A DNA stretch of 47,446 bases from Verrucomicrobiota bacterium (GCA_025353105.1 JANXRG010000115.1:1-47446), one strand, 5' to 3'; counted from the first letter of the stretch, positions 1-47,446 are shown. Notes: generated by a model from the sequence alone, not told the origin. Numbers and translations: made by a program.

Positions 1-1822
1 GGACGAGAATTTCGACTAGTAATCGGTTCTCCTCCTTCGCGATGATTTTCAAGCCCTCTGGCGGCGGCTCCAGCGTTATCGGGGCGTAATTCAGTTGGAA
101 ATCGGCCCTGTCGTACTTCCCCAGCGGGTTGCCGCGTCGAATGTCGTAAGCCACGCGGATGTTTAGGCGCGCGGGCGGCTTCGTTCCGGCATCACCGCGT
201 GTTACGGTGAAACCGCCTTTGGACTTTTGAACTCGGAACCTTTTTTTCTTTGGTTCTTGTGGATCGGGGTTATCAGAAGTCTCTCGCCCTTTACTCTTCT
301 TTTTCTTTTCTGACTGCTTTGGCTCGTCCTTATTTTTGTCTGCGGGTAGAGAGAAGATGTCGAGTAACAACGTCTTGTCCTCTTCATCTTCTTGGGCTGT
401 CAGCGCGTGGACAAAATTCGCAACCGCTCTCGTAACGAAGTTGAGAACGGCTGGGCCGTAGATGTATTTGCCATGGAAATTCTCGCCCTTCGATTGCCAT
501 TCTGTGTGCGCTGGGTTTTCCGCGTCGCCGAGCAACGTTGCCAGCGCACCCCCTTCCGCGATGACAAATGAACGGACGCCGCGAGCCCGCGGCGCGCGTA
601 CGTCAGATATTATTAATCCCTCGCGGATAAAGACCGGACGCCCGCTCTCGAATCCGTCCTTCCACAAAAAGAAATCGAAATGCGATGGGCGCGGGCTTCT
701 GCCTTTTTCCCGCACAGTGAGCGATGCGCGCACGGCGAGTTTCCTGCCATTTTCCAGCGCCGTTCGCAGTGGCTTGAGTTGGTCGGCGGGAATCAGCTCG
801 TCGCGCCACTCGGGACAGTCGGGATCACAAGGGAAAAGCTTCACAATATCCTGCGGCTTCCACTTTGCTGCTTCTTCGGCAAGTTCGACGAGGTTCAGAA
901 TGTCGGCGCTCTCGTCGTCTGGGAGCATTAGCGCTGCTTCGTCGAGTGTAGTGTCATCGATCTTGAAAGTTTTCTCCGGTGTCTCGATTGTGACGGAAAT
1001 TGCTCCGGTCAGAATGGGGTAAAAGTAGCCACGTACGGCAGCGTTGATGAGCGTGGCAACGGTGATTTCGGGATCCACCCACGGCACGACTATGGACAGA
1101 CCGGACTCATCGGTTCGCTCAATGCGGAAGACCTGCGCAAATTTGTCGAGTGTGGCTGAGTCCGTAAATGGTAGTGCTAGTTGGGAGCTGGCCTTCACGC
1201 CAAAGTAGCCGTCGGGACAGAAGTATCCGCCGGGCGCACGATGCGACTTGAAAACGCTGTGCCCCATGAGGACGCGCTTGCCGTCATCCGCCCGGATCGA
1301 TAGACCGAAAAAAGCGTTCGCCCGGCTGGAGCGCGGAAAAACGTGTTTGCCTACCCCCCAACGCCCTCGCTCCTTTCCGCCTTCGACTGATTTTCCCTCT
1401 GCGCGAAAGAAATAGAAGAAATGGTTTTGTACTCCGTCAAGCGGATCGGATTGCGTGATGTCGCCCTTCAATCCAATTGTGTTAAAGTCTTCAAACACCA
1501 GAAATGAGCAAGCTTCAGTCTTTGACGGCGGCTCACGCAGACCGTTGCCCGGGGCTTGGAAATGCTCCCACGCTCCATCAAACCACATAGCTGCCTGTAT
1601 GGCTGGTAGCGCATGTTTGCCAGTCGCCAAAAAAAAGCGGACACGCAGTCCATCCTTCGGTCGCCCTTCACCATCGCGGATGGATGCATCCATTGCGTTC
1701 TGAACTGCCTCGCGCACGAGCGCATCGGCGGGACTCTTGATCGCCTCGGTGGAAAAGAACTCGCCTTGAATCGGGTCGCGCACCTTTTCATCAGGGGCTT
1801 TGACGCGGTAGTGCCAGTTCAT
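1..1822 (-). CDS. GHKL-type ATPase (paraMORC-like), 3' end outside the window
   Basis: One uninterrupted frame of 607 codons runs from an ATG at 1822 to the left edge with no stop, so the C-terminus is missing. An in-frame TGA at 1850-1852 rules out a longer start. The Bergerat-fold signatures are visible: an N-box REAVQNAMDA at residues 37-46, a first glycine motif EDFNTIGLKGD at 111-121, and a second glycine motif GRWGVGK at 153-159. Such ATPases occur in MutL/MORC/Hsp90-like proteins. The EDFxTxGL variant and the lack of recognisable partner domains suggest the prokaryotic paraMORC group found in restriction and defence clusters, but this is inference. A charged, low-complexity stretch rich in Lys, Glu and Asp lies around residues 475-525. 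Composition is more AT-rich than the neighbours (notably 241-360), and rare codons such as ATA, TTA, CTA and AGA are used, which suggests transfer. It follows the VapC stop by 22 bases on the same strand. No clear Shine-Dalgarno is seen. Confidence 0.72.
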   Translation of the reverse strand, partial: MNWHYRVKAPDEKVRDPIQGEFFSTEAIKSPADALVREAVQNAMDASIRDGEGRPKDGLRVRFFLATGKHALPAIQAAMWFDGAWEHFQAPGNGLREPPSKTEACSFLVFEDFNTIGLKGDITQSDPLDGVQNHFFYFFRAEGKSVEGGKERGRWGVGKHVFPRSSRANAFFGLSIRADDGKRVLMGHSVFKSHRAPGGYFCPDGYFGVKASSQLALPFTDSATLDKFAQVFRIERTDESGLSIVVPWVDPEITVATLINAAVRGYFYPILTGAISVTIETPEKTFKIDDTTLDEAALMLPDDESADILNLVELAEEAAKWKPQDIVKLFPCDPDCPEWRDELIPADQLKPLRTALENGRKLAVRASLTVREKGRSPRPSHFDFFLWKDGFESGRPVFIREGLIISDVRAPRARGVRSFVIAEGGALATLLGDAENPAHTEWQSKGENFHGKYIYGPAVLNFVTRAVANFVHALTAQEDEEDKTLLLDIFSLPADKNKDEPKQSEKKKKSKGRETSDNPDPQEPKKKRFRVQKSKGGFTVTRGDAGTKPPARLNIRVAYDIRRGNPLGKYDRADFQLNYAPITLEPPPEGLKIIAKEENRLLVEILV

Positions 1823-1844
1823 ACGTATTTCGTGGGTGGAACAA

Positions 1845-2252
1845 CTACTTCAGCCACCCAATTTTGATTTCCGTGTCAAGCGCCTTGAACTCCGGATCGC
1901 CGGTGACGAGTTCCGCCTTCCGCTCCCGGGCCAGGGCGGCGGCGAAGGCGTCGGCGAGACTGAGTTTGTGGCGGGCTTTGAAATCCGCCGCCACGTCCGC
2001 GAGCGCGCGGGTGGCGGGGTGAAACTCGATCGGAAGCGCGGGGAGTTCCCCGGCGATTTCCCGCCAGCGCTCCGCACCATCCTTCCGGATGACGATGTAT
2101 TTAACCTCGGCGTAGTTCACCTCGCTCATATGCAACGGCGCATCGCGCAAACCGGCGCGTTCGAGCAGGGCCGCAACCCGTTCCGCGCCGGCTTCACCGC
2201 GCAGAAAGGCGAGCAGCGCGAAGCTATCGAGAACCACGCGTGTTGCGCTCAT
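1845..2252 (-). CDS. VapC-type PIN-domain toxin ribonuclease
   Basis: This is a 135-aa PIN-domain protein, the usual VapC size. Acidic residues expected for the metal-dependent RNase site are present: D9 in the N-terminal VVLDS strand, E49 in SEVNYAEV, D101 in SLADAF, and D119 in the VTGDPEF motif. VapC toxins cleave tRNA or rRNA and are held inactive by a cognate antitoxin. The frame extends upstream to 2309, but those residues are arginine-rich and lie inside the antitoxin gene, so I chose the ATG at 2252. That start overlaps the 3' end of the upstream antitoxin gene by 29 bases, the typical antitoxin-toxin arrangement. The GHKL ATPase gene follows closely. Confidence 0.88.
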   Translation of the reverse strand: MSATRVVLDSFALLAFLRGEAGAERVAALLERAGLRDAPLHMSEVNYAEVKYIVIRKDGAERWREIAGELPALPIEFHPATRALADVAADFKARHKLSLADAFAAALARERKAELVTGDPEFKALDTEIKIGWLK

Positions 2253-2520
2253 ATTTCGCGTCCTCGAGTGCCTTCTCCTCCGCCTTGTGCTCCGCCCACT
2301 CCTCGGCAAAGGGCCTGCCTACGGGCTTGCGCTTGAGGATGCCGCGCAAACGGGCGATGGCGTGCTTGGTCACCGGCTTGAGCAGGATGCCGTCGGGCGT
2401 GGCTTGCACCACCGCGCGGGTGCCATTCTCAATGTGAAACTCCCGCCGCAGCCAGGCCGGGATGACCACCTGACCCTTGGTCGTGAACAATACAGAATTC
2501 GTCTTAGGTTTCCCACTCAT
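2224..2520 (-). CDS. VapB-type antitoxin with SpoVT/AbrB DNA-binding domain
   Basis: This 98-aa protein has an AbrB/MazE swapped-hairpin domain near residues 8-50 (TTKGQVVIPAWLRREF, then ENGTRAVVQ). Its C-terminal tail is charged and helical (EEWAEHKAEEKALEDAKYER), as expected for the segment that wraps the PIN toxin. It precedes the vapC-like gene and overlaps it, so the two are co-translated. Antitoxins of this type usually autorepress. A perfect TTGACA -35 hexamer and an inverted repeat sit directly upstream (2527-2556), which fits that model. No strong Shine-Dalgarno is visible before the ATG. Confidence 0.88.
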   Translation of the reverse strand: MSGKPKTNSVLFTTKGQVVIPAWLRREFHIENGTRAVVQATPDGILLKPVTKHAIARLRGILKRKPVGRPFAEEWAEHKAEEKALEDAKYERNTRGSR

Positions 2521-2526
2521 GTTAAC

Positions 2527-2556
2527 TAGTCTTACTTTTCAAAGAAAGTATGTCAA
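2527..2556 (-). promoter_or_regulatory. Candidate promoter/operator of the toxin-antitoxin operon
   Basis: Read on the minus strand, a consensus TTGACA lies at 2551-2556. A weak -10-like TAAGAC follows after 16 bases (2529-2534), only about 8 bases from the antitoxin ATG. The spacer holds an inverted repeat, ACTTT-N6-AAAGT (2534-2549), where an autorepressing antitoxin could bind. The -35 is convincing, the -10 is poor, and the operator is an inference. Confidence 0.4.
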
Positions 2557-2590
2557 TCGCATATGTGTAGGTCTGGAACGATGACGTGCC

Positions 2591-2666
2591 GGCGTGCAGT
2601 TGGCTCAGTGGTAGAGCGGCTCGTTTACACCGGGGTTGGCCGGGGGTTCGGGCCCATCACCGCCCA
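2591..2666 (+). pseudogene. Degenerate tRNA-Val (UAC) copy
   Basis: The stretch aligns along its length with bacterial tRNA-Val(UAC). A D-arm (TTGGCTCAGTGGTAGAGC) is followed by an anticodon loop TTTACAC at 2624-2630 with anticodon TAC at 2626-2628, a T-loop-like GGGGGTTCGG, and a 3' acceptor ACCGCCC. It does not fold as a working tRNA. The 5' acceptor (GGCGTGC) fails to pair with the 3' strand over its last three positions, the anticodon stem has a terminal G-G mismatch, the T-stem is broken (GGGCCCATC instead of a pairing strand), and no CCA follows. I read it as a decayed or duplicated copy. Because tRNA genes are common integration targets, it may mark an old island boundary next to the toxin-antitoxin/GHKL genes. 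Confidence 0.6.
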
Positions 2667-2688
2667 GGCCCGATTCCGCCGGCGTCCG

Positions 2689-4551
2689 CTACCCCTGCGC
2701 CAGCCGCGACTCTGCGGCTGCCAGCATGGACTGAAAACGGGGATCGTCGCGCAAAGAATTGAGATCGGGATCGACCTTCGCATGCGCAAGGAAGTCGCCC
2801 GGCACCTTCTGGAAAAAAGGACCCAACAAGGCGAGCGCGGCATCCGATTCCTTCAAGTGCGCGGCCAGACCGCAGGCGAAGTTGTAGCGCATGTTCAGAT
2901 TGTCAGGATCGATGAGCAAGGCGCGATTGATCCATTCCTTGGTACGCTCAGTCTCGCCAAGGGACGCCAGGGCTGAAACGCCGTAGCCCATGGCCGAGCC
3001 GTTGTTCTTGTCCTGCGCCACGACTTTCTCAACCCGGGCGAGCGTAACCTGCGCGGCCCGCGCCGCCGCGGGAGAATTTCCCAGCGCGGTGTAACAGGTG
3101 ATCAACATGCTCGGCGACGAAAAATCCGTCTCGACCAGCGCGGTCGCTTTTTCCCAGTAACGAATGGCTTCTTCCAACTGTTGCTGACGGAAGCAAAGGT
3201 TGGCCGCGGACCGGTTCACCTCGAACGACTCGGAATCGAGTCGCAGGGCGACGGCGATCTCGGCCGACGCCTCGTCATTCCGGCCTTCGTCGGCGAGAAT
3301 CTGGGCCTTGATGGCGTGCGCCTCGGCCAGGTTGGCATCTAGCGCGAGAGCGCGCTCGGCCGCGGCCAGGCCGCTCTCGCCCTGCCTCCCGTGGGTCGAC
3401 CAAAGCAGTCTCTGCCCCGTCGCCATCAGTGCCCAGGCTCGCGCATAATTGGGATCGATTTCCGTGGCGCGCCGGCACAGGCGGACGATGGCCTCATCTC
3501 GTCGCACATCGCCCAAGTTGCCTGTGACATAATTCTGGCGGGCCATCAAATAGACGTTGTAAGCCTCGATATTGTCCGTGCCGCGTTGCTCGATGGCCTT
3601 CTTTTCCTCTGGCAGCAGCTTGAGCTTCAGCGCCTTGACGATGGCCTCCGAGATTTCATCCTGCAGCGCGAAGATGTCGGTGAGTTCGCGGTCGTAACGC
3701 TCGGCCCAGACGTGGTTGTCGGTCGCGCCGTCGATGAGCTGCGCGGTGATGCGCACGCGCCCGCCGGACTTGCGCACACTGCCCTCGAGCACATGGCTGA
3801 CCTTGAGCTGCCGGGCGATCTGTGGGACCTCGACTTGCTTGCCCTTGAAGGTGAACGCGCTGTTGCGCGAGATGACCGAGAGGGCGGAGACCTTGCTCAA
3901 GTCCGTGATGATGTCTTCGGTGATGCCGTCACTGAAATACTCCTGCTCGGGATCGCCGCTCATGTTCGCAAACGGCAGCACGCAAATCGAGAAATGGCGC
4001 GCCGCGTCGGGTTTGACGGGCTCGGCACCAGACTCCCCGGCCGGGCGAAGCGAAAACACATGCACCGGGCGCTGGATGTTCTTCACGGTGTGCTCTCCGA
4101 GGTCGTCAAACGAACCCGGCACCTTGCCCTCCACTTGATCGCGCACCGTGCGGGAGAGCGCGATGCCGCCTGCGGGCGCGAGCGACTCCAGCCGCGCGGC
4201 GACATTCACTCCCTCGCCATAGATGTCGTCACCCTGCACGATCACGTCGCCGAGGTTGACGCCGATGCGGTAACGCAGGCGCTGCGGGTCGGCGCACTCC
4301 GGCTCGGCTCGCGAGGTCGCCTGCTGGATCTCCAGCGCGCATTTCATGGCATCGATGACGCTGGGAAATTCGACCAGCGCGCCATCGCCCATGAGCTTGA
4401 TCAGGCGGCCTCCGTGCGCGGCGACCGCCGGGTCGAAAATCTCGCTCCGGTTGACCTTCAGACGCTCAAGCGTACCGGTCTCGTCTGCCTCCATCAGGCG
4501 GCTATAGCCGACGACATCGGCGGCAAGGATGGCGGTCAGTTTGCGTTGCAT
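2689..4551 (-). CDS. Class III adenylate/guanylate cyclase with TolB-like and TPR domains
   Basis: This is a 620-aa multidomain signalling protein. Residues 1-170 form a class III nucleotidyl cyclase. D12 (AADVVGYSR) and D56 (KLMGDGALVEF) are the expected metal-binding aspartates, and NVAARLES is the conserved Asn/Arg segment near the active site. Residues about 185-325 match the TolB/FlgO-like N-terminal fold often fused to such cyclases (FSICVLPFANMSGDPEQEYFSDG onward). The rest is a run of tetratricopeptide repeats to the C-terminus. No membrane segment is seen, so it is likely cytoplasmic. From family knowledge, this exact architecture is heavily expanded in rhizobial Alphaproteobacteria, so transfer is plausible. 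The substrate (ATP or GTP) and the input signal cannot be read from the sequence. It stands alone, with its stop 22 bases from the tRNA relic. Confidence 0.9.
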   Translation of the reverse strand: MQRKLTAILAADVVGYSRLMEADETGTLERLKVNRSEIFDPAVAAHGGRLIKLMGDGALVEFPSVIDAMKCALEIQQATSRAEPECADPQRLRYRIGVNLGDVIVQGDDIYGEGVNVAARLESLAPAGGIALSRTVRDQVEGKVPGSFDDLGEHTVKNIQRPVHVFSLRPAGESGAEPVKPDAARHFSICVLPFANMSGDPEQEYFSDGITEDIITDLSKVSALSVISRNSAFTFKGKQVEVPQIARQLKVSHVLEGSVRKSGGRVRITAQLIDGATDNHVWAERYDRELTDIFALQDEISEAIVKALKLKLLPEEKKAIEQRGTDNIEAYNVYLMARQNYVTGNLGDVRRDEAIVRLCRRATEIDPNYARAWALMATGQRLLWSTHGRQGESGLAAAERALALDANLAEAHAIKAQILADEGRNDEASAEIAVALRLDSESFEVNRSAANLCFRQQQLEEAIRYWEKATALVETDFSSPSMLITCYTALGNSPAAARAAQVTLARVEKVVAQDKNNGSAMGYGVSALASLGETERTKEWINRALLIDPDNLNMRYNFACGLAAHLKESDAALALLGPFFQKVPGDFLAHAKVDPDLNSLRDDPRFQSMLAAAESRLAQG

Positions 4552-4647
4552 GTTTGGGCGGAGGCGGATACGCTACCAGTGGTCTTGGTGCGGGCACAGC
4601 CCCAATCTTGGGGCGGTGGGTAGCGGGTTCCTTTCCCTCTCCGGTAA

Positions 4648-4663
4648 ATTTGTTCAAACAAAT
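4648..4663. promoter_or_regulatory. Palindromic operator candidate upstream of the Gly/Tyr-rich protein
   Basis: ATTTGTT-CA-AACAAAT is a perfect 7-bp inverted repeat with a 2-base centre. It lies about 60 bases before the ATG at 4723 and about 100 bases from the divergent cyclase start at 4551. It is an AT-rich island in GC-rich surroundings and probably a regulator site. The bound protein is unknown. Confidence 0.4.
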
Positions 4664-4722
4664 GACGTAACCCGGTGTTAAATAGATTCGTCCGTTTCAC
4701 CGTCGAAGATCGCATTACCTGT

Positions 4723-5370
4723 ATGAAGTCCCTCCTGATTGGCACTCTTTCCCTCGCGCTCGGCGCCCCCGCATTCGCTGGAATCCCCTCTGTTACAACG
4801 GCTGCCGCCGAGAAATTCGGCTCCAGCGTTCAATTGAACTACACGGCCGTTGCGGGTGCGCGCGGCCGTGCTGCGGTTGCCCCCGGAGGTTACCGAGGCC
4901 GAACCGCGCGTGGACATTATGGCTACCGCGGCGGCTATTACGGCTACGGCGGCGGCTATTACGGCGGCCGGTATGGGTACGGTTATCGGTATCCCTACTA
5001 CGGTGGTTACTACGGCGGTTATTACGGCTACCCCTACGGGAGCGCCTTCGCATTCGGCGTCGGTTTCCCGTTGGCCTACAGCGCCGGGTACTACGCCGCC
5101 GCGCCCGGCTATGTCGCGTACCAGCAACCGGTTTACCGAGGCCAGATTGTCGCGGAGACGGCCCCCGGCCGCATCGCTCCCTCGACCTCCGGCACGGTGG
5201 CACGCTCGGTGCAGGCCGCCCTGCAGAATCGCGGCTTCTATCAGGGAGCGATCGATGGCGAATTCGGCCCCGAAAGCCAGGCGGCTATCGCCCGGTTCCA
5301 ACAGGCGAATGGCCTCAAGGTCACCGGCCTGATCAATTCGTCCACGCTCAAGGCCCTGAACTTGAAGTAG
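4723..5370 (+). CDS. Secreted Gly/Tyr-rich protein with C-terminal peptidoglycan-binding domain
   Basis: This is a 215-aa exported protein. The ATG at 4723 gives a clean signal peptide (MKSLLIGTLSLALGAPAFA, with cleavage after AFA); an in-frame start at 4675 would bury it. The mature N-terminal half is low complexity, with tandem GYYGGYYG-type runs over roughly residues 55-110. The last 65 residues match a peptidoglycan-binding type 1 domain (SVQAALQNRGFYQGAIDG, then FGPESQAAIARFQQ and TGLINSSTLKAL). It probably sits in the periplasm or on the surface and binds the cell wall through its C-terminus, with the Gly/Tyr segment as a flexible or adhesive region. It is monocistronic: a strong terminator follows and a palindrome precedes it. 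Confidence 0.8.
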   Translation: MKSLLIGTLSLALGAPAFAGIPSVTTAAAEKFGSSVQLNYTAVAGARGRAAVAPGGYRGRTARGHYGYRGGYYGYGGGYYGGRYGYGYRYPYYGGYYGGYYGYPYGSAFAFGVGFPLAYSAGYYAAAPGYVAYQQPVYRGQIVAETAPGRIAPSTSGTVARSVQAALQNRGFYQGAIDGEFGPESQAAIARFQQANGLKVTGLINSSTLKALNLK

Positions 5371-5393
5371 GGTCGCCGCAAAGTTTCAGAAAC

Positions 5394-5430
5394 AAAGAGG
5401 GTGGATCCGCGTCCACCCTCTTTCTTTTTT
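5394..5430 (+). terminator. Strong rho-independent terminator
   Basis: A perfect 12-bp stem (5394-5405 with 5412-5423) encloses the six-base loop TCCGCG and ends in a T-rich tail to 5430. It lies 24 bases after the Gly/Tyr-rich gene. The opposite strand has A-rich bases before the stem, so it could also serve the convergent acetyltransferase gene ending at 5449. Confidence 0.93.
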
Positions 5431-5448
5431 CGCCGCAGACCGAGCGGC

Positions 5449-6018
5449 TCAACCGGATTTTTCGGTTTCGCGCGACGTCAGCACGCGGCACGGATGCCCG
5501 GCGCAAATCGTGTTCGCGGGAAGATCGTGTGTCACCACCGAGCATGCGCCCACGATGACTCGGTCGCCGATTGTCACCCCCGGCAGCACGAAAACACGTG
5601 CGCCGAGAAATACGCCTCGGCCGATCGCGATCGGCGCCGTCTGCAGCGGCAGATTCGGGTCGTCAAAATCGTGCGTGCCGGTGCAGAGGTAGGCCTCCTG
5701 CGCAATCGTGCTGCCCTCTCCAATTTCGATCGGTGCGAGTGAATAGGCATTGCTGCGTTCGCCGAGGCAGGCGCGATCGCGCAGCGTCAGATGCCACGGG
5801 AGGCGCACCTGCGCTGACGAGTGCACGAAGGGGCGGCCCTCGATGCGCGCGCCAAAGGCGCGCAGCCAGAGCAACCGCCAGCCGTTGCAAAACTTCGGGG
5901 TCCACGCGCACAGCAGCTTCCACGCGACGACCCACACCGCCATGCGCACGCGTGCGCCGACGCTCCACGGCGATCGCCCGAAGCCATCCTGGGCATGCGT
6001 GACGGGCGGAACGTTCAT
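5449..6018 (-). CDS. Hexapeptide-repeat acetyltransferase (WcaF/LbH type)
   Basis: This 189-aa protein has the left-handed beta-helix repeat pattern of sugar O-acetyltransferases: IEIGEGSTIAQEAYLCTGTHDFDD, then IAIGRGVFLGARVFVLPGVTIGDRVIVGACSVV. The catalytic-type histidine lies in the GTHDFD loop, and the C-terminal AGHPCRVL is the usual closing motif of the WcaF/maltose-acetyltransferase group. It most likely transfers acetyl from acetyl-CoA to a sugar of the surface polysaccharide made by this operon. It is the last gene of the minus-strand cluster and starts 10 bases after the glycosyltransferase stop. The acceptor sugar is unknown. Confidence 0.85.
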   Translation of the reverse strand: MNVPPVTHAQDGFGRSPWSVGARVRMAVWVVAWKLLCAWTPKFCNGWRLLWLRAFGARIEGRPFVHSSAQVRLPWHLTLRDRACLGERSNAYSLAPIEIGEGSTIAQEAYLCTGTHDFDDPNLPLQTAPIAIGRGVFLGARVFVLPGVTIGDRVIVGACSVVTHDLPANTICAGHPCRVLTSRETEKSG

Positions 6019-6028
6019 GGCGGGAATG

Positions 6029-7315
6029 CTAGCGCGAATCGGAGTCAGGGCGAGGCTGTGGAGGACGGGGCACCGGCGTTTGATCGATTTGCGACTTCAC
6101 GAGGCGCACGATCGACGCGCGGTAGCGCTCCCAAGTCAGCCCGCGCGCCTTGGCAGTGGCGGCGTCCTTCATCGCGGCGAGTTGCGCGGGCGAGGCGAGC
6201 AGCAATTCGAGTTTTTCCGCGATCGCGTCGGCGGATCGGATTGGAACGATGAAACCTTCAATGCCGTCGGTCAGCACATCCGGTGCACCGGTGTGGGGCG
6301 TGGCGATGACGGGCAGGCCGCAGGAAAGCGCCTCAAGAATCACGAGACCGAATCCTTCGCACAAAGAGGGGAAGAGCAACACATCGTGCCGTCGCATCTC
6401 GCGCAGGACTTCCGCGGACGAGAGATCCGGAAACCAGCGGTGATGCCGGAGCGCGTCCTCGAGCGCTGCGCATGGTGCCGCGGGATGCGCACCGACGAGC
6501 GTCAGCTCCACGCGATCACCGAGCCGTCGCACCGCCTCCAACGCGTAGGAGAGACCCTTTCTCTGCGTCAATGCGCCGACAAAGATCGCGCGCAAGCGTC
6601 CGGGCCGCGCTGGCTCGCGCGGTTCATCGGCCACGGGTGGCGCGCCGTACGGGACGATTGCCACGGGGGCCTTCAGGTTGGGCACCTCCCCGAGGGTCCC
6701 GGCGGTGAAGCGGCTTGCCACGATGACAAGGTCCGCGCCCGCGATCTCGCGTTCCTTGCGCGCGAGCTTTTCCTCGCTGTCGAGGACACCCTCGATCGTG
6801 GCGGCCCACGCTGGTTCCCGCTCGGCTTCCTCGCCATAAATGCGCTGGGCCGCGCGCCAGTAGCCAATCGGTAAATCGTAGATGCACTGCAATCCGTACT
6901 CGCGCGCCGCCGCAAACGTGGCGAGGGCGCCGTCCTCGTACGCGTACACGGCGCGCAGGGCAGTGACCGTCTCGGTCTGCAGCCGGCGCGCGATGCGACG
7001 GTCGAGCCCGCGGTAAACGGCATCGACGCTGAAAATGCCGCGTTCGTGCCGGGCGAGCGCCGTGAGGCCGAGCTTGGACGAGAGCAGGCGGGCGACCTCG
7101 AGCCATGGATCGATCTGGGTCCGCGCGCGCACCTGCGGCGGAAGCACGCGGCGCTCGAGCAGCTCGCGGACGCGCGCGGGTAGCCACCCCGCCGCCCGGG
7201 CAGTCGGATTCCAATGGAGGCAGGTCCAGAATTCCGCGAGCAAGTCCGCGTCCGCGAGTGCGAGCGCCGCCTGGCGAACGTTCACGTTGCCGGTGGGATG
7301 GGAGAGGAGAACCAT
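6029..7315 (-). CDS. Glycosyltransferase family 4 (GT-B fold)
   Basis: This 428-aa enzyme has GT4 features: the C-terminal nucleotide-sugar domain begins at FVGALTQRKGLSYAL, and the EX7E-type element is FPSLCEGFGLVILEALSCGLPVIAT. The N-terminal acceptor domain starts VLLSHPTGNVNVRQAAL. These retaining transferases pass a sugar from a nucleotide donor to a growing lipid-linked glycan on the cytoplasmic side. It lies between the flippase-like gene (62 bases upstream) and the acetyltransferase gene, supporting a role in the same polysaccharide. Donor and acceptor cannot be read from the sequence. Confidence 0.88.
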   Translation of the reverse strand: MVLLSHPTGNVNVRQAALALADADLLAEFWTCLHWNPTARAAGWLPARVRELLERRVLPPQVRARTQIDPWLEVARLLSSKLGLTALARHERGIFSVDAVYRGLDRRIARRLQTETVTALRAVYAYEDGALATFAAAREYGLQCIYDLPIGYWRAAQRIYGEEAEREPAWAATIEGVLDSEEKLARKEREIAGADLVIVASRFTAGTLGEVPNLKAPVAIVPYGAPPVADEPREPARPGRLRAIFVGALTQRKGLSYALEAVRRLGDRVELTLVGAHPAAPCAALEDALRHHRWFPDLSSAEVLREMRRHDVLLFPSLCEGFGLVILEALSCGLPVIATPHTGAPDVLTDGIEGFIVPIRSADAIAEKLELLLASPAQLAAMKDAATAKARGLTWERYRASIVRLVKSQIDQTPVPRPPQPRPDSDSR

Positions 7316-7377
7316 GTGCTCCGGAATTCAGTATGCCGCGCCCGCGCCCAAGCGCGAGTCGATGTTCGCCGCGGGTT

Positions 7378-8646
7378 TCATGACGCGGCGGTCGCGCGCA
7401 GCCCGCGACGGCTCAACCAGAGATTGAGTGCGATCGATGCAATCGAGGGGAAGAGGCCAAAAAGAATGACCCCGCGCACGGTCGATAGATCCAGCAACGA
7501 AACGCACGCGGCCTGGATCGCGAGGGCGAACGGAATATTCAGCCACGACCAGCGCACCCACGCGCGGGCGAAGTTGAGCGACCACAGCACGGCCGCGAAA
7601 TACGCGAGCGCCGAGCTGGCCATGAGCAACGGCAGTTCCCGCTGTAAATGTGCGTAGGAAGGTCCGAGCAACCACAGCAACGGTTTCGGAAATGCCGCCG
7701 ACAGCGCCCACAACGCCAGGGCCGCAACCGCGGCGAGGCCGACAATCTGGGCGTACCGACGCGTCAGGAGCGGGCGATTCGCCGGCAGGCGCGCAAATCG
7801 GGGCAGGATCAGGTTGTTCTGAATCGCGTTTGGGATCGTTAGCACGAACGCGAGCCGGCCGAGGGCGCCCAGGTCCGCCACGCCGCGAGTATTGCCGAAG
7901 CCAGCGATAATCCACAGCCCGATCTGGCCCTGCAAACAAAAGAAGATTGTGTTCGCCAACTGCGACCGCGCGAGGGAAAGCAGCGCGGCGCGATCCGCAT
8001 CGTCTGGTTTCGCATGGACATTGACGAGGTCCGCCACAGCGGGGCGAATCCAAAACCATTGCCAGACGGCGATCGCGGATCCGACCGCGACGGCGAGCGT
8101 TGCATTCAACGCTCCCAGAGCGGCGAGCGCGAGAATCGCGCCGAGCCGGAGCGCGTTGCCGGCGAGATCGATCCGTTGCACGCGCGCGACTTCGCCGGCG
8201 AGCCGTGGCGCCGCGCCGAGCGCGTCAAAATTGAGCTGCGCCCACAAGGTGAGGATCACAGCGCCGACGATGGCGACGACGTGAACGTGAGAACCGCCGT
8301 TGCGCCCGAGCAGCCAGACGAGCAAGGGGACGGTTGCGGCGAGCGCGACTAGCGCGAACCGTCCCCGCAGGCTGCGCGCCGTGGCGATCAAGCGCCCAAG
8401 CCGGTCGCGGTCGCGCCAGACTTGGCCTCCGATCGACGCGAGTCCGATGCCGATGCCCGTGTCGGCGAGCAGCGCGAGCGTGAATTGGAAATTCCCGGCG
8501 AGGGCGACCTGCGCGTATTGATCCGGCGAAAGCGTCCGCACCACGGCCAGGCCGGCGAGGAAGCCGAGCGCCTGCACGCCAAGTTGGATCCAGATGTAAC
8601 TTCCCAATTCGCGCAGCCAGCGCCCCGAGCGGTTCCAGGCGGTCAT
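7378..8646 (-). CDS. Wzx-like polysaccharide flippase (MOP/MATE superfamily)
   Basis: This 422-aa integral membrane protein has about 12 to 14 hydrophobic helices. It opens with an amphipathic segment and YIWIQLGVQALGFLAGLAVVRTLSPDQYAQ, the usual N-terminal pattern of O-antigen/exopolysaccharide flippases in which a short TLSPxxYA loop follows helix 1. Proteins of this type move undecaprenyl-diphosphate-linked oligosaccharide across the inner membrane. It is flanked by the Gmd-like dehydratase (43 bases upstream) and the GT4 gene. No polymerase (Wzy) or chain-length regulator is present in the window, so the pathway must be completed elsewhere. Confidence 0.85.
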   Translation of the reverse strand: MTAWNRSGRWLRELGSYIWIQLGVQALGFLAGLAVVRTLSPDQYAQVALAGNFQFTLALLADTGIGIGLASIGGQVWRDRDRLGRLIATARSLRGRFALVALAATVPLLVWLLGRNGGSHVHVVAIVGAVILTLWAQLNFDALGAAPRLAGEVARVQRIDLAGNALRLGAILALAALGALNATLAVAVGSAIAVWQWFWIRPAVADLVNVHAKPDDADRAALLSLARSQLANTIFFCLQGQIGLWIIAGFGNTRGVADLGALGRLAFVLTIPNAIQNNLILPRFARLPANRPLLTRRYAQIVGLAAVAALALWALSAAFPKPLLWLLGPSYAHLQRELPLLMASSALAYFAAVLWSLNFARAWVRWSWLNIPFALAIQAACVSLLDLSTVRGVILFGLFPSIASIALNLWLSRRGLRATAAS

Positions 8647-8689
8647 GTCGCAATCGGCAAAAATTCACCCGCGCCGCCGGGCAGCGGGT

Positions 8690-9643
8690 TCAGAGCACCT
8701 CGTTCATCATCGCGTGGACGACTTCATTCATCTTCCACTTTGCGTGCCAGCCGAGATTGGCGGCGGCCTTGGCGGGGTTGGCGGCGCCGTGGCGCAGGTC
8801 GGTCGGTCGAAATAACGCGGGATCGGATTCCACGTGCTCGCGCCAGTCGAGACCGACCGCCTGGAACGCTTGGGCCACAAAATCCTTGAGTGGTCGCGTC
8901 TCGCCGGTGGCAATCACGTAATCGTCCGGCTCCGGTTGCCGGAGCATGAGCGCCATCGCCTCGACGAACTCGGGCGCCCAACCCCAGTCGCGTTCGATGT
9001 CGAGATTGCCCAACCGGAGCTTGCCGGGCGATTCGCCCGCGGCGATGCGCCGGGCGCCGGTGACAATTTTTTGGGTGACGAAGCGCCCGGGCCGCAGGCA
9101 GGACTCGTGATTGAAGAGGATGCCCGAGCACGCGAAGAGACCGTAGGCTTCGCGGTAGTTCGCAACCTCCCAAAACGCCGCGGCCTTCGCGACCGCGTAC
9201 GGGCTGCGCGGGCGAAACGCCGTTTGCTCGTCGGCCGGCTCGCCGTGCGTATCACCGAAGCATTCGCTCGAGCACGCATGATAGAAACGAATCCGTCCGC
9301 CGAGAAAACGCACCGCCTCGAGGATGTTCAGCGTGCCCAGCGTCACGCTCTCAAGCGTCTCGACGGGCTGCTCGAAAGAGAGACCGACCGACGACTGGCC
9401 GGCGAGATGATACACCTCATCGGCCTGCGCCTTGGCGAGGACCTGCAGCACGCTCCGAAAATCGGTAATCGCCGCTGAGGCGAGCGTCACGCGGTCCTGG
9501 ATACCGAGGCGGGTGAGATTGGGGAATCCACCCATGGCAGCGTCGCGCGACGTGCCCCACACCTCATCGCCGCGCGCGAGGAGATGGCGCGCGAGATAAG
9601 CGCCATCCTGTCCGGATATGCCAAAGATAAGACACCGGGCCAT
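8690..9643 (-). CDS. gmd: GDP-mannose 4,6-dehydratase-like SDR enzyme
   Basis: This 317-aa extended short-chain dehydrogenase has the nucleotide-binding motif GxxGQDG at residues 8-14 (LIFGISGQDGAYLA), the serine/acid region CSSECFGDT, and the catalytic pair in SPYAVAK. IERDWGWAPEFVEAM is diagnostic of the GDP-mannose 4,6-dehydratase group. The expected reaction converts GDP-mannose to GDP-4-keto-6-deoxymannose, the precursor of fucose, rhamnose or perosamine derivatives. It is somewhat shorter than E. coli Gmd (about 370 aa) and nearer to the RMD/GDP-6-deoxy-lyxo-hexulose reductase size, so a reductase role is a possible alternative. It is the third gene of the polysaccharide operon and begins 11 bases after the antiterminator gene. 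Confidence 0.82.
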   Translation of the reverse strand: MARCLIFGISGQDGAYLARHLLARGDEVWGTSRDAAMGGFPNLTRLGIQDRVTLASAAITDFRSVLQVLAKAQADEVYHLAGQSSVGLSFEQPVETLESVTLGTLNILEAVRFLGGRIRFYHACSSECFGDTHGEPADEQTAFRPRSPYAVAKAAAFWEVANYREAYGLFACSGILFNHESCLRPGRFVTQKIVTGARRIAAGESPGKLRLGNLDIERDWGWAPEFVEAMALMLRQPEPDDYVIATGETRPLKDFVAQAFQAVGLDWREHVESDPALFRPTDLRHGAANPAKAAANLGWHAKWKMNEVVHAMMNEVL

Positions 9644-9654
9644 GGGGAATCGAT

Positions 9655-10233
9655 TCAGCCGGCGAACCGGCGAAGCGGATGATGCACTGACGGCAGCGCG
9701 GATCGAGCGGGAAGTTCAAACTCCATTTGTCGGCCCATGAATTCCAGCAGGACTCGGATGCGATCGCGCGCCGGCAGGTATTTCGTCACGACGGCCTCCA
9801 ACCCATGCAGCGCGCCGCCGGTCAGCATCACGTCGTCGCCCGGCCCGGGCTGGCTGGTGACCTCGGTCAACTCCTCTTCGCCGACGCTGAGCCGGAGTTG
9901 GTCGATCACCGCGTCCGGCACGGACGGGTGGATGCCGCCGAAATGCACGATGCCGCGCAGGCCGTGCGCATGGCCAATCTCGCGGTGGCGCGACGGGAGG
10001 TCGAAACGCGCAAAAAGGTAGCCGGGAAACAGCGCCTCGGTCATCCACATCTGACCGCCCGCGCGCGGGCGGCGAAACCGGATGCGTGGGCAGAAGACCT
10101 CGATCTCGTCGCGCTGGCGCAGCGCGCGCGCGGCGATCGATTCGTGGCGCGGTTGGGCCTGCAGGCAATACCAGGCGACGCCGGCGGTCGTGCTTTCCTC
10201 AAATGCCGGCGGTGGGAGCAGGGTCGCGTTCAT
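9655..10233 (-). CDS. RfaH/NusG-family specialised transcription antiterminator
   Basis: This 192-aa protein has a NusG N-terminal domain (AWYCLQAQPRHESIAARALR, then ALFPGYLFARFD and RGIVHFGG) followed by a KOW-like domain (PGDDVMLTGGALHGLEAVV). The ELFPGYLF-type motif and the gene context identify a NusG paralogue of the RfaH/LoaP/UpxY kind rather than housekeeping NusG, which normally lies beside ribosomal protein genes. Such proteins ride with RNA polymerase and prevent early termination in long polysaccharide operons. It overlaps the upstream gbsR-like gene by an ATGA junction, so the two regulators are co-translated ahead of the structural genes. Confidence 0.87.
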   Translation of the reverse strand: MNATLLPPPAFEESTTAGVAWYCLQAQPRHESIAARALRQRDEIEVFCPRIRFRRPRAGGQMWMTEALFPGYLFARFDLPSRHREIGHAHGLRGIVHFGGIHPSVPDAVIDQLRLSVGEEELTEVTSQPGPGDDVMLTGGALHGLEAVVTKYLPARDRIRVLLEFMGRQMEFELPARSALPSVHHPLRRFAG

Positions 10234-10787
10234 GTCGGGTCGAGCATTTTCACCAGCGCCGGGAGCGACTCGCGCGCCATGCGCTGCCAGCCCTGGAGCC
10301 GTTCCGCGCGGTGGCGAAGAAATTCGAATTCAGCCGACCGGCGCGTACCGGACGGCACGGCGTTGAGCGCCACCGAAAGCCGGCCAAGCCGGTCCGCGCC
10401 GCCCTCGAGGGCGGGGGCGATTCGCTCGCGCAGGAAACCGGAGACGAGCTTGCGCAGCTCGGTCTCGGCGACAAAATGATCGCGCCGATCGCCGGCGACA
10501 TACGTGGCCTTCACCGCGCCAAACGAGCGGAGCAACCGCAGTCCCTGCGAGGCGGAACCGCGGCTCATCGCGAGCTTGCGGACGATGGCGTCGAAGGTCA
10601 GCGGCTCGGCCGAGGCAAAGAGCAGCGCGTAGATTTCGCCGATCGACTTCGGGGCCTTCACGCTCCGCGCCAGCCCGACAAAAAGATCCACGAATTCGAT
10701 CTCGACCGGTGACAACCGGTCCGGGCCGGATTTCGTGGCCGGCAACGCCGACCGGACCCTGGGTTTCGCGCGCATTGCGACGGACAT
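10230..10787 (-). CDS. GbsR/MarR-family transcriptional regulator
   Basis: This 185-aa protein contains a winged helix-turn-helix of the GbsR group: PKSIGEIYALLFASAEPLTFDAIVRKLAMSRGSASQGLRLLRSFGAV at roughly residues 46-92, followed by a helical dimerisation region. The AMSRGSASQGLR recognition helix is typical of this group. Arg/Lys-rich residues precede it, and an internal ATG at 10775 is an alternative start. It heads the minus-strand polysaccharide operon and probably controls it. Inverted repeats at 10801-10834, directly upstream, are plausible binding sites. The effector ligand is unknown. Confidence 0.83.
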   Translation of the reverse strand: MSVAMRAKPRVRSALPATKSGPDRLSPVEIEFVDLFVGLARSVKAPKSIGEIYALLFASAEPLTFDAIVRKLAMSRGSASQGLRLLRSFGAVKATYVAGDRRDHFVAETELRKLVSGFLRERIAPALEGGADRLGRLSVALNAVPSGTRRSAEFEFLRHRAERLQGWQRMARESLPALVKMLDPT

Positions 10788-10800
10788 GAGCGCATTCTGC

Positions 10801-10834
10801 TTCGATATTCGAAATGTTCAACAAAAAATGAACA
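10801..10834. promoter_or_regulatory. Two inverted repeats between the GbsR-type and SMR-type genes
   Basis: TTCGA-TAT-TCGAA (10801-10813) is followed at once by TGTTCA-N8-TGAACA (10815-10834), both with perfect arms. They lie 14 to 47 bases upstream of the regulator start, in a divergent region, and the local sequence is AT-rich. The first arm could be recognised on its own, and the pair may form a composite operator. Autoregulation by the GbsR-type protein is an inference from position. Confidence 0.5.
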
Positions 10835-10989
10835 AAGTGATGCTTGCCGCTGGACGAGCGGCCTCCGGCAGCCCGTTGGCCGATGCGGACCAGGAAAATT
10901 GCGCCGAAAGGGTGAATGCGGTTGTATCCAACCCCGCTCCGCACGAACGCTCTCGCGTGGCCGACTTCCCGACTGAATCCAACCTTGCG

Positions 10990-11409
10990 ATGGATCGCAC
11001 GGGTCTCTTTCACCCGTACGTCCTGGTCCTCTTGTGCGAGTCACTCGTGACCGCGTCGGAGGTGCTCCTGAAACTCGGGGCGCGCGAGACGGCGAACCTG
11101 CCGCCGTTCCTCCCGGCGCTGCAGTGGATTGGCGCGAGCGGCCTGCAGTCGAAATGGGTGTGGCTGGCGATTCCGTGCATGATCGCGAGTTTTGTGGCGT
11201 GGCTTTGGGTCATCCGCGCACTTCCCCTCAACGTCGCCTCGATGCTGGCAAGCGTCGTCCACATCATGGTGCCGCTGAGTTGCCTGCTGATCCTCGGTGA
11301 ACACATCAGCGCGCGACGCTGGTGCGGGATTGCCCTGGTGCTGGCGGGACTTGTCCTGGTGGCCGCACCGCGAACCGCCACTGAACGATTGCCCGTTTTC
11401 CCGTCATGA
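10990..11409 (+). CDS. Small EamA/SMR-type membrane protein (subunit 1 of a pair)
   Basis: This 139-aa protein has four predicted membrane helices (YVLVLLCESLVTASEVLLKLGAR, VWLAIPCMIASFVAWLWVI, VASMLASVVHIMVPLSCLLI, GIALVLAGLVLVAA). That is the layout of small multidrug-resistance and ArnE/ArnF-like proteins. The frame stays open back to 10735, but those extra residues cross the operator region and lack hydrophobicity, so I chose the ATG at 10990. It overlaps the next gene by an ATGA junction. Paired SMR-like genes usually form a heterodimer. Near polysaccharide genes, the best guess is flipping of an undecaprenyl-phosphate-linked sugar, but drug efflux is possible. Confidence 0.78.
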   Translation: MDRTGLFHPYVLVLLCESLVTASEVLLKLGARETANLPPFLPALQWIGASGLQSKWVWLAIPCMIASFVAWLWVIRALPLNVASMLASVVHIMVPLSCLLILGEHISARRWCGIALVLAGLVLVAAPRTATERLPVFPS

Positions 11410-11735
11410 AAATCGTCACGCTCCTGTTGATCCTCCTAGCGCACTCGTCCAACGTCGCCGGCCAAATCGTGATGAAGACGGCGCTGCTCGCGACCGGTCG
11501 GGCGAATCGTTTCATCCGCTTCGTGATCGCCATCGGCGGGATGACACTTTCGTTTTTCGTGATGCTGGGACTCTTGCAGCACTTCGATCTGAGCTTTCTC
11601 TATCCGTTTCAGGCGTCCGGGCTGATCTTGATGGCGATTGGCTCGCGCGTCTTCCTGGGCGAAAAACTGGGCGGCCGAAATCTCGTCGCGATGGCCATCA
11701 TCGTCGCGGGCGTGGCGTTGGTCTCGACCAGCTGA
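11406..11735 (+). CDS. Small EamA/SMR-type membrane protein (subunit 2 of a pair)
   Basis: This 109-aa protein has four hydrophobic helices and the standard SMR/ArnF size. Features include SSNVAGQIVMKTALL in helix 1, FFVMLGLLQHFDLSFLYPFQA in the middle, and LVAMAIIVAGVALV at the end. FLGEKLGGRN before the last helix matches the conserved (L)GE...R loop of the EamA superfamily. It starts inside the stop of its partner (ATGA), so the two are translated together and probably associate. It ends 2 bases before the convergent trpS stop. Confidence 0.8.
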   Translation: MKIVTLLLILLAHSSNVAGQIVMKTALLATGRANRFIRFVIAIGGMTLSFFVMLGLLQHFDLSFLYPFQASGLILMAIGSRVFLGEKLGGRNLVAMAIIVAGVALVSTS

Positions 11736-11737
11736 CT

Positions 11738-12703
11738 CTACCGCAGCCCCACCGCCTCCCGCACCCGCGCCAGCACCCCGTCCGCGACGCGCTTCGCCCG
11801 ATCGGCGCTTTTGCGGAGGACGAACTCGACGTAACTGGGCTCGCGTTCCAGCTCGGCCCGCTTCGCGCGCATCGGCGCGAAGATTTCCCAGATCGCCTCG
11901 AACAGGCGCTGCTTGAATTCCCCGTAGCCGAACCCGCCGCCGCGAAATTCGGCTTCCATCCGCGCGAAGTCCGCGTCGTCCGCCACCAGCCGGTAGAGCG
12001 CGAGCACCGTCGAATTCTCCATCGGCTTCGGCGACTCAATGGGCGTGGAATCCGTGACCAGCGCCATGACTTTTTTCCGCAGCGCCTTCTCGCTGCCGAA
12101 AATTTCCAGCGTGTTGCCGTAGCTCTTGCTCATCTTCTGCCCGTCCGTCCCAGGGACGGTGCCGGTCTCGTCGCCAATCAGCGGTTCCGGCAGCTTGAAG
12201 GTCTCGCCGTAGCGGTCATTAAACTTTTGCGCGATGTCGCGCGTCATCTCGAGATGCTGCTTCTGGTCCTTGCCGACGGGCACGCAGTCCGAATCGTAAA
12301 GCAGGATGTCCGCGGCCATGAGGACCGGATAGGCGAAGAGTGCGTGCGTGGCCTCGAGTCCCCGCGCGACCTTGTCCTTGTACGAATGCGCGCGCTCGAG
12401 CATCCCCATGGGCGTGACCGTGCTGAGAATCCACGCCAGCTCCGTCACCTCGGGCACGTCGGACTGCCGGAAGAAGCAACTGCGGGCGGGGTCGAGCCCG
12501 CAGGCGAGGAAATCGAGGGCGACGTCGCGAGCGTTGTCCCGCAGCTCGGTGGCGTCGTGGACGCTGGTCAGCGCGTGGTAGTCCGCGATGAAGTAAAAGC
12601 ATTCGCCGACCTCCTGGAGGGCAATGGCCGGCTTCATCATGCCGAAGTAATTGCCGAGGTGCAGGGTGCCGCTGGGCTGGATGCCGGAAAGAATGCGTTT
12701 CAT
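11738..12703 (-). CDS. trpS: Tryptophanyl-tRNA synthetase
   Basis: This is a 321-aa class I aminoacyl-tRNA synthetase of normal bacterial TrpRS length. The HIGH-type motif is GTLHLGNYFG near the N-terminus and the KMSKS motif is intact (GQKMSKSYGN). MKRILSGIQPSG is the classic TrpRS opening, so I chose the ATG at 12703 and rejected an upstream extension to 12847. It charges tRNA-Trp in the cytoplasm. It lies 26 bases after a nucleoside phosphorylase gene on the same strand, probably in one transcript. Confidence 0.97.
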   Translation of the reverse strand: MKRILSGIQPSGTLHLGNYFGMMKPAIALQEVGECFYFIADYHALTSVHDATELRDNARDVALDFLACGLDPARSCFFRQSDVPEVTELAWILSTVTPMGMLERAHSYKDKVARGLEATHALFAYPVLMAADILLYDSDCVPVGKDQKQHLEMTRDIAQKFNDRYGETFKLPEPLIGDETGTVPGTDGQKMSKSYGNTLEIFGSEKALRKKVMALVTDSTPIESPKPMENSTVLALYRLVADDADFARMEAEFRGGGFGYGEFKQRLFEAIWEIFAPMRAKRAELEREPSYVEFVLRKSADRAKRVADGVLARVREAVGLR

Positions 12704-12729
12704 CGTGCAGCCGCGATCAACGCGTGGAA

Positions 12730-13443
12730 TCACAGCTTCGCAAGCAGGAGCCGCAAAGTTTCTGTCAAGCGCGCCCGGGCCGGACCGAGCGACTTCAGCA
12801 TCTGCACGAACGGACCGATGCGCCCCGGATGCGTCACGAGATACCACAGGAGCCGGCCGATCGGCGGCCGCTGCGCCTCGAGATCCCAGAGCAGGTAACC
12901 AGGGACCGGCAGCGTCGTCTGGGCGTCGTCGCTGATAATCCGCAGCGCGAGCACGGGCACACCCGCCTCCGCGCAGACCCGCGCGACCGCCGCGGTTTCC
13001 ATGTCAACGGCGAGGGCGCCGGTCTTGGCGCACAACGCTGCTTTGTCGGCCGCGGAATCAATCACCACCATTTCCGAAGTGAGATTGCCGCGGTGCACGC
13101 GTTCGCGGCCCACGATATCGGCCGCCCGCAGCAGGAGTGCAGGATCGGAAAAATTCTCAACGAGCAGCAAATCCGCGTGGCACAAATGTGGCGCCAGCCC
13201 GCCGCCGAAACCGGGGCAGATTAACAGGCGTGGCTTGTCCGGACCGGCGAGCACGCCCGAGGCGCGCAGGCGGACTTCGGCGGAATGCGGTCCCACGCCG
13301 ACGTGGACCACCGTGACTCGATGGCCGTTCAGCGTGCCCTCGATGATCGGCAGGTCGGGACGGTCAGCACGCGTGGTCGTGTTCTCGAGCAGGGGCACAA
13401 ATTCCTTACTCTCCTCCTGCATGGCGAAGGTGATGATGATCAT
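12730..13443 (-). CDS. Nucleoside phosphorylase-family protein (MTA/SAH nucleosidase-like)
   Basis: This 237-aa protein of the PNP/UDP phosphorylase superfamily begins MIIITFAMQEES, similar to MTA/SAH nucleosidase openings. It carries VDMETAAVARV, the purine/ribose-binding acidic motif, followed by RIISDDA, where the catalytic aspartate usually lies. The substrate is not certain: 5'-methylthioadenosine/S-adenosylhomocysteine nucleosidase and the hopanoid-linked phosphorylase HpnG are both possible. The longer C-terminus after SDDA resembles the squalene/hopanoid-associated group. The start at 13443 removes an unlikely upstream extension. It sits between a UPF0173 hydrolase gene and trpS. Confidence 0.75.
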   Translation of the reverse strand: MIIITFAMQEESKEFVPLLENTTTRADRPDLPIIEGTLNGHRVTVVHVGVGPHSAEVRLRASGVLAGPDKPRLLICPGFGGGLAPHLCHADLLLVENFSDPALLLRAADIVGRERVHRGNLTSEMVVIDSAADKAALCAKTGALAVDMETAAVARVCAEAGVPVLALRIISDDAQTTLPVPGYLLWDLEAQRPPIGRLLWYLVTHPGRIGPFVQMLKSLGPARARLTETLRLLLAKL

Positions 13444-13545
13444 GGTGGGTGGGGGTAGCCGCGCGCGGATCCCGAATGAGAGCAAGGTCCCGATCGCGCC
13501 GCGACCGGCTCGCCCGCTGACAATGGGAATCGCGTCGATTCGTTC

Positions 13546-14283
13546 CTACTCGTTCCCCGCGCCACCGGTCATGGCTTCCAATTCCACGACGGCCCAATGC
13601 GGGGCGGAAATCGTCTTTCCAATCGGCGGAAGCAGGAGGTCAACGCCCGCGATGAGCGCCTTTTTCTGCGCCCCGACCGGATCGATCACGATGGGCGGGA
13701 AGGTGTTGTAGTGGAGCCCGAGAATGGTGCGCGTGCCGACGTAATCCGCCGCCGTGATGGCGTCGTCGATGCCCATCGTGAAATGGTCGCCAATCGGCAA
13801 CGCCGCAAACGTGAGATGCAAACCGGATTTCGCCACGAGACGCATGTCGAAGGTCAGCGCGGTGTCGCCAGAGTAGTAGAAATTTCCGTCGTCGGTCTGG
13901 ACGACAAAGCCGGCTGGGTTGCCTCCGTAACTGCCGTCGGGCATCGACGAGCTGTGGATCGCGCTGGTCAATTTTACGCGCCCGAAATCCGTCTTCGCCG
14001 CGCCCCCGTGGTTCATTGGCATCGTGGTCTTTACGCCCTGGGCTTCGAGCCAGACTCCGACTTCGTAGTTGGAAATAACGGTCGCGCCGGTCCGGTTCGC
14101 AATCGCCACGCAGTCTGCGATGTGATCGGCATGCCCGTGTGAAACGAGGATGAAGTCCGCGGAGATCGCGTTGACGTCGATGTTCTTGGCCAGGGGGTTG
14201 GGCGTGATGAACGGATCAAAGAGCAGGCGATGGCGCGAGGTTTCAACCGCGAAACAAGAGTGGCCGTAGTACGTGATTTTCAT
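13546..14283 (-). CDS. UPF0173 metallo-beta-lactamase-fold hydrolase
   Basis: This 245-aa protein has the metal-binding HxHxDH signature at residues 49-54 (VSHGHADHIAD), preceded by MKITYYGHSCFAVE, the hallmark start of the UPF0173/YtkL family. Further metal ligands are likely H109 in the SAIHSSS segment, the D in YYSGDTALT, and the H in LGLHYNTFP. Family members are Zn- or Mn-dependent hydrolases of unclear physiological substrate (the archaeal and bacterial homologues are often called UlaG-like). It is first in a minus-strand run with the phosphorylase and trpS. Confidence 0.9.
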   Translation of the reverse strand: MKITYYGHSCFAVETSRHRLLFDPFITPNPLAKNIDVNAISADFILVSHGHADHIADCVAIANRTGATVISNYEVGVWLEAQGVKTTMPMNHGGAAKTDFGRVKLTSAIHSSSMPDGSYGGNPAGFVVQTDDGNFYYSGDTALTFDMRLVAKSGLHLTFAALPIGDHFTMGIDDAITAADYVGTRTILGLHYNTFPPIVIDPVGAQKKALIAGVDLLLPPIGKTISAPHWAVVELEAMTGGAGNE

Positions 14284-14427
14284 GGGTTGGACGGGGCGGG
14301 GGTTTCGACGGCGGCGTGACAGGGGATGGAGACGGCAACTTTGAGGATTCCCCGGAATTTGTCCATGCTCCCCCGCGGAACTCGCCGCGTCTTGGGCGCT
14401 CGTGTGCTATGGATGCGGCGCGCCGTC

Positions 14428-15456
14428 ATGCTTCCTCCCGATCTCTCCATCCTCCTCGGTCCACATTTCGGGGTTTCAGGGCCCGATTCGTTGCGCTTGG
14501 AAAAAATCGAAAAGGGTGGTTCCGATCGCGAGTTTCACCGGCTCTGGCTTAAAGGCGAGGGCCGGAGCTTCATCCTCGTGACTTACGGCACCGCGCGCCC
14601 GGAGAATGCCCGCTATGCCGGCATCGCCGAGTTCCTCTTTACTCGCGGCGTCGCGGTGCCGGAAGTGCAATGTCATGAGCCCGACCACGGTGTGCTCGTG
14701 ATGGAGGACCTGGGCGTCGCGGACCTTTGGTCGTTCCGCGGCGAACCGTGGTCCGTGCGGCGTCGGCTTTACGAGGATGCGCTCCAGCAGGTGCACACGC
14801 TGCATGGCATCGGTGTCCACGAAGCCGAACGCGCCGGCTTGACGCTCGAGCCGCCCTTCGACGAGGCACTTTACCTTTGGGAACAGAAGTATTTTTTCGA
14901 CAATTGCCTTGGCAACGCGCTCGTCTCGCAGATGGACGCGCCGCGGGTCACCGCAATGGCGTCGACCCTCCTTTGGAACGCGATCGCGCAAGAACTGACC
15001 GCGCGGCCACGCGTGTTGGTGCATCGCGATTTCCAGTCGCACAACATTTTGGTTCACGAAGGGCGCGCGGGATTGATCGATTTCCAAGGCATGCGCGCGG
15101 GGCTTGCGCACTACGATCTCGCCTCGTTGCTGTACGATCCGTACGTGGAACTCTCCGCGGCCGAGCGCGCCGAGCTGCTCGGATTTTACCGCGGTTTGGG
15201 CGCACGTCCCGACCTTGGCCGCGACGAACCGGAGTTCCTGCGCGTGTTCAGGCTTTGCGCGGTGCAGCGTTTGATGCAGGCGCTCGGGGCCTACGGCTTT
15301 CTTGGCTTGAAGCAGGGGAAGCCGGCGTTTCTGCGGCACATCCCCGCGGCGCTTGCGAACTTGCGCGAGGTCGTGGCGCTGCTCCCGGAGCTGGCGGAAT
15401 TCGGCGCGCTGCTTGCACCGCTGAGGGGCGAGTCCCCGCCCACGTTAGAGCAGTGA
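14428..15456 (+). CDS. Aminoglycoside phosphotransferase-fold sugar kinase (AmgK-like)
   Basis: This 342-aa protein kinase-like fold has the catalytic loop [14 protein letters not shown] (H199, D201, N206) and the metal-binding LIDFQGMR (D218). The DREFHRL segment near residues 33-39 and the overall length match COG3178, which includes the cell-wall-recycling N-acetylmuramate/N-acetylglucosamine anomeric kinase AmgK. Phosphorylation of a sugar for peptidoglycan recycling is therefore the best guess. The usual partner nucleotidyltransferase MurU is not in the window. The ATG at 14428 was preferred over 14326, whose extra residues are not family-like. Its 3' end overlaps the convergent DAHP synthase gene by 12 bases. 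Confidence 0.78.
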
Positions 15457-16479
15457 GCGCAACAACGACTCGGTCTGCGTCCAGCCGATGCACGCGTCCG
15501 TGATCGACACGCCGTATTTCAGATCGGCGATGTGGGCGGGAACGTCCTGCTGGCCGGCCTCGAGGTTGCTCTCGAGCATCACGCCGATGATCGGGCTGGC
15601 CGGATCGTCGCGGCGCTGCTTGAGCACGCTGTCCCAGACGATCTCCTGCCGGGTGTGTTCCTTGCCGGAATTCGCGTGGCTGCAATCGACCATCACCGCG
15701 GGCGGCATGCCCGCTTTCGCGAGACGCGCGGCGGCGTCGGCCACGCTGGCCGGATCATAATTCGTGCGGCCGCGGCCGCCGCGCACCACGAGATGCCCCA
15801 GTGGATTGCCCGTTGAATGCACCACGCTGGTGAAGCCGTCCTGGTCGATGCCGAGGAAGCTGTGCGGCGCGCGCGCCGACTTCATGGCGTCGAGTGCGGT
15901 CTGCAATTCGCCGTCCGTGCCGTTTTTGAAACCCACCGGCATCGAGAGACCGCTCGCCAGCTCGCGGTGCGTTTGCGACTCCGTGGTGCGCGCGCCGATC
16001 GCGGCCCAAGCGACGAGATCGGAAATATACTGCGGCACCAGAGGATCGAGAAACTCGGTGCCCGCGGGCAGGCCGAGGTTCACGATTTCGAGCAACAACT
16101 CGCGGGCACGACGGATGCCGGTCTCCATGTCGCGCGAGCCGTCGAGACGTGGGTCGTGGATGAGGCCCTTCCAGCCGATCGTGGTGCGTGGCTTCTCAAA
16201 ATAAACGCGCATGAGGACCTCGGCCTGCGGGGCGAGTGCCTCGCGCAACGCGACCAGGCGCCGTGCGTAGTCGAGGGCGCCCTTCGGATCGTGAATCGAG
16301 CAAGGACCGGCGATGACGAGCAGGCGAGGGTCGCGGCGTTCGAGGATGTTTTCCACGGCGGCGCGGCCATCGAGCACGGTCTTTCGCGCCGCTGGGTTGA
16401 GCGGCAGTTCGGTCTTCAGATCATGCGGCGAAATCAGCCGGGTGATCGATCGGACCCGAAGATTGTTGATCTTGGTCAT
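15445..16479 (-). CDS. 3-deoxy-7-phosphoheptulonate (DAHP) synthase, class I
   Basis: This 344-aa enzyme catalyses the first step of the shikimate pathway, joining phosphoenolpyruvate and erythrose 4-phosphate. Signatures of the E. coli AroF/G/H type are present: [26 protein letters not shown], the [12 protein letters not shown] segment, and [30 protein letters not shown] is the regulatory N-terminal arm used by feedback-inhibited forms, so the ATG at 16479 was chosen; the frame continues upstream to 16671 without family resemblance. Which aromatic amino acid inhibits it cannot be read from sequence. Repeat elements lie in its upstream region. Confidence 0.95.
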
Positions 16480-16563
16480 GCGCGGACGGGAAACGTAGCG
16501 GAAAAGCGTCGCGCGCCAACCTGAAGCGGAGGGAAATGCGTCATTGAGGGCTCGCGGCGCCGT

Positions 16564-16594
16564 TGTCGCCGGGGTCGCTGACTCCGGGGTGACA
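16564..16594. repeat. Hairpin repeat family C, copy 1
   Basis: This copy contains TGTCGCCGGGGTCGCTGAC, which recurs inverted at 30292-30310. It can fold as a hairpin around a GCT loop (GGGTC/GACTC) with TGTC/GACA ends. It lies upstream of the DAHP synthase gene, adjacent to a heptamer array. Confidence 0.65.
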
Positions 16595-16719
16595 GGTAAA
16601 CTCGAAGTAGGTCTAGGTTGAAAACGCCAGGAAAGCCGTGGAGGCAGCCTCAGAAACTTTTCCCGCTTCAATCATTTTCAACACTTCCTTCGAGTTTCGA
16701 ACTTCGACTTCGAGTTTCC
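16595..16719. repeat. Paired TTCGARY heptamer element, copy 1
   Basis: The left arm (16595-16611) contains AAACTCGAAGTAGG. The right arm (16688-16719) is an inverted array of TTCGAGT, TTCGAAC, TTCGAC, TTCGAGT, with one unit shortened to six bases. The arms are inverted relative to each other and about 75 bases apart. This is the most degraded of three copies in the window. It lies between the divergent DAHP synthase start and the end of the methyltransferase gene. Confidence 0.65.
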
Positions 16720-16759
16720 CAAGGCCTCCCATTCGCAGGGGCCTCGCCGCCCGACAATG

Positions 16760-17521
16760 CTACCGCCTTCGCCACAGGCTCGCTTGGGACACGCTCCACT
16801 GGAATTTGCGGGCGTGCTCGCGGATGAGAAGGGGCAGGTCTTTCGTGCCGCGAAACACGAAATTGGCCGACAATATTTCCTTCAACGATGCCAGCGTCCC
16901 GACGGGCTCGCCGCTTTCGTTGAACCGCCCCGCCAACCATTTTTCGCGCGGCGTATATTCCTCAAGCCAGGTGTACGGCGAGGCGATGATGAGCTGGCCG
17001 CCCGCCCGGACAAGTCCCGGGAGCGCGGCGAGGCATTTGGCGGGGTCCGGCAGGCGATCGATCAGATTCGCCATCAGGACCACGTCGAATGTGCCCAAGC
17101 CTCCGCGCAGATTGCAGGCGTCCCCGACTTCGAAACGCGCGCGCGTCCGGTCGATTTCACGGTCGACCTTCGCCACTAGCGGCGTCATCAAGGTGCCCTC
17201 TTCGGCGCGCTCATAGGCCATTTCGCCCCAGTCGCGCAGGGTTTCACACGTCCGGATGAATCGCGTGGAGAAATCGAGGCCGAGCACCTCTTCGCAATGA
17301 CGCGCCAGCTCGAACGTCGACCTTCCCACCGCGCAGCCGAGGTCCAGCGCCCGCGCCTTAGCCGGCAGCGCGGGGACATCCAGCGTTTCCTGTACGACCC
17401 GCAGCGGGAAATCCACGGCCGCGCGCGGGCCAAACTCGTACGGCAGGATTTCGCCGGCCGTTCCGTAGTGGAACAGCAGATATTCCGACAGCAGCTTCTC
17501 GGTTTCGTACGGGTTGCTCAT
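16760..17521 (-). CDS. Stand-alone OvoA C-terminal-like SAM methyltransferase
   Basis: This 253-aa class I methyltransferase has SAM-binding motif I at residues 59-72 (LDLGCAVGRSTFEL) and an acidic D83 after the second strand. The N-terminal YETEKLLSEYLLFHYG and the CAVGRSTFEL form of motif I match the C-terminal domain of ovothiol synthase OvoA, which methylates the imidazole N of 4-mercaptohistidine. The iron-dependent sulfoxide synthase part of OvoA is not attached and is not elsewhere in the window. The start at 17521 was chosen because MSNPYETEKL is family-like. The function is well supported by similarity, but the pathway is an inference. A terminator-like hairpin lies just upstream. 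Confidence 0.72.
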   Translation of the reverse strand: MSNPYETEKLLSEYLLFHYGTAGEILPYEFGPRAAVDFPLRVVQETLDVPALPAKARALDLGCAVGRSTFELARHCEEVLGLDFSTRFIRTCETLRDWGEMAYERAEEGTLMTPLVAKVDREIDRTRARFEVGDACNLRGGLGTFDVVLMANLIDRLPDPAKCLAALPGLVRAGGQLIIASPYTWLEEYTPREKWLAGRFNESGEPVGTLASLKEILSANFVFRGTKDLPLLIREHARKFQWSVSQASLWRRR

Positions 17522-17543
17522 CGCGGGGGGGTCGCAAAGCAAA

Positions 17544-17575
17544 CGACCCGGCAACCGTAACCGGTCGCCGGGTCG
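17544..17575 (-). terminator. Terminator-like hairpin after the M29-like peptidase
   Basis: CGACCCGGC pairs perfectly with GCCGGGTCG (9 bp), with an extra inner ACC/GGT pairing. On the minus strand it is followed by GTTTGCTTTG, a moderately T-rich tail. It lies 26 bases past the peptidase stop, just before the methyltransferase gene. Confidence 0.65.
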
Positions 17576-17601
17576 GGCGTGAAGCGTGAATCTTTCGGGC
17601 G

Positions 17602-18795
17602 TCAGGCCGCGTTGCGCAAATTCATGATGTATTCGGTCGGATGATAGTTCTCGATCAGCACCGTGGTCTTGCCGTCGCGGAACATCCGGACCTGCGCGGC
17701 GCCGATTTCCGGCGTCTTGGCGGGTGCGAAGAGGATGTCGTCGTGCGTCGCGTTTTTCTTCGTCGCAAACTTGTCCGGGGTGAGCGAGCCGCCGAGATGA
17801 TCGCTGCGGCCGGTGGCGACGTGGAACGTGCCGAGCACTTTCTCGTCCTGGATGTCGCGACCGGACACCGGAAGCACCTGCGTGCCGAAGCCGAGTTCGC
17901 CGAGTTCGCCCGTCACCGGATCACTCTTGAGTTTTTCGTTGTGCGCCTGGATGACGTTCGAGTCCCCCTTGAGCAGCTTCGCTTCAACGATGCGGCCGCC
18001 AGTCACGGTCATCAGGCCCAGCGTCCCGTCCTCGTAACGATGCGGGAAATGGCCGCTCGCGCCGGTCGGCACGTAGTAGATTTCGCCGGCGGGAAGATTG
18101 GCGATGTCAGGGCCGCCGAGACACAACCCGTGGCTTTTCTGCGCCTCCTGCTTCCCGAGGTCCAGATGCAGCGTGTACGTCTCGCCGGAGTAGGTGAAAT
18201 CAATTTCCACCCAATCCGCGCGGGTCATGCCGAGACGCATCTTCTCGGCGGTTTGCGAAACCTCTGCGTAGTCCACCGCCAGGCCGCTCGCGAGGATGAT
18301 GGGGTTCACGCCGTGGAGCGTGGCGCCGCGGAAGCCGTACTTCTTTGCAAAGGCGGTGAGCGGCGCGGTGGCGGAATACGTCGAGATGCACAGGATCAGG
18401 TCGAAGTTCGGATAGACGTCCTTCTCGAGGCTGAGTTCGCGGCCCTCGGCGTCAATGCAGAGGTCGGACAAATCGAGGTTACTGCCGCCGGTCTTTTCGA
18501 ACGCGAACATCTCGCCGCCGCGCAGGTCGAGCTCGGCGAGGACGCGGTTCTTCAGTGCCTGCTGGAAATCGTGGTAGGCGTGCGCCTGGATGGTGAGCGC
18601 CGGATTCTTGAGGAAGCTGTAGTCCTTCATCCCGCGTGGGTCATCGAGATCGATGAGGATCGCGACCCGTTCACCGGGATGCGGGTTGAAGACGGTCTTG
18701 AGCAGCCTCCCGAGATTAAAGGGCGGGAACGCTTCGGTCCCGGCCGGATTGGCGTCGGTGCCGGGGGTGGGGTGGATCAATTCACTGGTGGCCAT
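17602..18795 (-). CDS. M29-like (thermophilic) metalloaminopeptidase family protein
   Basis: This 397-aa protein resembles aminopeptidase T/AmpS family M29. The C-terminal half carries the likely metal ligands: GELGELGFG (acidic pair), FHVATGRSDHLGG (histidines) and THDDILF, corresponding to the family's final HxD. The N-terminal half (GERVAILIDLDDPRGMKDY) matches the family's substrate-cap domain. Activity as a broad exopeptidase is expected but unproven, since residue spacing is not fully canonical. A good Shine-Dalgarno (AAGGAGA) lies about 8 bases before the ATG. It appears monocistronic, with a terminator downstream. Confidence 0.75.
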   Translation of the reverse strand: MATSELIHPTPGTDANPAGTEAFPPFNLGRLLKTVFNPHPGERVAILIDLDDPRGMKDYSFLKNPALTIQAHAYHDFQQALKNRVLAELDLRGGEMFAFEKTGGSNLDLSDLCIDAEGRELSLEKDVYPNFDLILCISTYSATAPLTAFAKKYGFRGATLHGVNPIILASGLAVDYAEVSQTAEKMRLGMTRADWVEIDFTYSGETYTLHLDLGKQEAQKSHGLCLGGPDIANLPAGEIYYVPTGASGHFPHRYEDGTLGLMTVTGGRIVEAKLLKGDSNVIQAHNEKLKSDPVTGELGELGFGTQVLPVSGRDIQDEKVLGTFHVATGRSDHLGGSLTPDKFATKKNATHDDILFAPAKTPEIGAAQVRMFRDGKTTVLIENYHPTEYIMNLRNAA

Positions 18796-18893
18796 ACGCT
18801 TTGTCTCCTTGGGGACTCCCTGACGGTATCCGGGTTAATGGTGGAATGCCTGCCTACTACATCGCGACGCTAGCATCCGGATGCGTCCGCGGC

Positions 18894-18918
18894 AAAAAAA
18901 GGCATTTGTACCGATGCC
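18894..18918 (-). terminator. Rho-independent terminator of the M42 peptidase/receiver operon
   Basis: On the minus strand, GGCAT-N8-ATGCC is followed by seven T (A's at 18894-18900). The stem is short (5 bp) but the T-run is clear. It lies about 100 bases after the receiver gene stop (19019). A further hairpin, CTCCCG-GCAC-CGGGAG, lies between at about 18954-18969. The rest of 18796-19018 holds nothing else I recognise. Confidence 0.7.
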
Positions 18919-19018
18919 CGTCAGAAGGAGGAATTTGTGTCTTATGCCCAGCTCTCCCGGTGCCGGGAGTGATCGTGGTCGTGGCAAGGATCGAAACCGA
19001 GGAACCAAACCGCCGTAC

Positions 19019-19402
19019 CTAGCCCGCCAACGCCTGGCGGATGATCTCCTCGAGCTTGATCAGCAACACGGGTTTCAACAGGCACGCGTACACGTCGTAC
19101 TTTGAGAGTTGGTTCGCGTCGGCGAGATTTTGGAATGCCGTGATGGCAATGATCTTCGTCTTGTACTTCGCGGCGCGGACGCGACGGATGAATTCCAAAC
19201 CGCCCATCACCGGCATGCGCATGTCGGTGAGGATCAAATCGAAGTTCTCCTCCCCGAGCCATTTCAGCGCCTCGTGCCCATCCGTGGTCGTGCGCACGTG
19301 GTGCCCCATCTCCGTCACCAGCGTGTGGTAGAGCAGGAGAATGTTGAAGTTGTCGTCGAGGATCAGGATCTTCCTCGGCGGATTAAACGTCAGCGCGGGC
19401 AT
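19019..19402 (-). CDS. CheY-like single-domain response regulator
   Basis: This 127-aa receiver domain has no output domain. The acidic pair D16/D17, phosphoacceptor D60 (LILTDMRMP), T88 (IAITAF) and K110 (LLKPV) are all present, so it should be phosphorylatable. The start at 19402 overlaps the end of the upstream peptidase gene by 20 bases, so the two are probably translated together. No histidine kinase is in the window, and its partner and output are unknown. Single-domain receivers usually act by protein-protein contact or in a phosphorelay. Confidence 0.9.
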   Translation of the reverse strand: MPALTFNPPRKILILDDNFNILLLYHTLVTEMGHHVRTTTDGHEALKWLGEENFDLILTDMRMPVMGGLEFIRRVRAAKYKTKIIAITAFQNLADANQLSKYDVYACLLKPVLLIKLEEIIRQALAG

Positions 19403-20384
19403 AATACGGGCGGTATTCTTCGATCTCCTTCTCGAGGCGTTCTTTGAGGAGTTCGGCGACGCGGGTGCGCCCAGCCGGTTCGGTGCGCAGGGCGATCTCC
19501 CCGCAGAGTGCGACGAGCCCGGCAAGGTCGTCGAGCGAAATGTACTCGGCGCCGATGCCGCCGTCCGGCGTGACGTTGTGATAGTTGCCCAGCGCGACGC
19601 ACAGTCCAGCGCTGGTCAGGCCGTAGAGCTGGAAGACCGTTGCCTCGCAGGTCCCGCCGGCCATCAAGCAGCGTTGCACGGCAATGCCGCTCTCGCGCGC
19701 GATGTGCAGGATTTCCTCCGTGGCTCCCGTGTCGAAAAGCGAAGTCTTGTCCCCCACGCGCACGATCGGTCCCGCGCCGATTTTTGCCGGTGCGCGCTCC
19801 GCGCTGGTTTCCAGCGAGATCACGGTCAGGCCCTGGTCCTGGAAGGTGCCCAACCGAGCGAGGTGCATCGCGCCGATGAACCCCACTTCCTCCGCGCGCG
19901 TGAAAAATCCGTACACCTCAGTTTCCGCGCCGAGGTGCTCGAGCTCGTGAAACATCGCGACGATGGCCGCGCAGCCACCTAGGTCGTCGCAGGCGCGCGA
20001 ATGCAACACGCCGTCGCGCACCTCACCGACCGGCAGATCCCACATCGCGAAGTCACCGAACGCGCGGATCCGGTGTTTGTTCGCCTCGCGAATCGGTTCC
20101 GGCACTCCGCCGAGAAACGTCCATTCGCCAGGCTTTCCATCCGGCGGGCGCACCCAACCGGGATGATCCATGTGCGCGGCGAACGCCCAGCGCGCGGTTT
20201 TCGTGCCGTGGCGGTAGCGCGCGATCAGGTTGCCGAATTCGTCCGACTCCACGCTGACGTGCGGCAGCGGCTCGAGCAGCGCGTGAATCACGCGGCGCAT
20301 GCCGGCCTCATGGAACGGCGCCGTGGGCTCCTCCCAAATCGCGCGGGTGAGTTCGAAAAGGGCGAGCGGATCCGGTTTTGTCAT
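19383..20384 (-). CDS. M42-family aminopeptidase (FrvX/glutamyl aminopeptidase type)
   Basis: This 333-aa metallopeptidase has the co-catalytic metal ligands of the M42/M28 clan: FAAHMDHPGW (His and Asp), SRACDDLGGCA (bridging Asp), FTRAEEVGFIGA (catalytic Glu plus Glu ligand), SLET and LGNYHNV (final His). M42 enzymes form large tetrahedral complexes and trim peptides in the cytoplasm. The start at 20384 (MTKPDPLALFEL) was preferred to the frame's earlier codons. It is the first gene of a two-gene operon with the receiver and diverges from the acyltransferase gene. Confidence 0.9.
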   Translation of the reverse strand: MTKPDPLALFELTRAIWEEPTAPFHEAGMRRVIHALLEPLPHVSVESDEFGNLIARYRHGTKTARWAFAAHMDHPGWVRPPDGKPGEWTFLGGVPEPIREANKHRIRAFGDFAMWDLPVGEVRDGVLHSRACDDLGGCAAIVAMFHELEHLGAETEVYGFFTRAEEVGFIGAMHLARLGTFQDQGLTVISLETSAERAPAKIGAGPIVRVGDKTSLFDTGATEEILHIARESGIAVQRCLMAGGTCEATVFQLYGLTSAGLCVALGNYHNVTPDGGIGAEYISLDDLAGLVALCGEIALRTEPAGRTRVAELLKERLEKEIEEYRPYYARADV

Positions 20385-20428
20385 GGGCGGGAATCGGAAG
20401 ATGACGCAAATTGCGTTACACTCCAATC

Positions 20429-21406
20429 GTGAAGCCGCGCTGGAAAGCATTTCGCTACCGCCTCGAGGCGATCGCCATGCGCGGCGTGGCCGCCGCGATC
20501 CCGCGGCTGCCGCGTTCGTGGCTGCTGGGGCTGGCCGCTTGCGCCGCCGCCTTGTTTTACCGGTTCGACGCGCGCTCCCGGCGCGTGGCGCTCGAGAATC
20601 TGCGCGCGGCCTTCCCCGGCTTGTCCGCGCGGCGCCGCGATCTCATCGCGCGGGGCGCGGCGCGAAATTTTGCGCGCACTTTTCTCGATTTATTCTGGGC
20701 GCGAAACCTGACGGCCGACAACTATCGGAACTACTGCACGATCGAAGGCTTTGAAGCGGTGGAAGCCAGCCGGGCTCGCGCGAATGGCAGCATCCTGTGT
20801 TGCGCGCATTTCGGAAATTTCGAGTGGGCCAGTCTCGTCACCGGGTTCGCCGGGCTTCCGACGTTGATTGTGGCCCAGGAATTCAAGAATCCGGGACTCG
20901 ATGCAATTTTTAACGGCGCCCGTGCTGTCTCCGGGCACCGCATCCTCCCGCGCACGCAGGTCATGCTGAAGATGCTCCGCGCGGTCAAGCGCGGCGGCAG
21001 CGCGGGATTACTCGTGGACCTGACGCTGCCGCCCGAAATGCCGGCCGTGGCGCTCCGGGCCTTCGGCGGCCTGCGCATTTGCGCGACGATCCTGCATCCG
21101 ATCCTGCACCAGCGTACCGGCGTACCGATCACGCCCGTGAGCGCCTGGCCGCGGCGCGGCGGCGGCTATCGCATCACGTTTCATCCGCCGATGGATTTTC
21201 CGCCGGGCGCCACGCGGGCGGAGATTGCGCAGGCCGTTTGGGATTGTCACGAGGCGCTCATCCGGCGGCGGCCGACCCTGTGGCTGTGGTCGTACAAGCA
21301 CTTCCGCTACCGGCCCGAACACGCCGAACGCGAATACCCGTGGTACGCGATGGAACATCCGGATTTCGAGCGGCTCGTCCGGGAAGGCCCGCCGGCGGAT
21401 GCGTGA
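20429..21406 (+). CDS. LpxL/HtrB-family lipid A (Kdo2-lipid) acyltransferase
   Basis: This 325-aa membrane-anchored acyltransferase has the HX4(D/E) motif at H127/E132 (CCAHFGNFEWA), a hydrophobic N-terminal segment (WLLGLAACAAALFYRF) and the usual LPS acyltransferase order, including RALKRGG-like and LPPEMPAVA elements. It should add a secondary acyl chain to lipid A at the inner membrane, which implies an LPS-bearing outer membrane. I chose the GTG at 20429 (MKPRWKAF); a TTG at 20411 in the same frame is possible. It diverges from the M42 peptidase gene with a short shared upstream region. Confidence 0.87.
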   Translation: MKPRWKAFRYRLEAIAMRGVAAAIPRLPRSWLLGLAACAAALFYRFDARSRRVALENLRAAFPGLSARRRDLIARGAARNFARTFLDLFWARNLTADNYRNYCTIEGFEAVEASRARANGSILCCAHFGNFEWASLVTGFAGLPTLIVAQEFKNPGLDAIFNGARAVSGHRILPRTQVMLKMLRAVKRGGSAGLLVDLTLPPEMPAVALRAFGGLRICATILHPILHQRTGVPITPVSAWPRRGGGYRITFHPPMDFPPGATRAEIAQAVWDCHEALIRRRPTLWLWSYKHFRYRPEHAEREYPWYAMEHPDFERLVREGPPADA

Positions 21407-21460
21407 GAAATTCGTTGCCGGGCGCCGTTTCTTTCGTTCAGTGTCGCTTTCCTTATCCTT

Positions 21461-22123
21461 ATGAAATCCCTCCTTCTTCGCTCCACGGCCCTTGTGCTCG
21501 GAGCCGCGGCCCTCGGGCTCTCCGCTTGCACCACCATGACCAGCAGCGGTGGAAATTACAACGTGGTGGCCCGCAAGCCCGCGAATCCGAACAACGTGAA
21601 GGTCAAGGTCTCGCTGGAGAACCAAGCCGTTTACGTGATGGAAGGCGACCGGCCTCTGATGGTCGCGGCCACGAACGTTGGGTTGGTGAACAAGCCGACG
21701 CCCAAGGGGAACTTCCACGTGACGAACAAGATCGCGAAGAAGCGGTCCGGCTCCTACGGATTCTGGGTGAATGGCAACTCGATTATCCCCGGCACGGGTG
21801 GGGTGTCGAAGGGCGGACATTACGTCGGCTATCCCATGGCGTACTGGGTGGAATTTCTTCCGGCCTATGGCTTCCATCAGGGCTTTGTCTGGCCCGTGCC
21901 CCGGACGCATGGGTGTCTGCGCCTGCATCAAACGGTCGCCCCCAAGTTTTTCGCCCTCGTGAAGATTGGGACGCCCGTGAGCATTGCGCAGAGCCAGCCC
22001 GAGGATCAAACGATTGGCAAGAATCTCGCGCGTCCGACCGATTACAACGATCCGGATCCGCCCTCAGCGCTGCTGACCTCCGATCGCACGTTCGCGCCCC
22101 CCGCGGGTCCGTTGCTCGAATAG
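21461..22123 (+). CDS. L,D-transpeptidase (YkuD) lipoprotein
   Basis: This 220-aa exported protein has a lipoprotein signal with lipobox LSAC (C23), so it is anchored to a membrane after cleavage. The YkuD catalytic motif HGCxR is intact (H150, C152, R154 in RTHGCLRLH). VSLENQAVYVMEGDRPL and TPKGNFHVTNK are the standard substrate-binding strands. It would form 3-3 peptidoglycan cross-links or attach proteins to peptidoglycan in the periplasm. It lies between the lipid A acyltransferase and ispH genes on the same strand. Confidence 0.93.
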   Translation: MKSLLLRSTALVLGAAALGLSACTTMTSSGGNYNVVARKPANPNNVKVKVSLENQAVYVMEGDRPLMVAATNVGLVNKPTPKGNFHVTNKIAKKRSGSYGFWVNGNSIIPGTGGVSKGGHYVGYPMAYWVEFLPAYGFHQGFVWPVPRTHGCLRLHQTVAPKFFALVKIGTPVSIAQSQPEDQTIGKNLARPTDYNDPDPPSALLTSDRTFAPPAGPLLE

Positions 22124-22213
22124 TCGGGCGCCAACGCCGGTGCGGGGGTGACGCAGATGCCCGGCGTCACGGGTTGTCCTTTCGCCGCTTCGGCGTAGGA
22201 TTCCCTCCCACTT

Positions 22214-23458
22214 ATGTCCGCTCCCGCCGCCGCCGAAAAGAAGCGCATAAATCTCCGCACCCCGGAGGTGATGGCCGCCGTTCTCAAGCAGGTCGAATCG
22301 CACTACCGCAGCGAGCTGGTCGACCGCGTCATCGCCGAGGGCGGAGTGGTCTCACGGGGGGGTCTCACCATCCGGCTCGCGCAGAAATTCGGCTTTTGCT
22401 ACGGCGTCGAGCGGGCGATCGACATGGCCTACGCGGCGCGGAAATATTTCCCAGCCGAACAACGTCTTTTCATCCTCGGCGAGATCATCCACAACCCGGA
22501 GGTCAACGAGCAGATCGGGGCGATGGGGATCAAGAATCTCATTGGCCCCCAACGGGAGGCAGAGATCGATCAGCTCCAGCCAGACGACGTTGTCATCGTG
22601 CCCGCTTTCGGCGCGGAGACGCACACGATCGATCGCATCAAGCAGATCGGCTGTCACCTCGTGGACACGACCTGCGGCGACGTGATGAGCGTCTGGCGCC
22701 GGGTGCGCAGCTACGCCCAGGAAAATTACACGTCGATTATTCACGGGAAGTCCGAGCACGAGGAGACCAAGGCCACCGCATCGCGCGCACTCGGTCCGGG
22801 CGGCAACGGCCACTTCCTCGTCGTGCTCACGCTCGCGGAGACCGACTACGTCTGCGAGTACATCCGGCACGGCGGGAACAAGGACGAATTTCTCGCAAAA
22901 TTCGGACCGGGGGCGCGGTCGGTGGGCTTCGATCCCGATCTGCACTTGCGCTGCGTTGGCGTGGCGAACCAGACCACGATGCTGCGCAGCGAGACCGAGG
23001 AAGTGCAACGCCGGGTGCGCCAGGCGATCGTTGATCGCGACGGCCCCGAGTCCGGCGAAAAAAACTTCCGGTTCTTCGACACCATTTGTGGCGCGACGCA
23101 GGAACGGCAGGATGCGCTCTTCGATCTGCTCAAACTTCCGCTCGACATGATGATCGTCGTGGGTGGCTACAACAGCTCCAACACGTCGCACCTCGCGGAA
23201 ATCGGCGAGGCCACGCTGCCGACCTATTTCATCCGCAACGCGAGCCGCCTCGAATCGAGGGACCATGTCACGCACTACAACATCCATCTCGGACGTGAAA
23301 TCGGGACGGATGCCTGGTTCCCCGACAAGGAACACGTCGTCGTCGGCGTGACCGCCGGCGCCTCGTGCCCGAACCATTTGATCGAGGAGACGATCTTGCG
23401 CCTTTTTGAACTACGCGGGATTCCGACTTCGGATCTCCTTACGTCGCTGGCGCGGTAA
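22214..23458 (+). CDS. ispH: 4-hydroxy-3-methylbut-2-enyl diphosphate reductase, long form
   Basis: This 414-aa IspH/LytB produces IPP and DMAPP in the last step of the MEP isoprenoid pathway. The three cysteines that hold the iron-sulfur cluster are C62 (FCYGVERA), C154 (DTTCGDV) and C292 (TICGATQERQDAL). Substrate-binding histidines are likely in IIHNPEV (H93) and SIIHGKSEHEE. It is about 100 residues longer than E. coli IspH and has the N-terminal extension (INLRTPEVMAAVLKQ) typical of the cyanobacterial/plant-type branch. No operon partner is apparent. Confidence 0.96.
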   Translation: MSAPAAAEKKRINLRTPEVMAAVLKQVESHYRSELVDRVIAEGGVVSRGGLTIRLAQKFGFCYGVERAIDMAYAARKYFPAEQRLFILGEIIHNPEVNEQIGAMGIKNLIGPQREAEIDQLQPDDVVIVPAFGAETHTIDRIKQIGCHLVDTTCGDVMSVWRRVRSYAQENYTSIIHGKSEHEETKATASRALGPGGNGHFLVVLTLAETDYVCEYIRHGGNKDEFLAKFGPGARSVGFDPDLHLRCVGVANQTTMLRSETEEVQRRVRQAIVDRDGPESGEKNFRFFDTICGATQERQDALFDLLKLPLDMMIVVGGYNSSNTSHLAEIGEATLPTYFIRNASRLESRDHVTHYNIHLGREIGTDAWFPDKEHVVVGVTAGASCPNHLIEETILRLFELRGIPTSDLLTSLAR

Positions 23459-23550
23459 CGGTCGCGCCGCCACTGCCGGGTGCAGCGGGCGTGGCGCAAT
23501 CGGCTTGGCGTTGCCGACTTGGTCTGGCATCAATGGGGGTTCCCCTCGTC

Positions 23551-23925
23551 ATGGTCCGCTCCGCCGTCTGGTTTGACATTCCCGTGCGCGATCTCGATCG
23601 CGCCATCGGATTTTATTCGGCGGTGTTGTCCGTTGAGGTGAAGCGCGAGGTCTATCCCAACTTCACGATTGGACTGTTGCCGCATGGGGACGATGGCGTG
23701 GCGGGTTGTCTGCTTACCTCCGGCGACACCAAGCCCTCAACGGAGGGCATCCTGCTCTACTTCAACGCGAACGGCAGGCTGGAGGAAGCCGTGGCGGCCG
23801 CGGAGGCGCACGGTGGGCGGGTGCTTGAGCCGCCCCATCCGATCGGTTCGTTTGGTTTCCGCGCTGTCGTGCTCGATAGCGAGGGGAATCGCATTGCGCT
23901 TCATTCGGAGCGCCTCGTCGCGTGA
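23551..23925 (+). CDS. VOC/glyoxalase-superfamily protein
   Basis: This 124-aa protein follows the vicinal oxygen chelate pattern: VWFDIPVRDLDRAIGFYSAVL at the N-terminus and GSFGFRAVVLDSEGNRIALHS at the C-terminus (the PxGxxxxxxDxxGNxxxLxS signature). It is of single-domain size and would act as a dimer. The substrate is unknown: such proteins include dioxygenases, epimerases and resistance proteins. The ATG at 23551 was chosen; an ATG at 23533 is possible. It overlaps the next gene by four bases (GTGA). Confidence 0.85.
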   Translation: MVRSAVWFDIPVRDLDRAIGFYSAVLSVEVKREVYPNFTIGLLPHGDDGVAGCLLTSGDTKPSTEGILLYFNANGRLEEAVAAAEAHGGRVLEPPHPIGSFGFRAVVLDSEGNRIALHSERLVA

Positions 23926-24389
23926 ATCCGCCCACGCCGAAACGCGGGGAGATCCGCGAGGCGACCGTCGACGATTTACCGGAGCTTCGCGATCTCGCCT
24001 ATCGCTCGAAGGCGCACTGGGGCTACGACCAGGAGTTCATGGACGCCGTCGCGCCGTCCCTCGCTCCCACGTCGGAGGAACTCCCGGAGGGCGTTTTCGT
24101 ACTCGTGCGCGACGAGCGCATCGAAGGTTTCTGTGCGTTCAAGACAAAGTCGGGGTCGGTTTTTCTGGAGAGCTTGTTCGTCGCGCCCGAACGGATTCGC
24201 CACGGGATTGGGGAACATCTCTGGGATCACGCGGTCGACTTCGCCCGCCGCGCCGGGCATCCAAGTTTCCTGATCGAAAGCGATCCGAACGCCGAGGGAT
24301 TCTATCTGCGGATGGGCGCAAGAAGCGCCGGTGAAATCGTCTCCCGGGCTTCCGGTCGAACGCTGCCGCTGCTGCGGTATGAGGCCTGA
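23922..24389 (+). CDS. GNAT-family N-acetyltransferase
   Basis: This 155-aa GNAT protein has the acetyl-CoA-binding region in SLFVAPERIRHGIGEHLWDHAVDFAR (motif A with the R/Q-x-x-G-x-G/A-like RHGIGEHL) and the later FLIESDPNAEGFYLRMGAR (motif B, with FYxxxGF-like FYLRMGA). The start is a GTG at 23922 inside the stop of the VOC gene, so the two are translationally coupled. The acceptor is unknown. Confidence 0.88.
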   Translation: MNPPTPKRGEIREATVDDLPELRDLAYRSKAHWGYDQEFMDAVAPSLAPTSEELPEGVFVLVRDERIEGFCAFKTKSGSVFLESLFVAPERIRHGIGEHLWDHAVDFARRAGHPSFLIESDPNAEGFYLRMGARSAGEIVSRASGRTLPLLRYEA

Positions 24390-24510
24390 CGTTCGACCCG
24401 ATCGTTCGCTGGTTCCTATTTCCGTACCGATCCGGCGCTTCACGCCGTCGCTGCCGCGACGCGCTGAAGGCGCCGCTCGATCTGAAGGGCGCTCCGTTTC
24501 GAGGATTGCA

Positions 24511-27132
24511 TCAACCCGTGGTTGTCGGTTTCCATTCGCGGCGGCGCAGGTAGATATCGAGCGGGAGGAGCAGAAGCGCGGCGGCCAGTAGCGGACCTGA
24601 TAGATCGATCCATTGCGAAGTCTTCGCCGCCGGACGCGCAAAGATCTCCTCCGGTTTCGGATCGAATTTACCGTGGCCGATCCGCGCGAGCGACCGCAGC
24701 GCCTCCTCGTCCGTGCTTGTCTTGAGGAATTCACGCGCGAACGGTTTCGTGTAGCCCAGAACATACGGGCGCTCGAGAAACCCGGGCGCACTCATCGCGA
24801 ACAGCGTCGTGCCGTCGGCCGTCGGGGTGGGGAACTCTGCCACATACCGGCCCGGCGCCACCGCCTTCGCCGGGCGCGAGATGCTCGTGCCGTCGGGCGC
24901 AGTGGCCGTGGCGGCGATCACTAAATCATTACGGAACGAGCCGTCCGGGCGTGCGGCTTCCATTTCGAGCGTCACGGTCCCGTCGCCCTCGCCGAGGTGA
25001 ACCTGAAAATTCGAGGCGTCACCCGGCCGCATGAGGCCGCGCACCAGTTGCGTCCAAAATTTACCGAAGCCCGCCCAGCCCATCCAACCGCCTGCCCAGC
25101 GCGATTTCGCGTCGCTGGTGAATGCGGCCGATTGCCCGAGTCCATAACGCCACGTTGCGAGCAGTGGTTCGCCGATCTCCGTGGCCAGCAAAAGATCCGC
25201 GGTGGGTTTCAGCTTCGTCGAATTGTACCCGAGCAGCAGCGGCACCTGCGTCCAGTTCAAGCCCGCGAGAATTGGGGAGCGGCCAACCGGCTTCGCGAGG
25301 AAAGGTTCCTCCACGAGGCTGGACTGCGCGACCTTCATTGTTTCGGTGGTGAAGATCTGCGGAAGGTTGAGCGCGTCGTTCGTGAGATAGAAACGCCCGT
25401 TGCCGCGCTCCGCGAGCAACCGCAGAAAATTCACGTCCTTGTCGCGCTCGAATCCAAGCGCAACCACCGAGGTCGTGATCTTCGCCTGCAGCATCTGGCC
25501 CACGAGATCAATCGCGCTGCCGCCGCTCTGGGCGCCGTCGGCCATCTCGCCGGCAAATTTTTCCTCCGCGTCCGCCGCGTCGGAGAAAAGGATAACGTGC
25601 TTGATCTTCGCATTCGCGTCGCGCATGCGCTGGAAGGCGTCGGCCAGCGCCGTGTAAATATAGATGCCGCCGCCGCTCGCGGTGATGCCGAGGATCTTTT
25701 GTTCCACCGCCGTGCGCGAGGTCACGCGGCCGAGCGGCACGATGAGATTCACCTTCGTGTCGACCGCGGTGAGACAGAATTGATCCTTTGGCTGCAGCAC
25801 GCCGAGCGCCAGCGCGGCCCCCTGGTCCGCGAGCGAAATCTTGGTCTGACCCTGCACGGGCGCAGACATCGAACCGGAGCGATCGAGCGTGACCAGCAAC
25901 GCGACGGTGGGCGTATCCTGTCGGTCGTCGTGCTCCATGCGGACGGGCAGCATCTGCTCAACCGGCGTCCGGTAATAACCACCCACGCCGAAACTGTTGT
26001 CGCCGCCGATCATGACAAATCCACCGCCGAAATCCTGCACCCAGGCGCGGTAGAGCTCCATCTGTTCGCGGTTCAAATTCAGCGCGGACACGTCGCTGAG
26101 CAGGAACAAATCGAAGCGCTGCAAATCCTCGAGCGCGCGCGGCAGGCCGGAGATACCGCGGGTCTCGACCGCGATCTTGCCCGCTCGCAGGGCGTTGGCG
26201 AGCGGCAGCGCCCGGGTTTCGTCGCCGTCCACGAGCAGGACGCGGGGCTCGCCGCCGGACGTCACGCTGACCTGCGCGCGGTTGTTCTCAAGCAAAGTAT
26301 CTTGATCGGCGACAACCTCGACCTCGAGGGTCGAAAAGCCCCCGCCGACCGTGAGGTTGGCGAACACAATCTCGTTGCGCCCCGGCTGGAGCGCGACATC
26401 GCGCCCACCGACCAGGAGATTGTCCTGGTAAAGATTTACGCGTGAGCGGGTGGCCGTGTTGCTCTCGATATTCGCGCGCAGGTCGAACGGCTGGCCGTTT
26501 TTGACGTTGCGCGGTGCCTGCAAGAGGCCGACGAAGACTTCCGGGCGATCGGGATTGCGCAGCGGCACGGTGTAGAGTTCCGCGTCTCCCGCCGCGAGCC
26601 TCGCCGCAGCTTCCTCGGCGCGACCGGAGGTGTCGTTGCCGTCGGTCAGGAGCACGGCGCGCTTGAACGACTGCGCGGGAAAAACCGCGGAGGCGAAATC
26701 GAGGGCTCGGGTAAAGTCCGTGGCGTGGCGATCGGCGTCCGGCGTTTCGGGCCAGGTGGCGGGCAACGATGAAGACTCCGACGAGGGCTGCCAGACCCGC
26801 GTTCGCGCGGCGAAACCAAGGATCCCGACCGCGTCGGATCCACCACGCGATTTCACGCTTTGCTCGACGAAGTGGCGCGCCTGCGCGGCGGCCTCCGGCG
26901 AGATGCTCGCCGAGGCATCGACGAGGAAGAGCACGCCGAGCGCATCGGAATCGCGGCGCCAGCGCAGTCCGGCCAGGGCGAGAAGCAGGCAGAGGAACAG
27001 CAGCGTGCGCACCGCGAGCGTGGCGCGACGCTGGGGTGACTCCATTCCCACAAGCGAGCGGCGCAGGGCCAGCCCCACGAAAAACGCGATGGGCAGGCCG
27101 AGGAGGAGAAAGGCGGGGTGCGCGAGCTGCAT
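24511..27132 (-). CDS. Membrane-anchored two-VWA, GATase-like protein
   Basis: This is an 873-aa protein. Two N-terminal membrane helices (about 7-25 and 38-57) are followed by a VWA domain whose MIDAS-type motif is VDASASIS (D72, S74, S76) with TDGNDTSG at about 163-170. A beta-rich part to about 290 precedes a class I glutamine amidotransferase-like Rossmann segment (residues 296-395, VLLVDGDE and [14 protein letters not shown]). A second VWA domain with DRSGSM at residues 417-422 follows, then an immunoglobulin-like C-terminus and a last helix (about 845-862). Such proteins sit in the inner membrane with bulk in the periplasm. The function is unknown: relatives occur beside MoxR ATPases, absent here. 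It diverges from an ATP-grasp gene. Confidence 0.88.
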
Positions 27133-27251
27133 GTCGGAATGAACGGCGACGGTCCACCATTCCGCGCTCGACGCCCCTCGTCATTCGGCAAATTCACCGA
27201 CGCGGGAAAAATCGGCTTTCCTCACGGCGGGTGGATTCTATCCTCCGCCGC

Positions 27252-28694
27252 GTGGGACAATTCTTCCAAGGGTACGAGACGGGCGGATTTTTCGACGAAA
27301 TGTTCGCCGCCTCGGGCGAGGTGCGCCCGCATTACGGCGCACTGCTGCGGCGCTATCAGGAAATGGGGGGCGGCGAATACGAGCGGAAGCAGGCGCTCGC
27401 CGACAAGTCGTTTCTCACGCAGGGCATCACGTTCACGGTCTACTCCGACGACCGCGGCACGGAGCGGATTTTCCCGTTCGACCTGATTCCGCGCATCATC
27501 CCGGCGAAGGAATGGGCGCACCTCGAGCGCGGTCTTGTGCAGCGTATGACCGCGCTAAATCTGTTTCTCAAGGACGTCTACAACGAGCAGCGGATCCTGA
27601 GGGAGGGCGTCATTCCGGAACATTACATCCGCAGCGCCGCGCACTTCCGGCCTGAATTCATGGGCTTCCGCGTCCCGCGCGACATCTACATTCACATCTG
27701 CGGCACCGACCTGATCCGCGATCACGACGGACGATATCTTGTGCTGGAAGACAATGGGCGGACGCCGTCGGGCGTGAGCTACGTCCTGACCAATCGCCAG
27801 GCGATGAAGCGCGTGTTTCCGAAGTTGTTCGGGAGCTACCCGGTGCGGCCGGTGGACGAGTATCCGCAGCACCTGCTGCAGATGCTGCACCACATCGCGC
27901 CCGGCGGTCATCCGGATCCCACGATCGTGCTGCTGACACCGGGTATCCACAACTCGGCCTATTTCGAGCATTCGTTTCTCGCGCGGAGCATGGGCATCGA
28001 AATCGTGGAGGGCCGCGATCTCGTCGTAAACAACGACCGCGTGTACATGAAAACGACGAAAGGCCTGCGGCAGGTTCACGTCATCTACCGGCGCATCGAC
28101 GACGATTTCCTCGACCCAAAGGTTTTCCGCGCGGATTCGCTGCTCGGCGTGCCCGGACTTGTCGACGCGTACCGGAAGGGCCACGTCAGCCTCGCAAACT
28201 CAATCGGCACCGGCGTCGCCGACGACAAGGTCATGTATTATTTCGTGCCACGGATGATTAAGTTTTACCTCGGCGAGGAGCCGATCCTGCCGAATGTCGA
28301 GACGTGGCTCTCGTCGGAGGAAAAGGATTGTGCCTACATCCTCGAGCGCCTCGATCAGCTCGTCGTGAAGAGCGCGAACGAGAGCGGCGGCTACGGAATG
28401 TTGATGGGGCCGTATGCCGCAAAGGAGGAGATCGCCAAATTCCGCGATCTGATTCAGGCGAACCCGCGCAACTTCATCGCGCAGCCCGTCATCTCGCTTT
28501 CGCGCGCGCCGACGTGGTGCGGCGAGGGCGCGATCGAGGGGCGCCATATCGATCTGCGCCCGTACATCCTGTGCGGGGAGACGATCAAGATCGTGCCGGG
28601 CGGGCTCACCCGCGTTGCCTTGCGCAAGGGATCGCTCGTCGTGAACTCCTCGCAGGGCGGCGGGAGCAAGGACACGTGGGTGCTCGACGAGTGA
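27252..28694 (+). CDS. Circularly permuted type 2 ATP-grasp protein (DUF404/DUF407 family)
   Basis: This protein of about 480 aa belongs to the family formerly annotated DUF404/DUF407. It begins [26 protein letters not shown], has [16 protein letters not shown] (a nucleotide/Mg site) and ends with [15 protein letters not shown], then [43 protein letters not shown]. These are family signatures. Members are predicted peptide- or amide-bond-forming enzymes, usually next to an alpha-E (DUF403) gene and a transglutaminase-like gene, neither of which is here. The start is uncertain: GTG at 27252 or GTG at 27231 are both in frame, and I favour 27252. It is divergent from the VWA gene. Confidence 0.87.
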
Positions 28695-28842
28695 CGCCGC
28701 CGGGGTCCGACCACGCGGGTGTTGTAACGCGCACACAATCAGCTTGTCACGCGGCCAGCGGGCGGCGTGTAATTGCCAGGTTGGGGCTGCGATGGAATGG
28801 CATCCGTCGCGGCGTTTCATCACCCGCATCATTCTTCGCATC

Positions 28843-30255
28843 ATGAGCACACCAAATCCCTCGGTAAATTCTTCGGAACACGGACTGTTCACGCGACTCG
28901 GCGCGTCGCTTTCGGATTGGTCGGAACGGTGGTTTCCCGACGCGTTTGTCTTCGCCCTGCTCGCCGCGATCATTGTGTTCGTGGCGGGTCTGATTTTGGG
29001 CAGCACGCTCCAGCAGCTCGTGACGTGGTTTGGCACCGGCTTCTGGTCGTTCGTTCCGTTCACGATGCAGATGGTCGTGGTGGTCGTCAGCGGGTACGTC
29101 GTTGCATCCTCGCCGCCGGTGTACAAACTAATCGTGAAGCTGGCAGGCGTGCCGAAAACCGCGCGGGGCGCGGTGGCGTATGTGGCGTTCATCTCGACGT
29201 TCACCTCGATGATCAGCTACGGCTTGAGCCTGATATTTGCGGGCTTTCTCGCGCGGGAAATCGCGCAGCGCATGAAGGTGGATTATCGCGCGATCGGCGC
29301 CGCAGCCTATCTCGGGCTCGGCAGCATCTGGGCGCTTGGGCTCTCGTCCTCGGCGGCGCTGATGATGGCTTCGAAAGGATTAATCCCGGCGCCCGTCCTG
29401 AAGATCAGCGGCATCATTCCGCTGGATGCCACCATTTACACGTGGCAAAGCCTTCTGACCGCTGGAATCTTGATGCTGGTGTCGGTCCTGGTGGCGTGGC
29501 TGACCGTGCCGATGGGCGACAATGTGCGCACGGTGCAGTCCTTTGGCCTGACCTTTGAGTCCATGCAAGCGCCGCTCGAGAAGCGCGAGAAACCCGGTGA
29601 ATGGCTCGAGTATTTCCCGCCGCTTACGCTCGTCATCGCGTTGATGGGTTTTGGATATCTCTGGACCGTCATCAGCGAGAAGGGCTGGCTGCAGGCGCTC
29701 GACCTGCCGAATTACAATCTGTTCTTCCTCATGGTCGGACTCGTGCTGCACTGGCGGGCTCGGTCATTCACCAAGGCGGTGTCGGCCGCGATCCCGGCGA
29801 CCGCGGGCATCGTCATCCAGTTTCCGTTTTATGCGGGGATCGCCGCCATCATTGGGGGATCGCCCATCTCCAAGACGCTTGCCGAATTGTTCGTGAAGGT
29901 GACGACGCCCGACACGTACCCGATTCTCGTGTCGATTTACTCCGCCGTGCTCGGCTTGTTCGCTCCGTCCGGCGGGGGCAAATGGATTCTCGAGGCGCCC
30001 TATGTGTTGCAGGCCGCGATCGACCAGAAGGTGAACCTCGGCTGGGTCGTGCAGATCTATAACACCGCCGAGGCGCTGCCGAATTTGGTGAATCCGTTTT
30101 GGATGCTGCCGCTGCTGGGCATCCTCAAGTTGAAGGCGCGCGATCTCGTCGGCTTCGGCTTGGTGCAACTCTTCGTGCACACTCCGATCGTCCTGTTCCT
30201 CATGTGGCTGCTCGCACGGACTTTCACCTTTGTGCCGCCCGTGATGCCGCCGTAA
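28843..30255 (+). CDS. AtoE-type short-chain fatty acid transporter
   Basis: This 470-aa integral membrane protein has around ten to twelve helices. It matches the short-chain fatty acid (acetoacetate/butyrate) transporter family AtoE: RWFPDAFVFALLAAIIVFVAGL at the start, TMQMVVVVVSGYVVASSPPV, SMISYGLSLIFAGFLAREIA, and GLFAPSGGGKWILEAPYV near the C-terminus. It would import short-chain fatty acids across the inner membrane. The ATG at 28843 is nearest to the first helix; ATG at 28792 is an alternative. No beta-oxidation genes adjoin it, so the physiological role is inferred only from family. Confidence 0.88.
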   Translation: MSTPNPSVNSSEHGLFTRLGASLSDWSERWFPDAFVFALLAAIIVFVAGLILGSTLQQLVTWFGTGFWSFVPFTMQMVVVVVSGYVVASSPPVYKLIVKLAGVPKTARGAVAYVAFISTFTSMISYGLSLIFAGFLAREIAQRMKVDYRAIGAAAYLGLGSIWALGLSSSAALMMASKGLIPAPVLKISGIIPLDATIYTWQSLLTAGILMLVSVLVAWLTVPMGDNVRTVQSFGLTFESMQAPLEKREKPGEWLEYFPPLTLVIALMGFGYLWTVISEKGWLQALDLPNYNLFFLMVGLVLHWRARSFTKAVSAAIPATAGIVIQFPFYAGIAAIIGGSPISKTLAELFVKVTTPDTYPILVSIYSAVLGLFAPSGGGKWILEAPYVLQAAIDQKVNLGWVVQIYNTAEALPNLVNPFWMLPLLGILKLKARDLVGFGLVQLFVHTPIVLFLMWLLARTFTFVPPVMPP

Positions 30256-30284
30256 GCCGCCGGGGCTGAACGACGCTGCGTTCG

Positions 30285-30311
30285 GACCAGGGTCAGCGAC
30301 CCCGGCGACAG
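30285..30311. repeat. Hairpin repeat family C, copy 2
   Basis: The reverse complement of 30292-30310 is TGTCGCCGGGGTCGCTGAC, identical over 19 bases to part of the copy at 16564-16594. It folds as GGGTC-AGC-GACCC. It lies between the convergent AtoE and aminotransferase genes, where it could also act as a bidirectional terminator, although there is no T-tract. Confidence 0.6.
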
Positions 30312-30314
30312 GCG

Positions 30315-31478
30315 CTACACCGAACGCAGGAAGTCCTCGAGGCGATCGAGGCCCTTCTTGATCACGTCGAGGCTCGTCGCGTAGCTGATGCGAATCGTCT
30401 TGTCGTTGCCGAAGGCGATCCCCGGCACGACCGCCACCTTTTGCTTGCTGAGCAAACGGTCGGCGAAATTCGTCGAGGTTAGCGAGGTGCGCTCGATGTT
30501 CACGAGCACATAGAACGCCCCGTCCGGCTTGGTGACGGTGACATTGGGCATCGTGGAGATGCGGCCGTAGACGTAGTCGCGGCGGACGTTGAATTCGTCG
30601 CGCATGTCGGCGATGCACTGCTGGTCGCCCTGGAGGGCGGCGAGGCCGCCCTTCTGCCCGAACGACGTCGGGTTCGACGTCATGTGGCTTTGGATTGAAT
30701 CGATGGCCTTGGCGATGTTCTCGGGCGCGGCGAGGTAGCCGAGGCGCCAACCGGTCATCGCATAGGCCTTGCTGAAGCCGTTGATCGTGATGGTCAAATC
30801 GTACGCGGCCTTCGAGAGCGAGGCGATGCTGACCGCCTTCACGTCGTCATACACGAGTTTCTCGTACATCTCGTCCGAGAGGATGATGATGCCTTCCTCG
30901 TCCGCCACCTCGACGATGGCCTCGAGTTCCTCGCGGGTGTAGACCGCGCCGGTCGGATTGCACGGCGAATTGATGATCACCATCTTCGTTCGCGGCGTCA
31001 TCGCGTCGGCGAAATCCGCGGCCGTCATCTTCCAGTTGTTGGATTCCTTGGTCTGGACGAAAACCGGCTCGGCGCCGGAGAGCCGCACCATTTCCGGATA
31101 GCTGACCCAATAGGGCGCCGGGATGATGACCTCGTCGCCAGTTTGGCACGTCGCGAGGATTGCATTCATGCACGCCTGCTTCGCGCCGGTGCTGACGATG
31201 ATCTGGGTCGGTTTGTATTCGATATTGTTGTCCGCGAAAAGCTTGTCCGCGATCGCCTGGCGCAGCTCGGGGATGCCACTGCTGGGCGTGTATTTCGTGA
31301 ACCCGTCGTTGAGCGCCGCGATGGCCGCGGCCTTGATGTGCTCGGGCGTGTCGAAGTCGGGTTCGCCGGCGCCGAAGTTGCAGACATCCTCGCCGACCGC
31401 CTTCATCTGCTTGGCTTTGGTGTCGATCGCCAGCGTGGGCGAGGGTTGGAGAAGGGTGGCGCGTTCGGCGAGTTCCAT
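30315..31478 (-). CDS. Pyridoxal-phosphate aminotransferase, aspartate aminotransferase family
   Basis: This 387-aa class I/II (fold type I) aminotransferase has the PLP-lysine motif NGFSKAYAMTGWRLGY. The PLP-binding VSTGAKQACMNAI, NSPCNPTGAVY (aspartate/tyrosine region) and the C-terminal arginine motif KTIRISYATS are all in place. AspC-like enzymes of subgroup Ib, common outside enterobacteria, have this pattern. The expected reaction is transfer of an amino group between aspartate (or an aromatic amino acid) and 2-oxoglutarate. It is downstream of the double NDK gene with a 30-base gap, probably one operon. No AroH-like partner is adjacent. Confidence 0.93.
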   Translation of the reverse strand: MELAERATLLQPSPTLAIDTKAKQMKAVGEDVCNFGAGEPDFDTPEHIKAAAIAALNDGFTKYTPSSGIPELRQAIADKLFADNNIEYKPTQIIVSTGAKQACMNAILATCQTGDEVIIPAPYWVSYPEMVRLSGAEPVFVQTKESNNWKMTAADFADAMTPRTKMVIINSPCNPTGAVYTREELEAIVEVADEEGIIILSDEMYEKLVYDDVKAVSIASLSKAAYDLTITINGFSKAYAMTGWRLGYLAAPENIAKAIDSIQSHMTSNPTSFGQKGGLAALQGDQQCIADMRDEFNVRRDYVYGRISTMPNVTVTKPDGAFYVLVNIERTSLTSTNFADRLLSKQKVAVVPGIAFGNDKTIRISYATSLDVIKKGLDRLEDFLRSV

Positions 31479-31508
31479 GAGTGGGAAAGTTGGGAGATGG
31501 ACGAGAGT

Positions 31509-32687
31509 TTAGTTGAGCGACCCGTAGGTCTCTTCGATCAGCGGTCGGAGATTGTTGGTTTGAATGCCGACGATGGGCATTTCGCGGGCGGCGCTCTCGG
31601 GCGAGTCCGACGCGTGCGCGGCGTTCACCATGATCGAGTTGCCAAATTCCTTGCGGATGGTGCCGCTTGGCGCTTTGGAGGGGTCGGTTGGCCCGAGCAC
31701 TTCACGAATTTTCTTCACGGCGTCCACGCCCTCGTAAATGACGGCGACAATCTTCCGGTCACCCGGCAGATTGCGTTCCGCCTTCGGGGTGTCGCTCGGC
31801 CGGCGGCCGGACATGAATTCCACGATGGCTTCCCAGTTGTCGCGGCCGAATTCCGGCCCGATCAATTCACCGAGCTTCTTTTCCATCGCGTCATCCAGCG
31901 CGAGGCCGAGTTCGCGCTCGATCGCGAGGCGGGAACGCTTGCCGCCTGGCTCCTTGAATTTTTCCTGCAAAAACGCGAGCACCGGCCCGTAGAACTCCTC
32001 GGCCTCGGCCACGCTCATGCGGTGAACCTTGAAGCCGATGATCGAAAGGCCGCTGCGCGAAAAGACGTCCATCACGCCGCCGGGCCGCGCGTTCGGAAAG
32101 CGGAAATTGTCGGGCTTGATCAGGACGAGCGTCTTCTCGACCTTCGCCCCGACCGGATAGCTGATGATGTTTTCGAGCAGGCCGCCGTCGCTGTCGGAGT
32201 ACCGCGCCCAAAGCTTGAGCGCCTTCTCCGCCGAGGCCGCATCCGGCGCGGTGAGCACCGCGGGCTCGAAGTAGATCACCCTGCCGTCCGCATCGGCCAT
32301 GTAATCACCGTAGGTATCGCGAATCGTCTCGCCGCTCGTGCGCTCGTTGACGATGTGGCCGACTGCGCCCATGACCTTGGCGACGGCGTCGGGCCCTTTG
32401 AAGACGAGCAACAGCGTGCGGGCGCGCCGGCCTTTGGCGTCGGGGGCGAAATTCTTGAGGATGTAGTCCCGGATTCGTTCCTGCGTTGCGCGGTGGCGGG
32501 CGTTGTCGGGTTCGGTGATCGCCATGGCCGCGTAGGCCTCGGCGAGTTCCTGGCTGGGAGCGAACATCCGGGCGCCAACGAGGTCGAGACCGGTGCGGGA
32601 AATCAGCCGCGAGAGGATGCCGCCCGTGCGCGATTTTCGGATCGAATACGGGTTGACGAGAACGTAGGAAAGCTGTTCGGCGGACAT
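31509..32687 (-). CDS. Double-length nucleoside diphosphate kinase (two NDK domains, one degenerate)
   Basis: This 392-aa protein contains two nucleoside diphosphate kinase domains, against about 140 aa for a normal NDK. Domain 2 (about 184-392) starts TLVLIKPDNFRF and has the phosphohistidine region NAAHASDS, with H358 as the likely phosphorylated residue (canonical: NxxHGSDS). It carries an insertion of roughly 50 to 60 residues. Domain 1 (about 5-160) begins YVLVNPYSIRKS, where the conserved substrate lysine is asparagine, and has no histidine at the phospho-site (DYMADADGRV), so it looks catalytically dead. It should exchange terminal phosphates between nucleotides, with domain 1 regulatory or structural. 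It is upstream of the aminotransferase gene. The ATG at 32687 fits. Confidence 0.85.
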   Translation of the reverse strand: MSAEQLSYVLVNPYSIRKSRTGGILSRLISRTGLDLVGARMFAPSQELAEAYAAMAITEPDNARHRATQERIRDYILKNFAPDAKGRRARTLLLVFKGPDAVAKVMGAVGHIVNERTSGETIRDTYGDYMADADGRVIYFEPAVLTAPDAASAEKALKLWARYSDSDGGLLENIISYPVGAKVEKTLVLIKPDNFRFPNARPGGVMDVFSRSGLSIIGFKVHRMSVAEAEEFYGPVLAFLQEKFKEPGGKRSRLAIERELGLALDDAMEKKLGELIGPEFGRDNWEAIVEFMSGRRPSDTPKAERNLPGDRKIVAVIYEGVDAVKKIREVLGPTDPSKAPSGTIRKEFGNSIMVNAAHASDSPESAAREMPIVGIQTNNLRPLIEETYGSLN

Positions 32688-32845
32688 AGCTGAGACGACA
32701 GGAAACCCTCGCTGGGTCCGGCTTTCGGCGCGAATCCAACGCTGGCATCGTGTCCAAAAGGGGCCTCGTGGAACGAAGGGACTGCCTAGCTACCGCAGGC
32801 GGGAAGGGGCGTCAAATGAAACCGAGGGCGCGCGTCTCTGCGCGG

Positions 32846-33013
32846 CTCGAAAACTCGAAGTTCGAAATTCGAAACTCGAAGTAAACGGGGAAAACCTGGA
32901 AAACTCCAAGGGCGGAAAGCGCGGGGGTCGCGACCAGGCGTTGCCATTTTGCCATTTTCCAATTTCGGATCTTTTAAACTTACTTCGAGTTTCGGGTTTC
33001 GGGTTTCGAGTTT
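32846..33013. repeat. Paired TTCGARY heptamer element, copy 2
   Basis: The left arm (32846-32886) reads, on the minus strand, as four heptamers TTCGAGT, TTCGAAT, TTCGAAC, TTCGAGT. The right arm (32973-33013) reads on the plus strand TTAAACTTAC, then TTCGAGT, TTCGGGT, TTCGGGT, TTCGAGT. The two arms are inverted. Between them are about 86 bases without a gene, rich in CCATTTT-like runs. The whole interval 32688-33024 (337 bases) holds nothing else I recognise. The right arm ends 11 bases before the ATG of the next gene. Confidence 0.75.
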
Positions 33014-33024
33014 ATCAGTCTCGC

Positions 33025-34155
33025 ATGCCCTCTGCCGCCAAAGCTCGCTTCACCCCATCGGTCGAACACGATGACCCCCTCAACGCCCGCATTCTCGCGG
33101 TCTCGGAGGACCGGATCGCCGGGTTCGTTAGGGAGCCGTTCCGGCAGATTGCCGCGCAAAGCGGGGTCGACCTGCCGATCGTACTCGAACGCATCCGCGC
33201 GATGGTCGAGGCCGGGACGATTCGACGCGTGCGGCAGACGCTCCTCGCCACGAACCTCGCCACCGGTGCCCTCGTCGCGTGGAAGGTGCCGCCCGATCGG
33301 CTGGAGGCGGCGTTCGATTTCATGGTGCAAAAGGATCCGTTCAGCGGGCATGTCGTACTCCGGTCCACGGACGCAGACATCGCCGGCGCGACCTACCGGT
33401 TGTGGACTACGCTCAAGGTGCCGATGGGCACCACCACGCTGGAAGATCATTGTGAGCTGCTCTCAAAAAAGGTCGGCGCGGAACGCTTTCGCCTCATGCC
33501 AGCGAAGGGGATTTTCGCGCTGGGCGTGGGCCATGTGCGGCGGAAATCTCTGGAGCCCGGCGCGCGGGCGGAAGAACCAGCGCGCATGATTCCGGTCAAG
33601 ACCGTCGAGCTCGACGAGCACGCATGGCGCATCCTCGTGGCGCTCAAACGCGAATTTGCGCCGGAGGAAATCGTCGATTCGCCGTGGGCTGCGCGGGCCG
33701 GGGAAGCGGGGGTGAACTACGAGGCGTTTTGTGAGACGGCAGAAGATTTGAACAGTCGCGGCATCATCGGGCGATTCTCAACTTTCCTCGAGCACGTGAA
33801 GCCGTCGCAGAGCGGCGTGCGCGTCACGCGGTTCAACGGCCTGTTCCACTGGGCCGTGCCCGCGGGCCGCGAGCTGGAAGCGGGCGGCGAGGTGGGCCGA
33901 CACGAGATTCTCACGCATTGCTACTGGCGCGAGGGCGGTCCGGAATTTGGCAACGTGAACATCATGGCCGTGGCGCACGGCACGGAGAAACCGCGCCTGC
34001 TCGAGCACAAGGCGGCGATCGATGACCACCTCAGCGCGGTGGGAATTCCGGTCCGCTACACGAACGTGTTCTGGGGCGGCCGCAGCGAGATCAAGCCCTC
34101 GGAAATTTCGCCGTTCGCATATCGGGAATGGCGCGAAAAGGCGGCGTCACTGTAA
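33025..34155 (+). CDS. Two-repeat AsnC/Lrp-like protein related to siroheme decarboxylase (AhbA/AhbB)
   Basis: This 376-aa protein appears to be a tandem fusion of two AsnC/Lrp-like units. Unit 1 has a winged helix (PFRQIAAQSGVDLPIVLERIRAMVEAGTIRRVR, residues 38-70) followed by ALVAWKVPP. Unit 2 has a second winged helix (about 195-255), then GLFHWAVP at 272-279, THCYWREGG around 297-305 and VNIMAVAHG around 311-319. HCY..R and MxxHG pieces are typical of AhbA/AhbB siroheme decarboxylases, including the heme d1 NirD/L/G/H proteins, which normally act as a heterodimer. A siroheme-decarboxylase or heme-sensing regulatory role is therefore suggested, but no other heme genes are here. A repeat arm abuts its start. 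Confidence 0.65.
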   Translation: MPSAAKARFTPSVEHDDPLNARILAVSEDRIAGFVREPFRQIAAQSGVDLPIVLERIRAMVEAGTIRRVRQTLLATNLATGALVAWKVPPDRLEAAFDFMVQKDPFSGHVVLRSTDADIAGATYRLWTTLKVPMGTTTLEDHCELLSKKVGAERFRLMPAKGIFALGVGHVRRKSLEPGARAEEPARMIPVKTVELDEHAWRILVALKREFAPEEIVDSPWAARAGEAGVNYEAFCETAEDLNSRGIIGRFSTFLEHVKPSQSGVRVTRFNGLFHWAVPAGRELEAGGEVGRHEILTHCYWREGGPEFGNVNIMAVAHGTEKPRLLEHKAAIDDHLSAVGIPVRYTNVFWGGRSEIKPSEISPFAYREWREKAASL

Positions 34156-34863
34156 TTACGATTCCTTCGGCGTCTCGATCATCATCCGCGTCCGCGAGAG
34201 CAGTTTCCCGGTCCCTGGGTCGAAGGTCTCAATGCGAAGGGTGCGCAGGACCCACAGGCCGTTGACGACCTGCGCGGAAACCACTTCGAAACGCTTCGCC
34301 AGTTTTCCCGCGACGTCGAAACCCTCTGCCCGCACGAGGGCCCCGTTTTGTTTGCCGACCCAAAGGATGACTTCGCGATACGCCGAGCGACCGCCCGGCG
34401 GCGCCTGCAGCCGGATGCGCCAGACGTCCATGGTTTTCATCCGTTCCTCGCCCTCGATTGCTCCGCGCGACCAGTAGATGAATTTCAGCGCGAGGTCCTC
34501 ATAGGTGAGATCGGTGCCGAGGATCTTCTTCGCGAAGTTCGCCGGGGTCAGCCGGCCGGCCCCGGTCCCGCCGGTCTGCATCAACTCCGAGTCCGTCTCG
34601 CCCAGCTTGATTTGCAAGGTGACGGGCTCCGGGTCGCTGAATTGGTAACGCACCGTGCCGCCCTCGGCGACCAGCCGGAACGACGCTTCCGTCGGTTTTT
34701 TGAGGGCATCCACCGGCTGGGTCTCAAGCGAACCCTTGAGGTCGATTTTCTGGCTCGCTTGGGCACGCCGAATTGACTGCATGACTTCGGCGGCGGGCGG
34801 ATACTCGGCGTGCGCGGATTGCAGGATCGCCACCGCGAAGAAAATTTGGGCGATGCGCTTCAT
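34156..34863 (-). CDS. LolA-like outer-membrane lipoprotein-sorting protein
   Basis: This is a 235-aa exported protein with a signal peptide (MKRIAQIFFAVAILQSAHA). The mature part has the half-barrel pattern of LolA/LolB-fold proteins: FRLVAEGGTVRYQFSDPEPVTLQIKLG, then LTYEDLALKFIYWS, WRIRLQAPPGGR and a C-terminal VVNGLWVLRTLRIETFDP. LTYEDLALKFIYW is typical of the outer membrane lipoprotein-sorting family often found in Verrucomicrobia and Planctomycetes. It probably carries a lipid or lipoprotein through the periplasm. It diverges from the PAP2 gene with only 23 bases between the starts. Confidence 0.8.
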   Translation of the reverse strand: MKRIAQIFFAVAILQSAHAEYPPAAEVMQSIRRAQASQKIDLKGSLETQPVDALKKPTEASFRLVAEGGTVRYQFSDPEPVTLQIKLGETDSELMQTGGTGAGRLTPANFAKKILGTDLTYEDLALKFIYWSRGAIEGEERMKTMDVWRIRLQAPPGGRSAYREVILWVGKQNGALVRAEGFDVAGKLAKRFEVVSAQVVNGLWVLRTLRIETFDPGTGKLLSRTRMMIETPKES

Positions 34864-34886
34864 CTTCGATTAAGAATACACCGGTA

Positions 34887-35558
34887 ATGGACGATCGAAT
34901 CCTGTTTCTCATCAATCGGGAATGGACGCACCCGGTGCTCGACTGGGTGATGGCCATCGCGTCCAGCTACGATTTTTGGCTCCCGTTCTTCTACCTAACG
35001 GCCGCGCTGATGCTCTGGCGCGGCGGATTTCGCGCCCGGATGTGCGTGTTGTCGGTGGGAATCGTCCTGCTCGCCTTGAACCAAGCGGCCGGCGTGGCGA
35101 AAAAGCATTTCGACCGACCGCGTCCCAGCCAGCATTTGCCCAACGTGCGGCAGATCGATCTCGACCCGCAGACGAGTCCCCGGGTTCTCGCGCTCGGTCA
35201 ACCGCTCACGGAGAAGATCGGTGAAGAGCCCGCGACGATCAAGGCCGGCAAGGGCCGGTCGTTTCCGTCCGGCCACGTTACGAACCTGTTCGGATTGGCG
35301 ACCGTGCTCGCGGTTTTCTTCCGCCGCTGGGGCTGGCTGGCCTATTTCGCCGCTGGGCTGGTCGGCTATTCCCGCGTGTACACGGGCGCACATCATCCCA
35401 GCGACGTTATCGTCACCGCGATTTTCTCCGTGGCCATCACGCTTCTCGTTCTCGCCCTGCTGGGATGGCTTTGGCATTGCTTCGGTGGCCGCGTCGCCCC
35501 GGGCATCCATGCGCGGCATTCGCAGCTGTTTGGTGAACCCAAGCCGGCGGCCGCCTGA
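34887..35558 (+). CDS. PAP2-family phosphatase (lipid phosphatase type)
   Basis: This 223-aa membrane protein has the three PAP2 motifs: KX6RP in AKKHFDRPRP, PSGH in SFPSGHVTN, and SRX5HX3D in YSRVYTGAHHPSDV. Hydrophobic helices surround them (FFYLTAALMLWRGG, ALAVFFRRWGWLAYFAAGLV, VAITLLVLALLGWLWHC). It would remove phosphate from a lipid diphosphate on the periplasmic face; undecaprenyl diphosphate and lipid A phosphate (LpxE/LpxF-like) are both possible. A GT39 gene follows after 18 bases and a GT2 gene after that. The starts of this gene and the divergent LolA-like gene are only 23 bases apart, so promoters must overlap coding sequence. Confidence 0.88.
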   Translation: MDDRILFLINREWTHPVLDWVMAIASSYDFWLPFFYLTAALMLWRGGFRARMCVLSVGIVLLALNQAAGVAKKHFDRPRPSQHLPNVRQIDLDPQTSPRVLALGQPLTEKIGEEPATIKAGKGRSFPSGHVTNLFGLATVLAVFFRRWGWLAYFAAGLVGYSRVYTGAHHPSDVIVTAIFSVAITLLVLALLGWLWHCFGGRVAPGIHARHSQLFGEPKPAAA

Positions 35559-35576
35559 TCGCATTCGCTCTGATTC

Positions 35577-37196
35577 ATGCGCGTCTTCCTCGTCCTGTTT
35601 CTCGTCGCCGTCGCGGTGATTCGTCTGACGATCATCAGCTACGACGAGCTGCTCGCGGACGAGGCCTACTATCACATGTGGAGTGAGCGCCTCGACTGGG
35701 GCTACTACTCCAAGGGCCCGGGCGTGGCCGCCGCGATTCGCGCGAGCACCGCCCTCTTTGGCGACACCGAATTCGGGGTGCGTTTCTGGAGTCCGATTCT
35801 CGGGTTGGGCACGGCGCTGCTCCTGACTTCCCTGGCGCGCCGGCTTTATGGCGGGGCGGCGGCGGTGTGGACCGCGATCCTGATCTCGTTGATTCCGATC
35901 TTCAACGTCGGCGGCGTGTTGATGACGATCGATCCGCTCTCCATTTTCTTCTGGGTGGTCGCGATGTACGGCGTCTGGCTTGCCTTGGAACGCAGCCCGC
36001 ATGGGATCTGGTTTTGGGTGCTCGCGGGTTTCTCGATTGCGCTGGGGTTCCTGTGCAAATACACGAACGCGCTGCAACTCGCGTCGGTTACGCTTGCCCT
36101 CGGGTGGGTGCCCCGCTGGCGAGTCGAGCTGAGGCGCGGTGGATTCTGGACGATGTGCGCGGTCGCCTGCCTCGGCGCGCTGCCGCCGATCATCTGGAAC
36201 GCCAACCACGCGTGGATCACCGCGACCCACCTGTTCGAGCGCGGTGGCTTTGGCGGGGGCGGTTTCAAGTGGACCGCCTTCCCGGAATTTATTGGCCTGC
36301 AGGCCGTGGTTTATTCGCCGCTGATTTTTGTCGGACTGCTCATCTCGTTGGGTCGCGGGTGGAAGGAGGCGCGCAGTCACAAGCCGGGTCGCGCCGAACG
36401 GGCACGCTTCCTCCTCGCATTCACGCTGCCGGTTCTCGGGTTCTACGCGGTGCTGGCCCTGCGCCGGCCGGGTGAGCCGAACTGGACCGCGCTGGCCTAT
36501 CCCAGCCTGTGCGTCCTCGCCGCGATGCTCTGGCATGAACGCGCGAGTGTCAGCCAGGGCGCGGGCGCCTTCGCGATCGCCGCTCTCGCGCTCGGCCTGG
36601 TGATGTCCGTCGCCATTCTCGATACCGACGTCGTTCGCCAAATGGGATTCACGTGGCCCTACAAGACGGATACGAGCAGCCGGATCCGCGGCTGGCACGC
36701 AACCGCCGAAGCGGTGGGCGCGGTGCGCAAGCAGGTCGAGAAGGAACTCGGGCAGAAGGTTTTTCTGATCGCCGACAAGTATCAACTGGCCGCAGAGTTG
36801 AATTTTTACCTCGTGGACAAACGCATCGAACAGCCGGGGCATCCGCCGGTGTACATGCCCGAATCGCAGGAGATCCAGAATCAATTCTCGTTCTGGGGTC
36901 GGTACGACGAATTCACCGAGCCGCCCGTACCCGTGCCGGCCCCGGGAGCAAAACCCAACGCGGCGTCCGCGCCGCCCGCCAATGAAATGCCAGAGGCGCT
37001 CGGTGAAAACCGCTTCATCGGCCGCAGCGCGTTGTTCGTCACAGACAGTCCCAACCTGGCGGCGCCCCCATCGACCCTTGAACAGGGCTTCGAGGAATGG
37101 AAGTGCGTGGCGCGGTACGAGATCAAGCGCCGCGGCCTGCCCGTGCGCACGCTGACGTTCTTCTTGCTTTCCCGTTACCAAGGCATGTCGCTTTAG
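35577..37196 (+). CDS. ArnT-like glycosyltransferase family 39 membrane protein
   Basis: This 539-aa protein has about a dozen membrane helices and the GT39/GT83 catalytic loop LLADEAYYHMWSERLDWGYYSKGPGVA after helix 1 (with D-E and the PP-type loop), as in dolichyl/polyprenyl-phosphate mannosyltransferases and ArnT. It should move a sugar from an undecaprenyl-phosphate carrier to lipid A, a protein or another glycan on the periplasmic side. It lies 18 bases after the PAP2 gene and 21 bases before a GT2 gene, so the three probably act together. The C-terminal 140 residues are soluble, with a Pro/Ala-rich linker around 455-475. Confidence 0.85.
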   Translation: MRVFLVLFLVAVAVIRLTIISYDELLADEAYYHMWSERLDWGYYSKGPGVAAAIRASTALFGDTEFGVRFWSPILGLGTALLLTSLARRLYGGAAAVWTAILISLIPIFNVGGVLMTIDPLSIFFWVVAMYGVWLALERSPHGIWFWVLAGFSIALGFLCKYTNALQLASVTLALGWVPRWRVELRRGGFWTMCAVACLGALPPIIWNANHAWITATHLFERGGFGGGGFKWTAFPEFIGLQAVVYSPLIFVGLLISLGRGWKEARSHKPGRAERARFLLAFTLPVLGFYAVLALRRPGEPNWTALAYPSLCVLAAMLWHERASVSQGAGAFAIAALALGLVMSVAILDTDVVRQMGFTWPYKTDTSSRIRGWHATAEAVGAVRKQVEKELGQKVFLIADKYQLAAELNFYLVDKRIEQPGHPPVYMPESQEIQNQFSFWGRYDEFTEPPVPVPAPGAKPNAASAPPANEMPEALGENRFIGRSALFVTDSPNLAAPPSTLEQGFEEWKCVARYEIKRRGLPVRTLTFFLLSRYQGMSL

Positions 37197-37217
37197 GCGC
37201 CCGCCGGGCGCGTCCGC

Positions 37218-37922
37218 ATGACTCCCGCGATCTCCATCGTCGTTCCGCTGTACAACGAGGAGGAAAACGTGACCATTCTGCAGCAGGAGATTGCCGCGGC
37301 GCTCGCCGGGCGTGATTACGAACTCATCCTCGTGGACGATGGCTCCACCGATTCCACGCGGAACCGCATTCGCCGCGATGAGCGCACGCGCGTCATCGAG
37401 TTCGCACGAAACACCGGCCAAAGCGCTGCGCTCTATGCGGGGATGAAGTCGGCGCGCGGCGCGTACGTCGGCCTGCTCGATGGCGATTTGCAAAACGATC
37501 CCGTGGATCTCGTCCGGTTGCTGGATGAACTCGGGCGATCCGGTGTCGATCTCGGGTGTGGCTATCGGATCCACCGCCAGGATCGCTGGTCGAAGCGCGT
37601 CACCGCCAGGATTGCCAATGCGGTGCGCCGCTGGTTTGTGGGCGACGGCGTGCGGGACTCGGGTTGCACGCTCAAAATCATGCGTCGCGAATGTGTCGCC
37701 GCGCTCATCCCGTTCAAGGGAATGCACCGGTTCATTCCCGCGTTGGTGAAGGGCGCCGGATTCACGCTGGTCGAGCTGCCGGTGAACCATCGCGCGCGGC
37801 GCTTCGGCGTGAGTAAATACGGCCTCGCCAACCGCGCGTTCCGCGCCACGGCCGACATGTTCGGCATCTGCTGGTTTCTCGCGCGGCGGTTCGAACACCA
37901 GAAATCTGAAAACACGAATTAG
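37218..37922 (+). CDS. Glycosyltransferase family 2 (DPM1/ArnC type)
   Basis: This 234-aa GT-A enzyme has IVVPLYNEEENV at the N-terminus, the nucleotide/metal region LVDDGSTDSTRN, and GLLDGDLQNDPVDL (the DxD-like acidic site). RFIPALVKGAGFTLVELPVNHR is typical of polyprenyl-phosphate glycosyltransferases. It lacks the two C-terminal membrane helices of ArnC, so it resembles the soluble DPM1 type. It likely charges undecaprenyl phosphate with the sugar used by the GT39 transferase. The last codons (KSENTN and the stop) fall inside an ATTCGTG-family repeat, so the 3' end may be recent. Confidence 0.88.
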   Translation: MTPAISIVVPLYNEEENVTILQQEIAAALAGRDYELILVDDGSTDSTRNRIRRDERTRVIEFARNTGQSAALYAGMKSARGAYVGLLDGDLQNDPVDLVRLLDELGRSGVDLGCGYRIHRQDRWSKRVTARIANAVRRWFVGDGVRDSGCTLKIMRRECVAALIPFKGMHRFIPALVKGAGFTLVELPVNHRARRFGVSKYGLANRAFRATADMFGICWFLARRFEHQKSENTN

Positions 37923-38012
37923 ACACGAATGAACCCGAAGATCGGAAGTCGTGGAACAATCGACCGGGTCACCCTGAAGAATTCGTGTCTCCTCATGTGA
38001 AATTCGTGGTTC
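37909..38012. repeat. Paired ATTCGTG repeat (family B)
   Basis: The left arm (37909-37932) holds AACACGAATTAGACACGAAT. The right arm (37979-38012) holds GAATTCGTGTCT followed by GTGAAATTCGTGGTT. The arms are inverted, about 46 bases apart. The left arm overlaps the end of the GT2 gene (stop at 37920-37922). The right arm ends 11 bases before the start of the next gene. Sequences like ATTCGTGTC...ATTCGTGGTT are familiar from Verrucomicrobia genomes. Confidence 0.7.
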
Positions 38013-38023
38013 CTTCTCTTCCT

Positions 38024-38887
38024 ATGAGAGCCCTGCTGCGAATTATCGGATTGTTTGGCCTGGTCGCGACGACGGCGCGGGCGGAGTTTTCGCTGGCGTT
38101 CCTGAACGACGCATACTGGTTCGACGGGAAGGCAGAATTCGACGTCTATGAGGGGACCGTCGCGCGCTACGGCGCGCCGCAACCCGCGGAGGTCATTCAC
38201 ATTTACGTGCGCGAGGACTTCTCGCCGGACGCCATGGTGAAAGCGGACCAATGGGACCGCCCGGGCACGTACCCGGTGCTGAAGCTCAATCAAATTCTGC
38301 GCGTCCGCACGGGGGTCTACGTCTACCAGCAGATGCACAGTTCATTCTGGACACCGGTCAACGCGCGGCTGATCAAATGGTCGCTGACGAGCAATGATTC
38401 GTGCGGCAATACCTTCAAGGTGGCGACGCGTCCGAGGGAGCTCGGCGACGCGTGGACGTACCGGTTTGACACGTATTGGGAGGGGCAGGTCAGCGGCGCG
38501 GTCGAGGTGCCCAGCCCAACCGGCGGAATTCTTTACGATGAACTCCCCGCGCGGGTGCGCAGCATCGATTTCACCAAGCCGACGGACTCGTTCACGGTTT
38601 CGCTCGCGCCCACCGCGATCACGTCGAAGCGTGGGGACTTTCCGTTCGCGCCCGCGAAGATTTCATATCGCAAGGACGGCGCGACGATTGTCGTCGATGT
38701 CGATCATGCCAAGGGCCGCGACATCTTCCTGCTTGATGGGACGTTCCCGCACCGGCTGCGCGAGTGGCGTGCGCATGACGGCGGTGTGCTGCGGTTGAAG
38801 CACAGCCTCAAGTTGCCGTACTGGGAGTACAATCACCCCGGCGATTTGGAACGCGCGCTTGGGGATCCGGCTTTGAACTTGCCGTGA
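38024..38887 (+). CDS. Secreted protein of unknown function
   Basis: This 287-aa exported protein has a signal peptide ([20 protein letters not shown], cleaved after ARA). I do not recognise a domain. The mature part is mixed beta-rich and aromatic, with segments such as [46 protein letters not shown] and [22 protein letters not shown]. It has no lipobox, coiled coil or second membrane segment. The ATG at 38024 was chosen because it gives the signal peptide; an upstream GTG frame is not plausible. It precedes purE by 19 bases, but function linkage to purines is not supported. A repeat arm lies just before it. Confidence 0.75.
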
Positions 38888-38906
38888 GTTGCAGAAGCTC
38901 CCGCTG

Positions 38907-39386
38907 ATGCACACGACGCCAAAACCTGTCGTTGGCCTGATCATGGGCAGCGCGTCGGATTGGCCGACCCTTGAGCCGGCCGCACAAATCCTGCAGGAAT
39001 TCGGCGTGCCGTTTGAGCACCGGATCGTGAGTGCGCACCGGACGCCGAAACTGCTGTACGACTACGCCACGTCGGCCCGGAAACGGGGATTGAAGTGCAT
39101 CATCGCGGCGGCTGGTGGGGCGGCCCATCTGCCGGGCATGACCGCTGCGCTCACGCCGCTGCCGGTGCTCGGCGTCCCCGTTCGCTCGAAATCGCTCGAT
39201 GGACTGGACTCCCTGCTCTCGATTGCGCAGATGCCGGCGGGGGTGCCGGTGGCGACATTTCGCATCGGCGCGGAAGGCGCGGTGGACGCCGCGCGTTGCG
39301 CCATCCGGCTTCTCGCGCTCGACGACGCCAAACTGCGCACCCGCTGCGTGGCGGCAGCACGGCGAAAGGAGCGGTCGCGCGTGTGA
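38907..39386 (+). CDS. purE: N5-carboxyaminoimidazole ribonucleotide mutase
   Basis: This 159-aa class I PurE has [12 protein letters not shown] (the conserved GSxSDxP phosphate-binding loop) and SAHRTPK with the catalytic histidine. It rearranges N5-CAIR to CAIR in purine synthesis. [12 protein letters not shown] and [22 protein letters not shown] are further signatures. The ATG at 38907 was preferred to a TTG 18 bases upstream. It is coupled to purK by a 4-base GTGA overlap, as in many bacteria. Confidence 0.95.
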
Positions 39387-40546
39387 TTCCACCCGGATCC
39401 ACGATTGGGCTTCTCGGCGGCGGACAGCTGGCCCGGATGACGGCGCTGGCCGCGCGACCGCTGGGTTACCATGTGCACCTGTTCGATCCCCATTCGGAAC
39501 CGCCGGCCGGCGCGGTGTGCGAGCGGGTGTTTCGTGCGCCGTTCGACGATGGGGCGGCGCTCGAGGAGTTCGCGCGTTCGGTGGATGTCGCGACGCTTGA
39601 GTTCGAGAACATCCCGGTCGAGGCGCTGGAGCGAATTGAACGCCACGTGCCGGTGCGGCCGCGCGGCGCGGTGCTGCACCTCACGCAGCATCGCGAGCGT
39701 GAGAAGATTTTCCTGCGCGACCACGGCTTTCCGTGCGCGCCCTTCCGCGTCGTGAAGTCGCCGGCGGAATTGACCGCCGCGCTGGCCGAGATTGGACCAC
39801 GCGGCATCTTGAAGACGGCGGAGTTTGGGTACGACGGAAAGGGACAGCGCAAGATCGAGTCGGGCGAGGATCCGATGGCCGCATGGCGTGACTGGAGCGG
39901 CGACGCCGATGATTTCAAGCCGCGGCGTGGGGTGCTGGAGGCGTGGATCGATTTCGAGTCGGAGTTGTCCGTCGTCTGCGCGCGGCGGCCGGGCGGCGAA
40001 ATCGTCACCTTTCCGGTTTCCGAGAATCAGCACGAGGATCACATTCTGGCGATTTCCATCGCGCCCGGACGCTTCGCGCCGGAAGTGCATCGCGAGGCGG
40101 AGAAGCTCGCCCGGGCGATTGCGGAGGTGTTGCAGGTCGAAGGATTGCTGGCCGTAGAGTTGTTCCTGACACGGACGGGAACGCTGCTCGTCAACGAGCT
40201 CGCGCCGCGACCGCACAATTCCGGTCATTACACGATCGACGCGTGCGTTACGAGTCAGTTTGAGCAGCACGCGCGCGCCGTCTGCGATCTGCCGCTCGGA
40301 GCCACCCGGCAACATTCGCCGGCCGTCATGATCAATTTGCTCGGTGACTTGTGGCCGGAGCCGGAACGCGAGCCGGATTGGTCGCCGATTCTGCGCGCGC
40401 CGTCCGCCAAGCTTCATCTCTACGGCAAGCGCATTGCCAAGCCCGGAAGGAAAATGGGCCACGCCACATTTCTCGCGGAGACGGTCGAGACTGCGATGCG
40501 CCTGGCCACGACCACCCGCACCGCGCTATGCGCGCGAGCCAGTTAG
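39383..40546 (+). CDS. purK: N5-carboxyaminoimidazole ribonucleotide synthase
   Basis: This 387-aa ATP-grasp enzyme makes N5-CAIR from AIR, bicarbonate and [17 protein letters not shown] at the N-terminus, [23 protein letters not shown] (ATP-binding Lys/Gly region) and [29 protein letters not shown] are strong PurK signatures. The GTG at 39383 overlaps the purE stop. The frame is open upstream to 39095, but that part is a shadow of purE. Its stop overlaps the convergent hydrolase gene by four bases. Confidence 0.95.
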
Positions 40547-41187
40547 GGGTGTTCGCCAAAGCGGCCCTCGCGCAGGAAGCGGGCGGTCAAGGCGCTGGCT
40601 TGGCGCGAGAGCAGGAGTCCGGCGTGAAAGGTGGGGATGGCGATGTGCGCGCGGGCGCCAGGCAGCTCGGTTTCATTGAGCGCGACGACCCCGTCGTTTG
40701 GGCCGTTCAAGGTTCCGAGAATTCGTCCGATTCCATAGGGGCGGGTCCCGGCGATGATTCCGATTTCAGTGCGCGACTCCCAGCGGCAGTTCGTGCCGTG
40801 GTGGACGAGCGGCCCCATCGTCCGGCCGAGCGTCCATTGGGTGGCGGGCCGCGCTGCGAGCCACTGGGCCGTGCGGCCGGCGCGAAACGGCGTTCCGAGC
40901 GCAACGACGCGCCCGATCTGCGCGGGATCGATGAAGTGATGCACCGCACGCCAGGCGATCAATCCACCGAGGCTGTGCGCCACGATGTGGCAGCGCGGGA
41001 CGTCGAGACGCGCCAGCCACGCCGCCAGTTGACCGGCGCTGGAATCGAGATTCCCGCGCACCGAGGCGTAGCGAAAAATGCTGGGTGCGAAGCCCGCGAA
41101 ACGGAGTCGCGTGGCCAACGGGAGCAATTCCACGCCGGTCATCCAGATGCCGTGGACGAGAACGACGGGCTCGGCGGTTTTTCCCAT
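40543..41187 (-). CDS. Alpha/beta-hydrolase, lipase/esterase-like
   Basis: This 214-aa alpha/beta hydrolase has the nucleophile elbow AHSLGG, the oxyanion strand VVLVHGIWMTG, and a C-terminal catalytic histidine likely in IPTFHAGLLLS. PNDGVVALNETELPGA is the usual acid-containing loop of PGAP1/lipase-class-2-like members. It lacks a signal peptide, so it is likely cytoplasmic. The ATG at 41187 (MGKTAEPVVLVHG) was chosen; an upstream ATG at 41265 would overlap the DUF4112 gene by 20 bases. The substrate is unknown. Confidence 0.8.
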   Translation of the reverse strand: MGKTAEPVVLVHGIWMTGVELLPLATRLRFAGFAPSIFRYASVRGNLDSSAGQLAAWLARLDVPRCHIVAHSLGGLIAWRAVHHFIDPAQIGRVVALGTPFRAGRTAQWLAARPATQWTLGRTMGPLVHHGTNCRWESRTEIGIIAGTRPYGIGRILGTLNGPNDGVVALNETELPGARAHIAIPTFHAGLLLSRQASALTARFLREGRFGEHP

Positions 41188-41245
41188 GCGCGGAATGACG
41201 CGGATCCAGCCGTTCGAAGCAACGCCGGCAACGTGTAATTCCGGG

Positions 41246-41842
41246 TCAACCAAACAAATTCCCAAGCAGCCGGTAGACGATCGTGGCTGTGACGAAGAAG
41301 GCCGCCAGCGGGATCAGGATCGCCGCTGCGATCAGCGACCAGACGAAGATCTTGTCACCGAAAGTCGATGGCCGCGGCACGCTGGGATTGCCCGCATGCT
41401 TGACCAGCAGAGCGTGATTGCGCGCGAAGGATTTGAACCAAAAGGAAAACGCGTCGCCCACGACTGGAAGCAACGTAACGCCGGAATCAATCAGGATGTT
41501 GAGCGCCATGCGGGCGAGGACGATCTTCGGCACACCGCATTGCGCGCCGCGGAACATCGTGAACGCGCTGAGTGCTCCGGTGGCGCCTCCCCCGACGCCG
41601 GGGATCAGCCCGATGAGGGGGTCGAGACCGAAACGGCGCTTCGTCCCGGGCACGCGAAAGAAATCGTCCATGACCCACGCGAGGAGCGCGAGCCACTGGT
41701 CCATCGTTCGGTCGGGCGCGTTTGGAGCCGCTCCGGACTTGGTCTCGGGCGGGAGCACTTCGACTTCGATAGTCCGGGCGGTGGATTTCATGGTCAGGCG
41801 CACCGATTCAGACGATGGGACCGTCGAATCGTTCATTCGCAT
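41246..41842 (-). CDS. DUF4112-family membrane protein
   Basis: This protein of about 198 aa (start uncertain: ATG at 41842, 41836 or 41791) has FRVPGTKRRFGLDPLIGLIPGVGGGATG, then MALNILIDSGVTLLPVVGDAFSFWFKSFARNHALL, the DUF4112 signature, and a final helix VWSLIAAAILIPLAAFFVTATIVY. It is probably an inner-membrane protein; the function of the family is unknown. It lies upstream of the hydrolase gene on the same strand. The 228 bases up to rho contain hairpins and no gene. Confidence 0.78.
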   Translation of the reverse strand: MRMNDSTVPSSESVRLTMKSTARTIEVEVLPPETKSGAAPNAPDRTMDQWLALLAWVMDDFFRVPGTKRRFGLDPLIGLIPGVGGGATGALSAFTMFRGAQCGVPKIVLARMALNILIDSGVTLLPVVGDAFSFWFKSFARNHALLVKHAGNPSVPRPSTFGDKIFVWSLIAAAILIPLAAFFVTATIVYRLLGNLFG

Positions 41843-41977
41843 GACAGAATGTGATGGTGGAACGCGACCGGGCGCGTTGAGGATGGGTAGGAACGTTTCG
41901 CGGAAACGTCCCAAGCTCCGTGGAGGCGATCCGGTTTCGGAAATGAGTCTGGGCCGGGGAGGACATCTTGCGCGCGG

Positions 41978-42012
41978 AGGTTGGGACGACCTAGGACGGT
42001 CGTCCCCTACCT
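41978..42012. terminator. Hairpin downstream of rho (GGGACGACC stem)
   Basis: GGGACGACC (41983-41991) and GGTCGTCCC (41998-42006) pair perfectly around TAGGAC, and AGGT/ACCT extends the stem. It lies about 60 bases past the rho stop on the minus strand. There is no T-tract, so it could be a processing or attenuation structure or a repeat rather than a classical terminator. A second hairpin (ACGTTTC-GCG-GAAACGT) lies at 41893-41909. Confidence 0.45.
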
Positions 42013-42070
42013 TTCGGCAACGCGCCCGGAGGTCGCGTTCCACCATTTCGCGCTCAGAATCGAATTCGAC

Positions 42071-43798
42071 CTACCCCGGGATGCTCGCGAGCATCTGGGC
42101 GTTGGTCGGATACTTCTTCATGAAGCTGAGCAGGCGCTCGATCGCCTCGATCGGCTTGTAGCCCGCGAGACCGCGACGGATCGTATTGATCTTTTCCAGC
42201 TCCCATTCGGCGAGCAGCAATTCCTCGCGGCGCGTGCCGGATAGGAAGATGTCCACCGCGGGATAGATGCGCTGGTCGCTGATCTTACGGTCGAGCACGA
42301 GCTCCATGTTACCGGTGCCCTTGAACTCCTGGAAGATGACGTCGTCCATGCGGCTGCCGGTCTCGATGAGCGCCGTGGCCATGATGGTGAGAGAGCCGGC
42401 TTCCTCGGTGTTGCGCGCCGCGGCGAAAATCTTGCGGGGGATTTCCATCGCGCGGGCGTCGATGCCGCCCGACATGGTGCGGCCGCCGGTCTGCACGTTG
42501 TTAAACGCGCGACCGACGCGGGTGATTGAATCGAGCAGGATGAACACGTCCTTGCCGATTTCAACGAGCCGCTTGGCGCGTTCCATCGCGAGCGTGGCGA
42601 TCTTCGTGTGGCTCTTGAGGTCGCTGTCATTCGAGCTCGCCATCAACTCGGCGGTCGGCACGGTGCGCTTTAATTCGGTGACCTCTTCCGGGCGCTCGTC
42701 GACGAGCAGGATGATCAGGTGAATCTCCGGGTGATTCTTCACCACGGCCTCGCCGATGTGCTGAAGGAGCGTGGTCTTGCCCGTGCGGGGCGGGGCGACG
42801 AGCAGGCCGCGCTGGCCTTTGCCGATCGGCGTCATGAGGTCCATGATGCGCGTCGTGTAGCGATCGGGCACGGTCTCGAGCTTGATGCGCTTCTTCGGAT
42901 TCACGACGGTGAGTTCCTCGAAGATGGGCGCGGTGCGCTGCTTCTCGGGATCTTCGCCGTGGATGGACGTGAGCTTGTACATCTGCGGGCCGCGATTGCT
43001 GCGGCGGGTTTCGCCCTTGATCATCATCCCATCCCGCAGGTTGAAACGGCGGCACACCTCGGGGGTGACAAATGTGTCGAGCGGATGCTGTGCAAACTGG
43101 CGTTTGGCCTCGCGCAGGAAGCCGAAGCCCTTGCCGGAAAGCTCGAGGATGCCCTCGCTGTATTCGATGGGCTGGTCCGGGTCGCGCTCGTACACCTGCG
43201 CGCCGCCGCCTTGGGGCTCGCCGCGGTCACCGCGATCGTTGCGATCATTCCGGTCGCGTGGTCCCCCGCCTTGGAACTGCGGGTCGCGCTGTCCGCCTCC
43301 TTGAAATTGAGGGCCTCGCTGGCTGTCGGCGCCATTGCCGCCACCAGGCTGGCCACCGCCTTGCGGACCGCCGCTCTGCTGACCGCCGCCCTGCTGCGGA
43401 CCGCGGTCGCGGAAACGCTCGCGGAAACGGAATTTGTCGAAGCGGCGCTGATAGGTGCCCTGCTGTTGCGGCTGATGTTGCGGCCCTCCACCGCCATCCT
43501 GGAGCGGCGGTTCGTTCTGGCCGGGTCTCCAGCCTTCCGGCGCCGGTGCCGTCTCCGCCTGGGGCGCTTGCTCGGCGGGAGCTGGACGGGCCGCCTCCAT
43601 CACGGCCGGAGCTTCGCTCGAAGACGTCGGCTCGGTCGACTCGCCGGCTTTCGGGCGGCGCGCGCGTTTCGGCTTCGCGGCTTCGTCGGCGGGCGCGGCG
43701 TTCGCGGCCTCCATCTCGGCCTTGGTGCGACGCTTGCGGACCGGTTTGTCCGCGGTCGAGATTTCGCCAGGTGCTTTGGATTCGGTGGATTCAGTCAT
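42071..43798 (-). CDS. rho: Transcription termination factor Rho with long disordered N-terminus
   Basis: This 575-aa hexameric RNA helicase terminates transcription and is about 155 residues longer than E. coli Rho (419). Residues 1-210 are low complexity: a Lys/Arg/Ala/Pro/Glu part, then an Arg/Gly/Gln/Asp-rich part (about 100-200). The primary RNA-binding cold-shock-like domain begins near 212 (YSEGILELSGKGFGFLR). Walker A is GKGQRGLLVAPPRTGKT (residues 327-342) and Walker B is LIILLVDERPEEV. A Q-loop/R-loop-like segment and the catalytic Arg region follow. Extended Rho N-termini in other bacteria alter RNA binding or condensation. Confidence 0.96.
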   Translation of the reverse strand: MTESTESKAPGEISTADKPVRKRRTKAEMEAANAAPADEAAKPKRARRPKAGESTEPTSSSEAPAVMEAARPAPAEQAPQAETAPAPEGWRPGQNEPPLQDGGGGPQHQPQQQGTYQRRFDKFRFRERFRDRGPQQGGGQQSGGPQGGGQPGGGNGADSQRGPQFQGGGQRDPQFQGGGPRDRNDRNDRGDRGEPQGGGAQVYERDPDQPIEYSEGILELSGKGFGFLREAKRQFAQHPLDTFVTPEVCRRFNLRDGMMIKGETRRSNRGPQMYKLTSIHGEDPEKQRTAPIFEELTVVNPKKRIKLETVPDRYTTRIMDLMTPIGKGQRGLLVAPPRTGKTTLLQHIGEAVVKNHPEIHLIILLVDERPEEVTELKRTVPTAELMASSNDSDLKSHTKIATLAMERAKRLVEIGKDVFILLDSITRVGRAFNNVQTGGRTMSGGIDARAMEIPRKIFAAARNTEEAGSLTIMATALIETGSRMDDVIFQEFKGTGNMELVLDRKISDQRIYPAVDIFLSGTRREELLLAEWELEKINTIRRGLAGYKPIEAIERLLSFMKKYPTNAQMLASIPG

Positions 43799-43900
43799 GG
43801 GTGAGGTAGGAAATGGGTGGGCGGTGGGCGGCCGGCCGGCGCCATATTTGGCGTCGGGTGTCGCGGGAAAAATGGGATTTTTTTGGGGAGGAGAGCCTGT

Positions 43901-44653
43901 TCAGGCCGAGAGCTTTGCCATCAATTCCTCGGGCAATTCGAGGTTCATGTGGACGTGCTGCACGTCGTCGTTTTCTTCGAGCGCATCGTGCAGTCGCATC
44001 ACCAGCTGGGCGACGTGTTCGTCTGCGACCAGCACCTGCGTGTTCGGGATGTAGACCAGCCTCTGCGATTCGGGGACGACCCCGCCCTTGCGCAGGGTCT
44101 CGGCGACGGCGTAAAAGCGATCGACCGGCGTGGTGATTTCGTAGGAATCCTCGGTGGTAACGAGATCCTGGGCCCCGGCGTCGAGGGCGATTTCCATGAT
44201 CCGATCCTCATCGGCGGCCGAGCGGGGCACAGTGATGAGACCCTTGCGCTGGAAGAGGTAGGCGACGCTTCCCACGGCGGCGAGGTGGCTGTTGTTCTTG
44301 GTGAAAATCAATCGGATGTCGGAAGCGGTGCGGTTCTTATTGTCGGTGGCGGTCTCGATCAGGAGGGCGACGCCGCCGGGGGCATAGCCTTCGTAGACCA
44401 TTTCCTCCATCGCGTTGCCTTCGAGTTCGCCCGTGCCCTTCTTGATGCCGCGGTCGATGTTGTCACTGGGCATGTTTTGGTCGCGCGCGCTCTGGATGGC
44501 CGCGCGCAGCCGGACGTTTGCGGACGGATCGCCGCCGCCCATCTTCGCGGCCAGAGTGATTTCCTTCGAGAGCCGGCTGAAAAGCTGACCGCGCTTCACG
44601 TCAAGCGGACCTTTGATCCGCTTGACCTTGGACCATTTACTGTGGCCAGCCAT
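43901..44653 (-). CDS. yebC: YebC/PmpR-family regulatory protein
   Basis: This 250-aa protein has the family start MAGHSKWSKVKRIKGPLDVKRGQLFSRLSKEI, a strong YebC/TACO1 signature, and the middle NMPSDNIDRGIKKGTG. Family members act as translation or transcription regulators; recent work on YebC and TACO1 links some to relief of ribosome stalling at polyproline. It lies between rho and typA on the same strand, spaced by more than 90 bases on each side, so separate transcription is likely. Confidence 0.95.
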   Translation of the reverse strand: MAGHSKWSKVKRIKGPLDVKRGQLFSRLSKEITLAAKMGGGDPSANVRLRAAIQSARDQNMPSDNIDRGIKKGTGELEGNAMEEMVYEGYAPGGVALLIETATDNKNRTASDIRLIFTKNNSHLAAVGSVAYLFQRKGLITVPRSAADEDRIMEIALDAGAQDLVTTEDSYEITTPVDRFYAVAETLRKGGVVPESQRLVYIPNTQVLVADEHVAQLVMRLHDALEENDDVQHVHMNLELPEELMAKLSA

Positions 44654-44856
44654 AGGTGGGAATCAGACGAATACGAACGGACGGAAAGACACGGAGGCCT
44701 CCAACGGTGCAAACGTCGGGTGACGTTGCGGAAACGGTGTTGCCCAGCAAATAACCTCAGGGCCGATGTCCCGGAGCGGCGGGCAGAGTGCGAACCGTGC
44801 CGGGAGTAAAGAGGCGTTCGAGCCGCTTGTCAATCGCGGATTCCGGGTGCAAGATT

Positions 44857-46686
<1,830 letters not shown>

Positions 46687-46831
46687 GGAAAACGGTGCTA
46701 AAGGACTTCTCTGACCAAAAGTGGCCGCCCGATAAACGGGCCGGAATCTGATTCCGACGGCACTCCCGCCCGCCGTTCTCTGATGAGAGCGAAGGGCCCC
46801 CGGGACCGCCGAACCCCTCTAATCACCTTCT

Positions 46832-47008
46832 ATGGGCAAGCAATACAATAAAGTGATCAAACGGAAGCGTCGTGCCGCGTATGTGGCCCGCAAAGATGCT
46901 GCAAAGAAGCCCGCGGTCAAGGCGAAGCCCGCCGCGGCGGCAAAGAAAACGGCCACCACGAAAAAGGCGGCAGTTCCGGCTCCAGCGGCGGTTCCCGCGG
47001 CCGAGTAA
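46832..47008 (+). CDS. Small Lys/Arg/Ala-rich basic protein
   Basis: This 58-aa protein is too short to be found easily. It starts MGKQYNKVIKRKRRAAYVARKDAAKK and continues as a Lys/Ala/Pro-rich tail (AKPAAAAKK, TTKKAAVPAPAA). It resembles small basic proteins seen in Verrucomicrobia and relatives, which are thought to bind nucleic acid or ribosomes. That role is inference: no fold is recognised. The gene is divergent from typA (145 bases apart) and a heptamer-array repeat starts 15 bases past its stop. Codon use looks like the neighbours', supporting a real gene. Confidence 0.7.
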   Translation: MGKQYNKVIKRKRRAAYVARKDAAKKPAVKAKPAAAAKKTATTKKAAVPAPAAVPAAE

Positions 47009-47023
47009 CGGCCAGCCGCCGCG

Positions 47024-47173
47024 GAAACTCGAAGTTCGAAACTCGAAATTCGAAGTAAGTTTAAGGGGCTTGAAGCTCGGAACAGGGCTGGATCCATGCG
47101 TGGGCGCAAGCTCCCTTGGTCACTTGCTTGGGCGTTCTGCTTTGAGTTTTCTTCCAGTTTCGAACTTCGAGTT
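47024..47173. repeat. Paired TTCGARY heptamer element, copy 3
   Basis: The left arm (47024-47064) reads on the minus strand TTAAACTTAC, then TTCGAAT, TTCGAGT, TTCGAAC, TTCGAGT. The right arm (47156-47173) reads on the plus strand TTTCGAACTTCGAGTTA. They are inverted, about 90 bases apart. The TTAAACTTACTTCGA start matches the right arm of copy 2 exactly. The right arm ends 3 bases before the ATG of the next gene. Confidence 0.78.
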
Positions 47174-47175
47174 AT

Positions 47176-47446
47176 ATGCTGGAGTATCTCATCGTCGACG
47201 GTCACTCGGTGATCTTCGGCTGGCCCGAACTGCGGGCGATGCACGACCGGCGGCGCGAAGCCGCCCGGGAGGTGCTGGTGCGCCAACTGACGAACTATCA
47301 GGATCAGACCGGCACCCGCGTGGTGGTCGTCTTCGACGGCCGTGGCAGCCGCCTAAGCGAGACCACGGAAGACGCGGGGATCCAGATTTTCTACTCGTCG
47401 ACGAACACGACGGCGGACGACATCATCGAGCGGCTGGCCGCGAAAT
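47176..47446 (+). CDS. YacP/NYN-domain ribonuclease, 3' end outside the window
   Basis: Ninety codons are present to the right edge. They begin MLEYLIVDGHSVIFGWPELR, with the acidic D8 of the NYN/PIN-like fold, followed by VVVVFDGRGSR (D60-like acidic strand) and TADDIIERL, the third acidic motif of YacP/NYN proteins. Homologues are rRNA- or mRNA-processing endoribonucleases. The start ATG is directly preceded by a repeat arm, so its ribosome-binding site is unclear. No stop is seen. Confidence 0.85.
   Translation, partial: MLEYLIVDGHSVIFGWPELRAMHDRRREAAREVLVRQLTNYQDQTGTRVVVVFDGRGSRLSETTEDAGIQIFYSSTNTTADDIIERLAAK

Follow-up and report, generated by a model that had tools for sequence, protein, structure and literature searches.

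A candidate methylation-linked defence cassette with a promoter-proximal AbrB-PIN pair at a tRNA-Val site in a Verrucomicrobiota bacterium

The window, i.e. the whole stretch of DNA that was analysed, is a complete contig of 47,446 bp (C20) from a Verrucomicrobiota assembly of 3.72 Mb in 121 contigs (G000), and its left edge is therefore an assembly break. The leftmost gene (gene A, positions 2-1822, minus strand) is an open frame of 607 amino acids whose C-terminus (approximately 20-40 residues) is lost at the contig end. A preliminary description of this DNA had pointed to a long open frame with a GHKL N-box and glycine motifs that was more AT-rich than its neighbours, and both features were found, the GC content of the gene being 55.5% compared with 63.8 +/- 1.5% for windows of the same length along the contig. 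PADLOC returned a single match for gene A, the model PDC-M33A (E 2.6e-16), mainly over model positions 103-288 of 627. The protein contains the N-box REAVQNAMDA (E38, N42, D45) followed by EDFNTIGLKG (111-120) and GRWGVGK (153-159). In comparisons with 14 to 35 homologues the GHKL motif residues were invariant or nearly so; E38, Q41, N42, D45, E111, D112, T115, G117, G120, G153, G156, G158 and K159 were identical in 35 homologues, as were both residues of an ExxxH motif (E435-H439). An ExxxH motif in the C-terminal part is a mark of paraMORC2 proteins, which occur in R-M neighbourhoods together with a cytosine methylase and Vsr (Iyer, Abhiman and Aravind 2008, PMC2292703). Pfam and PDB searches with the gene A protein gave no match, and hhalign comparison with HATPase_c_3 proteins yielded probabilities of 1-18% with the N-box alone aligned. 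As profile methods give no confirmation, the GHKL call remains motif-based and gene A is described here, at the motif level, as a paraMORC2-like GHKL ATPase and homologue of PDC-M33A.

Gene A is separated by 22 bp from the end of a gene for a putative PIN-domain (VapC-like) toxin of 135 amino acids (1845-2252, minus strand; Pfam PIN, E 2.9e-19). The active-site acids D9, E49, D101 and D119 are kept in 91-100% of 35 homologues, and the protein falls short of the NCBIfam VapC equivalog cut-off. The start of this gene is overlapped by a gene for a putative antitoxin of the AbrB/MazE fold (2224-2520, minus strand), which matches NCBIfam AbrB above the cut-off (E 1.1e-8) and Pfam MazE_antitoxin slightly below it (E 3.6e-5). 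The overlapping toxin-antitoxin pair that had been proposed beside the ATPase gene is thus present. The abrB gene is the promoter-proximal gene of the operon, and a consensus scan upstream of it detected no sigma-70 promoter. The overlap of the two genes and the four conserved acidic residues are those of VapBC modules; pairs of this kind differ from such modules in that they recur, with their orientation preserved, at the promoter end of defence operons. Only seven PIN genes are found in G000.

Beyond the pair, a decayed duplicate of tRNA-Val(TAC) was identified on the plus strand by ARAGORN and Rfam (2594-2666), and it forms the right boundary of the cassette. The relic had been placed at 2591-2666 in the preliminary description, of which the relic itself stands and the start has to be moved to 2594; gene A and the PIN and AbrB genes are indeed all transcribed away from it. 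The relic reaches 28.1 bits in Rfam against a cut-off of 29, has four non-pairing positions and is 88% identical to an intact tRNA-Val on another contig of the assembly (G000:C116:70547-70618). The observation made at the left end of the window is thereby confirmed as real. The adjoining region outside the island (2689-4551, minus strand) encodes an adenylate/guanylate cyclase-TPR protein from a large paralogous family, with 41 matching stretches in G000 including a cluster on contig C119. An Rfam match to v-snoRNA (4455-4525), whose score is far under the cut-off, was rejected as a chance match.

A repeat of 23 bp from the tRNA-Val 3' end, resembling an att site, lies at 2646-2668 of the window (plus strand, 4 mismatches) and has two partners on C116, one exact (70598-70620) and one with a single mismatch (72374-72396). 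The chance expectations of the repeats are 1e-3 and 1.6e-8, the latter value applying to the middle repeat at C116:72374-72396. The three tRNA-Val-derived sequences, namely the intact gene, the middle 3' repeat and the window relic, all point in one direction. C116 also supplies what appears to be the other half of the operon. A search of G000 for C5 DNA methyltransferases (MTases) found one gene, which is cut by the right end of C116, and behind it follow a 123-aa ORF (orf123), a Vsr endonuclease gene and the 23-bp repeat, with the vsr 3' end overlapping the middle repeat by 12 bp. Beyond the repeat there are two small ORFs (one of them TIGR04255), the intact tRNA-Val and then core genes. As orf123 matches the C-terminal part of the MTase genes in four homologous loci (L068, L084, L110 and L116), it is taken to be a partner of the MTase.

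Judged by two Chloroflexota relatives, which carry the order AbrB-PIN-A-B-C-MTase-Vsr on one strand, the gap separating C116 from C20 would measure 2264 or 2263 bp, a size that fits the end of A, the genes B and C and the beginning of the MTase gene. From the middle repeat to the window relic the cassette would span approximately 6.65 kb, of which approximately 2.26 kb are unsequenced. Direct search of the sequenced contigs of G000 did not recover B or C, which is explained by the assembly gap, and both genes presumably sit within these 2.26 kb. It is very improbable that the ends of C116 and C20 are not neighbours and hold the halves of two different systems: G000 has one PDC-M33A gene and one C5 MTase gene, each cut by a contig end, and the orientation, gene order, implied gap and tRNA-Val repeats all fit the join. 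We infer from this tight set of constraints that the two contigs are adjacent. Among the genes that had been predicted to lie further left, a nuclease (Vsr) and a methyltransferase (C5) were found, but no Z1 helicase was seen in the sequenced part.

The preliminary description had predicted a variable island inserted at a tRNA gene, and this largely holds, given the other half on C116, the tRNA-Val repeats and the foreign rather than normal composition, with low GC content between the tRNA-Val-derived repeats. A further tRNA-Val copy and an integrase had been proposed as features to look for; the third repeat and the intact tRNA-Val were found on C116, and none of the ORFs sequenced between the repeats encodes an integrase, with the 2.26-kb gap corresponding to B and C in relatives. 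Comparison of synteny in two genus mates (G005 and G006) showed that the left junction of nucleoside hydrolase and tRNA-Val is kept and that the right flank of the tRNA is different in each, so that the site is variable. In this family-level comparison an empty site could not be demonstrated, as the right flank is unconserved even within the genus. The left end of the window may accordingly be read as the right-hand half of an island that sits at tRNA-Val, lacks an integrase and carries one operon-like cassette, a reading that, taken as a whole and with the mechanism given below, we consider about evenly balanced between right and wrong. A second small segment extends on C116 from the intact tRNA-Val to the middle 23-bp repeat (L026 4726-6315; G000:C116:70726-72315); it encodes the TIGR04255 protein and has, besides, one or two unknown ORFs, an arrangement that looks like two elements in tandem at the site.

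Homologues of A were collected within the phylum, in plasmids and in 80 named genome contigs, and 95 loci were fetched. With A as a single-sequence query, collections of viruses and genomes gave no match; an alignment as the query recovered 80 loci in genomes and one in a virus. Phages yielded no relatives of A, and plasmids only weak ones. The distribution within the phylum is patchy (10 of 388 genomes). Across the 95 loci A is usually the first gene of an A-B-C operon, accompanied by a C5 MTase in 43 and by Vsr in 31 of them. Structure models of B and C from the closest relative have pLDDT values of 93.5 and 96.2, respectively, and Foldseek found no credible match for B in the PDB or for C in the PDB and viral sets. 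The divergent relatives L023, L013 and L011 match the PADLOC B or C models; B and C of the branch nearest to the window miss these models, with hhalign probabilities of 63% for C and 6% for B.

The locus thus resembles the PADLOC candidate PDC-M33 (models A, B and C) in its gene A match and in the three-gene order A-B-C, but the PADLOC models include neither the C5 MTase nor Vsr nor AbrB-PIN. With paraMORC2 and the MORC/paraMORC R-M operons (PMC2292703) it shares GHKL-type motifs, the ExxxH motif and a cytosine methylase and Vsr nearby, whereas a superfamily II helicase (Z1) or a recognisable PD-(D/E)xK partner is missing from it. Toxins and PIN domains are unmentioned in that study, and no literature naming PDC-M33 or DUF6339 was found. 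While the parts are of known kinds, the literature that we searched gives no description of PDC-M33/paraMORC2-MTase-Vsr operons with a recurrent AbrB-PIN slot. PDC-M33 has been predicted, as have the paraMORC R-M operons, and for neither was a mechanism found in the literature; this locus ties the two together. It also exposes two widespread and conserved partners, B and C, that have no solved relatives.

In 11 of the 95 loci A is preceded on its own strand by an AbrB-PIN pair, and these 11 loci come from at least three phyla (the named ones are Verrucomicrobiota, Chloroflexota and Pseudomonadota, the others belong to the window's own phylum). The PIN gene lies within 75 bp of A in eight of these 11 linked loci. 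A small helical protein is encoded between the pair and A in L016, and AbrB-PIN precedes MTase-A-B-C in L084 and L116, so that the pair is promoter-proximal even where the gene order differs. A twelfth locus, found from the PIN side, has AbrB-PIN before a divergent A that is approximately 24% identical to that of the window (L203), and a PIN remnant is present in L022. Apart from one extra copy of the pair 4 kb downstream in L080, no adjacent downstream or reversed insertion was seen. The MTase is present in every one of the 11 linked loci (that of the window being on C116), and among the 55 loci with full context the linkage is limited to MTase-bearing ones (8/8, p 0.015). Chance adjacency has a p value of 2e-11, or 1e-5 at a generous PIN density, if the loci are taken as independent; with three to four independent origins the value is weaker (0.02 for 4/86 at the generous density), so that much of the weight is carried by the fixed position and orientation.

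The phylogenies indicate that the pair was recruited repeatedly. The tree of A requires seven changes of the AbrB-PIN label, at least three of them forced by well-supported branches, and the PIN tree requires 11, at least four of them forced; a single clade of linked PINs is rejected (AU test, p 4e-13). The PIN protein of the window is 76% identical to that of L116, compared with 37% for the corresponding A proteins. As the arrangement is met again, at an unchanged position, in bacteria that are only distantly related, the pairing of AbrB-PIN with A is probably functional. A coupling of a GHKL ATPase with a PIN toxin had been called unusual beforehand, a view that is partly overturned, since the coupling recurs in no fewer than 12 loci from several phyla. 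Near-identical AbrB-PIN pairs stand in front of very different A proteins in two genomes of one family (L203 4056-8375 and L018 9023-9680), which suggests that the A-B-C core was exchanged behind a fixed pair. In the second of these loci an internal deletion has fused the N-terminal part of A to the C-terminus of the MTase (L018 9720-10744; genome G128); the fused MTase part is 89% identical to that on C116, and AbrB-PIN and Vsr are retained.

The locus may represent a mobile, methylation-linked candidate defence cassette that is regulated and guarded by its promoter-proximal pair, an interpretation to which we give an even chance. From the parts on both contigs, the repeats, the gene order in relatives and the recurrent slot, all of them observed directly, we infer the following mechanism. 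The cassette would read, in order, AbrB antitoxin, PIN toxin, paraMORC2 ATPase (A), B, C, C5 MTase, orf123 and Vsr. The MTase would mark the host DNA, and a complex of A, B and C would act on unmarked DNA by the ATP-driven clamp of the GHKL ATPase; Vsr would serve either for cutting or for the repair of deaminated 5mC. AbrB would repress the operon from its promoter end and restrain PIN, and the pair would make loss of the cassette costly: upon phage shut-off of host expression or cassette loss, the labile AbrB would decay and the PIN RNase would arrest the cell. Toxins that punish the loss or inactivation of a defence system are known by analogy from CreTA, which guards CRISPR-Cas (PMC9458426), and from PrrC with PrrI (PMC3710099); the putative guard of the present case differs in that toxin and antitoxin are both proteins and are encoded ahead of an R-M-like cassette. 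Against this interpretation stand the lack of documented defence activity of PDC-M33 in the literature found, the lack of a recognised restricting nuclease and the fact that B and C match no known fold. More generally, and only tentatively, methylation-linked MORC/paraMORC defence operons could have recruited AbrB-PIN repeatedly as a module for control and guarding, with the antitoxin as repressor, the toxin punishing phage shut-off or system loss, and B and C, of folds outside the PDB, doing the DNA-directed step. Recruitment of a toxin-antitoxin pair several times to one promoter-proximal slot offers a testable case of such pairs as regulators or guards of restriction-like systems.

The pair could instead be an independent selfish module that often lands in defence islands, its adjacency to A reflecting shared mobility only. 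Most relatives of the window PIN are indeed located elsewhere and not beside A, and the GC3 of PIN and AbrB is host-like (77-79%), compared with lower values of 62-70% for A, MTase and Vsr, which points to a different origin and to the addition of the pair onto an imported cassette. In addition, 84 of the 95 PDC-M33A loci (approximately 88%) have no AbrB-PIN, so that the pair is dispensable for the core function. Such a passenger would not, however, be expected to occupy almost always the same slot, on the same strand, promoter-proximal and usually at most 75 bp from A, nor to be recruited repeatedly and only at MTase-bearing loci, and this explanation is considered unlikely. It is less probable still that the PIN RNase is the effector proper, released directly when A-B-C senses phage DNA or anti-restriction, as PrrC is with PrrI. 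RNase toxins, including HEPN-paraMORC fusions, have been proposed from gene context as second-line effectors of R-M systems (PMC3710099), and A, B and C show no other evident nuclease; yet the PIN has its own antitoxin, is swapped between loci, as the unequal identities of the PIN and A proteins of the window and L116 illustrate, and is missing from most A-B-C systems. The patchy occurrence in the phylum, the island site, the foreign composition and the PADLOC candidate-defence match all speak against a housekeeping role, in which MTase, Vsr and a MutL-like ATPase would form a set for 5-methylcytosine maintenance and mismatch repair rather than for defence. Deaminated 5mC is indeed repaired by Vsr, which acts together with MutL in E. 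coli, and Iyer et al. (PMC2292703) allow for such a recruitment, but for the present locus we regard it as distinctly unlikely.

Relatives of the window pair and other occupants of the slot were noted in several further contexts. In one locus (L193 454-8585) an AbrB-PIN pair lies convergent to a complete operon of the order C5 MTase-MORC-Z1-DUF4420-Vsr, and the PIN of this pair shares 66% identity with that of the window; in L196 a relative of the window PIN lies directly upstream of a C5 MTase gene. Where AbrB-PIN is missing, the position ahead of A is in many loci occupied by the small helical protein of approximately 78 amino acids (consensus KFVELAEKRVxRxIKDIRLIGNLSNRSNYxYT), which was located at L016 9846-10139, L020 1775-2014, L119 7587-7823, L126 4858-5088, L127 7593-7946 and L144 24-221. 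In Bacteroidota loci a response-regulator-like or MORC-like GHKL protein is encoded directly upstream of A (L129 6922-7992, L138 6849-7991, L134 6141-7994 and L141 6142-8001), and these proteins resemble the two-component-like elements described in PMC8011034.
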